Assembly: GCA_015231605.1 (NCBI GenBank)
Contig: JADGBG010000002.1
Location: forward strand, 1 to 64,000
DNA: 64,000 bases
Direction: 5' to 3'
From: Alphaproteobacteria bacterium
GTDB lineage: Bacteria > Pseudomonadota > Alphaproteobacteria > Rhodospirillales > Magnetovibrionaceae
The position numbers were made by a program, and so were the translations under genes. Below the pieces are notes generated by a model. The model was not told where the DNA came from. It worked only from the letters and a program-made list of their open reading frames with translations, and made no database searches. Shown piece after piece: positions 1 to 64,000 of this stretch (within the stretch, counting starts at the first letter, position 1; each line of letters starts with the position of its first letter).

Positions 1-174
1 GAGGTCCGGCGGCTGTTGGACGAAACCCGGTTAAGGCCCACGATTTTCGTCGGCGGCGCGCCGTTCCGCTTCGACACCCAATTGTGGCGCGAGGTCGGCG
101 CCGACGCCATGGGGTTCAGCGCCACCGACGCCGTGGGGCTGATCACGACGGCGATGGGCGAACGCCATGGCTGA
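1..174 (+). CDS. Corrinoid (cobalamin-binding) protein, C-terminal fragment
   Basis: The reading frame is open from the window edge to a TGA at 172-174, giving about 57 residues. The visible part, with GGAPFRFDTQLW followed by GADAMGFSATDAV, matches the end of the B12-binding Rossmann domain of methyltransferase corrinoid proteins, where a GG(A/V)P...G(A/S)D.....A pattern closes the fold. The next gene, a MtaA/CmuA-type methyltransferase, overlaps it by 8 bases, so the two are translationally coupled; corrinoid protein plus methyltransferase is the classic partnership for moving methyl groups from a methylated compound to a cofactor. The cobalt-ligand His motif would lie upstream of the window and cannot be checked. 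Confidence 0.72.
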   Translation, partial: EVRRLLDETRLRPTIFVGGAPFRFDTQLWREVGADAMGFSATDAVGLITTAMGERHG

Positions 175-1213
175 AGCACCCTTCACATCCTTGACGCGGG
201 TCGTCACCGCCTTGCAGCACCGGGAAGCGGACCGCGTTCCCTTCTTTTTGCTGCTGACCATCCACGGCGCGCGTCTCCTGGGCATGTCGATCAAGGACTA
301 CTTCTCCCGTCCCGAACACATCGCCGACGCCCAAATCCGCATGCGCGAACGCTACGGGCACGACTGCCTGTACGGCTTCGCCTATGCGTCCCTGGAAGTC
401 GAGGCCTTCGGCGGATCCACCATCTTCTTCGACGACGGCCCGCCCAACGCGGGCGCGCCGGTCGTGCGCACCGCCGCCGACATCCGCGCCCTCGCCCAAC
501 CCGACATCCTGAACTCGCCGCTGCGCCTGACCTTGGAGGCGCAGGCGATGATGAAGGCGAGAATCGGCGACGAAGCCCCGGTCATCGGCGTGGTGATTTC
601 GCCGTTTTCCCTGCCCGTCATGCAGATGGGGTTCGAACCCTATCTGGAACTGTTGCTGACCGAGCCCGAACTGTACGCCCATCTTATGGCGGTGAACGAG
701 CGGTTCTGCGTCGATTGGGCCAACGCCCAGGTCGAAGCCGGGGCGACGGCCATCGTCTATTTCGATCCGGTGTCCTCGCCCACCGTCATTACGCCGGACC
801 AGTTCCGCAGGACCGGACTGGATGTCGCGAAACGGGTTCTGCCGCAAATCAAGGCCCCGACGGCTTACCACTTCGCCAGCGGCCGGGCGCTGGACATCAT
901 CGCCGACCTGCCCCAGACAGGGACCGCCGCGGTGGCTACCTGCGTGCATGAGGATCTGGCCGCCGTTAAGGCGTCGGCCGGGCCGCTCAGCGTGGTGGGC
1001 AACCTCAACGCCATCGAAATGCGCCGCTGGACCGACGCCGAGGCCGAGGCCAAGGTCAAGGAAGCCATCGCCAAGGCCGGACGCGGCGGCGGCTTCATCC
1101 TGTCGGACAACCACGGCGAAATCCCCTGGCAGGTTCCGGAAACCGTTTTGGACGCCATCTCCAGCGCCGTGCACACATGGGGCCGTTATCCGCTGGATTG
1201 GGTGGACGCGTGA
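167..1213 (+). CDS. MtaA/CmuA-family (uroporphyrinogen decarboxylase-fold) methyltransferase
   Basis: This 348-residue protein has the uroporphyrinogen-decarboxylase TIM-barrel pattern (N-terminal AL.HREADRVPFF, central VISPFSLPVMQMG near 143-155). Because it is coupled to a corrinoid protein it is far more likely a corrinoid:cofactor methyltransferase than HemE. Known MtaA/CmuA enzymes bind Zn through an H-x-C motif and a distal Cys. Here the corresponding places read YHFASG (234-239) and SDNHGEIP (313-320), so both expected cysteines appear to be missing. Either this is a subfamily with other ligands, or the protein has a different role. The substrate cannot be told from sequence. The histidine kinase gene begins 6 bases downstream in the same direction. 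Confidence 0.75.
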   Translation: MAEAPFTSLTRVVTALQHREADRVPFFLLLTIHGARLLGMSIKDYFSRPEHIADAQIRMRERYGHDCLYGFAYASLEVEAFGGSTIFFDDGPPNAGAPVVRTAADIRALAQPDILNSPLRLTLEAQAMMKARIGDEAPVIGVVISPFSLPVMQMGFEPYLELLLTEPELYAHLMAVNERFCVDWANAQVEAGATAIVYFDPVSSPTVITPDQFRRTGLDVAKRVLPQIKAPTAYHFASGRALDIIADLPQTGTAAVATCVHEDLAAVKASAGPLSVVGNLNAIEMRRWTDAEAEAKVKEAIAKAGRGGGFILSDNHGEIPWQVPETVLDAISSAVHTWGRYPLDWVDA

Positions 1214-1219
1214 ACGCGG

Positions 1220-3133
<1,914 letters not shown>

Positions 3134-3146
3134 ACACGGGAACCGG

Positions 3147-3599
3147 CTAGGTATCCTTCTTGCTCCACCCGCCGGTTTCGGTCTGTTGCCAGTAGGTCAG
3201 GTCGTGGCCGGCGTCCTTGTAGGCCTTCCATCGGGCGCGCGCGGCCTGGACGCGGTCGGGGTCGTGCCCGTCGAACAGCTCGAAGCAGCGCTCGTACCCG
3301 TCCACGCCCCGGCATTCGGCGCCGTCGGTGAGAAACAGGAACTGAGCGCCGCCAGGATTTTCCTCGACGTCGGTAAGCCACACCGGATGCTCCCCGGCGT
3401 GGCCATCCTTGACGGAGCCGTGCGGCAGCCACGACGCCGGATCATATGTCCACAGCGCGGCGTTCAGGTGTTCCACCCGTTCGCCCGAGCCCGCCATCAC
3501 CACCGCGCGCTTGCCCGCCGCCAAGGTCTTTTCCAAAAGCTTGGGCAAGGCCGCTTCGAGCGGCGAGCGCGTGAGGTGATAGAAGGCGATCTCGGTCAC
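3147..3599 (-). CDS. holC: DNA polymerase III subunit chi
   Basis: This 150-residue protein shows the HolC pattern: the N-terminal FYHLTRSPLEAALPKLLEK, then AGKRAVVMAGS..RVE.LN..LWTYDPASWLPHG (about 28-62) and PVWLTD.E.NP (about 72-81). HolC links the clamp-loader complex to SSB at the replication fork. It lies 13 bases downstream of pepA on the same strand, the usual pepA-holC order in proteobacteria. Length is typical for alphaproteobacteria. Confidence 0.93.
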   Translation of the reverse strand: MTEIAFYHLTRSPLEAALPKLLEKTLAAGKRAVVMAGSGERVEHLNAALWTYDPASWLPHGSVKDGHAGEHPVWLTDVEENPGGAQFLFLTDGAECRGVDGYERCFELFDGHDPDRVQAARARWKAYKDAGHDLTYWQQTETGGWSKKDT

Positions 3600-3612
3600 G
3601 GGAGCGGGAGCC

Positions 3613-5121
3613 TCACTTTTCGATCTTGTCGCGCAACCAGCGGTCCAGCAGACGCACGCCGAACCCGGTGCCGCCCTTGGGCGAGGTGGGCTTGCCGGTC
3701 TTGGACCACGTCACGCCTGCGATGTCGATATGCGCCCACTTGGTGTCGCCGACGAAGCGCTTGAGGAATTGCGCCGCCGTGATGGACCCGCCGTAACGCC
3801 CGCCGATGTTCTGCATGTCGGCAACGGTGGAATCGATCATTTTGTCATATTCCGGGCCCAACGGCAGCGACCACACCCGCTCGTCCACGGCGCGGCCGGC
3901 ATGGACCAGTTCCCACGTCAGGTCGTCGTCGTTGGAGAAAACGCCCGCATAATGCTCGCCCAGCGCCACCAAGATGGCCCCGGTCAGCGTGGCGAGGTCG
4001 ATCATGGTGTGGGGCTTGTACTTTTCCTTGGTGTACCAAAGCGCGTCGGCCAAAACCAGGCGGCCTTCGGCGTCGGTGTTGAGCACCTCGATGGTCTGGC
4101 CGGACATGGAGGTGACGATGTCGCCCGGACGCTGCGCCGTGCCGGACGGCATGTTTTCCACCAGGCCCACCACGCCGACGGCGTTGACCTTGGCCTTGCG
4201 CCCGGCCAACGCCTTCATCAGGCCGATCACGACCCCCGCGCCGCCCATGTCCCACTTCATGTCTTCCATGCCCGCCGACGGCTTGATGGAAATGCCGCCG
4301 GAATCGAAGGTCACGCCCTTGCCGACGAACGCCACCGGGGCGTCGGCCTTGGCCGCCGCCCTGCCCCGCCCCTTGGGCTTGCCATTCCATTCCATCACCA
4401 CCAGACGCGGATCGTTGGCGCTGCCCTGGGCCACGCCCAACAGCGCGCCCATGCCCAGCTTCTTCATCTGCGGCTTGGTCAGGACCTGCACCTTGACGCC
4501 CATCCTGGCCAGCGTCTTGGCCTGTTCGGCCAGCGTCTCGGGATAGATGACGTTGGACGGCTCGCTCACCAGGTCGCGGGTGAAGAACACGCCGTCGGCA
4601 ACCTTGTCCTCGACGTCGTAAAGGGCCTTGGCCTTGGCGGAGTCGGCGCAGTGGAACTTGAGCTCGCCCAACTTTGGCTTGTCATGTTCCTTCTTCTTGG
4701 TCTTGTACTTGTCGAAGCTATAGGACGCCAGCCGCGCGCCCAGCGCGATTTCCGCCGCCATCTGGTGTGGTTCGAGTTCGCACCCTTCGATCGCGTCGAC
4801 CAGGATTTGGGCGCTGGCGGCGTGGGCCTTGAGCGCCTTGACGATGCCGCCCCCCAGCTTTTGCAGCGCCAGCGCGTCGACGTCCTTGCCCTTGCCGAGC
4901 CCCATGCAGTGCACCCGGGTCAGCCGTCCGCCCGGCGCCAGCACGGCCAGGGAATGGTCCTTGGACCCCTTGAAGGTGCTGGCCTTGATGGCGCGCGCAA
5001 CCGCGCCGCCGGTGGCGTCATCCATGGCCTGGGCGGAAACCGTGAGCTTGCCCCCATCCAACACGCCGACGACGACGGTTCCGATTTTGGGGGTGGCGGG
5101 ATTGGCGAAGGAAATTTTCAT
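3613..5121 (-). CDS. pepA: Leucyl aminopeptidase (M17)
   Basis: This 502-residue protein is a cytosolic M17 dizinc aminopeptidase that removes N-terminal residues from peptides. The catalytic domain shows the metal and active-site stretches KGVTFDSGGISIKP and NTDAEGRLVLADAL, the family signature, together with the conserved MKWDMGGA segment. The N-terminal macro-like domain is present, so the protein is full length. It is transcribed away from the DUF1538 gene and together with holC. In some bacteria PepA also binds DNA at recombination sites or promoters; nothing here addresses that. Confidence 0.96.
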   Translation of the reverse strand: MKISFANPATPKIGTVVVGVLDGGKLTVSAQAMDDATGGAVARAIKASTFKGSKDHSLAVLAPGGRLTRVHCMGLGKGKDVDALALQKLGGGIVKALKAHAASAQILVDAIEGCELEPHQMAAEIALGARLASYSFDKYKTKKKEHDKPKLGELKFHCADSAKAKALYDVEDKVADGVFFTRDLVSEPSNVIYPETLAEQAKTLARMGVKVQVLTKPQMKKLGMGALLGVAQGSANDPRLVVMEWNGKPKGRGRAAAKADAPVAFVGKGVTFDSGGISIKPSAGMEDMKWDMGGAGVVIGLMKALAGRKAKVNAVGVVGLVENMPSGTAQRPGDIVTSMSGQTIEVLNTDAEGRLVLADALWYTKEKYKPHTMIDLATLTGAILVALGEHYAGVFSNDDDLTWELVHAGRAVDERVWSLPLGPEYDKMIDSTVADMQNIGGRYGGSITAAQFLKRFVGDTKWAHIDIAGVTWSKTGKPTSPKGGTGFGVRLLDRWLRDKIEK

Positions 5122-5236
5122 GAATGAACTCCGTCAGTGTTCGTCTCGAAAGCGTCGGCCTTCATATGGGTCGGGCGGGGTATTGAGTCCAGACACTGTA
5201 CCAAGGCCAGCGTCAAAGGAAAGGGGGCGTGTGCGC

Positions 5237-5265
5237 TTGGCGTCTTCGAAAAGTTTCCATATAGT
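5237..5265 (+). promoter_or_regulatory. Sigma70-type promoter for the DUF1538/PII-like operon
   Basis: A -35 element TTGGCG (5237-5242) and a -10 element TATAGT (5260-5265) are separated by exactly 17 bases, about 45 bases upstream of the chosen ATG at 5311. This is the best sigma70 match in the pepA/DUF1538 divergent gap. Assignment is by eye. Confidence 0.5.
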
Positions 5266-5310
5266 CGTGACTGCAAGACCGTGAATGCCTTGAGGGGGGA
5301 TAGCGACACC

Positions 5311-7101
5311 ATGACCGAACACATCCGTTTCGGCGACGTAATGCGCGAGGTCGGCATCGATCAGACGGTGGTGAGCTACAACGACCTCACCCCCAAGCCC
5401 GAGTATGATGCCGAAGGCCGCGTCAAACCGTATGTTGCGCGCAACCTGCGCCTTGCGCCCGGCGACGTCTACAATCTTCTGTCACCCTATGTCGGGGCCC
5501 GGTTCTGGGACCAGGTGCGCTCGGTCCTGCCGTTGGCGGTGTATCTGGTGCTGTTCCAGATCCTGATCCTGCGCCAGACCGTCACCGATTCCTGGGTCAT
5601 CACCGCCGGCATGGGCGCGGTGATCGTCGGCCTGATGCTGTTCATGGAAGGCCTCAAGCTGGGCCTGATGCCGTTCGCAGGGGAAATCGGCGACCGTCTT
5701 CCCAAACGCTCCCCCCTGCCCGTGGTGCTGTTGATCGCGTTTCTGTTGGGCATCGGCGTCACCTTCGCCGAACCCGCCATCGGCGCGTTGCAGGCCGTGG
5801 GCGCGGGCGTCGACGTCTCCCGCGCGCCGTATCTTTACGCGCTGCTCAACCAATGGACCGGGACGCTGGTGCTGATGGTGGGGATCGGCGTCGGCGCGGC
5901 CGCGGTTCTGGGGACCGTGCGGTTCCTGTACGGCTGGAGCCTCAAGCCCTTCATCTACGCGGCCCTCGTCCCCACCCTGGCGTTGAGCGTGTATTGCTGG
6001 CGCGATCCGCATCTGGCCGCGATCCTGGGGCTGGCGTGGGACTGCGGCGCGGTCACCACCGGGCCGGTGACGGTGCCCCTGGTGCTGTCGCTGGGCATCG
6101 GCATCGCGTCCGCCGGGGGCAAGGGGGGATCGTCCCTGTCCGGTTTCGGCATCGTCACGTTGGCGTCGCTGTTCCCCGTGCTGGCGGTTTTGGGATTGGG
6201 GGTATACCTATCCGCCGTGACCTCGCCCGAGGCGGTGATCCACCTGGCCCAGACGGCATCCGCCCAATCCGGCGCCGCCCAACCGGCATGGTTCGAGACG
6301 ACGCCCGGGGCGGAAATCATCGGCGGGTTTCGCGCCATCGTGCCGTTGGTGATTTTCCTGTTCTTGGTGATGCGTCTGGTGCTGCGCACCAGGCTGCACG
6401 ACGCGGGCATCGTCGCATACGGTTTGGTGCTGGCGGTGGCGGGGATGATCGTGTTCAACATCGGACTGTCCTATGGCCTCGCCAAATTGGGCGGGCAGTC
6501 GGGCAGCTTGGTTCCGGCGGCGTTCCTGTCCCTTGAGGGAGTCCGGGGATCGCCGCTCTACATGGCCGAGTTGGGCTTGGTCATCGCCATGGCGTTCGCC
6601 TGGATCCTGGGGTTCGGCGCGACCCTTGCGGAACCGGCGCTGAACGCGCTTGGCATCACGGTCGAGAACCTGACCCAGGGGGCGTTTCGCAAGACCACGT
6701 TGATCTACGCCGTGTCCATCGGCGTTGGCTTCGGCATTCTCACCGGCGTTTTGCGCATCATCTACGACATTGAAATCCTATACCTTGTTCTTCCGGGCTA
6801 TGTCCTGGCGATGGCGCTCACCGCCGTGTCGTCGGAGGAGTTCGTCAACGTCGCCTGGGACAGTGCGGGCGTCACCACCGGGCCGGTGACGGTCCCGCTG
6901 GTGCTGGCCATGGGACTTGGGTTCGGCGGCGCGCTGGGAGCCGTCGACGGGTTCGGCATCCTCGCCATGGCGTCGATCGGCCCCATCGTGTCGGTGCTGC
7001 TGACCGGGGTGTGGGTCAGCCGCCGCCACCGCCGCCGCATGGCCGCGGAAACCACAAACGCGCAGCTCGTGCTCGCCAAGGCCGAAGGAATCGAGGGATG
7101 A
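5311..7101 (+). CDS. DUF1538 integral membrane protein, internally duplicated
   Basis: From the ATG at 5311 (after a purine-rich GAGGGGGGATAG) the product has 596 residues and is dominated by membrane helices. It contains two copies of the DUF1538 domain: the first carries GVTFAEPAIGALQ and VTTGPVTVPLVLSLG, the second carries GATLAEPALNALG and VTTGPVTVPLVLAMG. An inverted or tandem duplication of this kind is usual in transporters. The stop codon overlaps the start of a PII-like gene, and a second PII-like gene follows. PII proteins gate ammonium and bicarbonate transporters, so a PII-controlled transporter is a fair inference. The substrate is not known. The reading frame also extends upstream to 5137, but that stretch is not protein-like. 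Confidence 0.82.
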   Translation: MTEHIRFGDVMREVGIDQTVVSYNDLTPKPEYDAEGRVKPYVARNLRLAPGDVYNLLSPYVGARFWDQVRSVLPLAVYLVLFQILILRQTVTDSWVITAGMGAVIVGLMLFMEGLKLGLMPFAGEIGDRLPKRSPLPVVLLIAFLLGIGVTFAEPAIGALQAVGAGVDVSRAPYLYALLNQWTGTLVLMVGIGVGAAAVLGTVRFLYGWSLKPFIYAALVPTLALSVYCWRDPHLAAILGLAWDCGAVTTGPVTVPLVLSLGIGIASAGGKGGSSLSGFGIVTLASLFPVLAVLGLGVYLSAVTSPEAVIHLAQTASAQSGAAQPAWFETTPGAEIIGGFRAIVPLVIFLFLVMRLVLRTRLHDAGIVAYGLVLAVAGMIVFNIGLSYGLAKLGGQSGSLVPAAFLSLEGVRGSPLYMAELGLVIAMAFAWILGFGATLAEPALNALGITVENLTQGAFRKTTLIYAVSIGVGFGILTGVLRIIYDIEILYLVLPGYVLAMALTAVSSEEFVNVAWDSAGVTTGPVTVPLVLAMGLGFGGALGAVDGFGILAMASIGPIVSVLLTGVWVSRRHRRRMAAETTNAQLVLAKAEGIEG

Positions 7102-7487
7102 AAAAGAACATCGTGGTGTTGACCGACGTCAGCCTGATCACCTGCGTGGTGCAGCGCGGGGCCGCCGACGACATCATCAAGGCCGCCCGCGAAGCCGGCG
7201 CCCAGGGGGCGACGGTGAGCTTCGCGCGCGGCACCGGGGTGCGCGAACGTCTCGGCATCCTGGGCGTCGCGGTCGAGGTGGAAAAGGAAATCATCCAGGT
7301 GGTGGTGTCCACCGAACAGCAGGATCGCGTGTTCGAGGCCATGTATCTGGCGGGCAAGCTGAACACGCCCGGCATGGGCATCATGTACGTCACCCACCTG
7401 GAAAAGGCCGCCACCCACATCCCGATGGAGGTGCTGGAAAAGCTGCGCGCGACCGGGCGATCCCGTCACGCGTCCGCCAAGGCCTGA
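7098..7487 (+). CDS. PII-like (nitrogen regulatory P-II fold) protein
   Basis: This 129-residue protein starts at an ATG that overlaps the stop of the DUF1538 gene (ATGA). The ferredoxin-like PII fold is suggested by LITCVVQRGAADDIIKAAREAGAQ (strand-helix) and GATVSFARGTG, followed by VEKEIIQVVVS and a helix. The usual uridylylated Tyr of GlnB/GlnK T-loops is absent, so it is not a canonical nitrogen PII. Tight coupling with a membrane protein suggests it binds and gates that transporter in response to a nucleotide or other small ligand; this is inference. Confidence 0.75.
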   Translation: MKKNIVVLTDVSLITCVVQRGAADDIIKAAREAGAQGATVSFARGTGVRERLGILGVAVEVEKEIIQVVVSTEQQDRVFEAMYLAGKLNTPGMGIMYVTHLEKAATHIPMEVLEKLRATGRSRHASAKA

Positions 7488-7493
7488 CGGAGC

Positions 7494-7835
7494 ATGGCGA
7501 TGGACATCGAACACCTTGAAGACACCCGTCTGATCACCTGCGTCCTGCCCAAGGACCGGGGCGTGCCGTTGATTCAACGCCTTCGCGACGAGATGGGGGT
7601 CGATAGCGCAAACGTCACCACCGGACGCACCCGGGGATTGGTGGAATCCATCAGCTACGGCGAATGGTCGGAAGTGGACATCCTGTCCGTCGTAACGAGC
7701 CGCGACAAGGCCGACGGGGTTTTCGACTTCCTGTTCGATGCCGCCGACATCGACCACCCCAAGGGCGGATTGATGTACATGGGGCGGCTCGACCTCAACA
7801 CCATGTTCACCCTGCCCGAAATCGAAGCCGGCTGA
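7494..7835 (+). CDS. Second PII-like small protein
   Basis: This 113-residue protein lies 6 bases after the first PII-like gene. Its opening, DTRLITCVLPKDRGVPLIQRLRDEMGV, matches the first strand and helix of its neighbour (LITCVV...). It then has ANVTTGRTRG in place of GATVSFARG, and EVDILSVVTS in place of KEIIQVVVS. The T-loop equivalent is short. Two diverged PII-like subunits behind one transporter could form a heterotrimer or two alternative regulators. No further function can be stated. Confidence 0.68.
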   Translation: MAMDIEHLEDTRLITCVLPKDRGVPLIQRLRDEMGVDSANVTTGRTRGLVESISYGEWSEVDILSVVTSRDKADGVFDFLFDAADIDHPKGGLMYMGRLDLNTMFTLPEIEAG

Positions 7836-7927
7836 CGGACGTTGCACGACGTCAAGTATCGTATTTCAAAACATGGTGGGGTAAAATGGAGAGCGGCGGC
7901 CCATTGCCAGCCAAAGTGAGTTTCGCC

Positions 7928-8905
7928 ATGAACGCATGGAAAGCCTTATTTGTTATATCGCTTGTGTTGTTTGGCGCCACGGCTGTCCAGGCCGCGCCCC
8001 CGGCCCCGGACGCCAAGCCCAGGTTGGTCTACCTCGTGTCGGATCTGCGCATCCCGTTCTGGAACGTCATGTGGCGCGGCGTCAACGCGCGGGCGACCGA
8101 GCTGGGGTACGAGGTCACGGCCCTCAGCGCCGAAAATCACGCCAAACAGGAACTGGAACACACGGCAAAGGCCATTCGGGAGCGGGCCGCCGGAATCATC
8201 GTTTCCCCCACCAATTCGTCGGCCTGCGTCACCATTCTCAAACTGGCCAAAAACGCGGGCGTTCCCGTGGTCATTTCCGACATCGGCACGGACGGCGGCG
8301 ACTATGTCAGCTACGTTTCCTCCGACAACGAAGACGGCGCCTATCAAATCGGCAAGGTGCTGGCCGAACAGATGAAAAAACGGGGCTGGCGGGACGGTCG
8401 CGTGGGGATCATCGCCATTCCGCAAAAACGCGCCAACGGCAAGGCCAGGACCGCGGGCTTCATGCGCGCCATGGACGAGGCCGGAATCAAGGGCGCGGGC
8501 CTGCGCCAACAGGTCACGTTTTCGTACCAGGAAACCTATGATTTCGCCAAGCAACTGATCGAATCGGCGCCGGACCTGCGTGCGTTGTGGCTGCAAGGGT
8601 CGGACCGCTACCAGGGCGCGCTTGACGCCATCCGGGACACCGGAAAAACCGGGGAAATCCTGCTCGTCACGTTCGACGCCGAACCGGAATTCTTGGACTT
8701 GATCCCGGCCGGAACCCTGGTCGGCGCGGGCATGCAACAGCCCTTCCTGATGGGGAGGAAGGCCGTCGACGCCTTGGACGCCCACCTGCGTGGCGAAACG
8801 GTGACGCGGGAACAGAAGCTCCCCGTCCTCGCGGTTTCGCCGGACAACATCGAAAAAGAACTGCCGACCATCAAACGCAACGTGTTGGGACTCGCAACCC
8901 CGTGA
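7928..8905 (+). CDS. Periplasmic sugar-type substrate-binding protein
   Basis: This 325-residue protein starts with a clear signal peptide (MNAWKALFVISLVLFGATAVQAA). The mature part follows the type I periplasmic binding protein fold of the ribose/AI-2/TorT group: LVYLVSDLRIPFWNVMWRG, then GIIVSPTNS, VVISDIGTDG and LLVTFDAEPEFLDLI. No ABC permease or ATPase is beside it. The next gene, 16 bases on, is a membrane histidine kinase, so the protein is more likely a sensing partner than a transport component, as TorT is for TorS. Ligand unknown. An upstream in-frame ATG at 7886 is possible, but 7928 gives a proper signal peptide. Confidence 0.78.
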   Translation: MNAWKALFVISLVLFGATAVQAAPPAPDAKPRLVYLVSDLRIPFWNVMWRGVNARATELGYEVTALSAENHAKQELEHTAKAIRERAAGIIVSPTNSSACVTILKLAKNAGVPVVISDIGTDGGDYVSYVSSDNEDGAYQIGKVLAEQMKKRGWRDGRVGIIAIPQKRANGKARTAGFMRAMDEAGIKGAGLRQQVTFSYQETYDFAKQLIESAPDLRALWLQGSDRYQGALDAIRDTGKTGEILLVTFDAEPEFLDLIPAGTLVGAGMQQPFLMGRKAVDALDAHLRGETVTREQKLPVLAVSPDNIEKELPTIKRNVLGLATP

Positions 8906-8921
8906 CGAGAGCGGCGCCCGA

Positions 8922-11222
8922 ATGAACGACAAGACATATTCCCTTTATGCGGTCATCGTGGCCGTCATCGTGTTGTCGGTCTGCGCCGTCATGGCCGTTC
9001 ATGTCTCCGTGTCCTACGTCACCATGAAAAACCGCGTCGTCGAAGACACCCGCGCGCGCGCGGAAAGCACCCTGGCGTCCCTGCAAAAGAACATCGCGGG
9101 CTTCATGGAATCCTTCGCGGCCAACGAATACGAAAAGCTTATCCTGACGGAGATGGATTTCCCGGATTTTCACGCCATTGTCGTCGAGGACTACAATCTG
9201 GGATCGATTCTGGGGATGAACGCCTATGTCACCGGCAAAATCCGCGATGACGCCTGGCGGCCCATCGATTACGACCGCGACAACCCCAACCATCGACACG
9301 TGGTGAAGGACTGCGTGCAAAAGAGCATCCAACCCATCCTGTCGTCTTCCGGCCAACAGATCGGCAGCGTGACGGTTTGCGTTTTCGGACACAGCCTTCA
9401 GATGGCCCTGCGCGACGTTGTCGTCACCCAGGGGATCAACGCCGCGGCCATCGCCCTGCTGTTGATCATGACGCTGTTCTACACCCTGCACCGCATCGTG
9501 CTGAAGCCCGTTTCCAAGATCGCCCGCACCTTGACCATGGTGGACCCGGACGGCATCCCCCGGGCCAGCGTCACCGTGCGAGGGCCCCGCGAAATCTCGT
9601 CGCTGTCCTCCTCCGTCAACGCCATGATCGAGGCCATCCGCAATTCCCGCCGGGAATTGATGGAACAGCACGAAAAGCTGCGCGAGGAACGCAACCGCTT
9701 CCAGTTGGCGGTGCAGGGCAGCCAGGACGGATTGTGGGATTGGAATCCCGTCACCGGAGAGGTGTTCTTTTCCGACCAATGGCAGGCCATGATCGGCTAC
9801 GCCCCGGGCGAGATCGGCAACACCTTCGCCGAATGGTCCAACCGCATCCACCCCGACGACCTGACGCGCGCCGTCGAAGCCGTCAATGCCCACCTCAACG
9901 GCGAAACGGAACTCTACGAAGTCCGCCACCGGATGGCGTGCAAGAACGGGGCGTGGAAATGGATTTTGGCGCGCGGCAAGGCGTTGTTCGACGACCAGGG
10001 CAAACCCATCCGCGTCGTCGGTTTCCATACGGATGTCACCCGGGAAGTTGAGCATCAGGAGGAACTGTCGGAGGCGCGGCGGCAAGCCGAGCAGGCCAGT
10101 CAGGCGAAATCCGAATTCCTGGCTTCCATGAGCCATGAGTTGCGCACGCCCCTGAACGCCATTCTCGGATTCAGTCAGCTGCTGAAATACGACCCCAAAA
10201 ATCCCTTGACCCCGGCCCAGCTGGACCACGTCGAGAGCATCATCATGGGGGGCGAACATCTGCTGGAACTGGTCAATGAAATCCTGGATCTCGCGCGCAT
10301 CGAAGCGAAGCAGGAGCCCATGAGCCTGGAAGACGTCGATGCCTACGCCGTCATCGCGGAAAGCGTGGCGCTCAGCGCGCCGCTCGCCAAATCGAAAAAC
10401 ATCACCATCGAAGACCGGGGCGGCGAGGGGTCCTCCCCGGTCTTGCGCACGGACCGCAAACGGTTCAAGCAGATCCTGCTCAACCTGCTGTCCAACGCCA
10501 TCAAATACAACCATGCCGGCGGCACGGTGACCGTTTCGAGCGAGGAAATGGACCAAGGCTACCTGCGCGTCCGGGTGAGCGACACCGGCCGCGGCATCGC
10601 ACCGCAGGACTTCAACAAGGTCTTCCATCTGTTTCAAAGGCTCGGCGAAGACCCGGCCATCGCCCACGAGGGCACGGGCATCGGCTTGACCGTGACCAAG
10701 CTCCTCGTCGAACGCATGGCGGGGCGCGTCGATTTCGAAAGCGAACTGGGCAAGGGATCCACGTTCTGGTTCGAATTGCCGTTGGCGTCCAACCACGAGG
10801 CCGTGATCTGGGCCGACACCCTGCGCATCGGCGTGGACGCCATCGACAAGGACCACCAGGGCATCGTGGTGTTGATGAACAAGGCCAGCCACCGCGACAT
10901 CGACGAGACGGACATGGATGGGTTGGTCCGTCAGCTTCTCGACCATGCCCGCCAGCATTTCCGGCGCGAAGAGGCGGTGATGCGGGTCTGCCATTTCCCC
11001 GACCTGGAAAGTCATCGCGCGATTCACCAGGATTTGACACGGCAAATCGAAGCCCTCGAAACCCAATGGCGCCAGACCCACGACCTTGCGATCGTCAACG
11101 ACATCCGCGAACTGCTGCGCACCTTGTGGATCGGCCACGTGATGCGGGACGACGTCAAGATCTCGGCCTACGCCGAAGGCAAAAGCCATGAGATCCTCAA
11201 GGCGCTCAAAGGGCTGGCCTGA
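8922..11222 (+). CDS. PAS sensor histidine kinase with C-terminal hemerythrin domain
   Basis: The protein has 766 residues. Membrane segments lie at about 9-30 and 167-188 and enclose a periplasmic domain of roughly 135 residues. A HAMP-like linker follows, then PAS at about 258-375, HisKA with MSHELRTPLN (phospho-acceptor His405), and HATPase with SDTGRGI and GTGIGLTV. From about 628 to the end is a bacteriohemerythrin domain. The complete diiron ligand set can be read: H645, H679, E683, H698, H702, H739 and D744. Hemerythrin binds O2 and in some proteins NO, so a cytoplasmic gas or iron signal probably modulates the kinase, while the neighbouring binding protein acts on the periplasmic domain. 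No response regulator gene is adjacent. Confidence 0.88.
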   Translation: MNDKTYSLYAVIVAVIVLSVCAVMAVHVSVSYVTMKNRVVEDTRARAESTLASLQKNIAGFMESFAANEYEKLILTEMDFPDFHAIVVEDYNLGSILGMNAYVTGKIRDDAWRPIDYDRDNPNHRHVVKDCVQKSIQPILSSSGQQIGSVTVCVFGHSLQMALRDVVVTQGINAAAIALLLIMTLFYTLHRIVLKPVSKIARTLTMVDPDGIPRASVTVRGPREISSLSSSVNAMIEAIRNSRRELMEQHEKLREERNRFQLAVQGSQDGLWDWNPVTGEVFFSDQWQAMIGYAPGEIGNTFAEWSNRIHPDDLTRAVEAVNAHLNGETELYEVRHRMACKNGAWKWILARGKALFDDQGKPIRVVGFHTDVTREVEHQEELSEARRQAEQASQAKSEFLASMSHELRTPLNAILGFSQLLKYDPKNPLTPAQLDHVESIIMGGEHLLELVNEILDLARIEAKQEPMSLEDVDAYAVIAESVALSAPLAKSKNITIEDRGGEGSSPVLRTDRKRFKQILLNLLSNAIKYNHAGGTVTVSSEEMDQGYLRVRVSDTGRGIAPQDFNKVFHLFQRLGEDPAIAHEGTGIGLTVTKLLVERMAGRVDFESELGKGSTFWFELPLASNHEAVIWADTLRIGVDAIDKDHQGIVVLMNKASHRDIDETDMDGLVRQLLDHARQHFRREEAVMRVCHFPDLESHRAIHQDLTRQIEALETQWRQTHDLAIVNDIRELLRTLWIGHVMRDDVKISAYAEGKSHEILKALKGLA

Positions 11223-11313
11223 CCCATGCCCGTAACCTGGTCTACGGCTTGATCCGGCATATCGGGAGTGTTATCGTATTCCCTATCAGGCCAATCACGA
11301 TCAGGAGTCGCCC

Positions 11314-11661
11314 ATGCCCCAACTGGTCCGCTTCATGATGCGCCACGCCGCCATCGGCTTCGCCATCGCCATTGCCTTCGTCACCGTTCTGATGGTGAGC
11401 GACTTCAACGGATTGGGCACGCTGATCCTGGGGTCGGACATGTGGTATGTGGCCCTATTCATGCTGACCTTCTTCCCCGGCCTGACGTGCGCCCGCGTGC
11501 AGATGGGGTTGGCCATTTTCGCGTTGGGCGAAGACGACGAAACCCCGGGCACCGGCGAACGCGTCTGGGCCAGGGCCGTGGCCGCCGTGCGCGCCTGGCT
11601 CGCCCCGCCCCCCCAACGCGCGCCCGCCATGGTCAAGCCGAGCCGCCGGGCGCACCGCTGA
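11314..11661 (+). CDS. Small membrane protein of unknown function
   Basis: This 115-residue protein has a good ribosome-binding site (AGGAG six bases before the ATG). Two hydrophobic helices are visible: HAAIGFAIAIAFVTVLMV (about 10-27) and MWYVALFMLTFFPGLTCARVQMGLAIFAL (about 43-71). A basic, proline-rich tail follows. It resembles short uncharacterised inner-membrane proteins of alphaproteobacteria. No function is recognised. The gene ends tail to tail with the flippase-like gene on the other strand. Confidence 0.7.
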   Translation: MPQLVRFMMRHAAIGFAIAIAFVTVLMVSDFNGLGTLILGSDMWYVALFMLTFFPGLTCARVQMGLAIFALGEDDETPGTGERVWARAVAAVRAWLAPPPQRAPAMVKPSRRAHR

Positions 11662-11665
11662 AGCG

Positions 11666-12637
11666 TCAAGCCGTATCGCCGTCGGCGACGGTCCGTTTGC
11701 CGGACAGGACCCACAGGATCGCGCCCGGAAGGCTCGTGACGGCGATCGCCACCCCGAACAAAAGCGACAAAGCCAGGGCGCTGTCCGCGGAAACCCCGGC
11801 AAACGCGAACAGGGTCACCATCGCGCCTTCGCGAACCCCCCAGCCCGCGATGGAAATGGGCAGTGTTTGCACCAACAGCACGGGTGGGAACAAAACCAGG
11901 CATTCCACGATACCGATATCGTTGCCCATGCCGACCGCCAGGGCGTAGACCATCAGCGATAAGTTCACGTGCCCCGCGACGCTCCAGAAACCGACCGGTG
12001 CCGCGTGGCGAATCCGCAGCAGGGCCACGCGGGTATCGGCGGCCAATGCGCTCAGGCCTCGCACGATGGCGAAACGCGACAACCGTCCCACGGGAATGCG
12101 GTCCAGGACCATCACGAAGCCCGTCCCCCCCCAAGCGAGCACCAACACCGTCCATATCCCCCGCACAAACCAGTCCGCGTCGGTGAAGCCCGCGACGGCG
12201 AACGGAAGCATGGCCGTCGCAAGCGTAACCAATGCCAAAACCGTGACCATGCGGTCCAGCAAAACGCCGTTGACGACGCGTCCCAGGGCGAGGCCGGAAC
12301 GGTGGGTAAGATAGACCCGCACCGCATCCCCGCCCACGGTGGACGGAAGAAGTTGATTGAAGAATGTTCCGATATAAAAAAACCGAATGGCCGCAAGGAA
12401 GGGCAAGGGCTGGTTGATCGCACGGCTGACGGCCGACCACCGGATGCCGCAAAGCACGTTTTGCAGAACGGCAAGACCCATCGCCCCCCCCAACCACGCA
12501 GGGTGGACGGCCAGCATCCTGTCCAGCGCATCCCGCACACCGACCGAACCCAACAGGAACCAGATCAACGCCACGGAAACGGCAAGCTTGACGGCGAATC
12601 CCAGCCATCGGAACCACGACCTTCGACCGGATTTCAT
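11666..12637 (-). CDS. Flippase-like membrane protein (UPF0104 / LPG synthase TM-region family)
   Basis: This 323-residue protein has about eight hydrophobic helices and the family signature FFNQLLPSTVGGDAVRVYL (near 90-108), followed by LLDRMVTVLALV. These are typical of the AglD/MprF-type integral membrane family. It lacks the aminoacyl-transferase domain of MprF, so lipid flipping or glycolipid handling is a guess from the family. It lies 33 bases downstream of the radical SAM gene on the same strand and may be the last gene of the nirS-side transcription unit. Confidence 0.82.
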   Translation of the reverse strand: MKSGRRSWFRWLGFAVKLAVSVALIWFLLGSVGVRDALDRMLAVHPAWLGGAMGLAVLQNVLCGIRWSAVSRAINQPLPFLAAIRFFYIGTFFNQLLPSTVGGDAVRVYLTHRSGLALGRVVNGVLLDRMVTVLALVTLATAMLPFAVAGFTDADWFVRGIWTVLVLAWGGTGFVMVLDRIPVGRLSRFAIVRGLSALAADTRVALLRIRHAAPVGFWSVAGHVNLSLMVYALAVGMGNDIGIVECLVLFPPVLLVQTLPISIAGWGVREGAMVTLFAFAGVSADSALALSLLFGVAIAVTSLPGAILWVLSGKRTVADGDTA

Positions 12638-12670
12638 CGCGCCGCCATCTCCTCGTTCGCCGTCCGCGCG

Positions 12671-13885
12671 TCAGGCTTGACCGTTCATGCGCACCGGCAG
12701 GCGCTTTGCGCCCCAATCCCCGGGCCGGGCTTCGAACAGGCCGGAGACGGGTGTTTGGCATTGGCCGCAGCGGCCGTGCCCGTCAAGGTTCCAATCGCTC
12801 AGCACATACCAGTCCCGGCCGATCAGACGGACGCCGCAGTTATGGCAGTATGTGCTCTCCGCGTCCAGATCGTGAACGTTGCCGACGTAGGCGTATCGCA
12901 CCCCGTTGTCCATGGCGATGCGCCGCGCGCGCAGCAGCGTGGCGTGCGGCGTGCGCGGCTTGTCCTGCATCTTCCAGGCCGGGTGGAAGGCGGAAAAATG
13001 CATCGGCACGTCGGGGCCCAGTTCCTTCACCACCCATTTGGTCATGGCGTCGAGTTCCCCATCGCCATCGTTCTCGCCGGGGATCAACAACGTGGTGGTT
13101 TCGAACCACACGTCGGTTTGATGCTTCAGATAGATCAGGGTGTCCAACACGTCATTCAGGTGACCGCTGCACAGACGCTGATAGAAGTGCTCGGTGAAGC
13201 ATTTCAGATCCACGTTGGCCGCGTCCATGTGGGCGAAGAAATCCTCCCGCGCGCCGGGCGAAATGTAGCCCGCCGTGACCGCCACGGTCTTGAGCCCCCG
13301 TTTGCGGCATTCGACGGCCGTGTCGATGGCGTACTCCAGGAACACCACCGGGTCGTTGTAGGTGAACGCCACGCTCTTGCAGCCCAACCGCTGGGCGGTC
13401 TCGGCAATGGCCGCGGGCAGTGCGGCGTCCGCCAGAACGTCGAAATGCGGCGGCACGCCCGCGTCCCAGTCTCCGCTTGCCCGGCAGATGGCGTCGATCT
13501 CGGCGCGGCTCACCAGCGGATTTTGCAGCCGTTCGAAGACGGCGGGCGATGCGATGGCTTCCGCCACCAAGGTCTTCAAAACCGCGTCCTGTTCCTTGGA
13601 TATGGTCCAATTCTGGCAGAACTTGCAGGTCAGGTTGCAGCCGATTCCGCCCAGGGAAAAAATCGGCGTGCCCGGCAGGAAATGGTTCAACGGCTTCTTT
13701 TCCACCGGATCGATGCAGAATCCGCTGCTGCGCCCATAGGTCGTCAAAACGATTTCGCCGTTGACGGCCGCGCGGTTGAAGCACAGGCCCAGTTGGCCGT
13801 CGTGCAGGCGGCAGTCGCGCGGGCAGACGTCGCACTGCACCCGTCCGTCTTCCAGCTTCGTCCAGTATTTGGTTTTTTGAAACAT
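12671..13885 (-). CDS. amrS: AmmeMemoRadiSam system radical SAM enzyme
   Basis: Read from ATG 13885 the protein has 404 residues. It carries the radical SAM cluster motif CNLTCKFC (Cys83, Cys87, Cys90) in the AmrS/PflA-like context GGIGCNLTCKFCQNW. An N-terminal Cys cluster CDVCPRDC...GLC (18-34) and a C-terminal zinc-ribbon-like pair CHNCG...CGQC are also present. AmrS is the radical SAM member of the three-part AmmeMemoRadiSam system, whose chemistry is not established. The two partners, Memo and AMMECR1, occur as one fused gene at 26570, on the opposite side of the nir cluster. The upstream neighbour is a cupredoxin gene in the same direction. Confidence 0.9.
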   Translation of the reverse strand: MFQKTKYWTKLEDGRVQCDVCPRDCRLHDGQLGLCFNRAAVNGEIVLTTYGRSSGFCIDPVEKKPLNHFLPGTPIFSLGGIGCNLTCKFCQNWTISKEQDAVLKTLVAEAIASPAVFERLQNPLVSRAEIDAICRASGDWDAGVPPHFDVLADAALPAAIAETAQRLGCKSVAFTYNDPVVFLEYAIDTAVECRKRGLKTVAVTAGYISPGAREDFFAHMDAANVDLKCFTEHFYQRLCSGHLNDVLDTLIYLKHQTDVWFETTTLLIPGENDGDGELDAMTKWVVKELGPDVPMHFSAFHPAWKMQDKPRTPHATLLRARRIAMDNGVRYAYVGNVHDLDAESTYCHNCGVRLIGRDWYVLSDWNLDGHGRCGQCQTPVSGLFEARPGDWGAKRLPVRMNGQA

Positions 13886-13972
13886 GCGCGAAAACCTCAC
13901 ACGATCATGGTAGCACAATCGGCGGGCGTGGCGGGTGGCAATTGAAAAGACAGGACGACCGGCGCCTTGCCG

Positions 13973-14395
13973 TCAGTCCACGACCTCGATTTGGCCGACC
14001 ATGCCCTCTTGCTGCCAATGGGGTCCGCAGAGATAGGGATACGTGCCGGGAATGTCGAATTTCATTTCCCAGTATTCTTCCGGGAACAAGCGGTCGCTTT
14101 CGTCCTTGCCCCAGGCCTTGAACCACACGCTGTGGCTGGTGCGCTTATCGACGTTGACGAAGCGCACCACGGTTCCGGTTTTCACGGACAGGGACTTGGA
14201 GCAGAAATTGTATTTGTACATCAAGACGGTGACCACGCCGGGGTCCGTTGGCGGCAAAGCGGCCTTGACGGCATCGAAACGCTCCAGCGCCTCGGCGCAG
14301 ATGGCGGCGCGCTCGGCGTCGCTCGCGGCCCAGGACGCGGCAGGCAGAAAAAGGGAAAGCGCGAGGAAGGATGCCGCAAAACCACGCATGATCAT
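13973..14395 (-). CDS. Periplasmic cupredoxin (type 1 copper protein)
   Basis: This 140-residue protein has a signal peptide ending near ASWAA. An N-terminal stretch of about 45 residues precedes a plastocyanin-like domain. Type 1 copper ligands can be read as His in RTSHSVW and the C-terminal CGPHWQQEGM (Cys, His, Met). Small blue copper proteins (azurin, pseudoazurin) donate electrons to cytochrome cd1 nitrite reductases, and this gene is the fifth in the nirS-side run, so a NirS donor role is likely. It is neither a standard azurin nor a standard pseudoazurin by length or N-terminus. A GAGGAGG ribosome-binding site precedes the start. Confidence 0.85.
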   Translation of the reverse strand: MIMRGFAASFLALSLFLPAASWAASDAERAAICAEALERFDAVKAALPPTDPGVVTVLMYKYNFCSKSLSVKTGTVVRFVNVDKRTSHSVWFKAWGKDESDRLFPEEYWEMKFDIPGTYPYLCGPHWQQEGMVGQIEVVD

Positions 14396-14422
14396 GACGT
14401 CCTCCTCGCGTTTTCCCCTGTG

Positions 14423-15091
14423 TTACTTCGGCAGGGTCTTGGTGTATTCCCAAATGTCGATGGCGACATCCGCCGGCAGGGCCGACATGCCCGGCATGTC
14501 CACGCCCGGCTTGCTGAAGCGGATGCGGTGCAGCGCGCGATCCGGCAGTTCGTTCACCACCGCGCCGACCGGCGGCATGTCGGTGATCTTCTTGCCGTCC
14601 TTGCCGTGGCAGACCGCGCAGATGGTTTCGAAATACCCCTGCCCCTTGGCCGCGTCGCCCTTGGCGCCCGCAACGTCGATCAGGCCCTTGGACACGAACA
14701 GGCCCAGCGATTCGAAGTCGGTCTGGTTGAAGATGGCGTCGGTGTACTTGTGGGTGTCGTTCTTGAGGATCGCGATCACGTCCGCCGGAGACTTGCCCGA
14801 CGCGCCCATGATGCCCTTGACGCCCACGTCGCCCGTGTAGCTGTAGCCATGGCAGTTGACGCAGCGCCAAGTCTTCTTGCCGGTCTGCCCCGCCGCCTCC
14901 GGCATGGCCGGGTGGGTGTCGCCAGGCACGTCGCCTTCGGTGATCTTGTAGTACCAGTCGTACAGCAGCCCGCCGCGTTGCAGCTTGCCTTCATCCGTGA
15001 GCGCCTGGGCCGAGGACGCCATGGCCGCGACCCCGATCGCGGCGCCGAGGCCGATGGCGATGGTCTTCGAAATGGATTTGTGACGTATCAT
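14423..15091 (-). CDS. Periplasmic diheme cytochrome c
   Basis: This 222-residue protein has a signal peptide (cleavage near SSAQA, 26-30) and two heme c sites: CVNCH at 77-81 and CAVCH at 158-162. Methionines that could be distal ligands are present (for example in VDMPGMSAL near 197-205). Each half looks like a class I cytochrome domain, the second with CAVCHGKDGKK. Such proteins carry electrons in the periplasm. Its place between a second diheme cytochrome and a cupredoxin, downstream of nirS and nirT, suggests a link in the chain from quinol to NirS. It is not a plain NirM (cytochrome c551), which has a single heme. Confidence 0.85.
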   Translation of the reverse strand: MIRHKSISKTIAIGLGAAIGVAAMASSAQALTDEGKLQRGGLLYDWYYKITEGDVPGDTHPAMPEAAGQTGKKTWRCVNCHGYSYTGDVGVKGIMGASGKSPADVIAILKNDTHKYTDAIFNQTDFESLGLFVSKGLIDVAGAKGDAAKGQGYFETICAVCHGKDGKKITDMPPVGAVVNELPDRALHRIRFSKPGVDMPGMSALPADVAIDIWEYTKTLPK

Positions 15092-15127
15092 GGCAGTACT
15101 TTCCTCTGAGATGGATCAAGGGTTTTG

Positions 15128-16048
15128 TTATTTGCACCAAGCCCCCTGCTCGACCCAACGCATCAACAGCAACGTGTTGGGATGGTCGTTCGGGGAGCCC
15201 GGATCGACACCCGGGGGCATGCGGTTCTTGGTCAACCGCTGATACAGGGGGCTGTCCTCGGCGTTGAACGGGATCACCACCGGAACGCCGGGCTTGCCAA
15301 CCTTGCCGCGCGTCTTGGAAAACGCCCCCGTCATGATGGCCTCATAAGAGGTCAAATTCAACTCGTTAAAGCTCGGCGGATCGCGGAACGACTTGTGGCA
15401 TTCCACGCACGCGGTTTCCGCGCCGAACGCATTGGGATCGGTAAACAGCGGCAGAACGGTCTTGGCGAAATCCTCGTCGTTCTTCGCCCCGGCGTTGATC
15501 CAGTCCTTGATCTTGAGAATCGCGTCCGAATCCACCGGTTCGAAAAACGGCACGCCCAAAGGCATGCGGTTGTTGCGCACCATCCGCACCAAAAGACTGG
15601 CGTGCGGATCGCCGGCCTGGATGATCGGCCGGGCCGGTTTTTCCGTAGCCCCGCGCAAGATGCCCTCGCACGTGGACAGATCCAATCCCCGATAGCTTTT
15701 CGCCGGGTCGTTGGAACTGTGACAAACGATGCACGCGGGCCCTTCGCCGAACGCGTTGGGCGTGCGCATGAGGGTCGAGATGTAATCGTAGGAAATCGGA
15801 ATGTCGCGTTGCAGGACCAGGGCGTCGATCACCGCGTTGTCGCCGTGGATGTTCAACTTGCCGAGTTTCATGTCCAGATACATCTGGTGGGTGATGGACC
15901 CGGCGGGCGCGCCGTCACCGGCATCCTGCGCCCAGGCGTTCGCGCTGCTCCACGCGAGGCCCAAAACCGCGCAACACACCGCCGCGAAGGACGCCTTCAA
16001 CAGGCTTCGGCCCTGGATTCTGCGGCGCGGGCGCGGCATCGGCGTCAT
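15128..16048 (-). CDS. Periplasmic diheme cytochrome c with internal repeat
   Basis: This 306-residue protein has a signal sequence ending near ANAWAQ (36-41) and heme sites CIVCH (106-110) and CVECH (214-218). The regions around them repeat: RTPNAFGEGPACIVCH...LDLSTCEGILRG and TDPNAFGAETACVECH...LNLTSYEAIMTG, each followed by an R(M/L)..NRMP element (about 155-163 and near 280). The gene arose by duplication of one heme module. RMP methionines in each copy are good candidates for distal ligands. It starts inside the stop codon of the NirT gene (ATGA), so quinol dehydrogenase and this cytochrome are translationally coupled. Confidence 0.85.
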   Translation of the reverse strand: MTPMPRPRRRIQGRSLLKASFAAVCCAVLGLAWSSANAWAQDAGDGAPAGSITHQMYLDMKLGKLNIHGDNAVIDALVLQRDIPISYDYISTLMRTPNAFGEGPACIVCHSSNDPAKSYRGLDLSTCEGILRGATEKPARPIIQAGDPHASLLVRMVRNNRMPLGVPFFEPVDSDAILKIKDWINAGAKNDEDFAKTVLPLFTDPNAFGAETACVECHKSFRDPPSFNELNLTSYEAIMTGAFSKTRGKVGKPGVPVVIPFNAEDSPLYQRLTKNRMPPGVDPGSPNDHPNTLLLMRWVEQGAWCK

Positions 16049-16707
16049 TCCTCCTCCTTGAGGAATTTATCCACGGACATGCTGGATTTCGGAGCCGGGG
16101 CCGCTTTTTCCTTGGGCTTCACGTCGTCTTCCAGGTCTTCCAGTTCCTTCAGGTATTCGGCCGGGAGCTTGTGCGCGATGCCCTTGTGGCATTCGATGCA
16201 GGTTTTGCCGTCTTCCGAGGCCTTCTGCATGGTTTCCTTGGAGCGGCGGCGCTGCTTGTCCCAGTGCATGGCGCCATAATCATGGCAATTGCGGCATTCG
16301 TGGGAATCGTTGCCCTCCATCTCCGCCCAAACATTTTTGGCCAAGCGGTATCGGTTTTCCTCGAATTTTTCAGGGGTGTCGATGGTGCCGAGAACCTTGT
16401 GCAGGACTTCGTTGCTCGCCTTGATCTTGCGGATCAGCTTGGGTCCCCATTCCTTCGGCACGTGGCAATCGGAACAGATGGCGCGCACGCCCGACGGGTT
16501 GGAATAGTGGACGCTCTGCTTGTACTCCTGATAGACCTTCATTTCCATTTCATGGCACGACACGCAAAATTGCAGCGTGTTCGTGTACTCCATGAAGGTG
16601 TTGAAGCCTCCCCAGAAGATGATGCCCGCGAAGCCGCCGACGATGAAGATCGATCCAAGGCTCCAACGCGCCGTCGGCGACCAGAAGAATTTCCACAAGC
16701 CCTTCAT
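16045..16707 (-). CDS. nirT: NapC/NirT-family tetraheme quinol dehydrogenase
   Basis: This 220-residue protein has one N-terminal membrane anchor (about 15-38) and four heme c sites: CVSCH (48-52), CSDCH (78-82), CRNCH (138-142) and CIECH (170-174). This is the NapC/NirT layout, including the CHEMEMKVYQEYKQSVHY stretch of the quinol site. It takes electrons from membrane quinol and passes them to periplasmic carriers. A charged Lys/Glu-rich tail of about 35 residues is longer than in NapC. It sits between nirS and a coupled diheme cytochrome, which supports NirT over NapC; no nap genes are seen. Confidence 0.9.
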   Translation of the reverse strand: MKGLWKFFWSPTARWSLGSIFIVGGFAGIIFWGGFNTFMEYTNTLQFCVSCHEMEMKVYQEYKQSVHYSNPSGVRAICSDCHVPKEWGPKLIRKIKASNEVLHKVLGTIDTPEKFEENRYRLAKNVWAEMEGNDSHECRNCHDYGAMHWDKQRRRSKETMQKASEDGKTCIECHKGIAHKLPAEYLKELEDLEDDVKPKEKAAPAPKSSMSVDKFLKEEE

Positions 16708-16790
16708 GTGCGTCTCGCCCCACTTAATCGAGAAAGCCTAAAACGAATACTTTTTTTTGCAAATGAATTGGTCGGTTGCTTTTCAAGACT

Positions 16791-16820
16791 TGGGGGAAGC
16801 GGCTGACACCGCTTCCCCCA
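16791..16820 (-). terminator. Strong hairpin after nirS
   Basis: An inverted repeat lies 15 bases beyond the nirS stop: GGGGGAAGCGG and CCGCTTCCCCC around a six-base loop, extended by one T-A pair. No U-run follows on the nirS strand, so it may be a transcript-stabilising or processing hairpin between nirS and nirT as much as a terminator. Either would make nirS mRNA more abundant than the downstream cytochrome genes. Confidence 0.55.
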
Positions 16821-16834
16821 GACTTGAGCCTATA

Positions 16835-18445
16835 TCAGGTGATATGCTTCTTGCGGTTCCAGACGTTGAATTTGCCGGTCGGCGTTTCAAGATTCTTGAT
16901 ACGCGCCTTCTCTTCCAAGGTCTTGGAGTCGTAGACCACGATTTCACCCTTGAGCCAGTCGGCCTTGCCGCCCTTCGCCCACACGGACACCCAGATTTCG
17001 CTGCCGTCCTTGTTGAACTCGGAGTGCGTGGCGACCGCCTTGTCCTGCGTCGTGACGCGGATGGTCTTCACGATCTGCCGGGTCTTCTTGTCCAGCACCT
17101 TGATGCTCTGCTGGATTTCCGGATCCGGATGCAGGGTCTGGTCGGCGATCACGTACGGCGAGTCGGGATGGGTCCGGATGAACAGGCCCGGCCCGTCGGT
17201 CTTGACCGTGTAGCACATCTTCCAGGCTTGGTCGGCGCGCTTCTCGGGATCGTTGCCCCACACGGCGATCTTGCCTTCGCCGAGGTGAACCGTGCCGCCC
17301 ACCGGACCGCACTTGTCGTCGTGCCAGTTGGCGCCCGGTCCCGGGTGCGGCTTCACGCCGGTTTCCAGCATGCCCGAGAGCTTGCGGGTGACGGAGTCGA
17401 GGAACACCATCTTGTTGCTGGCGTTCGCCGCGATCTGGAAGTAGCGGTGCGTTTCGTCGAAGAACCCGTCATGCAGGAACTTCGCGTTGTCGACCATTTC
17501 GATGCGCAGGTTGTCGAGGTCGGAATAATCGACCTGCCAAAGCTGGCCCAGTTCCTTGACGGCGACGATCCAGGTCGGCGCCTTCGGCGTGTTGTAGATG
17601 GCGGCGACGCGGGCTTCTTCCACGTAGTTGCCGTCGATGTCCACGCCACGGGTGGAGACGACTTTCAGCGGCTCCATGGTCACGGCGTCGAGGATCACGA
17701 AGTGCGGCGGCCAGTAACCGCCACCGATCACGTACTTGTCCTTCCATTCGCCGTAATGAGACACGGCGACGTCACGGGCGTCATACGCGACCTGGGTTTC
17801 GGCGACCAGCTGCGGCGGATCCATCCACAGGTCGATCTTGGTCATCTTGCCGTCGCGGCCCTGGGTGTACCAGAAGCGGCCGTCGGAAGATTCCTTGGTC
17901 ACGTGCACGGCGTAGCCGGTGTTGACCTTGGACAGGACTTCCTTGGTGTCGCCGTCGATGATGGCCATCTTGCCGGCGTCGCGCAGAATGACGACGAAGA
18001 AGTTTTCCCAATTGCGGCCGTGCATCGGCTTGGTCGGGTAGTCTTCCGGCTTGACGAAGGTCTTCCAGCGCTGCTTCATCATTTCCAGCGACATTTCAGG
18101 CGGCTTCGGCGGCGTCATCTGGATGTAGGTCGCCAGCTTCGCGATCTGCTCCTTGTTGAAGGTGTCGTCGAAATTGTTCATGCCGCCTTCGGTGCCGAGC
18201 GTGATGATTTTTTCGAGGCGCGCCTGCCCCAACTTCATCATGTTTTCCGGCTCCAGGTTCTTACCCGTCGCACCTTTGCGCAGAACACCATGGCAACCAG
18301 CGCACCGCTGGAAATACATGGTCTTGGCGTCTTCGAAATCTTCCTTGGAAAGCGTCGGCTCGGCCGCGCTCGCAGTGACGGAAGACATCAAAAGCGCACC
18401 CGCCGCCACTCCCATGGCCGATAGGGCAAATGCAAACTTTCTCAT
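16835..18445 (-). CDS. nirS: Cytochrome cd1 nitrite reductase
   Basis: This 536-residue protein has a signal peptide (about 1-28), an N-terminal heme c domain with CAGCH (48-52), and an eight-bladed heme d1 propeller. Conserved d1-domain stretches include GYAVHVTKESSDGRF, GGGYWPPHFVILD and the two catalytic-His regions VKPHPGPGANW and GTVHLGEG. It reduces nitrite to NO in the periplasm, the defining step of denitrification. An AAGGGAG ribosome-binding site lies 8 bases before the ATG. A perfect FNR/DNR-type box lies 172 bases upstream (18617-18630). The divergent nirE-nirN operon makes its d1 cofactor. Confidence 0.97.
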   Translation of the reverse strand: MRKFAFALSAMGVAAGALLMSSVTASAAEPTLSKEDFEDAKTMYFQRCAGCHGVLRKGATGKNLEPENMMKLGQARLEKIITLGTEGGMNNFDDTFNKEQIAKLATYIQMTPPKPPEMSLEMMKQRWKTFVKPEDYPTKPMHGRNWENFFVVILRDAGKMAIIDGDTKEVLSKVNTGYAVHVTKESSDGRFWYTQGRDGKMTKIDLWMDPPQLVAETQVAYDARDVAVSHYGEWKDKYVIGGGYWPPHFVILDAVTMEPLKVVSTRGVDIDGNYVEEARVAAIYNTPKAPTWIVAVKELGQLWQVDYSDLDNLRIEMVDNAKFLHDGFFDETHRYFQIAANASNKMVFLDSVTRKLSGMLETGVKPHPGPGANWHDDKCGPVGGTVHLGEGKIAVWGNDPEKRADQAWKMCYTVKTDGPGLFIRTHPDSPYVIADQTLHPDPEIQQSIKVLDKKTRQIVKTIRVTTQDKAVATHSEFNKDGSEIWVSVWAKGGKADWLKGEIVVYDSKTLEEKARIKNLETPTGKFNVWNRKKHIT

Positions 18446-18616
18446 GAATTTACTCCCTTAGTTTATGACTTGAACCAGTCCCGACGGGAATGGCCCCGAA
18501 ATCACTCTTCCCTCCATGCCGCGGCCCGCGTCCACAGCAACAGTGTCCGAGAGAAATTCAATGATAATTTTCCCGGATACTTGCGTGCATTCTCTCAAGC
18601 CAGGAACCACTTGAAC

Positions 18617-18630
18617 TTGATTGTTATCAA
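18617..18630 (-). promoter_or_regulatory. FNR/DNR/NNR box for nirS
   Basis: TTGAT-TGTT-ATCAA is a perfect palindromic half-site pair of the FNR/DNR consensus. Its centre (18623.5) is about 41.5 bases from a start point near 18582, with GAGAAT at the matching -10 place. Members of the CRP/FNR family bind this in response to low O2 (FNR/ANR) or NO (DNR/NNR); sequence alone does not say which one acts here. Confidence 0.85.
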
Positions 18631-18829
18631 GGCCTGCCAAAAAAAAACCACTTTTCGTGGCGAAATGGGCTGGTTTTTGCCATCAATCCCTTTAATTGAC
18701 CAAGGTGGGACGGCGGCATCGTCAGCCCTTGCGGCGTGACCGCGCCCCCGAGCGTTCCCGCGGACAAAAACCGATTCCCGACCGAACCGCCGACGTTGGC
18801 CGCGGCAGATCGCGGGATCCGGTTTTGAA

Positions 18830-18843
18830 TTGACAAAAATCAA
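18830..18843 (+). promoter_or_regulatory. FNR/DNR/NNR box for the nirE-nirN operon
   Basis: TTGAC-AAAA-ATCAA differs from a perfect palindrome at one position. Its centre at 18836.5 predicts a start near 18878, and CATTAT at 18867-18872 falls exactly where a -10 should be for a class II site. The predicted leader to the GTG at 18945 is about 67 bases. Confidence 0.8.
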
Positions 18844-18944
18844 TGCCCACCTTTCGGAAAAGCATGCATTATCTTTGGGTCTGAACAACTCCGATCTGAG
18901 TCCGGTTGCGGGCTCTCCGGACACAACGGGGAAGCGGCGGTATC

Positions 18945-19733
18945 GTGAGCATCAAGAACAGCTGCGTCTATCTCGTGGGGGGCGGACCGGGCGACCCGGA
19001 ACTGTTGACCCTCAAGGCGTTGCGCCTGATCGAACAGGCCGACGTCGTGGTTTACGACCGTCTGGTCGGCGACGCCGTTCTGGATCTGGTCCCCACCGGA
19101 ACGGCGCGGATCTACGTCGGCAAGGCGGCCGGCGACCATGCCCTGCCCCAAGATGAAATCAACGAGCTTCTCTATCGTTTGGCCCAGTCCAAGACCCACG
19201 TGGTGCGCCTCAAGGGCGGCGATCCCAACGTGTTCGGGCGCGGGGCCGAGGAAGCCGACTATCTGGAAGCGCGCGGCGTGCGCGTGGAAATGGTTCCGGG
19301 CGTGACGGCGGCGGCGGCCTGTTCGGCGGCGGCGCGCGTTCCCCTCACCTACCGTGGTTTGGCCTCGGGCGTGCGCTTCGTCACCGGCCACCGGCGCAAC
19401 GATGGGGAACTGGATCTCGATTGGCGGGGGCTCACCGACACCGACACCACCTTGGTCATCTACATGGGTCTGTCGACCCTGCCGTTGTTCAGCGCCAAGC
19501 TGATGAACGCGGGCATGGCCCCGTCCACGCCCGCGGTTCTGATCGCCAGCGGCGCGACGCCGAATCAGAAGGTCGTCAAGGCGACCCTGTCCACCCTGAC
19601 CCAACGGGCGGAGGAGACGGGCCTGGAGATGCCGGTCCTCACCATCATCGGCGAAGTCGCGTCCGTCGCCAGCGTCCGCGAAACCCCGGACGAAAACGCC
19701 CTGGACCGGAAATTGGAGAGCGGTGTTGTTTGA
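18945..19733 (+). CDS. nirE: Uroporphyrinogen-III C-methyltransferase for heme d1
   Basis: This 262-residue protein is an SAM-dependent methylase making precorrin-2. Family motifs are VGGGPGDPELLTLKA near the start, VVYDRLVG, LKGGDPNVFGRGAEE (about 92-106) and VPGVTAAAA. CobA/CysG enzymes share this fold, but being first in a complete heme d1 operon identifies it as NirE. A GTG at 18945 is preferred because the family signature begins eight residues later; a TTG at 18906 would add 13 unlike residues. The end overlaps the start of nirC by 11 bases. Confidence 0.93.
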   Translation: MSIKNSCVYLVGGGPGDPELLTLKALRLIEQADVVVYDRLVGDAVLDLVPTGTARIYVGKAAGDHALPQDEINELLYRLAQSKTHVVRLKGGDPNVFGRGAEEADYLEARGVRVEMVPGVTAAAACSAAARVPLTYRGLASGVRFVTGHRRNDGELDLDWRGLTDTDTTLVIYMGLSTLPLFSAKLMNAGMAPSTPAVLIASGATPNQKVVKATLSTLTQRAEETGLEMPVLTIIGEVASVASVRETPDENALDRKLESGVV

Positions 19734-20076
19734 TTGGTCCAGGACATCCCCGCCCCTCTTGACCCTGGCGGCTCTTCTCATCGCACCGGCGGCTTTCGCC
19801 GCCGGCGATCCGCCCGAGGAGCGCCAGAAAGTGCTTCTTTATCGCCTGATCCAGGACTGCGGCTCGTGCCACGGCATGACGCTGAAGGGCGGCCTGGGCC
19901 CGGCGCTGCTGCCGGAAACCCTCAAGGACAAGGCCGACGAAAGCCTGACCGATATCATCCTCAACGGCATCGAAGGCACACCCATGCCGCCATGGGCGTT
20001 CGAAACCTCCGCATCCGAAGCCGCATGGCTGGTGCGCGTGCTGAAAAAAGGAGCCGTCCATGACGCGACGCATTGA
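19723..20076 (+). CDS. nirC: Small monoheme cytochrome c, NirC type
   Basis: This 117-residue secreted protein has a signal peptide (to about AFAA, residue 27) and one heme site CGSCH (46-50). GTPMPPW near 89-95 supplies a Met for the distal ligand. In Pseudomonas and Paracoccus NirC/c55X is a periplasmic monoheme cytochrome from the d1 operon, proposed to serve NirF/NirN or NirS maturation. The GTG start at 19723 lies inside nirE and the end overlaps nirF by 17 bases. Confidence 0.85.
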   Translation: MLFDWSRTSPPLLTLAALLIAPAAFAAGDPPEERQKVLLYRLIQDCGSCHGMTLKGGLGPALLPETLKDKADESLTDIILNGIEGTPMPPWAFETSASEAAWLVRVLKKGAVHDATH

Positions 20077-21274
20077 CCGCCGTTCGGCCCTGAAATTCGG
20101 GCTTGCCGGCCTGGGCGCCGCCATGGCGGTCCCCGTCGCCGCCCGTGCCGAAGCCCGCCCAACGCCCCGCGCCACCGGCGATTTGGGGTTGATCATCGAA
20201 CGCGCGGTCGGACGGGTGCGCATCGTCGAAACTACCGGACGCACCGTGCTGCACACCATCGAGGGCCTGGGCGACCTGTCCCACGCCTCGGCGGTGTTTT
20301 CGCGCGACGAGCGCTTCGCCTACGTGTTCGGGCGCGACGGCGGACTTACCCAGGTCGACATGCTGGAAGGGCGCATCGTCAACCGCGTGGTGCAGGGCGG
20401 CAACTCCATCGGCGGAGCGATTTCCCAGGACGGACGTCTGGTCGCCGTGTCCAACTACAAACCGGGCGGCGTGAAGATCTTCGACGCCGACACCCTGGCG
20501 CTGGTGGCCGACATTCCGGCCGCCTACGAAGGCAGCACCGAGCAGTCCAAGACCGTCGGCCTGGTCGACGCACCGGAACAGAAATTCGTGTTCTCGCTCT
20601 ACGACGCGGGGGAAACCTGGCTGGTCGACATGAGCGACCCCGCCAAGCCCGCCGTCACCAAGTTCAAGGGCATCGGCAAGTTGCCCTACGACGGCCTGAT
20701 CACCGGCGACGGGCGCCATTACGTGGCCGGCCTGTTCGGCGAGGACGGCCTGGCGATGCTGGATCTGTGGGCGCCGGAAAACGGCGTGAAGCGCATCTTG
20801 GGAGGTTACGGCAAGGGCGACAAGCCGCTGCCGGTCTACAAGATGCCGCACCTGGAAGGTTGGGCCGAAGCCGACGGCAAACTGTTTTTGCCCGCCGTCG
20901 GCCGTCACGAAATCCTGGCGGTCGAACGCGGCAGCTGGCGCGAAGTGGGCCGCGTCAAGGCGCACAGCCAGCCGGTGTTCGTCATGGCGCGCCCGGACGG
21001 GCGGCATCTGTGGGTCAACTACGCCCACCCCGACAACGACACCATCGAGGTGATCGACGTCAAGACCCTGTCGGTCGTGAAAACCCTCAAGCCCGGCCCG
21101 GCTGTCCTGCACATGGAGTTCACGCCGCGCGGCGAACACGTGTGGGTGTCGGTACGCGATCTGGACATGGTGCTGGTCTACGACACCCGCACGTTCGAGG
21201 TGCTGGCGCGACTGCCCATGGACAAGCCCAGCGGCATCTTCTTCACCGCGCGCGCGCACCGGACGGGATTGTAG
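20060..21274 (+). CDS. nirF: Heme d1 biosynthesis dehydrogenase NirF
   Basis: This 404-residue protein has a Tat-like signal (DRRSALKFGLAGLG near 6-19, then VPVAARA), so it is probably exported folded. The rest is an eight-bladed propeller related to the NirS d1 domain but without a heme c domain: examples are VEMLEGRIVNRVV-like repeats, HNYAHPDNDTIEVIDVKT-like repeats and HMEFTPRGEHVWVS. NirF acts in late heme d1 formation on the tetrapyrrole side chains, in the periplasm. Three bases separate it from nirD. Confidence 0.93.
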   Translation: MTRRIDRRSALKFGLAGLGAAMAVPVAARAEARPTPRATGDLGLIIERAVGRVRIVETTGRTVLHTIEGLGDLSHASAVFSRDERFAYVFGRDGGLTQVDMLEGRIVNRVVQGGNSIGGAISQDGRLVAVSNYKPGGVKIFDADTLALVADIPAAYEGSTEQSKTVGLVDAPEQKFVFSLYDAGETWLVDMSDPAKPAVTKFKGIGKLPYDGLITGDGRHYVAGLFGEDGLAMLDLWAPENGVKRILGGYGKGDKPLPVYKMPHLEGWAEADGKLFLPAVGRHEILAVERGSWREVGRVKAHSQPVFVMARPDGRHLWVNYAHPDNDTIEVIDVKTLSVVKTLKPGPAVLHMEFTPRGEHVWVSVRDLDMVLVYDTRTFEVLARLPMDKPSGIFFTARAHRTGL

Positions 21275-21276
21275 GC

Positions 21277-21744
21277 ATGAGCGTCGCGGCGACCCTGTCC
21301 GATCTGGAAAAAGGACTGATCGACCAGTATCAGCGCGGCCTGCCGCTGGTGTCGCGCCCCTACGCCGCCATGGCCGAAACCCTGGGTGCGACCGAGGACG
21401 CGGTGATACAGGCGCTGGTGAACCTGCAAAAAAACGGCGTGTTGAGCCGCTTGGGCGCGGTGGTGACGCCGCACCGCGCGGGCTGGAGCACGCTGGCCGC
21501 CGTCAGCGCGCCCAAGGACCGCGTCGCCGAGGTCGCCGCCGTCATCAACGACTTTCCCACGGTGAACCACAACTACGAACGCGACCACCATTACAACATC
21601 TGGTTCGTGGTGGCGGGCTCCGATAAGGCCAGCGTCTTCGAGACGCTCCGCGCCATCGAAGGACGGACCGGGCTCAAGGTCCTCGACCTGCCCATGGAGG
21701 AAGCGTTTCACATCGATCTCGGATTCAAGGTGACATGGAGCTGA
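21277..21744 (+). CDS. nirD: Siroheme decarboxylase subunit NirD (Lrp/AsnC-like, AhbA type)
   Basis: This 155-residue protein has an N-terminal helix-turn-helix-like part and an AsnC-type ligand domain with HNYERDHHYNIWFVV (about 94-108), the AhbA/NirD/NirG signature. NirD, NirL, NirG and NirH together decarboxylate siroheme to didecarboxysiroheme. Despite the Lrp-like fold, these proteins are enzymes rather than regulators. It overlaps nirL by 10 bases. D versus G is assigned by order, as the two are of the same subtype. Confidence 0.85.
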   Translation: MSVAATLSDLEKGLIDQYQRGLPLVSRPYAAMAETLGATEDAVIQALVNLQKNGVLSRLGAVVTPHRAGWSTLAAVSAPKDRVAEVAAVINDFPTVNHNYERDHHYNIWFVVAGSDKASVFETLRAIEGRTGLKVLDLPMEEAFHIDLGFKVTWS

Positions 21745-22238
21745 CGGACCGCGACTACAAGCTGTTGGAGGCGTTGGAGGACGGCATCCCCTTCACGCCC
21801 GAGCCCTATGTCGTGCTCGGCCGCCACGCCGGCATGGGCGAAGCGGAAGTCCTCGCCACCCTCGAACGCCTGTGCACGGGCGGCGTGATCAACCGCCTGG
21901 GCCTGGTCGTGCATCACCGCGAACTGGGCTACACCGCCAACGGCATGGTGGTGTGGGACATTCCCGACGCCGAGGTCGCCCGTGTGGCGGAACGTCTGAC
22001 CGACGAGCCGGTGGTGACGCTGTGCTACCGCCGCCCGCGCCGTCTGCCGGACTGGCCGTACAATCTGTTTTGCATGGTCCACGGGCGCGAGGAAGCGGAC
22101 GTGCGCGCCTCCCTGGCGGACATGGTCGAGCGCCTGGGCCTTAACGCCTACCCCCACGACATCCTGTTCAGCAGCCGCCGGTTCAAGCAATGCGGCGCCC
22201 GCTACGCGCAACGGCGCAAGGTGGAAAGCATCGCATGA
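21735..22238 (+). CDS. nirL: Siroheme decarboxylase subunit NirL (AhbB type)
   Basis: This 167-residue protein has the AhbB/NirL/NirH signature CYRRPRRLPDWPYNLFCMVHG (about 97-117), where a Tyr/His-Arg pair contacts the substrate in AhbB. It pairs with an AhbA-type subunit in siroheme decarboxylation. Its ATG lies inside nirD and its stop overlaps the nirG start. L versus H is assigned from gene order. Confidence 0.85.
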   Translation: MELTDRDYKLLEALEDGIPFTPEPYVVLGRHAGMGEAEVLATLERLCTGGVINRLGLVVHHRELGYTANGMVVWDIPDAEVARVAERLTDEPVVTLCYRRPRRLPDWPYNLFCMVHGREEADVRASLADMVERLGLNAYPHDILFSSRRFKQCGARYAQRRKVESIA

Positions 22239-22708
22239 TGGACGCCGCCGACCGCCGCATCATCAACGCCCTGCAGGGCGGCTTTCCGGTGAGCGAACGG
22301 CCGTTCCGCGATGCCGCCGTCGAATTGGGCCTCGACGAAGGGGACCTGATCCGGCGCATCGAACGGCTGCAAGCCGACGGCTATCTCAGCCGCTTCGGCC
22401 CCTTGTACGACGCCGAGAACATGGGCGGGGCGAAGACGCTCGCCGCGCTGTCCGCGCCCGAGGCCGAATTCGAGCGCGTCACCGAACAGGTCAACGCCTT
22501 CGACGCCGTGGCGCACAACTACCAACGCGCCCACGATCTCAATATGTGGTTCGTGGTGTGCTCCGACACGCCGGGCGGGGTGAAGGAAACTCTGGACGCC
22601 ATCGAAGCGGAAACCGGTCTCAAGGTCTACGACATGCCCAAGCTTGAGGAGTTTTTCATCGGCCTCAAATTCGAGCTGGATGAAAAAGACGCGGAGGACG
22701 CGGCATGA
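22235..22708 (+). CDS. nirG: Siroheme decarboxylase subunit NirG (AhbA type)
   Basis: This 157-residue protein starts at ATGATG, overlapping the nirL stop. It has the AhbA-type motif HNYQRAHDLNMWFVV (about 92-106) and ends in an acidic tail. With nirD it is the second AhbA-like gene, so all four paralogues are separate here, as in Pseudomonas, instead of partly fused as in Paracoccus. Confidence 0.84.
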   Translation: MMDAADRRIINALQGGFPVSERPFRDAAVELGLDEGDLIRRIERLQADGYLSRFGPLYDAENMGGAKTLAALSAPEAEFERVTEQVNAFDAVAHNYQRAHDLNMWFVVCSDTPGGVKETLDAIEAETGLKVYDMPKLEEFFIGLKFELDEKDAEDAA

Positions 22709-23190
22709 TCCTCGACGACACCGACCGCCAGATCGTGCGCGCGACCCAGGAAGGCCTGCCGCTGGACCCTCAGCCATACCACCGCGTGGCCGAAGCCCTG
22801 AACCTCGACCCGGCCGACGTCATGACGCGCGTTCGCCGCATGCTGGACGGCGGCGCGATCCGGCGCATCGGGGTCATTCCCAATCACTACGCGCTGGGTT
22901 ACACCTTCAACGGCATGACCGTGTGGGACGTGGACGACGCACGGGTGAGCGAACTGGGCGCCAAGGTGGGTGCGCTGGATTTCGTCAGCCACTGCTATCA
23001 CCGCCCGCGCCATCTGCCGCTGTGGCGCTACAATCTGTTCGCCATGGTCCACGGCCGATCCAAGGACGCGGTGGAACGCCAGGTCGAACGGATCGCGGAA
23101 CTGCTCGGAGACGAGGCCCACGACCACAGGATTCTCTACAGCACCCGGATCCTCAAGAAGACCGGGCTGCGCATCAAGGAAACGGGATAA
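22705..23190 (+). CDS. nirH: Siroheme decarboxylase subunit NirH (AhbB type)
   Basis: This 161-residue protein overlaps nirG by four bases (ATGA). It carries the AhbB signature CYHRPRHLPLWRYNLFAMVHG (about 95-115), closely like NirL. The start LDDTDRQIVRATQEGLPLDPQPY is the winged-helix remnant common to the family. The nirJ gene begins 4 bases after its stop. Confidence 0.85.
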   Translation: MILDDTDRQIVRATQEGLPLDPQPYHRVAEALNLDPADVMTRVRRMLDGGAIRRIGVIPNHYALGYTFNGMTVWDVDDARVSELGAKVGALDFVSHCYHRPRHLPLWRYNLFAMVHGRSKDAVERQVERIAELLGDEAHDHRILYSTRILKKTGLRIKETG

Positions 23191-23193
23191 CGC

Positions 23194-24420
23194 ATGTTCA
23201 GGGTCTCCAAATTCCTCGCCGAACTGGATGCGCCGACCCCGGTGGCCCCGCGCCGCAATCCGCCGGGCCCGGTGGTGATCTGGAACCTGGTGCGCCGCTG
23301 CAACCTGACGTGCAAGCACTGCTACTCCATTTCCGCCGACAAAGAGTTTCCCGGAGAATTGAACACGGCCCAGGTCTTTGCGGTGATGAAAGACCTGCGC
23401 GCCGCCCGCGTGCCGGTGATCATTCTTTCGGGCGGCGAGCCGCTGCTGCGCCCCGACATCTTCGACATCGCGCGCGAGGCCAAGGCGCTGGGCTTCTACA
23501 CCGCGCTGTCCACCAACGGCACGCTGATCGACGAACGGCTGGCCGACGTGATCGAGGATATCGACTTCGACTACTTGGGCATCAGCATTGACGGGCTGCG
23601 CGAAACCCACGACAAGTTCCGTCGCCAGGACGGCGCGTTCGATCTGTCGGTCAACGCCGCGCGGCTGTGCCGCGACCGGGGCATCAAGGTGGGGCTGCGC
23701 TTCACGCTGACCGGCGACAACGTCCACGATTTCCCGGCGCTTTTGCAAATGGTCGAGGACGAAGGCATCGACCGGTTCTACCTTTCGCACCTCAACTACG
23801 CCGGGCGCGGCAACCACAACCGCGCCACCGACGCGCACTTCGCCATGACGCGGGACGCCATGACGCATCTGTTCGAAACGGCGCTGGACTGGCGAAAGCG
23901 CAGCCTGGAAAAGGAAGTCACCACCGGCAACAACGACGCCGACGGGGTGTTCATGCTGCACTGGGTGCGCGAACGCTTCCCCGAACATGCCGAGCACATC
24001 CGGGGAAAATTGGTGCAATGGGGCGGCAACGCGTCGGGCGTCAACGTCGCCAACATCGACAACCTGGGCCAGGTCCATCCCGACACCATGTGGTGGCATC
24101 ACGATCTCGGCAACGTCAAGGACCGCCCGTTCGGCGACATCTGGGCGGACACCACCGATCCCCTGATGGCGGGGCTGAAACAGCACCCCCGCCCGGTCAA
24201 GGGACGCTGCGCTGCGTGCGCGCACCTCGACATCTGCGCCGGCAACACGCGCGTGCGCGCCCAACAGGTGAGCGGCGATCCGTGGCGGGAAGACCCGGGC
24301 TGCTATCTCACCGACGAAGAAATCGGCCTCACCGCCCCGGACGGGGAGCGCCTGCGCGTCACCCCGTTCTCCGCACACAAGGGCGGCCGCAAGAACAGGA
24401 GCACTGACCATGTCCGTTAA
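23194..24420 (+). CDS. nirJ: Heme d1 biosynthesis radical SAM protein NirJ
   Basis: This 408-residue protein has the radical SAM cluster CNLTCKHC (Cys36, Cys40, Cys43). A SPASM-like C-terminal Cys cluster CAACAHLDIC...GCY binds a second iron-sulfur cluster. NirJ removes the propionate side chains of didecarboxysiroheme on the way to heme d1. Other family stretches are LSGGEPLLRPDI and STNGTLIDERLAD. It overlaps nirN by 11 bases. Confidence 0.95.
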   Translation: MFRVSKFLAELDAPTPVAPRRNPPGPVVIWNLVRRCNLTCKHCYSISADKEFPGELNTAQVFAVMKDLRAARVPVIILSGGEPLLRPDIFDIAREAKALGFYTALSTNGTLIDERLADVIEDIDFDYLGISIDGLRETHDKFRRQDGAFDLSVNAARLCRDRGIKVGLRFTLTGDNVHDFPALLQMVEDEGIDRFYLSHLNYAGRGNHNRATDAHFAMTRDAMTHLFETALDWRKRSLEKEVTTGNNDADGVFMLHWVRERFPEHAEHIRGKLVQWGGNASGVNVANIDNLGQVHPDTMWWHHDLGNVKDRPFGDIWADTTDPLMAGLKQHPRPVKGRCAACAHLDICAGNTRVRAQQVSGDPWREDPGCYLTDEEIGLTAPDGERLRVTPFSAHKGGRKNRSTDHVR

Positions 24421-26002
24421 GACCTTCATCGCCGCCGTTGCAAGTTCCGTCGCATTGACCGGGGTGGCCTGGGCCATGGACGACGAACCCAAGATCGACG
24501 CCGAGGCCCTGTACCAACAGCACTGCGCCGAATGCCATGCGCCGACCCGTTTGGGCGCGCTGGGCCCCGCGCTGCTGCCCGGCGCCATCGAACGGCTCAA
24601 GCCCGGCAAGCCGACCGAGGCCGTGATCGCCAACGGCCGCGTCGCGACGCAAATGGAAGGCTTCAAGGACAAACTGAGCGCGGCCGAGATCAAGGCTTTG
24701 GCCGAATATATCTACACAGAACCGGCGGTCGAACCGAAATGGGAAGATGCCGACATCAAGGAAAGCCACACCGTGCACAAGACCATGGCCGAATTGGTCA
24801 AGGCCCCCGTGCACCGGGCCGATCCGCTCAACATCTTCACCGTCGTGGAAATGGGCGACCACCACGTCACCATCCTCAACGGCCATTCGTTCGAGCCGAT
24901 GTACCGCTTCAAGACCCACTTCGCGGTGCATGGCGGCGCGAAGTATTCGCCGGACGGCCGCTTCGTGTATCTGTCGTCCCGCGACGGCTGGATCACCAAA
25001 CACGACCTGTGGGGTCTGGAACCCGTGGCGGAAGTCCGCGCCGGCCTCAACACCCGCAACATCGCCGTGTCGTCGGACGGCAAGTGGGTGATGGTCGGCA
25101 ACTATCTGCCGCACAACGTGGTGATCCTGAATGCCGAAGACCTTTCGCTTTACCGCGTCGTGCCCACCACCGCCAACGACGGGTCCAAGACGTCGCGCGT
25201 CAGCGCCGTCTACGACGCCGAGCCGCGCCAGAGCTTCGTGGTGGCGCTCAAGGACATCAAGGAAGTCTGGGAAATGTCCTATGACCCGGACGCGGCCCCG
25301 GTGTACGGCGGCTTGATCCACAGCTACCGCAAGGGCCAGGAGGAAGCGACCGAGGTCGAGCCCCAGCCGTTCGCCCGCCGGCGCATCATGCTGGACGACT
25401 ACATGGACGACTTCTACTTCGATCCGTCCTATGCGGAAATCATGGGCGCGTCCCACGACGGCAAGGGCGGCATGGTCTACAACCTCGACGCCCGCAAGAA
25501 GGTGGCCGAACTGGATCTCGAGGGCATGCCGCACCTGGGGTCCGGCATCGTCGCCGAATACCAGGGCCACATGGTGATGGCGACACCGCACCTCAAGAAG
25601 TCCCAGGTCAGCATCATCGACATGGAAACCTGGAAGACCGTCAAGACGATCGACACCAAGGGCCCCGGTTTCTTCATGCGCGGGCACGAGAATAGCCCCT
25701 ACGCCTGGGTCGACGTGTTCTTCGGCCCCAACAAGGACCTCCTGCACGTGATCGATCTGCGCACCCTGGAAATCGTGCGCGAGATCAACCCCGCGCCGGG
25801 CAAGACCAACGCCCACGTGGAATTCACCCGCGACGGCCGCTACGCCCTGATCAGCGTCATGGAGGACCAGGACAAGGGCGGCGCGCTGGTGGTCTACGAC
25901 GCGCATACCTTCGAAGAGGTCAAGCGCATCCCCATGAACAAGCCGGTCGGCAAATACAACGTGCACAACAAGATCACCCGTTCCGCCGGGACCAGCCACT
26001 GA
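24410..26002 (+). CDS. nirN: Dihydro-heme d1 dehydrogenase NirN
   Basis: This 530-residue protein has a signal peptide (to about WAMDD), a heme c domain with CAECH (39-43) and a NirS-like d1 propeller. It differs from NirS in key blades and belongs to the NirN group by position after nirJ and by sequences such as VEMGDHHVTILNG and NTRNIAVSSDGKWVMVG. NirN performs the last step, oxidising dihydro-heme d1 to d1 in the periplasm, and hands the cofactor to NirS. It ends the recognised nir genes; a cysteine-rich gene follows after 17 bases. Confidence 0.92.
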   Translation: MSVKTFIAAVASSVALTGVAWAMDDEPKIDAEALYQQHCAECHAPTRLGALGPALLPGAIERLKPGKPTEAVIANGRVATQMEGFKDKLSAAEIKALAEYIYTEPAVEPKWEDADIKESHTVHKTMAELVKAPVHRADPLNIFTVVEMGDHHVTILNGHSFEPMYRFKTHFAVHGGAKYSPDGRFVYLSSRDGWITKHDLWGLEPVAEVRAGLNTRNIAVSSDGKWVMVGNYLPHNVVILNAEDLSLYRVVPTTANDGSKTSRVSAVYDAEPRQSFVVALKDIKEVWEMSYDPDAAPVYGGLIHSYRKGQEEATEVEPQPFARRRIMLDDYMDDFYFDPSYAEIMGASHDGKGGMVYNLDARKKVAELDLEGMPHLGSGIVAEYQGHMVMATPHLKKSQVSIIDMETWKTVKTIDTKGPGFFMRGHENSPYAWVDVFFGPNKDLLHVIDLRTLEIVREINPAPGKTNAHVEFTRDGRYALISVMEDQDKGGALVVYDAHTFEEVKRIPMNKPVGKYNVHNKITRSAGTSH

Positions 26003-26019
26003 CAACGGAATAGACCGAC

Positions 26020-26520
26020 ATGAAACAGATTTACGCCGCCGCCTTGGCCTGTCTCGCCCTCGCCGCCGCCGCGCCCGCAGAGGCCGGGGAAACGCGCTTC
26101 GCTTGTCCGGACCTGACCAAGGGCGTGAAGTTGGGCGACTGTCCCAGCGAGCAGGAAATGAAGGACTCCTACAACGCCTCATGCCCCGAAGCCCTGCAGA
26201 AAAGCGGCGCGTGCCCGGAGTTCGGGTCCTACATGGTGCTCAAGAGCAAGGCCCTGTGGTCCGTGTTCAGCAGCGGCCAGGAGTTCCTGCCCTACATTTC
26301 CTGCCTGATTTCCGAGGAAAAGGTCCGCGCGTCCAAACCCATCGGCGTGCGCGTCAAGTGCGATACGGCGACGGAACGCTGCAAGGCCCTTTGCGAATAT
26401 GATAACGACGTCTACGTCGAATTGCGCTTCGCGGGCATGTGTCATACCGACACCGGCGAGGCCATCGACTGCAAGACCGACCCGGTCGCCTGCGCGGTGA
26501 CCTGCGAAACGGGCGAATAG
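26020..26520 (+). CDS. Cysteine-rich secreted protein of unknown function
   Basis: This 166-residue protein has a clear signal peptide (through PAEAGE, about 19-24). The mature part has 12 cysteines spaced through short motifs such as FACPDL, LGDCPS, NASCPE, SGACPE, ERCKALCEY, GMCH and VTCETGE. There is no CXXCH, so it is not a heme protein; disulphides or metal binding are possible. It follows nirN by 17 bases in the same direction and may be cotranscribed with the d1 operon. I do not recognise a family. Confidence 0.75.
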   Translation: MKQIYAAALACLALAAAAPAEAGETRFACPDLTKGVKLGDCPSEQEMKDSYNASCPEALQKSGACPEFGSYMVLKSKALWSVFSSGQEFLPYISCLISEEKVRASKPIGVRVKCDTATERCKALCEYDNDVYVELRFAGMCHTDTGEAIDCKTDPVACAVTCETGE

Positions 26521-26569
26521 CGCGCTTTCCCCTGTTCCCCCGCGCGCGCAAACGCGCTACGCTTGAACC

Positions 26570-27991
26570 ATGAGCTTGGCGCGTCGTCCCGCCGTCGCGG
26601 GGGCCTTCTACCCCGCCGACCCCGCCGTTCTGGCGGCCCAGGTGCGCGGCTTCCTGGACGAAGCCGCCGCCGAGCGTGGTTCGCGCCCTCCCAAAGCCAT
26701 CATCGCGCCGCACGCGGGCTACGTCTATTCCGGTCCGGTGGCCGCTTATGCCTATAAACTGCTGGCCCCGCTGAAGGGCACGATCCAACGCGTGGTTCTG
26801 CTGGGCCCGTGCCATCGGGTGGCGGTGCGCGGCGTGGCGCTGACCAGCGCGGACGTCTATCTTACCCCCTTGGGCGAAATCGCGGTCGACCATGGCCTGG
26901 ACGCGGCGCTGATGGCGTTGCCCGGCGTTTCGGTGGTCGACGCCACCCATATCCCCGAACACAGCCTGGAAGTCCACCTGCCCTTCCTGCAAGAGGTCCT
27001 AGGCGATTTCGTCCTCATCCCCATGGTGGTGGGCGACGCGCGCGCGCATGAGGTGGCGGACGTCCTGGACGCCGTGTGGGGCGGGCCGGAAACCCTGATC
27101 GTGATTTCCACCGATCTCAGCCATTACCTGGATTACGACGCCTGCCAAGCCATCGACCGGCGCACCACGGCGGCCATCGAACGGCTGGACGGCGCGGCCA
27201 TCGAAGGCGGACAGGCCTGCGGCCGCGTGCCGGTGAAGGGCCTGTTGGAAGCCGCCAAGCGCCGGGGCATGACGATCAAGACGCTGGACGTACGCAATTC
27301 CGGCGACACCGCCGGACCCAAGGACCGGGTGGTGGGATACGGCGCATGGGCGTTGTGGGAAAACGGCGACGGCGGCGCGAACCCGCAAGAAGACGATTTC
27401 TCCGCCAAAACCCGCGCACTTTTGAACGCGCACGGGGCGAAGCTTTTGCAACTGGCCAAGGCGTCCATCCGCCACGGGCTGGAGACCGGCGCGCCCATGC
27501 CCGCAGACCCGTCCGCCCTGCCCGCCGATTTGTCCAGCGTGGGGGCGTGTTTCGTGACGCTCAACAAGGACGGGCGATTGCGCGGCTGCATCGGCTCGCC
27601 CGAAGCCTACCGCCCGCTGGGCCAGGACGTGACGGAGAATGCCTTTAGGTCCGCGTTCCGCGATCCGCGCTTCCCGCCGCTGGACGCAGGCGAGGCCGAG
27701 GCGCTGGACATTCACATATCGGTGTTGAGCCCCGCCCATCCGTTCGCGTTCACGGACCAGGCGGACCTGTTGGCCAAGCTGCGCCCGGGGGTGGACGGGC
27801 TGATCATCGCTGACGGGGGACGGCGCGCCCTGTTCCTGCCGTCGGTGTGGTCGCAACTGCCGACGCCGGAACAGTTTCTGGCGCATCTCAAGGCCAAGGC
27901 CGGAATGCGCCCCGACCACTGGTCCGACACGTTCCAGGCATGGCGCTTCATCGCCGCCGAAACGGGGGCCAAGTGGGACAAGATCCCGTAG
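26570..27991 (+). CDS. amrBA: Memo-AMMECR1 fusion (AmmeMemoRadiSam proteins B and A)
   Basis: This 473-residue protein joins two families. Residues 1 to about 265 are Memo: VAGAFYPADP, IAPHAGYVYSGP with His48, LLGPCHR with His82, and STDLSHY with His185; Cys217 is a further candidate site residue. Residues about 278-473 are AMMECR1, with GACFVTLNKDGRLRGCIG (325-342). In the AmmeMemoRadiSam system these two act with the radical SAM enzyme AmrS, here at 12671-13885, so the system is split around the nir cluster. Substrate and reaction are not established. The gene symbol is descriptive only. It lies 49 bases after the cysteine-rich gene. Confidence 0.9.
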   Translation: MSLARRPAVAGAFYPADPAVLAAQVRGFLDEAAAERGSRPPKAIIAPHAGYVYSGPVAAYAYKLLAPLKGTIQRVVLLGPCHRVAVRGVALTSADVYLTPLGEIAVDHGLDAALMALPGVSVVDATHIPEHSLEVHLPFLQEVLGDFVLIPMVVGDARAHEVADVLDAVWGGPETLIVISTDLSHYLDYDACQAIDRRTTAAIERLDGAAIEGGQACGRVPVKGLLEAAKRRGMTIKTLDVRNSGDTAGPKDRVVGYGAWALWENGDGGANPQEDDFSAKTRALLNAHGAKLLQLAKASIRHGLETGAPMPADPSALPADLSSVGACFVTLNKDGRLRGCIGSPEAYRPLGQDVTENAFRSAFRDPRFPPLDAGEAEALDIHISVLSPAHPFAFTDQADLLAKLRPGVDGLIIADGGRRALFLPSVWSQLPTPEQFLAHLKAKAGMRPDHWSDTFQAWRFIAAETGAKWDKIP

Positions 27992-28016
27992 ACTGACGAA
28001 GGGTCATTTCAAAATG

Positions 28017-29504
28017 TCAGTCTTTTTTCAGGAATCCGAATTTTTTCGATGACAGATATCCGAAGGCGTCCGTGGCGATCTTCGTTCCTACGAGCAAGGA
28101 AAATGGAACCACGGGGAGAAGGTAGCGCTTCTCGAGATGGACCATGGAATACAACAACGAATATCCCATGTAGACGCCCCATAGCATGAGGAACAACGCC
28201 ATAGCGGGGTCGTCTCTGAGGAAATCGAGACGATTGTTTTTTATCGCCCGGATCACGAGAAACGGCACGCCAATTACGAAAGACACGGTGATGATCACCG
28301 AGACAATACGCGCCACGGCCCGCGTCGCGACCATGAGCAATTGGTCGTAACGGTAGTCCTCGATCACGTTGCGCAACAATTCGCCCTTGCCGGGCAGAAG
28401 GCTTTCCCACCCCCTTGCCCATTTCACGGCGCTGTTGACGCCTTCTATGGGCCGTACCGGCAACAAGGCCTGTTTGTTGCCGAGATTTCTCATCATCAAA
28501 CGAAGCATGTCGCCTGGATGGTCGCGCCATAATCTAAAAAAACTCGACGTGGCGTGGCGGGCGATCTCCAATTCGTTCAACCCGTGCTGCTGAACCAAGT
28601 GCGGCCATATTGCGCCGCGAATGATCCGTACGATGGTTTCATCATGGGAATAGGGCTCCATATCCTTCAACAAAGGATCGCTCTCATAAACGGAGACGCC
28701 CCGTTTCGCCAACTCAATGGAGGGAGTCCACATGGACATGCCTGACGTCGTCGTTATGAAGCTGTATCCCGTGCGCTGCTCGTTCCACACTTTGTAGGCC
28801 TGCACGGTTACAAACATTGGCAGAGCGAAAACCAACAGCACGGCGAAGGGCTTCAGCTTCCCGTATCCTGTCGAGAAAGCCCACAGCCAAACCAGGGGCC
28901 AATAGAGCATCTGAAGATAAAGGCCTGCCTCTCGCATCAGGAAAGCTGCCGCTACCATGACGCCAAGACAAAAAATCTCGAGCCACTTAGGCCTTCTCCT
29001 ATCGAGAATGGCAATCCCGGTGTAACTGAGCAAGATCACGGTCAGGCTCGCGTTCAGACTGTCCGACAGAAGGCATTGATCAAACAGAATCGTCTGGCCT
29101 GTCCCGTGCGCGAGAAGAATGAACACGGCGATCGCAAGATGGCGTGTCAGGCGCAATGCTAACCGATAAACGTACAGGCTGGCGATCAACGACAGAACGA
29201 TCTGAAAAGAAACGACGAGCCATTCCCATTGCTCGGATGTGACGGCCTTCATAAACGCAAGGACCGCCGGGTATCCGATGACCCGGAACGTGGTTTGCGA
29301 GTTCTTCCCGTGGCCCGCGCGGTCGAAATCGAGAACCTCCGACCTCAGGGATTCAGCGTTGGCGACAATGAGATCGGCATACTCAATATATTCCGAGGTA
29401 TCAGGGGCATGGATCGGCGACAGATAAACCAAGACCATCAACTTGATGAAGAGGATTGCCGAAAGCGCCACGAACAGCGCCCTGTTTCGATCGATGATAC
29501 TCAA
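28017..29504 (-). CDS. Polytopic membrane glycosyltransferase (GT39/ArnT-like, GT-C fold)
   Basis: This 495-residue protein has around ten membrane helices. Near the N-terminus, after the first helix, is SPIHAPDTSEYIEYADL, the acidic first periplasmic loop typical of GT-C transferases that use polyprenyl-phosphate sugars. A hydrophilic domain of roughly 100 residues (about 240-370) precedes the last helices. The gene is downstream of a GT2 enzyme of the kind that makes polyprenyl-P-sugar donors, which fits the pairing. The acceptor (LPS, protein or capsule) is unknown. It lies 63 bases downstream of the methyltransferase gene. Confidence 0.75.
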   Translation of the reverse strand: MSIIDRNRALFVALSAILFIKLMVLVYLSPIHAPDTSEYIEYADLIVANAESLRSEVLDFDRAGHGKNSQTTFRVIGYPAVLAFMKAVTSEQWEWLVVSFQIVLSLIASLYVYRLALRLTRHLAIAVFILLAHGTGQTILFDQCLLSDSLNASLTVILLSYTGIAILDRRRPKWLEIFCLGVMVAAAFLMREAGLYLQMLYWPLVWLWAFSTGYGKLKPFAVLLVFALPMFVTVQAYKVWNEQRTGYSFITTTSGMSMWTPSIELAKRGVSVYESDPLLKDMEPYSHDETIVRIIRGAIWPHLVQQHGLNELEIARHATSSFFRLWRDHPGDMLRLMMRNLGNKQALLPVRPIEGVNSAVKWARGWESLLPGKGELLRNVIEDYRYDQLLMVATRAVARIVSVIITVSFVIGVPFLVIRAIKNNRLDFLRDDPAMALFLMLWGVYMGYSLLYSMVHLEKRYLLPVVPFSLLVGTKIATDAFGYLSSKKFGFLKKD

Positions 29505-29567
29505 CGTTCAATACTCTCCATTTCCCGGCCTTTCGGGTAGTGCATACGCGCGCGCGGCGGATTCTCC

Positions 29568-30287
29568 CTATTTTTTCCGAGCAAGGCAGAAAACCGATAG
29601 GCCAAACATTCTATTATATTTCATGAAAGGACGTTCCATTCGACATATGGCGCTTAACACCGCGTTCGTTAGGGGAGAATGCCTTTTCAATTGCGATTTG
29701 TCCGCCGCGCCCCCTCCCTGAAATCGGCCCAACAGACGAAGAGCCGCCGCGATCGGGAACACGCCTGCGAAGTAATAATATGTCTCCACGACATCGAGTT
29801 CCGAGGCCTTCACCGCGACTTCAAGGCCGCTCAGTGTGTAACGCCTCTTGTGTTCGAGAAAAACGTCATGGGAACTCCATAAAAACTCAAAGGCCGGCAC
29901 GGAAACGAAAAAATAGGTCCCGCTCGCCACCTTGCGAGCATATTCGACGATCAATTGCGTATCGTCATCGACATGCTCAAGCACATCCATCATGAGGACA
30001 ATGTCGGCATGCTCATTCCCGACCGACCGACGGAACGCGATTTCCTTGCCCTCATGGACTTGATTGGAATCCTCCGGATAACTGTTGTCGACGCACAGTG
30101 CCTCGTCGGCCTTGCCCGTCGAAAGCAAATACCTCGAGAAAAACCCAGAACCCGCACCAACGTCCATGACGCGGGAAAACCGGATGTTTCGCAATGCGGC
30201 CGACAAGGCGGAGGCCTTGGAGGCGTAATACCAGTGGTCCTTTATCTGAGACCCCAGAATTTCAACTTCTTTAAGATCCACGATCAC
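29568..30287 (-). CDS. Class I SAM-dependent methyltransferase
   Basis: This 239-residue protein has motif I VMDVGAGSGFFSRYL (about 40-54), and DIVLMMDVLEHVDDD (motif IV/post-IV) near 94-108. These are typical of the UbiE/Methyltransf_11 group. A GTG start overlaps the stop of the upstream GT2 gene, so the two are coupled. The C-terminal part is hydrophobic, with FAGVFPIAAALRLLGRF, suggesting membrane association. Likely modifies a sugar or lipid of the glycan made by its neighbours. Confidence 0.8.
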   Translation of the reverse strand: MIVDLKEVEILGSQIKDHWYYASKASALSAALRNIRFSRVMDVGAGSGFFSRYLLSTGKADEALCVDNSYPEDSNQVHEGKEIAFRRSVGNEHADIVLMMDVLEHVDDDTQLIVEYARKVASGTYFFVSVPAFEFLWSSHDVFLEHKRRYTLSGLEVAVKASELDVVETYYYFAGVFPIAAALRLLGRFQGGGAADKSQLKRHSPLTNAVLSAICRMERPFMKYNRMFGLSVFCLARKK

Positions 30288-31237
30288 GTTCCGCCGGGCT
30301 CATGAGCTTGATAGACACGCCTGACAATATAATTGGGTCTGCGTTTGGACTCGATATAGGTCCTGCCGACATACTCACCGATCACACCGATACCTATGAG
30401 TTGCACCCCGCCGATAAAGGTGATCGCCACCATCAACGACGCATACCCTGGCACGTCAGCTCCGGAAACAAGAACACGAAAAACGATAAACATCGCAAAT
30501 AAAAATGCTGGAAACGCGACCGCGATCCCCAGATACACCCACAACCGCAACGGGGCGATGCTGAAGCTTGTGATCCCATCAACGGCGAAACTCCAGAGTT
30601 TCAAACCATTGAATTTAGATGCCCCGGAGTTCCTCTTGGGACGCGAATAGTCGATGAAGGCTGTGCGAAACCCTACCCAAGCGAACAACCCCTTCATAAA
30701 CCGATGCGATTCCGGCAATTGCTTCAGAGCCTCGATGACGCAACGATCCATCAACCGAAAGTCACCCGCGTTATTGGGGATTTGGGTGCTCGAAATGACG
30801 TTGTGGAATTTATAGAACATCTCAGCGGATGTCCGCTTCGCCCAACTGTCACTGTCCCGGTTCACCCTTCTTCCGACGACGACTTCGTACCCTGCCCGCC
30901 ATTTTTCGATCATTTCCGGAATGAGTTCGGGGGGATCTTGCAAGTCCACGTCTATTACAATAACAGCATCTCCGGATGCTTCGAACATCCCCGCCGTCAA
31001 AGCGGCTTCCTTGCCAAAATTTCGACTTAAGTCGACGAGCTTCACGCCTAATCCGGAGCCATGCATCTTCAATATTTTCTCAAGCGTACCATCCGTGCTG
31101 CCATCATTTACAAAAATGATCTCCACATTGACATCGTCGCATGACCTAAATACGCCATCTATAGATTCAACAAATGCATCAACAGTTTCCTCCTCGTTGT
31201 ATACCGGAGTTACTATTGAAATATTAGCAATACTCAT
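30284..31237 (-). CDS. GT2 polyprenyl-phosphate glycosyltransferase (DPM/GtrB/ArnC-like)
   Basis: This 317-residue protein has the GT2 catalytic stretches IVTPVYNEEETVD, FVNDGSTDGTL and VDLQDPPELIPEM (DxD-like). Two C-terminal membrane helices (about 235-300) end in the basic tail usual for dolichol-phosphate mannosyltransferase, GtrB and ArnC homologues. Such enzymes load a sugar onto undecaprenyl phosphate on the cytoplasmic face. It is the first gene of the three-gene island; about 200 bases without a gene lie upstream, towards cysQ. Confidence 0.88.
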   Translation of the reverse strand: MSIANISIVTPVYNEEETVDAFVESIDGVFRSCDDVNVEIIFVNDGSTDGTLEKILKMHGSGLGVKLVDLSRNFGKEAALTAGMFEASGDAVIVIDVDLQDPPELIPEMIEKWRAGYEVVVGRRVNRDSDSWAKRTSAEMFYKFHNVISSTQIPNNAGDFRLMDRCVIEALKQLPESHRFMKGLFAWVGFRTAFIDYSRPKRNSGASKFNGLKLWSFAVDGITSFSIAPLRLWVYLGIAVAFPAFLFAMFIVFRVLVSGADVPGYASLMVAITFIGGVQLIGIGVIGEYVGRTYIESKRRPNYIVRRVYQAHEPGGT

Positions 31238-31445
31238 TCAGATACCCCACAACTTCCTTTGTCCTTCGCGCCGAACAGAATCATTTTGCCGATTTTATCA
31301 CGCCCCCACTTCACTTTCCATAGAGAGCGGAAATTGCCGGTCGTACGAGTCCCAACACCCCAGAGACCGGCGGATTGAACCCTTCGCGCCGCGGCTTTAC
31401 GCTTTCCACTGAACCTATCGATTCGCCATGACGCCAGGGGGAGCC

Positions 31446-32222
31446 ATGACCGTCAACATCACGACGCGCGTGCTGGACGCGCTGCACGACATCGCGGTCC
31501 GCGCGGGCCGGGAAATCATGGACGTCTACGTCACCGACTTCGACGTCGCGCACAAGGGCGACGCCTCTCCGGTGACCGAGGCCGACCGGCGCGCCGAAGC
31601 CCTGATCCTCGACGCCATCCGCGCTGAAATCACCGACACGTTTCCCATCATCGGGGAGGAGAGCTTTTCCGACGGGAAAGCCCCCACCCTGGACGGCGGG
31701 CCGTTCTGGCTGGTGGACCCGCTGGACGGAACCAAGGAATTCGTGTCGCGCAACGGCGAATTCACCGTCAACATCGCCTTGGTCGATGGCGGCGTGCCGG
31801 TGGTGGGCGTGGTCTACGCGCCGGTGCTGAACAACCTGTTCATGGGCAGCCCCTTCGGCGCGACCGCCGATTTCGGGAGCGGCCCGCAAATGATCAAATG
31901 CCGCAAATGGCCGGCCGAAGGCCTCACCGCGCTGGTCAGCCGCAGCCACAAGACCCCGGAAACGGACGATTTTCTCAAGGACTACACCATCAAGGATGAA
32001 ACCAGCGCCGGCAGTTCGCTGAAGTTCTGCCTGGTGGCCCGTGGCCTGGCGGACATCTATCCCCGCCTCGGCCGCACCATGGAATGGGACACCGCCGCCG
32101 GTCACGCGGTGCTGCGCGCGGCGGGCGGCGACGTCACCAAGCTGGACGGCGCGCCGCTCTCCTATGGCAAGCCCGGCTTTGAAAACCCGCATTTCGTGGC
32201 CTTCGGCAAGCGCCCGGCCTGA
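31446..32222 (+). CDS. cysQ: 3'(2'),5'-bisphosphate nucleotidase CysQ
   Basis: This 258-residue member of the inositol-monophosphatase fold hydrolyses PAP/PAPS from sulfate assimilation. Metal-binding motifs are GEESF (about 69-73) and WLVDPLDGTKEFVSRNGEFTVN, the CysQ signature. A C-terminal EWDTAAGHAVL motif completes the site. The ATG at 31446 after CAGGGGGAGCC is chosen over an upstream in-frame ATG at 31428. Confidence 0.92.
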   Translation: MTVNITTRVLDALHDIAVRAGREIMDVYVTDFDVAHKGDASPVTEADRRAEALILDAIRAEITDTFPIIGEESFSDGKAPTLDGGPFWLVDPLDGTKEFVSRNGEFTVNIALVDGGVPVVGVVYAPVLNNLFMGSPFGATADFGSGPQMIKCRKWPAEGLTALVSRSHKTPETDDFLKDYTIKDETSAGSSLKFCLVARGLADIYPRLGRTMEWDTAAGHAVLRAAGGDVTKLDGAPLSYGKPGFENPHFVAFGKRPA

Positions 32223-32318
32223 CGGGGCTGGAAGCGGCTTTTTGCTTGAACGCGGTGGACGCGCCCCCCATTTTGCGCGTAAAACGCCCCTACATTCCCG
32301 AGAACGCCAGGTGAAACC

Positions 32319-33371
32319 GTGACCGACGCCAACGCACTGCCCAATTTCGAGGTCTTCGAGGCCACCCCGGACGCCATCCGCCAAGCCGCCGCCGTGATCC
32401 GCGCGGGCGGGTTGGTGGCGTTTCCGACCGAAACCGTCTACGGGTTGGGCGCCGACGCCACCAACGGCGAGGCCGTGGCCCGCATCTTCGAGGTCAAGGA
32501 CCGCCCGACCTTCAACCCGTTGATCGTTCACGTCGCCGATGAAACCCAGGCCGGCCAACTGGTGGACTTCAACGAGACGGCGCAGAAGCTGGCCTTCGCG
32601 TTCTGGCCCGGGGCGTTGACGCTGGTGTTGAAACGGCGCGATGACAGTCCGCTGTCCCTGGTGGCGACGGCGGGTCTGGACACGGTGGCCGTGCGCGTCC
32701 CGGCCCATCCCACCGCGCAGGCTCTGTTGGCGGCGGCGGGCGTGCCCATCGCCGCGCCCAGCGCCAACCGGTCCGGCTACATCAGCCCCACCCAGGCGAT
32801 CCACGTGTTGATGCAATTCAAGGACGGTCAGGGAATCAACGTCGTGCTGGACGGCGGCGCGTGCGCCATCGGCGTGGAAAGCACCATCATCGACGTGTCC
32901 GGCGACACCCCCACCCTGCTGCGCCCGGGCGGCGTGCCGGTGGAAGACATCGAGGCCGTGATCGGCCCCGTGGCCATCGGCCACACGCCATCCGACGACG
33001 GCGACATCAAGGCCCCCGGCCAGTTGAAAAGCCACTACGCGCCGTCCATTCCCATCCGCATCAACGTCAAGCCCGAAGAGCGCCAGCGCGGCGAAAGCAT
33101 GCTGACCTTCGGGCCCGACATGCCCAGGCGCGGCACGTTGAATTTGTCCAAGAAGGGCGATCTGCGCGAAGCGGCGGCGAATCTCTTCACCATGATGCGC
33201 GCGCTGGACATGCCCGGCATCCGCGGCATAGCCGTGGTCCCCATCCCCAACGAAGGCCTGGGCCGCGCCATCAACGACCGCCTGCAACGCGCCGCCGCGC
33301 CCAAGGGCGTTGAGACCGACGCCGACGGTGAACCCAAATACTTCGACCCCATCGGCATTATCGAGATCTGA
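32319..33371 (+). CDS. L-threonylcarbamoyladenylate synthase (Sua5 type)
   Basis: This 350-residue protein makes threonylcarbamoyl-AMP for t6A37 in ANN-decoding tRNAs. The YrdC domain (about 15-205) shows FPTETVYGLGADA, KDRPTFNPLIVHV and PSANRSGYISPT. A C-terminal Sua5 domain (about 235-350) follows after the conserved linker GQLKSHYAPS. A GTG start is used. This long, two-domain type is the one named Sua5/TsaC2. Confidence 0.93.
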   Translation: MTDANALPNFEVFEATPDAIRQAAAVIRAGGLVAFPTETVYGLGADATNGEAVARIFEVKDRPTFNPLIVHVADETQAGQLVDFNETAQKLAFAFWPGALTLVLKRRDDSPLSLVATAGLDTVAVRVPAHPTAQALLAAAGVPIAAPSANRSGYISPTQAIHVLMQFKDGQGINVVLDGGACAIGVESTIIDVSGDTPTLLRPGGVPVEDIEAVIGPVAIGHTPSDDGDIKAPGQLKSHYAPSIPIRINVKPEERQRGESMLTFGPDMPRRGTLNLSKKGDLREAAANLFTMMRALDMPGIRGIAVVPIPNEGLGRAINDRLQRAAAPKGVETDADGEPKYFDPIGIIEI

Positions 33372-33382
33372 GGAACGGCGCG

Positions 33383-34162
33383 ATGGCTGAGAATGGCGCA
33401 CGAACCGATTGGCGACCGCCCCAGTCCCTTGAGGAACGGCTGCGCGGCGCGTTGATCCCCCCCAGGCTCTATTACGGCATGCGGGCGCGGCGCGAGCATC
33501 GCAAGGGCGAGGCGGAACTGCGCATTCTGCCGTTCCTGGCCGATCCCGCGCGCGTCGCCGTGGACGCAGGCGCCAACAAGGGAGTCTACACCTATTGGCT
33601 GGAACGCCTCTCCAGGCATGTTCACGCCTTTGAGCCCAATCCCAAGATGTTCGACGTGTTGCGGCGCGGGGCGGGACCCAACGCCACGGTGCACTACGCG
33701 GCGTTGTCCGATACCACCGGACAGCTGGCGTTGCGCATTCCGGAAACCGGCAAGGGGCGCTATTCCAACCAGGGCGCGAGTCTCAACCACGACAAGGTAG
33801 GCGAGCGCTATGGCGAGGTGATGGTGGATACCTTCCGCCTGGACGACCAGAACCTGGGGCCGGTCGGCTTTCTCAAAATTGACGTCGAAGGCCACGAGAT
33901 GGAGGTCCTGGACGGCGCCCGCCAGACCATCGAACGCGATCGTCCGGCGCTGCTGATCGAAATGGAGCAAAAACACACCAAGCGACCGATCGAAGATGAC
34001 CTCGCCCGGGTCGAGGCCCTGGGTTACCGCACCCTCTACCTGCACCGGGGCGTACTGAAGGACGGCACGGATTTCGACGGTGATTTCCATCAGCGCGGCG
34101 TCGAGGACTGGGCCGATTACGTCTTCAATTTCATTTTCCTGCCCAAGGGGAAGGCGTCATGA
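33383..34162 (+). CDS. FkbM-family methyltransferase
   Basis: This 259-residue protein has VAVDAGANKGVYTYWL (motif I, about 53-68), HAFEPNPKMFDVL and FLKIDVEGHEMEVLDGA, the FkbM signature. Such enzymes O-methylate sugars or other small molecules. It sits 11 bases after the Sua5 gene and overlaps the next flavoprotein gene by four bases (ATGA). Substrate unknown. Confidence 0.88.
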   Translation: MAENGARTDWRPPQSLEERLRGALIPPRLYYGMRARREHRKGEAELRILPFLADPARVAVDAGANKGVYTYWLERLSRHVHAFEPNPKMFDVLRRGAGPNATVHYAALSDTTGQLALRIPETGKGRYSNQGASLNHDKVGERYGEVMVDTFRLDDQNLGPVGFLKIDVEGHEMEVLDGARQTIERDRPALLIEMEQKHTKRPIEDDLARVEALGYRTLYLHRGVLKDGTDFDGDFHQRGVEDWADYVFNFIFLPKGKAS

Positions 34163-35577
34163 ACACCACGGCGGACCTGATCGAGGCGCTGCGCGGCGTG
34201 CTGGGTGATCCGGGCCTGATCACCGACCCTGGAGCCATGGCGGGCTATGTCGAGGAACAGCGCGGTCTTTATCGCGGAAACGCCCCCGCCGTCGCCCGCC
34301 CCGCCAGCACCGACGAAGTGGCGCGGGTGGTGAAGCTGTGCGCCGACGCGGGCGTGGGCATCGTGCCGCTGGGCGGCAACACCGGACTGGTGGGCGGCGG
34401 AATAGCCGACGGGCAGGTGGTGCTGTCGCTGGAGCGCATGAACAAGATCCTCGACGTCGATCCCGTCAACGCCACCATGACGGTGGAGGCGGGCGCGATC
34501 CTGGCCGACATCCAGGCCGCCGCCGACGCGGCGGACGCCTACTTTCCGCTGAGCCTCGGCGCGGAAGGCAGCTGCCGCATCGGCGGGAACCTGTCCACCA
34601 ACGCCGGCGGGGTGCACGTGGTGCGCTATGGCGCGGCGCGCGATCTGGTGCTGGGCCTGGAAGTGGTGCTGGCGGACGGCCGCGTGTGGGACGGCCTGAC
34701 GGCGCTTCGCAAAAACAACACCGGCTACAACCTCAAGGCTCTGTTCCTGGGAGCGGAAGGAACGCTTGGCGTGATCACCCGCGCGGTGCTGCGTCTGTTC
34801 CCCAAACCCCGCGCCAAGGCCGTGGCGCTGGCCGGGTGCGGATCGTTCGACGACGCGCTTCAACTGCTGCACGCCGCCCAACGCCTGGCGGGCGACGCCT
34901 TGATGGCATGCGAGGCCATGAACGGTTTTTCCGTCGAGCTGGCCGAAAAGCATGTGGCCGGCGCGGCCAGCCCGCTCGAAGGGCGGCACGAATGCTACGT
35001 TTTGCTGGAACTGGGCGCGGCGGACGCCAAGGCGGATTTGGGCGCGCTGATGGAAGAGGTTCTGACCGAAGCCTTCGAAGCCACCGCCGTTGAAGACGCC
35101 GTCATCGCCCAAAGCGGTCCCCAGGCCGACGGCCTGTGGCGTCTGCGCGAAGCCGTGCCGGAGGCGCAAAAGTTGGAAGGCGGATCGATCAAGCACGACG
35201 TGTCGGTCCCCGTGTCCAAGACCCCGGAGTTCATCCGCCGCGCCAGCGAAGCGGTGCAAGCCATGATCCCCGGCGTGCGCGTGGTGGCGTTCGGCCATTT
35301 GGGCGACGGCAACACGCATTTCAACCTGACCCAGCCCGTCGACATGGACAAACAGGCGTTCCTGGAGCGCTGGCACGAGGTCAACGCCCGCGTCCACGAC
35401 GTGGCCGCGGAGCTGGGTGGCAGCTTTTCCGCCGAGCACGGTATCGGACGGCTGAAAACCGGGGAAATGGCGCGTCTCAAGAGCGCCGTCGAGCTGGATT
35501 TGATGCGGGCCGTCAAAAACGCCCTGGATCCGCTGGGCATTTTCAATCCAGGCAAGGTTTTGCCGCCCCGGAAGTAG
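34159..35577 (+). CDS. FAD-linked D-2-hydroxyacid dehydrogenase (GlcD/D2HGDH-like)
   Basis: This 472-residue protein has an FAD-binding PCMH domain with PLGGNTGLVGGGIADG (about 69-84), and LGAEGTLGVITRAVLRLFPKP (about 194-214). Its C-terminal domain has GHLGDGNTHFN and SAEHGIGRLKTGEM. Closest known roles are oxidation of D-2-hydroxyglutarate or D-lactate with electrons passed to an electron-transfer protein. No iron-sulfur or GlcE/GlcF partners are nearby, which favours the single-subunit D2HGDH/LDHD type. A small stem-loop follows the stop. Confidence 0.87.
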   Translation: MNTTADLIEALRGVLGDPGLITDPGAMAGYVEEQRGLYRGNAPAVARPASTDEVARVVKLCADAGVGIVPLGGNTGLVGGGIADGQVVLSLERMNKILDVDPVNATMTVEAGAILADIQAAADAADAYFPLSLGAEGSCRIGGNLSTNAGGVHVVRYGAARDLVLGLEVVLADGRVWDGLTALRKNNTGYNLKALFLGAEGTLGVITRAVLRLFPKPRAKAVALAGCGSFDDALQLLHAAQRLAGDALMACEAMNGFSVELAEKHVAGAASPLEGRHECYVLLELGAADAKADLGALMEEVLTEAFEATAVEDAVIAQSGPQADGLWRLREAVPEAQKLEGGSIKHDVSVPVSKTPEFIRRASEAVQAMIPGVRVVAFGHLGDGNTHFNLTQPVDMDKQAFLERWHEVNARVHDVAAELGGSFSAEHGIGRLKTGEMARLKSAVELDLMRAVKNALDPLGIFNPGKVLPPRK

Positions 35578-35580
35578 GCT

Positions 35581-35597
35581 AAAAACGGCCCGTTTTT
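35581..35597 (+). terminator. Possible intrinsic terminator before the lpt block
   Basis: AAAAACG-GCC-CGTTTTT forms a seven-pair stem with a U-rich 3' side, four bases after the flavoprotein stop. The stem is weak and the loop short. It would separate the upstream unit from lptF. Confidence 0.35.
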
Positions 35598-35659
35598 CTT
35601 GCTTTCTCCGGCGTTTTCGCGCACTTTCGGCCTGTCCTAGGGGAAGGAATCCGCCGTCC

Positions 35660-36793
35660 GTGCTTAAACTCACCCGCTATATGCTATGGCAGCTTTTCGT
35701 CGGCCTGACGCTTGTGACGTCGGTGCTGGCGTCCGTGGTGTGGCTGAGCCAGTCCTTGCGTTTCGTGGACATGATCGTCAACAGCGGCCTGACGGCGGGG
35801 ATGTTCGTCTACCTGACGGCCTTGATGATGCCGAACTTCCTCACCGTCATTCTGCCCATCGCCGTGTTCGCGGTGTGCATGTTCACCTATCACCGCATGA
35901 TCATGGATCGCGAATTGGTGGTGATGCGCGTGGCGGGACTGGGACAAATGGATCTGGCGAGGCCGGCCATCATTCTGGCGCTGATGGTGGTGGTGGCCGG
36001 GTATGCCCTGTCCATGTACGTGGTGCCCCATTCGTGGTCCCAGTTCAGGGAAATGAAATGGAACGCGCAGTTCAACTATTCTCAACTGCTGCTGCGCGAA
36101 GGCACGTTCAACGAGGCCGCCAATGACATCACCGTCTACGTGCGCCAGCGCACCGAGGACGGCCAGCTCCTGGGCATTCTGGCCCACGACGAACGCAAGC
36201 CGGAAAACACCTTCACCTGGATGGCCGAGCGGGGCGCCCTGGTGGAGACGGACCAGGGCGCGCGCGTGGTTCTCTACAATGGGACACGCCAAGACTACGA
36301 CACGCGCGCCAACAAACTTTCCATCCTGTATTTTGACCGCACCGTGCTGGACATCGATGCCCCGGAGGCGGCGACAAGCGACCGCATGAGCGAGCCCCGC
36401 GAGCGCACCATGGATGAACTGGTCAACCTGGACACCCGAGGCTTGGATGAATACAGCCTCGGCAAATATCACGCCGAGCTCCATCGCCGTTTCGCCCTGC
36501 CCTGGTCGGCTCTGGGGTTCGCCATGATCGCGCTGAGCGTCCTGATGTCGGGAAATTTCACGCGCCGAGGCGAAGGCAAGCGCGTTTTCGCGGCCATTCT
36601 CCTGGCGGCCGGATATCAAGCCGCGATGCTGGCGATCCTTAACGTCGCGTCACGCGACACCACGCACATTCCGTCGATATATCTGGTCACGGCCCTGCCG
36701 ATCGTGTTGGGACTGATCGTGCTTGTATCGCGCCTTGGAATCGGGAAGACGCAGCCGTCCCCCCCCACGACCGCCGGGGGGAGAGCCTCATGA
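35660..36793 (+). CDS. lptF: LPS export permease LptF
   Basis: This 377-residue protein has the YjgP/YjgQ layout: three N-terminal helices (first LWQLFVGLTLVTSVLASVVWL), a periplasmic jellyroll domain (about 130-260), and three C-terminal helices. Conserved LYFDRTVLDID-type sequence occurs in the jellyroll and FALPWSALGFAMIALSVLMSG starts the last membrane part. With LptG and LptB it extracts LPS from the inner membrane. GTG start. It overlaps lptG by four bases (ATGA). Confidence 0.93.
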   Translation: MLKLTRYMLWQLFVGLTLVTSVLASVVWLSQSLRFVDMIVNSGLTAGMFVYLTALMMPNFLTVILPIAVFAVCMFTYHRMIMDRELVVMRVAGLGQMDLARPAIILALMVVVAGYALSMYVVPHSWSQFREMKWNAQFNYSQLLLREGTFNEAANDITVYVRQRTEDGQLLGILAHDERKPENTFTWMAERGALVETDQGARVVLYNGTRQDYDTRANKLSILYFDRTVLDIDAPEAATSDRMSEPRERTMDELVNLDTRGLDEYSLGKYHAELHRRFALPWSALGFAMIALSVLMSGNFTRRGEGKRVFAAILLAAGYQAAMLAILNVASRDTTHIPSIYLVTALPIVLGLIVLVSRLGIGKTQPSPPTTAGGRAS

Positions 36794-37890
36794 AACTGTC
36801 CGGCACCCTGTCCCTCTACATCGGCCGCAATTTTCTGGTGAGCTTCTTGGGGTTCTTCTTCGGCCTGCTGACGCTGATCTTGCTGCTCGATCTCATCGAA
36901 CTGTTGCGCCGGGGCGCGTCGAAACCGGACGCCACGTTCATCTTGATGGTGCAAATGGCGCTGTTGAAGTTGCCGCACATGGGGCAGCTGCTGTTCCCCT
37001 TCGCCGCCCTGTTCGGGGGCATGGCGGCGTTTTGGCGGCTGTCGCGCAGCCAGGAACTGGCGGTCACCCGGGCGGCGGGCATCTCGGTCTGGCAATTTCT
37101 CCTGCCGGCCCTGTTTTTGGCGCTTGCCTTGGGTATTGTGAAGATCACGGCCTTCAACCCCTTGTCCTCGGCCACGCTCACCCGCTTCCAGGTGATGGAG
37201 GCCACGCTTCTCAAGGGGCAAAAAAGCGTTTTCTCCATCTCGGGAACAGGCGTGTGGCTTCGACAGTCGACGGAGGAAGGGCACGCGGTGATCCATGCCC
37301 GCAACCTCCTTCAGCACGACAACACCGTGGAACTGATCAACACCGTCACCTTTCTATATCAGGGACAGGACACCTTCATCGGCCGGGTCGACGCCGAGCG
37401 CGCCACGCTGGGCGAAGGTCATTGGCTGATGAAAAACGCCTGGATCAACAGGCCCGAAACCCCGCCCGCGGACGTGGGAGAGTTCTGGCTGGAAACGGAC
37501 CTGACCCTGGCCCGCATCCAGGACAATTTCGCCCCCCCCGAAACCATGTCCTTTTGGAAGCTGCCCGATTTCATCCAAACCTTGGAGGCGGCGGGTTTTT
37601 CCGCCATCCGCCATCGTCTGCAATGGCACGCGCTGTTGGCCTCTCCGCTCTTGATGTGCGCCATGGTGCTGATCGCGGCCACGTTCACGTTGCGCCATTC
37701 CCGGCGGGGCACGACCACGTTCATCATCGTCAGCGGGGTGTTCACGGGATTCATGCTGTATTTCTTTTCCGACGTGGTGTTCGCGTTGGGGCTGTCGGAG
37801 CGCATTCCCGTGACCTTGGCGGCCTGGACTCCATCAGGCGTCGCCGCCATGTTGGGGCTTGCCATGTTGCTTCATCTTGAGGATGGTTAG
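36790..37890 (+). CDS. lptG: LPS export permease LptG
   Basis: This 366-residue protein is homologous to lptF, with helices at LVSFLGFFFGLLTLILLLDLIELL, a jellyroll domain and three C-terminal helices. The ELAVTRAAGISVWQFL segment (about 90-105) is the coupling helix region that contacts LptB. It partners LptF in the LptB2FG transporter. LptD follows six bases downstream. Confidence 0.93.
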   Translation: MKLSGTLSLYIGRNFLVSFLGFFFGLLTLILLLDLIELLRRGASKPDATFILMVQMALLKLPHMGQLLFPFAALFGGMAAFWRLSRSQELAVTRAAGISVWQFLLPALFLALALGIVKITAFNPLSSATLTRFQVMEATLLKGQKSVFSISGTGVWLRQSTEEGHAVIHARNLLQHDNTVELINTVTFLYQGQDTFIGRVDAERATLGEGHWLMKNAWINRPETPPADVGEFWLETDLTLARIQDNFAPPETMSFWKLPDFIQTLEAAGFSAIRHRLQWHALLASPLLMCAMVLIAATFTLRHSRRGTTTFIIVSGVFTGFMLYFFSDVVFALGLSERIPVTLAAWTPSGVAAMLGLAMLLHLEDG

Positions 37891-37896
37891 GACGGC

Positions 37897-40044
37897 ATGA
37901 AATCGAAACGCACCATTCTGGCGATCGTGTTGAGCGTTGCCCTGCTGGGGCTGGCCGCGCCCGCGCGCGCCGCCGAAGCCACCGCCCCGGCGACCTTCAG
38001 CGCGGATGAAATGACCCATGACCGGGAAATGGGCGTGATCACGGCGCGCGGCCGGGTCGAGGTCAATCACGACGGCTACACCCTTCTCGCCGACCGGATC
38101 AGCTATAGCCAGAACGCCGATCTGGTGCGCGCCATGGGCGACGTCACGTTGCTCCGTCCCAACGGCGACGTCATGTTCGCCGACAGCATGGAGGTCAGCG
38201 GGGATCTCAAGAACGGCCTGATCGAAGACATGCGCGCGGTGCTCGCCGAACGCTCCCGCTTCGCGGCACGCAAGGCCAAACTCGTCAACGACGAGACCCT
38301 GACCATGGAACGCGCGGTGTATTCGCCGTGCGAACCGTGCAAGGACGATCCGAAGCGCCCCCTGTTGTGGCAGGTCAAGGCCGTCAAGGTCGTGCATGAT
38401 CGCAAGGAAAAGATCATCGAATTCGAGCACGCCTGGATGGAACTGGCGGGCGTGCCGGTGGCGTACACGCCCTATCTCCGTTTTCCCGACCCCACGGTGA
38501 AACGCAAGTCGGGTTTTCTGCCGCCCAGTTTTGGGGGAAGCAGCGACTTGGGCCTCACGGCGAGAACCCCCTATTTTCAAGTTATCGACGATCACTCCGA
38601 TTTCACCGTCACGCCCATCGTGACGTCGAACGAATACGGCGCCTTGGCGGGAGAATACCGTCAACGCTTCAAGACCGGCGAAGTGGAGGGCGACGCCTCC
38701 CTGGCGTATACATCCGACGAGGATGTGTACGGTCACATCAGATCCAGGGCCAGGTTCGATATCGATCACACGTGGCGCTGGGGGGTCAACCTGAACAGGG
38801 TCAACTCGGACACCTACATGCGCCGCTACGACTTCGGCAGCGAAAGCCTGCTGACCAGCAAGGCGTATCTCGAGGGTTTCCGGGGCAACACCTATACCTC
38901 GTTCTCCGGTTTGGCGTTCCAGGGGCTTCGGGCCACGGACGTGGACGAAACCACCCCCGTGGTGTTTCCGCGCGTCGAATTCAGCTATCGCGGCGACGCG
39001 GACGGCCACGGGGCCTACAACACCCTGGATGTCAACGCCACCATGTTGAACCGTGAACAAGGCGTCGACAGCTCGCGGATCAGCGTCCACCCGGCATGGA
39101 ACGTCGAACACATCGCCCCCATGGGGGACGTGTACAAACTCACGGCCCGCATGGACGTAGACTTTTTCAACGCCCAAGGCCTCGACGCGCCCACGACGCG
39201 ACCAGCGGTGGTCAACGGGAAATACAACGGCTCCGCCTTGCGGCTGCGCCCCGAAGTGCAAATGGACTGGGCGATGCCGTTCGCGCGCCGCCATGGCACG
39301 TCCACCGAGGTGCTCCAACCGCTTGCCCAGGTGATCCTCAGCCCCCAAGGCGGCAACAGCTATAAAATGGCCAACGAAGACAGCCTGGATTTCGACTTCA
39401 ACGACGCCAACCTGTTCAGCGCCAACCGCTTCACCGGCTACGACCAGGTGGAAAGCGGACCGCGCGCGAACTATGGCGTCAAGTGGAGCGTCACCGGCGA
39501 CAATGGCGGCAGCACGTCGCTGCTGTTTGGACAGAGCTACCGCGTTTCGGACGACACCACGTTTAAAACCGGATCGGGGCTGGAGGACAATCTTTCCGAT
39601 TATGTCGGAAAGGTGGAGCTGTCTCCAGGTTCTCACGTCAACCTTCTCTATCGGACCCGCATAGACAAGGACTCCGGGGAATTCAACCGCAATGAGGTCG
39701 GCGTCAGCGGAAGCCAGTCCATCTTCGATTACGGCGTGAACTACCTTGCATTCGATCGCCAGGAAGGCAGTGAATTCCCCGGACGCGAAGAAATCAGCTA
39801 TAGCCTCGGCGCGGACCTCGACGAGTTCTGGCGCACCAATCTTTCCGGCGTGCGCGATCTTTCCTCAAGTGGCGGACAGCGTGCCATGGGGCTCGGCTTC
39901 ACCTACGAGGACGAATGCCTGAGGTTCGACACGTTGATCAGCCGCACCTTCTATCAGGACCGGGACCTCCGCCCCACGGACGCCATAATTTTCCGCTTGG
40001 CTTTCATGAACCTGGGCGAGGTGGGGACGGGCATCTCGCCCTGA
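37897..40044 (+). CDS. lptD: LPS assembly outer-membrane protein LptD
   Basis: This 715-residue protein has a signal peptide (about 1-26, ending ARAAEA), an OstA/LptA-like beta-jellyroll (about 30-180) and a large C-terminal beta-barrel. Conserved barrel-entry segments include PVAYTPYLRFPDPTVKRKSGFLPPSFG. Two Cys in SPCEPCKDD and one in DECLRFD may form the disulphides LptD needs, fewer than in E. coli. With LptE it inserts LPS in the outer leaflet. The downstream gene, surA, encodes its folding chaperone. Confidence 0.94.
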   Translation: MKSKRTILAIVLSVALLGLAAPARAAEATAPATFSADEMTHDREMGVITARGRVEVNHDGYTLLADRISYSQNADLVRAMGDVTLLRPNGDVMFADSMEVSGDLKNGLIEDMRAVLAERSRFAARKAKLVNDETLTMERAVYSPCEPCKDDPKRPLLWQVKAVKVVHDRKEKIIEFEHAWMELAGVPVAYTPYLRFPDPTVKRKSGFLPPSFGGSSDLGLTARTPYFQVIDDHSDFTVTPIVTSNEYGALAGEYRQRFKTGEVEGDASLAYTSDEDVYGHIRSRARFDIDHTWRWGVNLNRVNSDTYMRRYDFGSESLLTSKAYLEGFRGNTYTSFSGLAFQGLRATDVDETTPVVFPRVEFSYRGDADGHGAYNTLDVNATMLNREQGVDSSRISVHPAWNVEHIAPMGDVYKLTARMDVDFFNAQGLDAPTTRPAVVNGKYNGSALRLRPEVQMDWAMPFARRHGTSTEVLQPLAQVILSPQGGNSYKMANEDSLDFDFNDANLFSANRFTGYDQVESGPRANYGVKWSVTGDNGGSTSLLFGQSYRVSDDTTFKTGSGLEDNLSDYVGKVELSPGSHVNLLYRTRIDKDSGEFNRNEVGVSGSQSIFDYGVNYLAFDRQEGSEFPGREEISYSLGADLDEFWRTNLSGVRDLSSSGGQRAMGLGFTYEDECLRFDTLISRTFYQDRDLRPTDAIIFRLAFMNLGEVGTGISP

Positions 40045-40096
40045 TCCCCTCTCCGCACACGCCTCAACCCGATTTGATTTCATAGGTTCAAGAACC

Positions 40097-41401
40097 ATGC
40101 CGCTCATGACGAGACCCGAGACTTCCTCACCCGCGACGACCGTGATTTTCGCGGTCCTCTGCCTGATTATGATCGGGCTCATGCCCTTCACCCCGGCCCG
40201 GGCGCAGGGTAACCTGGGGATCGCCGCCGTGGTCAACGACGAAGTGATTTCCGTTCTGGATTTGCAGGCCCGCATGGCCATGATCATGGAATCCGCGAGC
40301 ATGGATGACACCCCCGAGAACCGCGACCGCATCGCGCAGCCAGTTCTGCGCGGCCTGATCGACGAAAAACTCAAACTTCAGGAAACCCGGCGCCTCGGCA
40401 TTCAAGTGACCCAGGCGGATATTGAAAACGCGCTGCAAATCATCGCCGGCAAGAACAAAATGAGCGTCCCGCAACTGAGCGACCACCTGGCTTCGATCGG
40501 CGTGCCGCTCAGCGCCCTGGCCTCGCGCCTGGAATCGGAGCTGGCTTGGGACTATTACATCGGCCGCCACGTCGCCAAGCGCCTGCAAATCGGGGAAGAG
40601 GAGGTCAAGGACGAAATCGAACGGATCCGCTCTCAAGCGGGCAGACCGGAATACCTGATTTCCGAAATCTTCGTGCCCATGGATGCGGGCGGCGAACAGG
40701 GCGACGCTGGACAGATGGCGCAGAGCCTTTTGCTGCAATTGAAGAACGGCGCGCCGTTTTCCGCCCTGGCGGAAAACTTTTCCCAGGCGCCCTCTGCCGC
40801 CGTCGGCGGCGACATGGGGTGGCTGCGACCGGACACGCTGGATCCGACCTTGCGCGACGTGATCGGCAAACTGAACCCCGGTGAAGTCAGCATTCCCGTG
40901 CGCGCGCTCGGCGGCTATTACCTCCTGTATCTCAGGGAGGTTCGCACCAACCCGGGATTGCAGACCGAAGAAACCATGGTCAAATTGTCCCAATATCATG
41001 CCGCCGCGCCGGCCGGCGCCGACAACGAGGCCTTGAACGCCCTCGGCGCCCGAATGATAGAGGAAACCCGCGGCATGCGGACCTGCTCTCAACTCGAAAC
41101 ACATGGACAAAAGGCCGGCACGAACCTTTCCGGTCCCTTGGGCGTGATGAAGCTATCCGCCTTGCCGGAAAGCATGCGCGGCATCATCGCCGGCCTCGCC
41201 CCCGGCCAACCGAGCCGTCCCGTGCAAACCGGCAATGGCCTTGCCGTCCTGATGGTGTGCGAAAAAACCGGAGACCAGGGCGGCGGCCAGGCCGCCAAGG
41301 ACGCGATCCGCACGAAGTTGCTGCAACAACGCTTGGAAGTCGCCGCGGAACGCAAGTTGCGCGACCTGCGTCACGAGGCGTTCCTGGACATCCGCCTATG
41401 A
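40097..41401 (+). CDS. surA: Periplasmic chaperone/peptidyl-prolyl isomerase SurA
   Basis: This 434-residue protein has a signal peptide, a SurA N-terminal domain (GIAAVVNDEVISVLDLQARM, about 38-57) and one clear parvulin domain (about 190-295: ISEIFVPMDAGG, NGAPFSALAENFSQAPSAAVGGDMGWL). A second, degenerate PPIase-like part follows. It helps LptD and other outer-membrane barrels fold. Its stop overlaps the pdxA start (ATGA). In alphaproteobacteria lptD-surA-pdxA-rsmA is the usual order. Confidence 0.92.
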   Translation: MPLMTRPETSSPATTVIFAVLCLIMIGLMPFTPARAQGNLGIAAVVNDEVISVLDLQARMAMIMESASMDDTPENRDRIAQPVLRGLIDEKLKLQETRRLGIQVTQADIENALQIIAGKNKMSVPQLSDHLASIGVPLSALASRLESELAWDYYIGRHVAKRLQIGEEEVKDEIERIRSQAGRPEYLISEIFVPMDAGGEQGDAGQMAQSLLLQLKNGAPFSALAENFSQAPSAAVGGDMGWLRPDTLDPTLRDVIGKLNPGEVSIPVRALGGYYLLYLREVRTNPGLQTEETMVKLSQYHAAAPAGADNEALNALGARMIEETRGMRTCSQLETHGQKAGTNLSGPLGVMKLSALPESMRGIIAGLAPGQPSRPVQTGNGLAVLMVCEKTGDQGGGQAAKDAIRTKLLQQRLEVAAERKLRDLRHEAFLDIRL

Positions 41402-42393
41402 CCCAACCCCTGGCGCTCACCATGGGCGACCCGGCGGGGGTGGGGCCGGACATCACGCTCAAGGCTTGGATCCGCCGGGGCGATGGCGTGCCCGCGTTTT
41501 TCACCATCGCCGACGCCGGTTCCCTGGCCGCCGCCGTGGAACGGCTGGGGCTGGACGTGCCGATCCACCCCATCGACCGCCCGGCCCAAGCGGGCGCCGT
41601 GTTCGATGCCGCGCTGCCGGTGCTGCACCTGCCCCTCCACACCCCCGCCGTTCCCGGCCGGCCGTCGTCCGACAACGCCCCGGCGGTGGTCGAATCCATC
41701 CGGCGCGCGGTGGACCTGACCCAGGATGGCGAAGCGGCGGCGGTGGTCACCAATCCCATCGCCAAGGAGGTCATGTACGGCGCGGGTTTCGCCTTTCCCG
41801 GCCATACCGAATACCTGGCGCACCTGGGGGGCGACGTGAAGCCGGTGATGATGCTGGCGTGCGACCGGCTGCGGGTGGTGCTGGCGACGGTCCACGTCTC
41901 CCTCCGGGACGCGGTGGATCAGTTGAACGCGGACACCATCTGCGATGTGGCGCGCATCACCCACGCGGCACTCAAGCGCGACTTTGGCCTCGAAGATCCG
42001 GTGATCGCGGTGGCGGGACTGAACCCGCACGCGGGCGAAGGTGGGTCCATGGGGCGCGAGGAAATCGACATCATCCAGCCCGCCATCGACCGATTGGCGG
42101 CGGAAGGCGTTCGCACGCTGGGGCCGCTGCCCCCCGACACCATGTTCACGGCCAAAGCCCTGCCCACCTACGACGCGGCGCTGTGCATGTACCACGACCA
42201 GGGCCTGATCCCGCTCAAGACCCTGGATTTCGAACGTGGCGTCAACACCACGCTGGGCCTGCCGTTCGTGCGTACCTCGCCCGACCACGGCACGGCGTTC
42301 GACATCGCCGGGATCGGCCGGGCGTCCGAGGAAAGCCTGATGGCGGCGATGCGCATGGCCGCCGCCATGGCCAGGGCGCGGGCGGGGAGTTGA
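41398..42393 (+). CDS. pdxA: 4-Hydroxythreonine-4-phosphate dehydrogenase
   Basis: This 331-residue enzyme of vitamin B6 synthesis oxidises 4-phosphohydroxy-L-threonine. Family stretches are [16 protein letters not shown] near the start, [22 protein letters not shown] (about 138-148), [20 protein letters not shown] and [21 protein letters not shown]. Starts within the surA stop and is followed four bases on by rsmA. Confidence 0.95.
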
Positions 42394-42397
42394 TCCC

Positions 42398-43267
42398 ATG
42401 GCCGAAACGCTGGACGGCTTGGCGCCGCTGCGCGACATCATCGCCGAACACGGTTTGGCGGCGAAGAAGACGTTGGGGCAGAATTTCCTTTTGGACCTCA
42501 ACCTCACGTCCCGCATCGCGCGCACGGCGGGGGACTTGTCCGACACCACGGTGATCGAGGTCGGGCCCGGCCCGGGCGGGCTGACCCGCGCCATCCTGGC
42601 CGCCGGCGCCAAGCGCGTGGTGGCGGTGGAACGCGACCGGCGGTGCATTGACGCGCTGGAAAGCTACCTGGTCCCGCACGCGGGCGGGCGGCTGGAAATC
42701 ATCGACGGCGACGCGCTGGAACAGGATTTCCAGGCCCTGGCCCCCGCGCCCCGGCGCATCATGTCGAACCTGCCCTACAACATCGCGACGCCGCTGTTGA
42801 TCGGCTGGTTGAAGAACGCCCAGGCGTTCACCGGCTTCACCTTGATGTTCCAAAAGGAAGTGGCCGACCGCATCACCGCCAAGCCGCGCACCAAGGCCTA
42901 TGGGCGGCTCAGCATCATGTGCCAGTGGCTGTGTCACGTGCGTCCCGAATTCAACATCGACAAGCGCGCCTTCACGCCGCCGCCCAAGATCCAGTCCACG
43001 GTGGTGACCCTGATCCCCCGCGCGGAACCGCTGGCCCCGGCCAGTTGGAACGCCATGGAGCGCGTCACGGCGGCGGCGTTCGGGCAACGGCGCAAGATGC
43101 TCCGCCAAAGCCTCAAGTCCTTGGGTCTTGACCCCAGCCTGGCCGGGATCAAGGAAACCGCCCGCGCGGAGGAATTGTCCGTCGTGGATTTCGCGGCGTT
43201 GGCGAGGATCCTGGAAGCCAAAAGCGGATCCCCAATCCGTCCGGTGATATCGCAGGTTTCAGACTGA
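42398..43267 (+). CDS. rsmA: 16S rRNA (adenine1518/1519-N6)-dimethyltransferase
   Basis: This 289-residue protein dimethylates two adjacent adenines in helix 45 of 16S rRNA. It shows [19 protein letters not shown], motif [17 protein letters not shown], and the catalytic [15 protein letters not shown] (motif IV). The C-terminal helical domain has the [15 protein letters not shown] segment. It closes the lptF-rsmA run. Confidence 0.95.
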
Positions 43268-43338
43268 CCCTTGCAGGAAATCCCACACGTCATTGCCTGA
43301 CACACCCCTTGGCTGTAGAATTGGGCAAGTGGACACCC

Positions 43339-43662
43339 ATGGAGAATCTGTTCGTGCTGGACGCACTTCTTTTCGGTGGGATTCTGATTTTGGCGCTGAC
43401 CGCTTACCTGCTGCCGGCGCTTATAGCCAATTCCCGGAACCACCATCAGGCGACGGCCATCTTCGTCCTGAATCTGTTTGCCGGCTGGTCTGGCGTATGT
43501 TGGCTGATCGCCCTCGTGTGGAGTTTCACGGCCGTTCGCCAACCGTTACCGATACAGCTGCATGTCACATACGACGCCGCCGCGGAGAAAGAGGGAACTA
43601 CTCCTCGTCCCCGCACATGCTTTGGACGAATTCCGGAAGGCCCGTCTGGCGGTTGCGTTTGA
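43339..43662 (+). CDS. Superinfection-immunity-like membrane protein
   Basis: From the ATG at 43339 the product has 107 residues. Two helices flank a short polar turn: LLFGGILILALTAYLLPALIAN and AIFVLNLFAGWSGVCWLIALVWSF, with RNHHQATAI between them. This LPALIA...H.Q..AI..LN...GW......LVW pattern is that of the superinfection immunity protein family (T4 Imm-like). In bacteria such proteins are usually of unknown role. The last 20 or so residues overlap the 3' end of gmk on the other strand and look unlike protein; the natural end may have been lost. Confidence 0.6.
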   Translation: MENLFVLDALLFGGILILALTAYLLPALIANSRNHHQATAIFVLNLFAGWSGVCWLIALVWSFTAVRQPLPIQLHVTYDAAAEKEGTTPRPRTCFGRIPEGPSGGCV

Positions 43663-44242
43663 GGCGTTCGGCGGTGAGGATGGCTTTCACCTGGGCGACG
43701 CTTTCGTTGATGTTTTCGTTCACCACGATGTAGTCGTATTCGCCCCAGTGGCTCATTTCGCTGGCGGCCTTGGCCATACGCTTCTTCACCACTTCGTCAC
43801 TGTCCTGGGCGCGGGCGTAGAGGCGGCGTTCCAGTTCGTCGTGCGACGGCGGCAGGATGAAGATCGACATCTGGTCGTCGCGCGCCGCATGGCGGAGGTC
43901 CCGCGCGCCCTGCCAGTCGACGTCGAACAGCACGTCCTTGCCCGCCGCCAGGGCGTCGTATACCGGGGCCTTGGGCGTGCCGTAATAGTTGTCGAACACC
44001 TTGGCGTGTTCCAGGAACTCGCCCTTTTCGACCATGGCTTCGAACTTCGCCTTGTCGATGAAGTAATAGTCCTTGCCGTCCACTTCGCCGGGACGCGGCG
44101 GGCGCGTGGTGGCGGACACCGACATGGACAGATCGGGGTCGGTTTCCAGAAGCGCGCGGGTGATGGTGGTCTTGCCCGCGCCCGACGGCGACGACATCAC
44201 CAGCATGAGGCCGCGGCGATGGATTTTGATCGGATCACTCAA
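43598..44242 (-). CDS. gmk: Guanylate kinase
   Basis: This 214-residue enzyme phosphorylates GMP/dGMP. The P-loop SSPSGAGKTTITRAL (about 17-31), SATTRPPRPGEVDGKDYYFID (about 43-63) and DVDWQGARDLR are the family motifs. Its start overlaps the yicC stop by eight bases, so the two are coupled. yicC-gmk is a frequent pair. Confidence 0.96.
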   Translation of the reverse strand: MSDPIKIHRRGLMLVMSSPSGAGKTTITRALLETDPDLSMSVSATTRPPRPGEVDGKDYYFIDKAKFEAMVEKGEFLEHAKVFDNYYGTPKAPVYDALAAGKDVLFDVDWQGARDLRHAARDDQMSIFILPPSHDELERRLYARAQDSDEVVKKRMAKAASEMSHWGEYDYIVVNENINESVAQVKAILTAERLKRNRQTGLPEFVQSMCGDEE

Positions 44243-45125
44243 TGTTTTGCACCTGTTCCCGGAATTGCTCGATGACGGCCTTCAGCGCCAGACCGACGCG
44301 GGTGAGATCGGTGTCGGAGGACTTCGAACACAGCGTATTGGCTTCGCGGTTGAACTCCTGACACAGGAAATCGAGACGCCGCCCCACCGGCCCCCCCTCG
44401 CCCAGCAGTTCGCGGGCGGCGGCGATGTGGGCGGTGAGGCGGTCCAGTTCCTCGCGCACGTCCGCCTTGGTCATCAGCAGCGCCGCTTCCTGCGCCAAGC
44501 GGTTCGGATCGATGGCGGAGACGTCCGCCACCAACGCCGCCACTTGATCGCTGAGGCGCTTGCGGATGGCGTCGGGCTGCATGGCGGCGAGTCCGGCGGC
44601 TTCCTCGCTCAAGGATTCGATGTCGGCCAACTGGTCGTGCAGAACGCCGCCGAGCCGCGCGCCTTCGGCCTCGCGCACGTCCTGAAGCTGGTCCAGAACC
44701 TGTTCGAAGGTGTCCATGAGGTCCGCTTCCAGGGCCTGGCGTTGGTCGTCGCCGACGTCGTCCTCGGCCTGCTCCAACACGCCGCGCAGCGCCAAAATGC
44801 CATCGGCGCTGGGCGCATGCACGGCGGGCAGGCGCGCCTCGACCGCCGCGATGGCGTCGAGCACCTGGGCCAGGACGTCTTCGTTGACGCGCACCTGCCC
44901 CAGCGGCCGGGTCCAGGCGAGATCCAGGCTGATCGAAACATTGCCCCGCTTGAAGCGCTTTTGCACCAGATCGCGCACCGGCGCGTCCAGGAAATCGAAC
45001 CCGCGCGGGAAGCGCACGCGCACGTCCAGGCCCTTGCCGTTGACGCTTTTGGCTTCCCAACCCCAGGTGCAGGCCTCGGCGCCGCCCTCGGATCGGGCGA
45101 AACCGGTCATGGAACTGATGGTCAC
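44235..45125 (-). CDS. yicC: YicC/YloC-family endoribonuclease
   Basis: This 296-residue protein begins with SSMTGFARSEG, the family start, and ends with RRLDFLCQEFNREANTLCSKSSD, the conserved C-terminal domain (DUF1732) with acidic metal-binding residues. YicC is an RNase that cleaves RNA in E. coli, affecting for example RyhB. Upstream of gmk as usual. Confidence 0.93.
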   Translation of the reverse strand: MTISSMTGFARSEGGAEACTWGWEAKSVNGKGLDVRVRFPRGFDFLDAPVRDLVQKRFKRGNVSISLDLAWTRPLGQVRVNEDVLAQVLDAIAAVEARLPAVHAPSADGILALRGVLEQAEDDVGDDQRQALEADLMDTFEQVLDQLQDVREAEGARLGGVLHDQLADIESLSEEAAGLAAMQPDAIRKRLSDQVAALVADVSAIDPNRLAQEAALLMTKADVREELDRLTAHIAAARELLGEGGPVGRRLDFLCQEFNREANTLCSKSSDTDLTRVGLALKAVIEQFREQVQNIE

Positions 45126-45224
45126 GCGATTCCCCTCCGTTGTAGGCCGTATTTATACCCCCGCCGGGCCGCATCAACAAGAACTGGGCTTACCAACGCC
45201 GCCGTGTTAAGGCATGGTGAGGCC

Positions 45225-45986
45225 ATGAAAAACCCGTCATCCATCCTGATCACCGGGGCCAGCAGCGGCATCGGCGAGGCGCTGGCCCGCGAATACGCGC
45301 GCTCCGGCGCGTTCCTGGCCCTGAGCGGGCGCGACCGCGCGCGCCTCGACGACGTGGCCGAGGCTTGCCGCGGCTTGGGCGCGGAGGTCATGGCCCGGCG
45401 CGCCGACGTCACCGATCGCGACGCCATGGCGGACTTCATCCGCGAAGCCGACGCCCGACGCCCCCTCGATCTGGTCATCGCCAACGCTGGCATTTCCGGC
45501 GGTAGCGGCGGCATGGGCGAAACCGAGGAACAAACCCGCGCCATCTTCGACGTCAACGTCACCGGGGTGCTGAACACGGTGTGGCCCGCCGTGGAGCCCA
45601 TGCGCGAACGCGGCCGGGGTCAGATCGCCGTGGTGAGTTCCATTGCAGGCATGAACGCGCTGCCGGGCGCGCCGGCCTACAGCGCGTCCAAGGCCGCCGT
45701 GAAGGCCTATGCCGAGGCGCTGAACGGGTGGCTGAGGCGCGACGGCGTGACGGTCACAGCGATCTGTCCGGGCTTCGTCAAAAGCCGCATCACCGACCGC
45801 AACGATTTTCCCATGCCGTTGTTCATGGACGCGCCCCGGGCCGCCAGGATCATCCGGCGCGGGCTGGAACGGGGCGGGGTCAGCGTGGTGTTCCCCCGCC
45901 GTCTGGCGTTCGCGGCGTGGCTGATCGGCCTGCTGCCGCCGGGCCTCAGGGTCGCGCTTTTGTCGCGCCTGCCGAAAAAGGGGTAG
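45225..45986 (+). CDS. Short-chain dehydrogenase/reductase
   Basis: This 253-residue classical SDR has TGASSGIG (10-17) for NAD(P), NAG (87-89) and the catalytic Ser139, Tyr152 and Lys156 (YSASK). The C-terminus is hydrophobic (FAAWLIGLLPPGLRVALLSRL), suggesting membrane attachment as in DltE/YqjQ-like SDRs. Substrate is not evident. Its stop abuts the stop of the flagellin-like gene on the other strand. Confidence 0.9.
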   Translation: MKNPSSILITGASSGIGEALAREYARSGAFLALSGRDRARLDDVAEACRGLGAEVMARRADVTDRDAMADFIREADARRPLDLVIANAGISGGSGGMGETEEQTRAIFDVNVTGVLNTVWPAVEPMRERGRGQIAVVSSIAGMNALPGAPAYSASKAAVKAYAEALNGWLRRDGVTVTAICPGFVKSRITDRNDFPMPLFMDAPRAARIIRRGLERGGVSVVFPRRLAFAAWLIGLLPPGLRVALLSRLPKKG

Positions 45987-48233
45987 TTAGCGGAACAAGC
46001 CGAGGATTCCGTTCGCGGCCTTGCCGAGGAAATTCAACGCCTGCATGCCGAGAGACTGGCGGGTTTGCAGGGCCAGCATGTTGGCCCCTTCCTGGTTGAT
46101 GTCGGCCAACACCAGCTTGTCCGCGCCAGCCTTGAGGTCGTTTGAATATTGGTGCGTAAAATCGCTGCGCACCTGAAGAAGCGAGACCTGGCCGCCCAGC
46201 CGCGACGAAAGCGAACGCACGGTGGTGAGCGCGGTGTTGAGATCCGACAGCGCTTCTTCACGCCCCGCAACGGTGTCGAAGTCCTGGTAGTACCAGGCGT
46301 TCGCCACGCCGAGGCCCTGCTTGGTAACGGTCAGCGATTGCGTTTTCCCGCCAAGCGTCAGCGTGACGGAGTTGTTGGAATAGTTCGTGGAGGTGACATT
46401 GGCTCCACTGAGGATGCCCGCCGTCAGGCTGGCGCCGAAACGTTGGCTGAAAACCCCTTGGCCACTGCCGTCCCGTGCGGAATCGCCCCAAACCGCGACA
46501 AATCCCTGGCCATTTTGAACGGTTGCAAGCTTGGACGCATGCTGATTGTTGGCGGTCGTGGTGTTGATGCGGAATTCGCCGCCCACGGCGGCGTTATTGG
46601 CGTCGTAACGCTGAGCGAACACCCCTTCGCCGTTTCCGTCGGCTCCATTCGTGTCGGTCCACGTAATGACGTATCCCCCATCCGCCATGGCGATGATGTC
46701 CGCATGCCCCTGGTTCCCGGCCGTCGTCGTGTTGACGACGAACTCCGCGGTCAGGGCGGTTCCGGTTGAACCGTAGCGGCGGGCTTTCACGCCGGAGCCG
46801 TTTCCATCCCCGGCGTTCGCATCCGCCCAAATCACGACGTAGCTGCCGTCGGACAGCCCCGCCGCGGCCGGATCATCTTGAGTGCCGGCCGTCGCGGTGT
46901 TGACCTGGAACTGACCGGTCGTGGCGTTGCCGCCGGCGTCGAACTGGCGGGCGAACACGCCCCAGCCGCCCCCGTCCAACCCGCCGTCGTCGGCAAACGA
47001 GACCAGAAAACCACCGTCTTCAAGACCAGTAATGTGAACGAAGCCCTGATTGCTGGCCGTGGTGGTGTTGACCTGGAACTGGTTTCCCACCGGCGACCCC
47101 GTGGCGGAAAAGACCCTGGCGTTGATGCCGTACGAATCGCCCGCGCTTTGCCCTTCCCAGGCGACGGCGAACCCGCCGCCGGTCAGCGCCGTGACGACGG
47201 GCGAGTACTGGTTGCCGGTTTCGTCCGCCGTGCCGTCGTTGTCGTTGATTTGAATTTCGGCCCCGGACTTGTTGCCGTCCGCATCAAAAACCTGGGCGCG
47301 GATGGCCGTGCCGCTGTCGTCAAGGCTGTTGCTGTCGTCCGCCCAAGAGATGACGAAGCCGCCGCCTTCCAGACCGGTGACGTCCGGGTAATGCTGGTCG
47401 TTGGCGATATTGGCGGGAACCACGGTTTCGCTTCCGACTTTGTTGCCGTCGGCATCGAACCGTTGGAAGTAGACGCCTTTGCCCCCGCCGCCAAGTGCGG
47501 TATCCGCCGCGCTCGCGTCTTTCCAGACCACGACATAGCCACCGTCCGATAGTCCGGCGACCTGATGGCCATACTGAAGGCTATCGCTCTGATCCCCCGT
47601 CGTAGTCGTGTTGACCTGGGTTTCCGAACCGACCGCATCGAACGACGTACCGGTGCTTCCGGACAGGGTCACCGAACCGCCCGTGGCGTCGGGGATCAAC
47701 TTGGCGTCGCCGCCGGTGCTGAGATAATAGGTCGATCCCGCGAACTGGCCGTTGATGTCGACCTTGCTGTCGGATTTTTCGCTGAATTCCACGGTGTGGG
47801 TCGCGGTGGTGACGGGCTGTCCCGCCGTGGATTGGTTCCCCAGCAGGTTCGTGCCCTGATAGTACGCATCGTCCACCAGGCGGTTTAACTGGTTGAGCAT
47901 TTCGTCGAACTGGTCGGGGTCGGCGCTGCTGGGCACGGCGGAGGCCGTCACGATGCCCTTCATCTGCTGCAAAATGGTTGTGATCCCATCCAGCGCCGTT
48001 TGCGCCGCGGTGATCAGGCCGATGGCCTGCTCGATCCCGTCCATGCGTTCCAGGAAATCCTGGGTGCGGTCCGACAGGCTTTTGGCCTGGAAGAACGCTT
48101 CCGGGCCGTCAATGGCGCTGCTGATCTTGAGGCCGGTGGAGAGACGATTCTGCGTGCGCTCCTGCATGGCGCTGGTCGTTTTCAAAGACAACAGCGCTTC
48201 GCGTTCGGCACCCGTCAGAACGACCTTGTCCAT
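45987..48233 (-). CDS. Flagellin-family protein with a seven-repeat insert
   Basis: The protein has 748 residues. Residues 1 to about 135 are a flagellin N-terminal core with heptad-rich helices (ALLSLKTTSAMQERTQNRLSTGLKISSAIDGPEAFFQAKSL region, cited by position 13-52). Residues about 655-748 are the C-terminal core, ending in LQTRQSLGMQALNFLGKAANGILGLFR-like helices. Between them, residues 201-604 hold seven tandem repeats of about 54-66 residues. The product should assemble as a filament subunit or a hook-filament-like cap, with the repeats on the outside. The role of the insert is unknown. Ribosome-binding site GGTGGGG is present. No other flagellar gene is seen in the window. Confidence 0.87.
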   Translation of the reverse strand: MDKVVLTGAEREALLSLKTTSAMQERTQNRLSTGLKISSAIDGPEAFFQAKSLSDRTQDFLERMDGIEQAIGLITAAQTALDGITTILQQMKGIVTASAVPSSADPDQFDEMLNQLNRLVDDAYYQGTNLLGNQSTAGQPVTTATHTVEFSEKSDSKVDINGQFAGSTYYLSTGGDAKLIPDATGGSVTLSGSTGTSFDAVGSETQVNTTTTGDQSDSLQYGHQVAGLSDGGYVVVWKDASAADTALGGGGKGVYFQRFDADGNKVGSETVVPANIANDQHYPDVTGLEGGGFVISWADDSNSLDDSGTAIRAQVFDADGNKSGAEIQINDNDGTADETGNQYSPVVTALTGGGFAVAWEGQSAGDSYGINARVFSATGSPVGNQFQVNTTTASNQGFVHITGLEDGGFLVSFADDGGLDGGGWGVFARQFDAGGNATTGQFQVNTATAGTQDDPAAAGLSDGSYVVIWADANAGDGNGSGVKARRYGSTGTALTAEFVVNTTTAGNQGHADIIAMADGGYVITWTDTNGADGNGEGVFAQRYDANNAAVGGEFRINTTTANNQHASKLATVQNGQGFVAVWGDSARDGSGQGVFSQRFGASLTAGILSGANVTSTNYSNNSVTLTLGGKTQSLTVTKQGLGVANAWYYQDFDTVAGREEALSDLNTALTTVRSLSSRLGGQVSLLQVRSDFTHQYSNDLKAGADKLVLADINQEGANMLALQTRQSLGMQALNFLGKAANGILGLFR
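46422..47633 (-). repeat. Seven tandem repeats in the flagellin-like protein
   Basis: Each unit follows G.EF.VNT.T..NQ....(V/I)..L.DGG(Y/F)VV.W.D....DG.G.GV.A(Q/R)(R/V)FDA.G..V. Protein starts are near residues 201, 267, 325, 383, 439, 495 and 551. The conserved DGG(Y/F)V..W strand pair and length are like blades found in large bacterial surface and RTX-type proteins. Seven units suggest one closed beta-propeller. Confidence 0.8.
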
Positions 48234-48353
48234 GGTTTCCCCACCCCCTCACGCGCTTCTGCGCACTGAGGCCGTATTCTATGTAAACGCAAAACGTTTA
48301 AAAATCGAGAATACTTTAATTTTTGGTGATTTAAGGACAATCCACTGAACGAA

Positions 48354-48380
48354 CCTGGACGCGCCTTTACGGCGCCCAGG
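48354..48380. other. Hairpin between ppnP and the flagellin-like gene
   Basis: CCTGG-AC-GCGCC-TTTAC-GGCGC-CCAGG can fold into a ten-pair stem with a two-base bulge. It lies 24 bases after the ppnP stop on that strand and upstream of the flagellin-like gene, so it could end the ppnP transcript. No U-run follows. The rest of the gap (48234-48353) is AT-rich and is the likely flagellin promoter region, but I see no convincing sigma28 site. Confidence 0.4.
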
Positions 48381-48403
48381 CCCACCGCTCGACACATGTC
48401 TGC

Positions 48404-48685
48404 TTATTCGTAGGTGCAGAGGTAAGCCGTGTCCCCCGCCACCTGCAATTGGAAGCTGGCGTTGGCTGCGACGACGAAGCTGTCGCCCGATTTATAGGTG
48501 GTCCAGCCGTCCTCGCCCGGCAGCTTCACCGTCAGCGCGCCGGACACCACGGTCATGGTTTCCTTCTGGCTGGTGGAAAATTCGTACTCTCCGGCGGCCA
48601 TGACGCCCACGGTGGCGGGCAGGGCCTCGCCCTGGAACGCGATGGACTTGACCTTGCCGTCGAAATATTCGTTGACCTTGAACAC
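48404..48685 (-). CDS. ppnP: Pyrimidine/purine nucleoside phosphorylase
   Basis: This 93-residue cupin (YaiE/PpnP family, former DUF1255) splits several nucleosides by phosphorolysis. Family features are [14 protein letters not shown] at the start, [27 protein letters not shown]-like cupin strands (about 27-53) and [17 protein letters not shown] (about 64-80). A GTG start at 48685 after GGGAGAGA gives the standard length. Confidence 0.92.
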
Positions 48686-48818
48686 GGGCTCTCTCCCTTC
48701 CGAATGGTGGTTTGGCAGGGCGTTTACGCCGGTTCGCGCGCCCGGGCAAGGACAATTGCATGCCGGGCGGCCCGATTGGTATAACGGAGACAACGACCAC
48801 CAACCCGGAGAGACCGCC

Positions 48819-49283
48819 ATGTCCGCCATCAACGCCCGCCTTGCCGAACTCGGCATCACCCTGCCCCAGGCCGCCGCGCCCGCCGCCAACTACGTGCCGT
48901 ACGTGCAAACCGGGAACCTGGTGGTGGTTTCGGGCCAAATCACGCTGCTCAACGGCGAGCTCAAGTACATCGGCCGCGTCGGCCGGGACTTCACCACCGA
49001 GGAAGCCTATGAAGCGGCGAAGCTGTGCGGCCTCAACCTCATCGCGCAGGCGAAGGCCGCGTGCGGCGGCGATTTGGACCGGGTGAAGCGGGTGGTGCGC
49101 CTCGGTGGCTTCGTCAACTGCACCGACGATTTCACGGATCAGCCCAAGGTCATCAACGGCGCGTCCGACCTGATGGCCCAGGTGTTCGGCGAAAAAGGCA
49201 AGCACGCCCGCGCCGCCGTCGGCGTCAACACCCTGCCGCTCGGCGTCGCGGTGGAAATCGACGGCATGTTCGAAATCGAATAA
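48819..49283 (+). CDS. RidA-family (YjgF/YER057c/UK114) protein
   Basis: This 154-residue protein belongs to the longer, about 150-residue, branch of the RidA family: [20 protein letters not shown], then [15 protein letters not shown], and a C-terminal [26 protein letters not shown] with the Arg that holds carboxylates in RidA. RidA deaminates reactive enamines/imines; members of this branch are less well defined. Divergent from ppnP. Confidence 0.88.
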
Positions 49284-49321
49284 GGCTCGATTTCGCTCCT
49301 CGCGGCCCTCATATTGGGGGC

Positions 49322-50476
49322 ATGGACGAAAACGCCCATTTCCAAATTGATTTCGTCGAACGGTTGGCGGACCTACCCCGCGCCGACTGGAACGCCTGTG
49401 CCGGGGTCGGCAATCCGTTCGTGTCCTACGATTTTCTGAGCTGCCTGGAAGACAGCCGGTCAGTGTCCGCCGATGCCGGCTGGCTGCCCCGTCACATGGC
49501 GGCCAGGGACGGAACCGGGCGCGTGGTGGGCTGCGCGCCCGTCTATGTGAAGGGCCATTCCCAGGGCGAATACGTGTTCGACCAGGGCTGGGCGCGGGCT
49601 TACGAGCAGGCGGGGGGGCGGTACTACCCGAAGCTTCTGTGCGCCGTGCCGTTCACGCCGGTCGGCGGCCCGCGTCTTCTGACGCGGGACGCCGCCGTCA
49701 AATCGGCGCTGGCGGAGGCTCTCGCCCGCCTTTGCGGGAATACGGGATTGAGCGGCGCACACGTCAATTTCACCACCGAGACAGACCAGGACGCGCTCGA
49801 CAAGGCCGGATACCTGACGAGACTGGGCATCCAGTACCACTGGACCAACGCCGGATACGAATCCTTCGACCATTTCCTGGACGCGTTGACGGCGCGCAAG
49901 CGCAAGGCCATCCGCCGCGAACGCCGCGCCGCGGCGGAAGCGGGGCTGCGTATCGAACGGCTGAGCGGGAACGCCGTCACCCCGGCGCACTGGGACGCCA
50001 TGTATGCGTTCTACCAGGACACCGGCGCGCGCAAGTGGGGACGCCCCTATCTTAACCGCGCGTTCTTCGACCTGCTGGGCGAACGCATGGCCGAACAAGT
50101 GCTGTTGGCGATGGCGTATCGGGACGGCCGCCCCATCGCGGGCGCGCTGAACCTGATCGGCGGCGATGCGCTTTACGGCCGGTATTGGGGATGTGTCGAG
50201 GACGTGCCGTTCCTGCATTTCGAACTGTGCTACCACCAGGCCATCGAAGCCGCCATCGAACGCGGCCTCACCCGGGTCGAGGCCGGAGCGCAGGGGGAAC
50301 ACAAGATCGCGCGGGGGTATCTGCCCATCCTCACCCGTTCGGCCCACCGCCTCGCCGATCCGGGTTTCCACAAGGCCGTGGCCGACGCCGTGGAACGCGA
50401 ACGCCGCGCGGTGCTGTTTGAGCGCGATCTGTTGATGGAGGAAAACCCGTTTCGCAAGAACATGGCGTCGGGGTAG
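49322..50476 (+). CDS. FemAB-like GNAT-family acyltransferase (DUF482 / PF04339)
   Basis: This 384-residue protein has the family start with WNACAGVGNPFVSYDFLSCLE (about 21-41), HMAARDGTGRVVGCAPVY, YVFDQGWARAYE and, in the second half, ALNLIGGDALYGRYWGC and AGAQGEHKIARGYLP. It is a double-GNAT-fold protein related to peptidyl/aminoacyl transferases; substrates are unknown. Starts 38 bases after the RidA-like gene. Confidence 0.88.
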   Translation: MDENAHFQIDFVERLADLPRADWNACAGVGNPFVSYDFLSCLEDSRSVSADAGWLPRHMAARDGTGRVVGCAPVYVKGHSQGEYVFDQGWARAYEQAGGRYYPKLLCAVPFTPVGGPRLLTRDAAVKSALAEALARLCGNTGLSGAHVNFTTETDQDALDKAGYLTRLGIQYHWTNAGYESFDHFLDALTARKRKAIRRERRAAAEAGLRIERLSGNAVTPAHWDAMYAFYQDTGARKWGRPYLNRAFFDLLGERMAEQVLLAMAYRDGRPIAGALNLIGGDALYGRYWGCVEDVPFLHFELCYHQAIEAAIERGLTRVEAGAQGEHKIARGYLPILTRSAHRLADPGFHKAVADAVERERRAVLFERDLLMEENPFRKNMASG

Positions 50477-50484
50477 AATGCGAC

Positions 50485-50796
50485 ATGATCAAGATCTGGA
50501 AAATCGCGGCCCTGGCGGCCGGACTGGCCGTGGCCGCCGAAACCGCCCACGCCATCGCCATCAATCAATGCGCCCGTTTGGTGCGCGACGAAGCCGGACG
50601 GGAAACCGTGGTCAACGCCTGCACCGCGTGCATCGCGGTCAAGGTTGAACGCCGCCGACCGGGTCAAAACATCGGAACCCCGAGCACGCGGGATTTCAAC
50701 ATCCCCGCCGGATCCCGTCAGCCGCTGCCCTTCCGCGGCCCCGGCGTCACCCGCGTCACGAGCGAAGGCCCCTGCCCGCCCGCGATGGACCGATAG
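50485..50796 (+). CDS. Small secreted protein of unknown function
   Basis: This 103-residue protein has a signal peptide (MIKIWKIAALAAGLAVAAETAHA). The mature 80 residues contain four Cys (INQCARL, NACTACI, GPCPP), so one or two disulphides are possible. It begins 8 bases after the FemAB-like gene and may share its transcript. No family recognised. Confidence 0.65.
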   Translation: MIKIWKIAALAAGLAVAAETAHAIAINQCARLVRDEAGRETVVNACTACIAVKVERRRPGQNIGTPSTRDFNIPAGSRQPLPFRGPGVTRVTSEGPCPPAMDR

Positions 50797-50809
50797 GCAT
50801 GGACCTCGC

Positions 50810-50983
50810 TCAGTACGGAACGGTGACGATCACGTCCTGTTCTTCAAGCGCCATCAACACCCCGGCCCAACCGTTGCGCCGCGCTTCGCGCTTGGCGTCT
50901 TCCGGGCCCAGGTGGCGCGACAGCAAAATCGCCAGCTGATGGTTGGCGTTGAACTTGCGTCCCATATAAACGTCCATACCCAT
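50810..50983 (-). CDS. Small protein of unknown function
   Basis: This 57-residue protein (MGMDVYMGRKFNANHQLAIL...) has a clear GGAGGAC site before the ATG at 50983. The frame continues upstream to 51082, but the residues there are not protein-like. The middle, LSRHLGPEDAKREARRNGW, is a likely amphipathic helix. It resembles short alphaproteobacterial proteins without a known role. About 175 bases without a gene lie between it and clpA. Confidence 0.6.
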   Translation of the reverse strand: MGMDVYMGRKFNANHQLAILLSRHLGPEDAKREARRNGWAGVLMALEEQDVIVTVPY

Positions 50984-51159
50984 TGTTCCGTCCTCCGTTG
51001 CGGTTTCGCCCGGCTGGCGCCCCGGGCTTGTGAAACCTGGTCCTAAGAAGGATATGGTTAAGCGTTTATTCTTTGCAAGCAATTCTCAATTGCGTCGCAA
51101 TAAGGCAACTCATGTTGTTTGACGGAACGCCGGGGGCGTCCCCATACGCGCGACCCCGC

Positions 51160-53529
51160 TCACTTCACCACCGCCGGAACGGGGCTGCGTCCGGTTTCCA
51201 CGGGCAGGGTGTTGGCGGGCTTCTTTTTCCCGCCGCCGCCCGTCTTGCGCGACGGCGGTGGCGGAGCCGGCGGATCGTAGTCGAACGCCAGAACCTTGTC
51301 GTCCAGCCGGACGCGCACCACGCCGCCGTCCTTGAGACGGCCGAACAGCAGTTCTTCCGACAGGGGACGTTTGATGTGTTCCTGGATGACGCGGGCCAGC
51401 GGCCTTGCGCCGAAATTGCGGTCATAGCCCTTCTTGCCCAACCAGGCGCGGGCCTCGTCGGTGAGCTCGATGGTGACGTGGCGTTCCTCCAACTGGACTT
51501 CCAGTTCCATGACGAACTTGTCGACCACGCGGGACATGACCTCGGGCGAGAGGTTGGCGAACGGCACGATCGCGTCCAACCGGTTGCGGAATTCAGGGCT
51601 GAACATGCGTTCGATGGCTTCCTTGTCGTCGCCTTCGCGCGCCGTGCGTTCAAACCCGATGGCCGCCTTGGCGAGGTCCGCGGCGCCGGCGTTGGTGGTC
51701 ATGATCAGCACCACGTTGCGGAAGTCCACGGTCTTGCCGTTGTTGTCGGTGAGCTTGCCGTGGTCCATCACCTGCAACAGGATGTTGAACAGATCCGGGT
51801 GCGCCTTTTCGATTTCGTCCAGCAACAGGACGCAATGCGGGTGCTGGTCGATCTTGTCGGTGAGCAAGCCCCCCTGATCGAAGCCGACGTAGCCCGGCGG
51901 CGCGCCGATCAGGCGCGAAACGGAATGGCGTTCCATGTATTCGGACATATCGAACCGGACCAACTCCACGCCCATGGTCATGGCGAGCTGACGCGCGACT
52001 TCGGTCTTGCCGACGCCGGTCGGACCCGAGAACAGGTACGAGCCGATCGGCTTGTCCGGTTCGCGCAGCCCGGCGCGCGACAGCTTGATGGAACTGGACA
52101 ACAGCTCGATCGCCTTGTCCTGGCCGAACACCATGGTCTTGAGATCGCGGTCCAGATGCTTGAGCACCTTGGCGTCGTCGCTGGACACGCTTTTCGGCGG
52201 GATGCGGGCGATCTGCGCCACCACGGCCTCGACGTCCTTGACCGACACGGTCTTCTTGCGCTTGGCCGCCGGCACCAGCATGCGCGACGCGCCCACCTCG
52301 TCGATTACGTCGATGGCCTTGTCGGGCAGCTTGCGGTCGTTGATGTAGCGCGCCGCCAGTTCCACGGCCGAGCGGATCGCCGCGTCGGTGTAGCGCACCT
52401 GATGGTGATCCTCGTAGTAGGGCTTGAGGCCCTTGAGGATTTTCACCGTGTCTTCGACGGTGGGCTCGTAGACGTCGATCTTTTGGAACCGACGCACCAG
52501 GGCGCGGTCCTTTTCGAAGTGGTTGCGGTATTCCTTGTAGGTGGTGGATCCGATGCAGCGCAGCGCGCCCGCCGCCAGCGACGGCTTCAAGATGTTCGAC
52601 GCGTCCATCGACCCGCCCGAGGTCGCCCCCGCGCCGATCACGGTGTGGATTTCATCGATGAACAGGATGTTCTCGGGTTTGGCCTCCAGCGCCTTGATGA
52701 CGGCCTTGAGACGTTCCTCGAAATCGCCCCGATATCGGGTCCCCGCCAGCAGCGCCCCCATGTCCAGCGCCCAGATGACGGCGTCGTGAAGCACCTCCGG
52801 CACGTCGCCCTCGGTGACGCGGCGCGCCAGCCCTTCGGCGATGGCGGTCTTGCCAACGCCCGGATCGCCGACGTAGAGCGGGTTATTCTTGGTGCGTCGG
52901 CAAAGAACTTGAATTGTCCGGTCGATTTCCTGGGCGCGGCCGATCAACGGATCGATCTTGCCGTCCTCGGCCTTGGCGTTGAGGTTGACGCAGTAAGCTT
53001 CCAGCGCCGATTCGCCCGATTTCGCCCCGCCTTCCGCGCCTTCCGCGTCGGCATGTTCCTCCGCCCCGTGGACGTGGCGGTGTTCGGACTGGCCCGGTGC
53101 CTTGGCGATGCCGTGGCTGATGTAGTTGACGGCGTCGAGACGCGTCATGTCCTGTTCGTTCAGGAAAAAGACGGCGTGCGATTCCCGCTCGGCGAACAGC
53201 GCCACCAGGACGTTGGCGCCGGTGACCTCTTCGCGCCCGGACGACTGCACATGGATGATGGCGCGCTGGATGACGCGCTGGAAACCCGATGTCGGCTTGG
53301 GGTCCTCGATGCCGCTCAGCACCGGCAGCCCGGCGTCGCCTTCCAGAAAGTCGACGAGGTCGCGCTCCACCTGTTCAAGATCCACGTCGCAGGCGCGAAA
53401 CACCGCCACCGCGTCCGGGTCTTCCAACAGCGCCAGCAACAAATGCTCCAGGGTCGCGTACTCGTGGCGGTATTCCCCGGCGATGCGAAGCGCGCGGTGC
53501 AGGGTCTGTTCCAGGTTTCTCGACAACAT
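51160..53529 (-). CDS. clpA: ATP-dependent Clp protease ATPase subunit ClpA
   Basis: This 789-residue AAA+ unfoldase feeds substrates to ClpP. The N-terminal Clp_N repeats (about 1-140) start LSRNLEQTLHRALRIAGEY. Walker A sites are GDPGVGKTAIAEG and GPTGVGKTEVARQ, with Walker B LFIDEIHTV and LLLDEIEKAHPD. The C-terminal tail is lengthened by a Lys/Pro/Gly-rich stretch (about 750-789). clpS ends two bases upstream. Confidence 0.96.
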   Translation of the reverse strand: MLSRNLEQTLHRALRIAGEYRHEYATLEHLLLALLEDPDAVAVFRACDVDLEQVERDLVDFLEGDAGLPVLSGIEDPKPTSGFQRVIQRAIIHVQSSGREEVTGANVLVALFAERESHAVFFLNEQDMTRLDAVNYISHGIAKAPGQSEHRHVHGAEEHADAEGAEGGAKSGESALEAYCVNLNAKAEDGKIDPLIGRAQEIDRTIQVLCRRTKNNPLYVGDPGVGKTAIAEGLARRVTEGDVPEVLHDAVIWALDMGALLAGTRYRGDFEERLKAVIKALEAKPENILFIDEIHTVIGAGATSGGSMDASNILKPSLAAGALRCIGSTTYKEYRNHFEKDRALVRRFQKIDVYEPTVEDTVKILKGLKPYYEDHHQVRYTDAAIRSAVELAARYINDRKLPDKAIDVIDEVGASRMLVPAAKRKKTVSVKDVEAVVAQIARIPPKSVSSDDAKVLKHLDRDLKTMVFGQDKAIELLSSSIKLSRAGLREPDKPIGSYLFSGPTGVGKTEVARQLAMTMGVELVRFDMSEYMERHSVSRLIGAPPGYVGFDQGGLLTDKIDQHPHCVLLLDEIEKAHPDLFNILLQVMDHGKLTDNNGKTVDFRNVVLIMTTNAGAADLAKAAIGFERTAREGDDKEAIERMFSPEFRNRLDAIVPFANLSPEVMSRVVDKFVMELEVQLEERHVTIELTDEARAWLGKKGYDRNFGARPLARVIQEHIKRPLSEELLFGRLKDGGVVRVRLDDKVLAFDYDPPAPPPPSRKTGGGGKKKPANTLPVETGRSPVPAVVK

Positions 53530-53530
53530 C

Positions 53531-53887
53531 TCACGCGTCCTTTTCGATGGTGCATTGCAGGGGGTGCTGATTGCGCCGGGCCAGGTCCATCACCAGCATC
53601 GCCTTGGTTTCGGCGATTTCGTAGGTGTAGACCCCGCACACGCCGACGCCTTTTTGATGGACGTGCAGCATGATGGTGGTGGCGTCCTCGTAGGATTTGT
53701 CGAAGATGCTTTCGAGGACGTGGATGACGAACTCCATCGGGGTATAGTCGTCGTTCAGCATCAGGACCTTGTACATGGACGGTTTCTTGGTCTTGGCGCG
53801 GGTCTTCACGGCCAAGCCGGTGTCTCCATCGCGGTCGTCGTCATGGTTTTGACGTCCGGCCATCCTCGGGATGATGCGCATGCTCAC
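53531..53887 (-). CDS. clpS: ClpAP adaptor protein ClpS
   Basis: This adaptor of about 118 residues recognises N-degrons and delivers them to ClpA. It has [21 protein letters not shown], with the Asn-Asp pair of the N-end pocket, and [23 protein letters not shown] flexible N-terminal tail of about 35 residues precedes the core. The start is uncertain between GTG 53887, which has GGAG ten bases before it, and ATG 53881. Only one clpS is visible in the window. Confidence 0.94.
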
Positions 53888-54010
53888 GGTCGAAACGCTC
53901 CATTGGCAACCTTCATGGGGATCATAACGCGATCCGTCCGGCGCGACAATTCGCGCGCCGTTCCCATGACCCAAGATTTAGGCATTGCGACCGACTTTCG
54001 CCACCCCGCA

Positions 54011-54877
54011 TCAATAGGACGTATGTTGCGCGGCATGACGCAGCATCGGTTCGTATTCCAGCCAGCGCGACCCCGGCCCCAACTGGGAATACAAAACCAG
54101 TCCGTTGCCGTCCAGGATATGGGTGGACGGGAACTTCGGCGCGATGCGGCGGTCTTCCAGAAGCGAGCCGTCGGCCAGCGTGAACGTCTTGTCGCCAAAT
54201 CCCTTTGCACCGGAATCGTAGAATGGCATGTCGAATCCGTTCTTGCCCGCCCACGCCTTGGACACGGCGATGTCTTCGCGCACCTGCACCAGCACGAACG
54301 CGATCCGGGGATCGTTCCGCACCGCGTTGAAAAGCTGCATGACATCGGGAAATTCCAGCTTGCACGGCGGACACCACGCGGCCCAGAAATGCAGGAACAC
54401 CACCTTGCCCCGCAGTTGGTCCAGCCGCATCTCCCGACCGTCCGGGGCGGTCAGTTTCAGGGCGGGGAAGCGCTGCCCCCGCATCACGCCGAGGGGACGG
54501 GCCGCGGCGTCCCGGGCGCTGGCGTAGGGGCCGAGCCCCGCAGCCCATGCCGCCGGATCGAACACCACCGCGTCGTCGACGGCATAAGGCTGGCACGTCA
54601 AGGGCGTATGCTCGGCGCATTGTTCGCGGGCCGTGCGCAGCGCATCGTCCGCCGACGCCTGATCCGACGACCACGACCACGCCCCGCCCGGCGCGACGAC
54701 GTACGCGCGATGCATTCCGCTTTGCAAGAAACCCTGATAGCCCTGCCGACCGTCCTCGTCGACGTGGGGCAGCGCCGTTGGATCGTCCAGCCCCGCGCCC
54801 ACGGCGGCACGCCCCGCCAGAACCGTTATGAGCACGGTCCCCCAAATGGTCGGCTTCACAAGATTCCACACACCCAT
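54011..54877 (-). CDS. Secreted DUF4189-like / thioredoxin-like redoxin fusion
   Basis: Read from ATG 54877 (after GGGGGAAA) the product has 288 residues with an N-terminal signal or anchor (about 8-30). Residues about 45-110 have the repeat of A.......A...C.....C typical of DUF4189, with Cys87 and Cys95. Residues about 135-275 are a TlpA/redoxin domain with active site WCPPC (168-172). It is probably a periplasmic disulphide reductase, perhaps in cytochrome c maturation or copper handling. Its gene is divergent from the octaheme cytochrome operon, which fits such a role, but that is inference. Confidence 0.78.
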   Translation of the reverse strand: MGVWNLVKPTIWGTVLITVLAGRAAVGAGLDDPTALPHVDEDGRQGYQGFLQSGMHRAYVVAPGGAWSWSSDQASADDALRTAREQCAEHTPLTCQPYAVDDAVVFDPAAWAAGLGPYASARDAAARPLGVMRGQRFPALKLTAPDGREMRLDQLRGKVVFLHFWAAWCPPCKLEFPDVMQLFNAVRNDPRIAFVLVQVREDIAVSKAWAGKNGFDMPFYDSGAKGFGDKTFTLADGSLLEDRRIAPKFPSTHILDGNGLVLYSQLGPGSRWLEYEPMLRHAAQHTSY

Positions 54878-54973
54878 GTATTTCCCCCGGCCCGCCATAT
54901 GGCGCGGAATGATTCCAACCTTACCCGGAACTGGTAATTTATTGAAAACAAATTCGATTTAAACTCATGCAAA

Positions 54974-54987
54974 TTGACGTGGGTCAA
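54974..54987 (+). promoter_or_regulatory. FNR/DNR/NNR box for the octaheme cytochrome operon
   Basis: TTGAC-GTGG-GTCAA is a perfect palindrome of the FNR/DNR type. Its centre (54980.5) predicts a start near 55022; TAAATA at 55012-55017 is within two bases of the class II -10 position. It lies 91 bases upstream of the DUF302 start, in the gap shared with the divergent redoxin gene. Confidence 0.75.
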
Positions 54988-54992
54988 GAAAT

Positions 54993-55004
54993 CTAATATA
55001 TTAG
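54993..55004. promoter_or_regulatory. Palindrome between FNR box and -10
   Basis: CTAATATATTAG is a perfect 12-base inverted repeat, five bases after the FNR-type box and before the candidate -10. It could bind a second regulator or simply be an AT-rich spacer. Confidence 0.35.
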
Positions 55005-55077
55005 GATTAGCTAAATAATCTGCGTCACGAGTTTATTCCGTTCACTCGTGGCGTGGACGTCCCAGAAGAGGTCAGTC

Positions 55078-55614
55078 ATGTTCAAACTCATCTCAGGATT
55101 TATCGCCGGCGTGATCTTCGTCGGTGTCGTTGCTTGTCAATACGCCGGCGGCATGATGCTCAACGAATACGAAAGCCCCTTCGGGCTTGAGGAAACGGCC
55201 GCGCGCATCCAGGCAAACATCAAGGACTCGGGTTGGGCCCTGTCGGGCCTGCGCAGTCCGTCCGCGACCATCAAGGCCATGGGCTCCAACGTGCCGAACG
55301 TGCTGTTGGTCGAAGCCTGCAACGTCGACTACTCCAAGCCGTTGATCAAGGACGACGACACCCGCATTCTGTCCATTCTGATGCCGTGCACCATCACGGT
55401 CTATGAAAAGGGCGACAAGGTGTACATCGGTCTGATGAACTCGGGCCTGATGGGCCAGTTGTTCGGCGCCAAGGTCGCCGGCATCATGGAACAGGTCGCC
55501 CAGGATCAGAAGAAGTTCATCACCTTCGACCCGTCCAAGCCTGCCCCGGCGCTCATTCGCGGCGCTCCCGGCGGCGGCGGCCAGGGTGGCAAGAAAGAAC
55601 TCGGCGGCTGCTGA
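55078..55614 (+). CDS. DUF302-family secreted/anchored protein
   Basis: This 178-residue protein has an N-terminal hydrophobic segment (LISGFIAGVIFVGVVACQYAGG, about 4-25). The DUF302 part shows ETAARIQANIKDSGW, NVLLVEACNVDYSK and MPCTITVYEKGDKVYIGLMN. A Gly-rich tail ends in GGC. The start at 55078 follows AGAAGAGG. It opens an operon with an octaheme cytochrome and a cytochrome b. DUF302 proteins often sit beside redox or sulfur genes, but their role is not known. Confidence 0.85.
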   Translation: MFKLISGFIAGVIFVGVVACQYAGGMMLNEYESPFGLEETAARIQANIKDSGWALSGLRSPSATIKAMGSNVPNVLLVEACNVDYSKPLIKDDDTRILSILMPCTITVYEKGDKVYIGLMNSGLMGQLFGAKVAGIMEQVAQDQKKFITFDPSKPAPALIRGAPGGGGQGGKKELGGC

Positions 55615-55670
55615 TCGCTTTCTGAGCCCATCCCAATTCTCATGACCATCGCCAGGAGGGAGAGGTCATC

Positions 55671-57284
55671 ATGTTTTCACTGAAACAAGCGGCGCGCTGG
55701 GCCGTGGCGGGTATGGCGGGATACGCCCTTCTCGCCGCCGGCGCCGCCGTGGCGGCGACGCCCAACACCAAGACGTCCACCGCCGACCACAGCAAGTTCT
55801 CGCAGTTAAAAGGTCCGTTCCCCGACGGCCCGTCGGTGACCCGGGCGTGCCTGGATTGCCACAACGACGCCGCGTCCCAGATTCACAAGACCAAGCACTG
55901 GACCTGGGACGTCGTCAACCCGGCCACGGGGCGCAATCTCGGCAAGAAGAACATCATCAACAACTTCTGCGGGACCATTCAGTCGAACGAACCGCGCTGC
56001 ACCAGCTGCCACATCGGCTATGGCTGGAAGGACGGAAACTTCGACTTCGCCAGCAAGGAAAACGTCGACTGCGTTGTGTGTCACGACACCACCAACACAT
56101 ACCGCAAATTCCCGGTGTCGGCGGGCCACCCGCTGTACAAGCCGACGGAATGGCCGAAGGGCAGCGGGCGCATCATTCCGCCGCCCGATCTCGCCAAGAT
56201 CGCGCAGGGCGTCGGCAAGACCACCCGCAACACCTGCGGCGTGTGCCACTTCAACGGTGGCGGCGCCAACGCGGTGAAGCACGGCGATCTGGATCAGTCG
56301 CTCATCAATCCGCCCAAGTTCCTGGACGTGCACATGAGCCCCGACCGGCTGGACTTCTCGTGCTCTAGCTGCCACGGCGGCGACGCGCACGCCATCCAGG
56401 GCAGCCGCTATTCGACCATCGCCAAGGATATGAGTGGCATCGACGTGGTCGGCCGCACCGACGGCAGCCGCGCCACCTGTGAATCGTGCCACGGCACGAC
56501 CCCGCATAAGGACACGGCGAACCCCAAGCTGAACGACCACACCGACGTTTTGGCGTGCCCGACGTGCCACGTCCCCGAATTCGCCCGTGGCGGCACCGCC
56601 ACCAAGATGTGGTGGGACTGGTCCACGGCCGGCAGGCTCAACGAAAAGGGCAAGCCGCTGACGGTTCATGACGAAAAAACCGGCTATGAACTCTATAGCG
56701 GCATGAAGGGCGACTTCAAATGGGGCGAATTCGTCCAACCCGAATACCGTTGGTACAACGGCACGGTGAAATACACCTTGCTGGGCGACGAAGTGACCGG
56801 CGACCAGGTCGTCAAGATCAACACGTTCGAAGGCGGGCCCGACGATCCCGACGCCCGCATCTGGCCGTTCAAGGTCATGCGCGGCAAACAGCCCTATGAC
56901 AAGGGCAACAAGACCCTTGCCCTGGTGCACACCTTCGGCAACGACGACAGCGCCTATTGGGGCAACTACGACTGGCCCAAGGCGATCGCCGCCGGCATGA
57001 AGAGCGCCGGAAAGGACTTCAGCGGCGAATACGGCTTCGTGCAGACGGAAATGGCTTGGCCCATCACCCACATGGTGGCGCCCAAGGAAGACGCCGTGGC
57101 CTGCGTAGCCTGCCACAGCGCCGACAGCCGCCTGAAAGGCGTGCCGGGTCTCTACATCCCGGGCCTCAGCCGGTTCTGGGGTGGATGGCTGGACATGCTG
57201 TTCTGGCTGGCCGCGCTGGGTTCGCTCGCGGGCGTGCTCGGACACGGCGCGTTGCGCTACTACATGAGCAAGAAGGAGGGATAG
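55671..57284 (+). CDS. Octaheme c-type cytochrome (tetrathionate reductase/OTR family)
   Basis: This 537-residue protein has eight CXXCH motifs, at 60, 110, 134, 189, 231, 270, 296 and 478. The first is followed by IHKTKHWTW, the signature of the OTR family. An N-terminal signal (about 1-29) and a C-terminal membrane helix (about 506-526) anchor it, facing the periplasm. Shewanella OTR reduces tetrathionate, nitrite and hydroxylamine in vitro; the true substrate here is open. The coupled cytochrome b gene (5 bases on) would supply electrons from quinol. A GGAGGGAGAGG site precedes the ATG. Confidence 0.92.
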   Translation: MFSLKQAARWAVAGMAGYALLAAGAAVAATPNTKTSTADHSKFSQLKGPFPDGPSVTRACLDCHNDAASQIHKTKHWTWDVVNPATGRNLGKKNIINNFCGTIQSNEPRCTSCHIGYGWKDGNFDFASKENVDCVVCHDTTNTYRKFPVSAGHPLYKPTEWPKGSGRIIPPPDLAKIAQGVGKTTRNTCGVCHFNGGGANAVKHGDLDQSLINPPKFLDVHMSPDRLDFSCSSCHGGDAHAIQGSRYSTIAKDMSGIDVVGRTDGSRATCESCHGTTPHKDTANPKLNDHTDVLACPTCHVPEFARGGTATKMWWDWSTAGRLNEKGKPLTVHDEKTGYELYSGMKGDFKWGEFVQPEYRWYNGTVKYTLLGDEVTGDQVVKINTFEGGPDDPDARIWPFKVMRGKQPYDKGNKTLALVHTFGNDDSAYWGNYDWPKAIAAGMKSAGKDFSGEYGFVQTEMAWPITHMVAPKEDAVACVACHSADSRLKGVPGLYIPGLSRFWGGWLDMLFWLAALGSLAGVLGHGALRYYMSKKEG

Positions 57285-57288
57285 TGTC

Positions 57289-57891
57289 ATGGTCGAACGC
57301 ATCTATATCTTCAAGCGTTTCGAACGCTTCTGGCACTGGACCCAGGCGGCGCTGATCATCACCATGTTGATCACCGGCTTCGAAATCCACGGCAGCTATC
57401 ACTGGCTGGGTTTCGAAACCGCGCAGGAAACGCACACCACGGCGGCCTGGCTGCTGATCGGTCTGTGGGTGTTCGCCATCTTCTGGCACTTCACCACCGG
57501 GGAATGGAAGCAGTACATCCCGACCACCGACAAGCTGGTGGCCATGGCGAAGTACTATCTGACGGGCATCTTCAGCCACGCCGAACATCCGTTCCGCCAG
57601 ACCCAACTGCGCAAGCACAACCCGCTGCAGCGCCTGGCCTACCTGTTCGTCAAGCTGATGATCAACCCGTTGATCTGGATCAGCGGCCTGCTCTACCTCT
57701 ACTACCCGAGCTGGGATGCGTGGGGTTTGAGCAGCCTAGGTCTGACGCTCGGCATCGTGGCGTTCTTCCACCTGGTGGCGGCGTTCCTGATGCTGATCTT
57801 CTTCATCGTGCACGTCTACTTCGCCACGACCGGCCATACCCCCATGGCCCACATCAAGGCGATGATCACCGGTTACGAGGAAGTCGAATGA
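57289..57891 (+). CDS. Diheme cytochrome b (thiosulfate reductase/b561-type) subunit
   Basis: This 200-residue protein has four membrane helices with His residues placed for two b hemes: FERFWHWTQAAL, ETHTTAAWLLIGLWVFAIFWHF (about 45-68), HLVAAFLMLIFFIVHVYF (about 163-180). This matches the PhsC/thiosulfate reductase cytochrome b and formate dehydrogenase gamma family. As the quinol-linked membrane partner of the octaheme cytochrome it completes an electron-transfer pair. A bidirectional terminator lies 27 bases after the stop. Confidence 0.9.
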   Translation: MVERIYIFKRFERFWHWTQAALIITMLITGFEIHGSYHWLGFETAQETHTTAAWLLIGLWVFAIFWHFTTGEWKQYIPTTDKLVAMAKYYLTGIFSHAEHPFRQTQLRKHNPLQRLAYLFVKLMINPLIWISGLLYLYYPSWDAWGLSSLGLTLGIVAFFHLVAAFLMLIFFIVHVYFATTGHTPMAHIKAMITGYEEVE

Positions 57892-57917
57892 CGCCAACGT
57901 CACGGTAACGGTAACGG

Positions 57918-57948
57918 AAAAGACCCGGCTCAGGCCGGGTCTTTTTTT
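57918..57948. terminator. Bidirectional intrinsic terminator
   Basis: AAAAGACCCGGC-TCAG-GCCGGGTCTTTT forms a perfect 12-pair stem with a four-base loop, and the T-run extends to 57948. It ends the cytochrome b operon on the plus strand. On the minus strand it also serves the histidine kinase ending at 57959. Confidence 0.92.
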
Positions 57949-57958
57949 GGGGGACGCG

Positions 57959-60556
57959 TCACTGCGCCGGGGGATTCAAGGGCAGGCTCACGGTGAACGT
58001 GCTGCCCCGGCCCACGGCGCTTCTCAACGCGATGGTCCCGCCGTGCATTTCCATGAATTCCTTGCAGACGCTGAGCCCGATGCCGGTGCCCCGGATGCCG
58101 TCCGAAGTGCTGGCGCGGAAGAAGCGTTCGAACATCCGCGGCTGTTCGGCTTCGGGAATGCCCACCCCATGATCCGTGACGGAGACATGCGCCATGTCGT
58201 TTTCCACCCATCCCCGGATCGTCACCTCGGGACTGTCGGGCGCGTATTTGACGGCGTTGGACAACAGATTGCTGAACACCTGGTCCAGCAGGTTGGGATC
58301 GGCATGCACGCTGTCCGGCAACCCCGCTAGGTCCGTGACGAAGTCGTGGTCCGGCGCGATTTCGCCCTGACGGTCGCAGATGTCCCGCAGCACCTCGCGG
58401 ATCGGCACCGTTTCCCGGTTCATGACGATCTTGCCCGCATCCAGGCGGGAGGCGTAAAGCGTGGTGTCGATCAGCCCCACCATCCGCGTCACCGCGGCGC
58501 GCACCTTGATCGCGCGCTGTTCGACCTCGTCCCCGTCCGCCTTGTCCTTGCGCCGGACGAGCCGTTGCGCGGCGCCGTCGATGATGGCGAGCGGGGTGCG
58601 GAATTCGTGACTGACCAGGGACACGAATTTCTGCTGAAGAACGTTGTATTCCTTTTCCTTCTCCAGGGCCCTGGCCAGTTCTTCCGCCTTTTCCTCCACT
58701 TCGCGGGTACGCCGGCGGACAAGCTCCTCCAAGTGGTCGCGGTGGCTCTTCAGTTCCTCCTCGGCCAGATAGCGTTCCGTGACGTCGTTCAGAACCGTGA
58801 GGTGGCGATTGGCGGTCAAGGGCACCATGCGCAGCTCCACGTAGCGTTCCCGTCCGTCCTTGCAGGTCAAGAGCCACAGGTGCACGCTGCTTTCCCGCTT
58901 TTCCCGCACCGCCCGCGCGGTGTCCCGTTCCCACTCCTTGCGCACGAATTCCCTGTACTGCCTGTCGGGAAAGGCCAGAGGCCACCAGTCGTGGCTGTTG
59001 GAAACGTCGTCCTGGCTCCAGCCGAACAGCTCGACGAATTTTGGATTGAGCAGTTCGATTTCGCCATCGGCGCGCGACAGGACGATCGGCAGGGGGGATT
59101 TCGCGACCACCATGCGGAACTCGTGTTCCCGGTCGCGCAGGCTTTCCAGAACCTTTTTTTGCTCGGTGATGTCGCGGGCGATGTCGATCAACCCGGTGGG
59201 CCGTCCATCGGACGCAATCAACGGCACCTTGATGGTGTCGAGATACTGGACCACGCCGTCCGGCCATTCCAGGCGATATTCGTATCGCGCGGGACGCCGT
59301 CCTTCCAACGTGCGCACGTTGTACATGGACAGCACCAGCGCGATCTCCTCGCTGAACAGATCCTGAACCGTTTTCCCGGCCAGGTCCGCCTTGCCGCGGC
59401 CGACACGCGCCGCAAACGCCACGTTGCAGTCCGTGTAGCGGAATTTCTCGTCCATGATGGTGATGTAATCCGGCAGGGTGTCGATGAGCGATCCGCGCAG
59501 GTCTTTTTCCGCCTGCAACCGGTGCAGAGTTTCCTCCAACTGAGCGCTCATGGCGTTGAAGGCCGTCGCCATGCCGCCGATTTCATCGCGGCCCGCGTAT
59601 TGGATGCGGCTGGAAAAATCGCCCCCGCCCATGCGCTGCGCGGCCTCCGTGACCTCGCGCAACGGAACGGAGATGAAGCGGCGCAATTCACGGGTCATCA
59701 CCATCACGAACGGAACCGCGATGATCAGGACCAGAACGTAAATCCAGAAAAATTCGGAAACGGACTTGAGGAAGTGCGCGTGGCTGCGCTCGACCACGAT
59801 CCTGAAGTTTTGTCCGCCGAACGCCAGGGGCGTGCCGGCGGTGATGGCCATGGAAGAATTCGCGCCCGGCTGTCCGTAACGGGTTTGACGCAACACGACC
59901 GTTGGGTCGTTGTGCGCGATGACGAACCCGCGCGCATCGAGCACCATCGCGCTATCCCCCTCGTCCCTGTCCAAGGTGGCGAGGATGTCCCATATGGGGC
60001 GCAGCCACACATCGGCCACCATGTACCCCTGCGGCCCGCCCGTTTGCGGATCGGTGAAACCGACCGTCAGGCTTGCGATGGGTTCCGCCGTTTGCCGATC
60101 GAAGAACACCTCGGAAATCCATGGCCCCGGGGACGCCGCCGCGGAGCGAATCTGGCGTTCCAGAATTCCCGCTTGGTGCGTTGGCGTTCCGATGGCGTCG
60201 CGCGATATCGACGACACCGCCGCCCCGTGAACGTCAAAAAAGGTGACGGTCCGGAAACCGTCATGGCCGAACGTCAAATGGGACAACAGTTCCTGTTGCT
60301 GACGCGGCGGCAAGCCCCCGATGGAGTGCATGTCGCCGTGGGCCACCATCCGCTGTTCCGCCAAACGGAAATAGGCGCGGACCTCGCTGGCCACGTATTG
60401 CGCCACGCCGGCGAGGCGGGTGCGTTCCTCGTAATAGGCGCGTTGATAGAAATAGACGGAAAACAACACCGCCGATATCAACAGCGGCACCATGGCGGTC
60501 CCGAACAAAACGCCGGCCAAACGGGTCCTGAAATCCGAAAATCGGGACACTTTCAA
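57959..60556 (-). CDS. Membrane sensor histidine kinase: Cache-HAMP-PAS-PAS-HisKA-HATPase
   Basis: The protein has 865 residues. A first helix (about 15-37), a large periplasmic double-Cache-like domain (about 38-265) and a second helix (about 268-288) come first. A HAMP domain (about 289-345), two PAS domains (about 360-475 and 485-610), a coiled coil, HisKA with VSHEFRTPLAIIDG and HATPase with NLLSNAVKYAP, VTDHGVGIP and GTGIGLSV complete it. It is preceded, 10 bases upstream, by a membrane-anchored substrate-binding protein. Together they form a sensor pair; no response regulator is adjacent. Confidence 0.9.
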   Translation of the reverse strand: MKVSRFSDFRTRLAGVLFGTAMVPLLISAVLFSVYFYQRAYYEERTRLAGVAQYVASEVRAYFRLAEQRMVAHGDMHSIGGLPPRQQQELLSHLTFGHDGFRTVTFFDVHGAAVSSISRDAIGTPTHQAGILERQIRSAAASPGPWISEVFFDRQTAEPIASLTVGFTDPQTGGPQGYMVADVWLRPIWDILATLDRDEGDSAMVLDARGFVIAHNDPTVVLRQTRYGQPGANSSMAITAGTPLAFGGQNFRIVVERSHAHFLKSVSEFFWIYVLVLIIAVPFVMVMTRELRRFISVPLREVTEAAQRMGGGDFSSRIQYAGRDEIGGMATAFNAMSAQLEETLHRLQAEKDLRGSLIDTLPDYITIMDEKFRYTDCNVAFAARVGRGKADLAGKTVQDLFSEEIALVLSMYNVRTLEGRRPARYEYRLEWPDGVVQYLDTIKVPLIASDGRPTGLIDIARDITEQKKVLESLRDREHEFRMVVAKSPLPIVLSRADGEIELLNPKFVELFGWSQDDVSNSHDWWPLAFPDRQYREFVRKEWERDTARAVREKRESSVHLWLLTCKDGRERYVELRMVPLTANRHLTVLNDVTERYLAEEELKSHRDHLEELVRRRTREVEEKAEELARALEKEKEYNVLQQKFVSLVSHEFRTPLAIIDGAAQRLVRRKDKADGDEVEQRAIKVRAAVTRMVGLIDTTLYASRLDAGKIVMNRETVPIREVLRDICDRQGEIAPDHDFVTDLAGLPDSVHADPNLLDQVFSNLLSNAVKYAPDSPEVTIRGWVENDMAHVSVTDHGVGIPEAEQPRMFERFFRASTSDGIRGTGIGLSVCKEFMEMHGGTIALRSAVGRGSTFTVSLPLNPPAQ

Positions 60557-60566
60557 TCTCTCCCGT

Positions 60567-61577
60567 TCAACGGATCACTTTGGCGGCCTGACGCAAGATG
60601 CTGTCGGGGATATCGAGGCCGATGAGTTTGGCGGTCCTCAAATTGAGGCTGAGAAGGCTTCGTCCCATCTCCACGGGCGTGGTGGCGGGATTGGCGCCGC
60701 GCAGAATCTTGTGGGCGAGAACCGCGCCGGCCTTCCCCAACTCGGAATGAATGAAGCCATAACAATACAAGGCCCCGGCTTCCACCTGGGTGTAAGACGG
60801 GGCGGAAACCGGGATCTTGCGGCGAATGGCCTCGTTGACGAACGCGTCGACGGCCGCCTCGATCGCGGAATCCCGGGGGATGAAAACGGCTTCGACGTCG
60901 CTTGGCATTTCGCTGGCGACGACCCGGGCATGTTCCGTGGATTCAACGGGGTACGGGACGAGTTCCAAGCCCAGCAGGACGGAAGCGCCACGGATGCTCG
61001 ACAAGGACAGGCGGGAACTGTCGTCCGCCACCGTATACGGCACGAACACCCGCCGCGCCTTCGGGGCGATCTTGGTCAGCCATTGCAGACGGACATCGTC
61101 CCCGAGCGGCAGTTTGATCCCGGTCACGTTGCCGCCGGGGCGCATGAGGTCTTCGACGACGCCGGCGCCGACCGGGTCGTTGACGGGCGAGAACACCACG
61201 GGGATGCCGGTGCCGGCCGTCGCGCGCTTGGCCGCCTGGGTCGCCGGCGTGCTGGAAACGAAGATCAGGTCCACCCCATCGGCGACGTGGGCCGCCGCCA
61301 TGGCGTCCAGCCGATCAATGGATCCTGCGGCGCCGTTATCCTTGACGACGACGTCCTTGCCGATCTGCCAGCCCATTTCCTCGAGACCGTCCTTGAATCC
61401 ATCCAGGGTTCGGTCGTCGACCTCCGTCAATCGCATGGCGCCGATCACAAACACCCTGGACGTCAAATCCATCTGCTGGCGCTGCTCGAAATAAAAATAA
61501 ATGGACAAGCTCGCCAAGACGACGAACGTCACCGCGAACAGCACGTATGTCCTGGTATGCGACGCGAAGGTCCCCAT
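60567..61577 (-). CDS. Membrane-anchored ABC-type substrate-binding protein (PF04392-like)
   Basis: This protein, 336 residues from ATG 61577, has an N-terminal helix (about 7-27, YVLFAVTFVVLASLSIYFYF) with no clear signal cleavage. The rest follows the ABC_sub_bind family, with VDLIFVSSTPATQAAKRAT, IPVVFSPVNDPVGAG, MRPGGNVTGIKLP and IPVSAPSYTQVEAGALYCYGF. Family members can bind aromatic amino acids, but the ligand is unknown here. With no permease or ATPase nearby, and a kinase following at once, it is likely a sensor partner. GGGGAGAAGG precedes the start. Confidence 0.82.
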   Translation of the reverse strand: MGTFASHTRTYVLFAVTFVVLASLSIYFYFEQRQQMDLTSRVFVIGAMRLTEVDDRTLDGFKDGLEEMGWQIGKDVVVKDNGAAGSIDRLDAMAAAHVADGVDLIFVSSTPATQAAKRATAGTGIPVVFSPVNDPVGAGVVEDLMRPGGNVTGIKLPLGDDVRLQWLTKIAPKARRVFVPYTVADDSSRLSLSSIRGASVLLGLELVPYPVESTEHARVVASEMPSDVEAVFIPRDSAIEAAVDAFVNEAIRRKIPVSAPSYTQVEAGALYCYGFIHSELGKAGAVLAHKILRGANPATTPVEMGRSLLSLNLRTAKLIGLDIPDSILRQAAKVIR

Positions 61578-61874
61578 CCTTCTCCCCTCATCCGGCGCGG
61601 GGTTCCCCAACCACCTGCGATTCAGGAAGTATTACAGAAACACAGCAAAACAACCAGGCATTGTTGAAAATCGGCGATACGGATCTCCGTCGCTTGCCTC
61701 GGACTCGAAAGGCAACACCGCCCCAATTCCCCTCGCCCGCCCTGGATTAACGATTTTTTAGAGCCGCAAGTGGAGAATCGGAGGTGCGATTCGACGAAAT
61801 TCTTTTGCAAGACCGGGTCCTTCCGGCTAGCCTGGATGTCGACGTTCTGCAAGAAACCGCGGATCAGAGGGGGT

Positions 61875-63098
61875 ATGCGCGTTTTGCCCGTTCGCATTTT
61901 CGACACCGTCGCCCGCCCGTTCGCCGGCCTGCCGCGCACCGGCAGGATCGTCGTTCTCCTGCTGGCGATGCTGGCCGCCTTGTCTCCGGCCCCCGCATTG
62001 GCGAAGTACGCCTCCATGGTGATCAACGCGGATACGGGGGAGGTGTTGCACGAAACCAACCCCGACACGCGGAATTTTCCGGCGTCTCTCACCAAGATGA
62101 TGACGCTCTATCTGATGTTCGAGTCCATCGAGGAAGGCCGCATGCGCCTTGACGACAAAATCGTCATGACGAGCCGCGCGGCCAACCAGCCGCCGTCGAA
62201 GCTGGGCCTCAAGCCCAACGAGACGCTCCGGGTCGAGGACGCCATCCGCGCGCTGGCCGTCAAGTCCGCCAACGACGTGGCGGCGGCCGTGGCGGAACAC
62301 ATGGCCGGGTCGGAGCCTCAATTCGCCTTGCGCATGACCGCCAAGGCCCGCCAGCTGGGCATGAGCAACACCACGTTCCGCAACGCGTCCGGCCTGCCGC
62401 ACCGTGCCCAGATGTCCACCGCGCGCGACATGGCGAAGCTGGCCCACGCCCTGATCCGGGACTACCCGCGGCGCTACCACTATTTTTCCGAACCGAATTT
62501 CGAATTCGACGGCAAGACCCACCGCACCCACAACGCGCTTCTCACGGACTATGAAGGCGCTGACGGCATCAAGACCGGCTATATCCGCGCGTCCGGGTTT
62601 AACCTCGTGGCCTCCGTCAAGCGTGGCGACAAGCGGCTGATCGGCGTCGTGTTCGGCGCGCGCGATTCCAAATCCCGCAACCTTCACATGGTCAACCTTC
62701 TGGACAAGGGCTGGGCCAAGGTCTATCCGCAGGCTCTCGCCGTGGCCAAGACCAAAAAGGTTGAAAAGGCCGAGAAGACCGCCAAACTCGACCCCGGCTC
62801 CAAACCGAAGGCGTCCGGAGAATCCGTATGGGGCGTCCAGGTCGGGGCCTTCAAGGACCGTGAACCGGCTTATGATCTCGCCACGCGCGCCGTGGGTGTC
62901 GCCCCCACCTATCTGGCGAACGGCGAGGTCACCGTATCGCCGCTGGAAAAGAAAAGCGGCTCGATCCTGTACCGCGGACGCATCCAGGGAATCACCAAGA
63001 CCCAGGCCTACCGCGCGTGCCGCGAACTCAAGAAAAAGAAGTTCGGCTGCATGCCGTTCAAGCTCAGTGAAACGATGGAAGTCGCGTCGCTGAACTGA
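61875..63098 (+). CDS. D-Ala-D-Ala carboxypeptidase (DacA/DacF type) with SPOR domain
   Basis: This 407-residue protein has a signal peptide (about 20-43, ending PALAK). The three penicillin-binding motifs are SLTKM (Ser71 nucleophile, Lys74), SAN (near 130) and KTG (near 235). A linker rich in Lys/Ala leads to a C-terminal SPOR domain (about 318-400: WGVQVGAFKDREPAYDLA). The ATG at 61875 follows CAGAGGGGGT. It trims peptidoglycan stem peptides, and the SPOR domain directs it to denuded glycans at the septum. About 300 bases before it (61578-61874) hold no gene that I can support. Confidence 0.92.
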   Translation: MRVLPVRIFDTVARPFAGLPRTGRIVVLLLAMLAALSPAPALAKYASMVINADTGEVLHETNPDTRNFPASLTKMMTLYLMFESIEEGRMRLDDKIVMTSRAANQPPSKLGLKPNETLRVEDAIRALAVKSANDVAAAVAEHMAGSEPQFALRMTAKARQLGMSNTTFRNASGLPHRAQMSTARDMAKLAHALIRDYPRRYHYFSEPNFEFDGKTHRTHNALLTDYEGADGIKTGYIRASGFNLVASVKRGDKRLIGVVFGARDSKSRNLHMVNLLDKGWAKVYPQALAVAKTKKVEKAEKTAKLDPGSKPKASGESVWGVQVGAFKDREPAYDLATRAVGVAPTYLANGEVTVSPLEKKSGSILYRGRIQGITKTQAYRACRELKKKKFGCMPFKLSETMEVASLN

Positions 63099-63111
63099 CG
63101 TCCCAAAGCCC

Positions 63112-64000
63112 TCATCGGTTATCCAGGGCGCGGCGCCTTTCCCACCATTGCGCCACGTTGGCGCGCAACATCAACGCCGAGGGCGTGACGACCAGGGTGA
63201 GAATGGTGGCGAAGCCGAGGCCCGCGACAATGGCGATGGACAGCTGCACCCACATCTGATTGGCGGGCGCGCCGACCACCACGGTGCGGTCGATGAAGTC
63301 GATGCCGACGTTGAAGCACATCGGCAACAGGCCCAGCATGGTGGTGACGGTGGTCAGCATCACCGGACGCAGGCGTTGCGCGCCGGTCAGCAGGATCGCG
63401 TCGCGCTGGGTCGCCGCGGCATGTTTGAGGCGGTCGAAGGTGTCGATCAGCACGATGTTGTTGTTGACCACCACGCCGGCCAGGGCGATCACGCCGATGC
63501 CGCTCATGATGATGCCGAAGGGCTGCCCCGTCAGCAGCAGGCCGATGAATACGCCCAGCGTCGACATCATCACCGCCGACAGGATCAGGGCCGCCGAATA
63601 GAAGCTGTTGAACTGCGTCACCAAGATGATGGCGATGAGGAACAGCGCCACCCCGAAGGCCTTGGACAGGAACGCCTTGGCCTTGGCCTGTTCCTCGTCC
63701 TCGCCCTTGAACTTGACGGAGATGCGCGAATCCAGCCCCGCCGTGGCCAGCCAGGCCTTGATCTCGCGGACCTTGTCGTCCACCAAAAGGCCTTCGGCCA
63801 CGTCGGCCTTGACCTTGACCACGCGCCGGGCGTCGGTGCGGGAAATGGTGCCGGTCTTGGGCTTGGGCGTCATGTCCACGAAATTGGCGATGGGCGTCAT
63901 GCCGCCCGGCGTCTTGACCCGCATGCGGCCCAATTCGTCGAGCGTGCGGTATTGATCCGGAAAGCGCACGCGCACGTCCACTTCGTCATCGGAATCGTCC
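63112..64000 (-). CDS. RND-family efflux permease, C-terminal part
   Basis: The frame is open to the window edge, so this is the 3' part, about 296 residues. It shows the last membrane half of an AcrB/MMPL-like HAE-RND pump: FLIAIILVTQFNSFYSAALIL, GIGVIALAGVVVNNNIVLIDTFD, RLRPVMLTTVTTMLGLLPM and a final helix. The preceding periplasmic part includes TISRTDARRVVKVKADVAEG. Asn/Asn in VVVNNNIV, where antiporters usually have acidic residues elsewhere (helix 4, outside the window), says nothing on function. Pump type, metal or organic, cannot be told. Its 3' end faces the DacA-like gene, 13 bases away. Confidence 0.88.
   Translation of the reverse strand, partial: DDSDDEVDVRVRFPDQYRTLDELGRMRVKTPGGMTPIANFVDMTPKPKTGTISRTDARRVVKVKADVAEGLLVDDKVREIKAWLATAGLDSRISVKFKGEDEEQAKAKAFLSKAFGVALFLIAIILVTQFNSFYSAALILSAVMMSTLGVFIGLLLTGQPFGIIMSGIGVIALAGVVVNNNIVLIDTFDRLKHAAATQRDAILLTGAQRLRPVMLTTVTTMLGLLPMCFNVGIDFIDRTVVVGAPANQMWVQLSIAIVAGLGFATILTLVVTPSALMLRANVAQWWERRRALDNR

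Follow-up and report, generated by a model that had tools for sequence, protein, structure and literature searches.

A DUF302–octaheme cytochrome c–cytochrome b operon with a predicted SoxR/BigR-type sulfur-regulon operator and an FNR/DNR-type box

We propose, with moderate confidence, that an operon encoding a DUF302 protein, an octaheme cytochrome c of the OTR family and a membrane cytochrome b is a sulfur oxidoreductase module, anchored in the membrane and linked to quinone, that belongs to a sulfur-oxidation regulon and most likely acts on sulfur compounds when oxygen is scarce. The operon lies in a stretch of 64,000 nucleotides from an alphaproteobacterial genome, termed the window below. 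The physiological role of OTR proteins is unsettled, as sulfur and nitrogen compounds are both reduced in vitro. A preliminary description of this DNA had found a nitrogen role attractive and had noted a palindrome in front of the operon; its observation of operon and palindrome is confirmed, and its interpretation is partly supported.

The three open reading frames are real genes according to their profile scores (Table 1), and the OTR gene also by its match to PDB 1sp3, which spans nearly the whole mature protein. The DUF302 gene probably starts at the ATG at 55078, and not at the GTG at 55048. The assignment of the octaheme protein to the OTR family holds, with a TIGR04315 score above the cut-off and eight CXXCH motifs, and the protein also has a signal peptide and, by hydropathy, a C-terminal transmembrane anchor at about residues 510-528. 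The cytochrome b gene follows the OTR gene in nearly all of the 112 OTR loci that we fetched, making the pair near universal, and DUF302 heads the operon in about 28 of these loci, from alpha-, beta- and gammaproteobacteria. The structure downstream of the operon is a candidate intrinsic terminator, of a kind no more frequent than in shuffled sequences (3 vs 2.5).

Table 1 Features of the operon and its surroundings in the window, and predicted operator targets in the source genome.
Feature	Position	Strand	Evidence or remark
TlpA/ResA-like periplasmic thioredoxin (WAAWCPPC), divergent	54011..54898	-	PF08534/PF00578
FNR/DNR-type palindrome TTGACGTGGGTCAA	54974..54987	+	left half doubles as -35 (TTGACG)
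Alternative -10, TATATT	54997..55002		17 nt after TTGACG half as -35
Predicted SoxR/BigR-type (ArsR family) operator, ATTAG-GATTAG-CTAAA	55000..55015	.	de novo motif, held-out test
Candidate -10, TAAATA	55012..55017	+	sequence, 24 nt after FNR box
DUF302 protein	55078..55614	+	PF03625, 39.5 bits (cut-off 23)
OTR-family octaheme cytochrome c	55671..57284	+	TIGR04315, 629.9 bits (cut-off 375); PDB 1sp3, E 1e-116
Cytochrome b561-type quinone-linked membrane partner	57289..57891	+	PF01292, 76.9 bits
Candidate intrinsic terminator after operon	57927..57950	+	stem and T-run
Operator target: fccAB			FCSD domains, FccB
Operator target: aprMBA			AprB, TIGR02060
Operator target: dsrAB			TIGR02064/66
Operator target: sulfur-globule protein (SGP)	G000:C60:20758-21204 (L141)		PF17228; exact ATTAG-N6-CTAAT upstream
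Operator target: SoxR/BigR-like arsR			beside soxB (TIGR04486)
Operator target: second OTR operon	contig C181		with divergent rhodanese, soxY, soxZ
Operator target: DUF302-OTR operon of the window	55000-55015		

The palindrome, TTGACGTGGGTCAA, is the sole zero-mismatch TTGAC-N4-GTCAA of the window, and TAAATA lies downstream of it, both as first described. Because the perfect pattern TTGAYNNNNRTCAA occurs 24 times in the genome, against 2 for the reversed control, and precedes nirS (twice, at 18617 and 18830), nosZ, ccoN and a nap-type ferredoxin gene, an FNR/DNR box at this position is credible, and the likeness to the nirS promoter drawn in the preliminary description stands; the genes behind these boxes, including nosZ and ccoN, were named by eye. 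With TAAATA as the -10, the box would be centred at about -43.5. Its TTGACG half can also be read as a -35 paired with TATATT, so the activation geometry is not certain. A perfect FNR box occurs at 7 of 26 DUF302-OTR promoters; it is absent in close relatives (loci L002, L003, L006 and L033-L035) and present in several betaproteobacterial loci, and we predict that FNR input was added in some lineages. The window also holds, at 14423-26002, a nirS-type cluster with cytochromes, nirE, nirF, regulator-like and nirJ genes, and the perfect boxes at 18617 and 18830 sit within it.

Overlapping the proposed -10 is a second element, overlooked in the preliminary description. Alignment of the upstream regions first hinted at a second repeat, and in an unbiased de novo palindrome search ATTAG-N6-CTAAT came out on top: 12 of 26 promoters have it, against 0.30 expected, and in shuffled sequences no pattern exceeded 7 loci. 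The refined matrix, ATTAG/ATAAG-N6-CTWAT, finds a site upstream of 24 of the 26 DUF302-OTR operons. These belong to alpha-, beta- and gammaproteobacteria and include the close relatives without the FNR box; none of 69 neighbouring promoters of the same loci scored equally. Trained on beta- and gammaproteobacterial sites only, the matrix recovers all seven held-out alphaproteobacterial sites (p <=0.013), among them the window site, which has one mismatch, at p 0.003. A palindrome at 54993-55004, CTAATATATTAG, was also considered as an operator and rejected, the aligned family motif lying 7 nt later.

In the source genome, 19 operator sites were found at one mismatch or fewer. This total is not above the control (21 for the exact reversed pattern), and it is the placement of the sites, not their raw count, that is significant: seven of the 19 precede sulfur genes, each backed by an HMM match or by its gene context (Table 1). 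Twelve have no clear sulfur gene downstream, and an eighth site precedes a YgaP-TM gene. A control pattern, GATTA-N6-TAATC, has 12 sites in the genome, and the single sulfur-gene promoter among them is an overlapping site in the window; this pattern differs from the exact reversed one, for which the count alone is available. A complete genome of the same family (G017) has sites at the arsR/soxS region, dsrA, YeeE-like transporters and a YgaP-TM gene, and its DUF302-OTR operon has two tandem sites; most of these targets were identified by eye, while HMM searches confirmed SoxB and DsrA. Two operator-like sites of the source genome, one of them exact, lie 48 bases apart before flagellar-type genes (G000:C6:1618 and 1666, locus L136), and no sulfur gene was found near this pair.

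The matrix, which was built without any sox promoter, was then applied to the sox regions of Paracoccus pantotrophus and P. denitrificans (19.7 kb), where it ranked soxS-soxV first and soxW-soxX second (scores of 18.3 and 10.9 in P. pantotrophus and of 19.5 and 14.3 in P. denitrificans; shuffled maxima 2.6 and 2.4). Published work describes promoters under SoxR control in the soxS-soxV interval (PMC5748708); the letters of a SoxR consensus were not found in the open literature. From the occurrence of one operator at DUF302-OTR operons, at sulfur genes and at Paracoccus soxS-soxV, we predict that the operon is SoxR-controlled, and by this predicted operator it very probably belongs to a SoxR/BigR sulfur regulon. 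The ArsR protein of the source genome has a Cys in an ILC motif and a C-terminal Cys, i.e. it is of the sensing type, and HlyU, SqrR and BigR are among the solved structures closest to it; SoxR of Hyphomicrobium denitrificans senses sulfane sulfur via such a Cys pair (PMC10451225). The analysis also yields an operator model for an ArsR-type sulfur repressor in dsr/apr-type oxidisers.

Many of the fetched OTR records bear the names of sulfur-oxidising genera (Thiobacillus, Sulfuricella, Sulfurisoma, Chlorobium), and soxY, soxZ, rhodanese or YeeE genes accompany OTR at loci that lack DUF302. A relative of the TlpA-like thioredoxin adjoins 21 of 28 DUF302-OTR loci; of the OTR loci without DUF302, 32 have 2.5 kb or more of sequence on each side, and none of these has such a neighbour. 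In the OTR tree, the DUF302 loci fall in three clades, one each in alpha-, beta- and gammaproteobacteria, and the rows without DUF302 inside these clades (L007, L037, L081 and L102) stop at the edge of a contig or close to it. Grouping of the DUF302-linked OTRs in one clade was rejected: the tree requires six changes, and three clades remain when the contig-edge rows are set aside. An operator kept across three proteobacterial classes and the pairing of OTR with putative carriers, DUF302 or SoxYZ, point to sulfur, and the regulatory and neighbourhood evidence together make a sulfur function likely.

What DUF302 contributes is less certain. The protein has an N-terminal transmembrane anchor, a core with two conserved Cys and a Gly-rich tail ending in Cys; in the AF2 model (mean pLDDT 75.6) these appear as an N-terminal helix, a DUF302 core whose fold matches 1q9u (TM-score 0.83 by target) and a disordered tail (pLDDT <50). 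All 27 aligned OTR-linked DUF302 proteins have the Gly-rich stretch and the invariant terminal Cys, whereas a paralogue from the same genome and a DUF302 protein from a Ruegeria sox cluster keep the core Cys pair and have no tail. By these sequence characters, the OTR-linked proteins form a subfamily defined by anchor, tail and invariant Cys. The possibility that the protein is a lipoprotein (VVAC, residues 17-20) was discarded, this Cys not being conserved in homologues. The SoxY of the second OTR operon ends in GGGGCG; homology of the DUF302 protein to SoxY was not detected, Pfam matching DUF302 alone. From the likeness of the tails, and from the parallel with SoxS, the protein that maintains SoxYZ in an active state (PMC10451225), we tentatively suggest that DUF302 could be a sulfur carrier, which is the weakest step of our argument. 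OTR-linked DUF302 proteins might then be a new class of membrane-anchored periplasmic sulfur carriers that replace SoxYZ and feed an octaheme cytochrome-quinone complex, a proposal that we put forward as speculative. It provides a functional hypothesis for one DUF302 branch; if it is true, a function would be assigned to DUF302 for the first time, and OTR would have to be seen as a Sox/SoxR network enzyme with carrier-bound sulfur as its substrate.

A simpler arrangement, which we consider rather unlikely, is that OTR and cytochrome b are a plain quinone-linked tetrathionate reductase or thiosulfate dehydrogenase, with DUF302 an assembly or structural partner whose arm never bears sulfur. The activity in the name of the OTR family and the sulfur regulon would fit this arrangement, as would the core Cys pair also being present in tail-less paralogues, but the Gly-rich tail with its terminal Cys does not vary among the three proteobacterial clades and, as far as compared, is specific to OTR-linked proteins, and a thioredoxin-type neighbour is common to DUF302 loci.

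Less likely again is the nitrogen branch of the preliminary description, in which an FNR/DNR-controlled OTR-cytochrome b pair reduces nitrite and/or hydroxylamine beside NirS. Boxes of the same type precede other denitrification genes, and the equivalents of the active-site Lys and Cys, an assignment that we take in part from the 1sp3 structure, are invariant in all 106 OTR sequences. This active site, with its Lys ligand and nearby Cys, is in part described in a review (PMC12285233), and the OTR of Shewanella oneidensis reduces both compounds in vitro (PMC4484225). Among 297 genomes of the order, whose neighbouring members are not independent, OTR associates with cytochrome d1 proteins (OR 4.7), which would suit a partner of NirS, and, with the same dependence among neighbours, with SoxB or DsrA (OR 3.7); as OTR tracks both, co-occurrence does not decide between nitrogen and sulfur. 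Nevertheless, 14 OTR genomes have SoxB or DsrA and neither cytochrome d1 nor NirK (the opposite holds for nine), the nearest relatives of the window operon have no FNR box, and sulfur genes adjoin OTR loci. Genome G002, for example, combines DUF302-OTR with dsrA and soxB, and gave no match for cytochrome d1 or NirK. The conserved operator is that of the sulfur-oxidation regulon, and the nitrogen branch is not supported as the main role. A nitrite or hydroxylamine side activity may still accompany a sulfur function.

YgaP-TM genes belong to BigR-type detoxification operons, and the operator also precedes such genes in two genomes; however, dissimilatory genes (dsr, apr, fcc, sox) make up most of the named targets, so that sulfide or persulfide detoxification or signalling, with excess sulfane sulfur removed when nitrite meets sulfide and no energy conserved, is highly improbable.

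For the sulfur oxidoreductase module that we favour, the following sequence of events can be envisaged. A SoxR/BigR-type ArsR repressor would occupy 55000-55015 and be released when persulfide or sulfane sulfur reacts with its Cys pair, and an FNR/DNR-type protein at 54974-54987 would add an anoxia input in the source genome. OTR, held by its C-terminal helix, would exchange electrons with quinone via cytochrome b561, in either direction. DUF302, a membrane-anchored protein whose core would lie in the periplasm, might bear the sulfur substrate on the arm that ends in Cys, a role parallel to that of SoxY in the other type of OTR operon, and the neighbouring thioredoxin might keep the DUF302 thiols reduced. 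One point against this module is that an OTR gene of Magnetospirillum gryphiswaldense showed no differential transcription with oxygen or nitrogen source, in a study that gave no results on sulfur (PMC12774639). The substrate may be thiosulfate, tetrathionate or carrier-bound sulfane sulfur.

Several known systems resemble parts of this module. The OTR of S. oneidensis shares with that of the window the eight CXXCH motifs, the invariant Lys and Cys equivalents and the match given in Table 1, which covers almost all of the mature protein, but was studied as a periplasmic protein receiving electrons from STC (PMC4484225), whereas the window OTR has a C-terminal anchor, cytochrome b and DUF302 partners and a sulfur-regulon operator. 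Lucinid symbionts have OTR with SoxY-S3/SoxZ (PMC11237559), i.e. beside SoxYZ carriers as in the second operon of the source genome; the window operon has DUF302 in their place. The SoxR, sHdrR, BigR and SqrR repressors (PMC10451225, PMC12423496) have in common with the predicted regulator the ArsR family, the Cys pair, operators at sulfur-oxidation genes and a link between sulfur control and denitrification, loss of SoxR or sHdrR altering denitrification transcripts (PMC12423496). OTR was not found in the searched passages of these two papers, and the regulon predicted here adds dsr, apr, fcc and SGP genes. In Acidithiobacillia sox clusters, DUF302 likewise adjoins thiosulfate genes, there between soxA and soxB, and a role in polythionate chemistry has been suggested (PMC5037610); no octaheme cytochrome is mentioned, and the likeness drawn here is one of gene neighbourhood. 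A literature search found no paper on DUF302 together with an octaheme cytochrome.

Some OTR reading frames from Anaerolineae (L097-L100 and L106) are much longer, at about 720-780 amino acids, and several OTR loci of this group have an ArsR-type gene nearby; 15 CXXCH motifs occur in five OTR sequences of the set. Finally, the source genome has almost the same cytochrome b gene in both OTR operons (57289-57891 and L139:4109-4711): 600 of 603 bases agree, while the flanks show no similarity and the OTR proteins share 57% identity. Gene conversion or recent exchange may account for this near-identical pair, as may an assembly effect.
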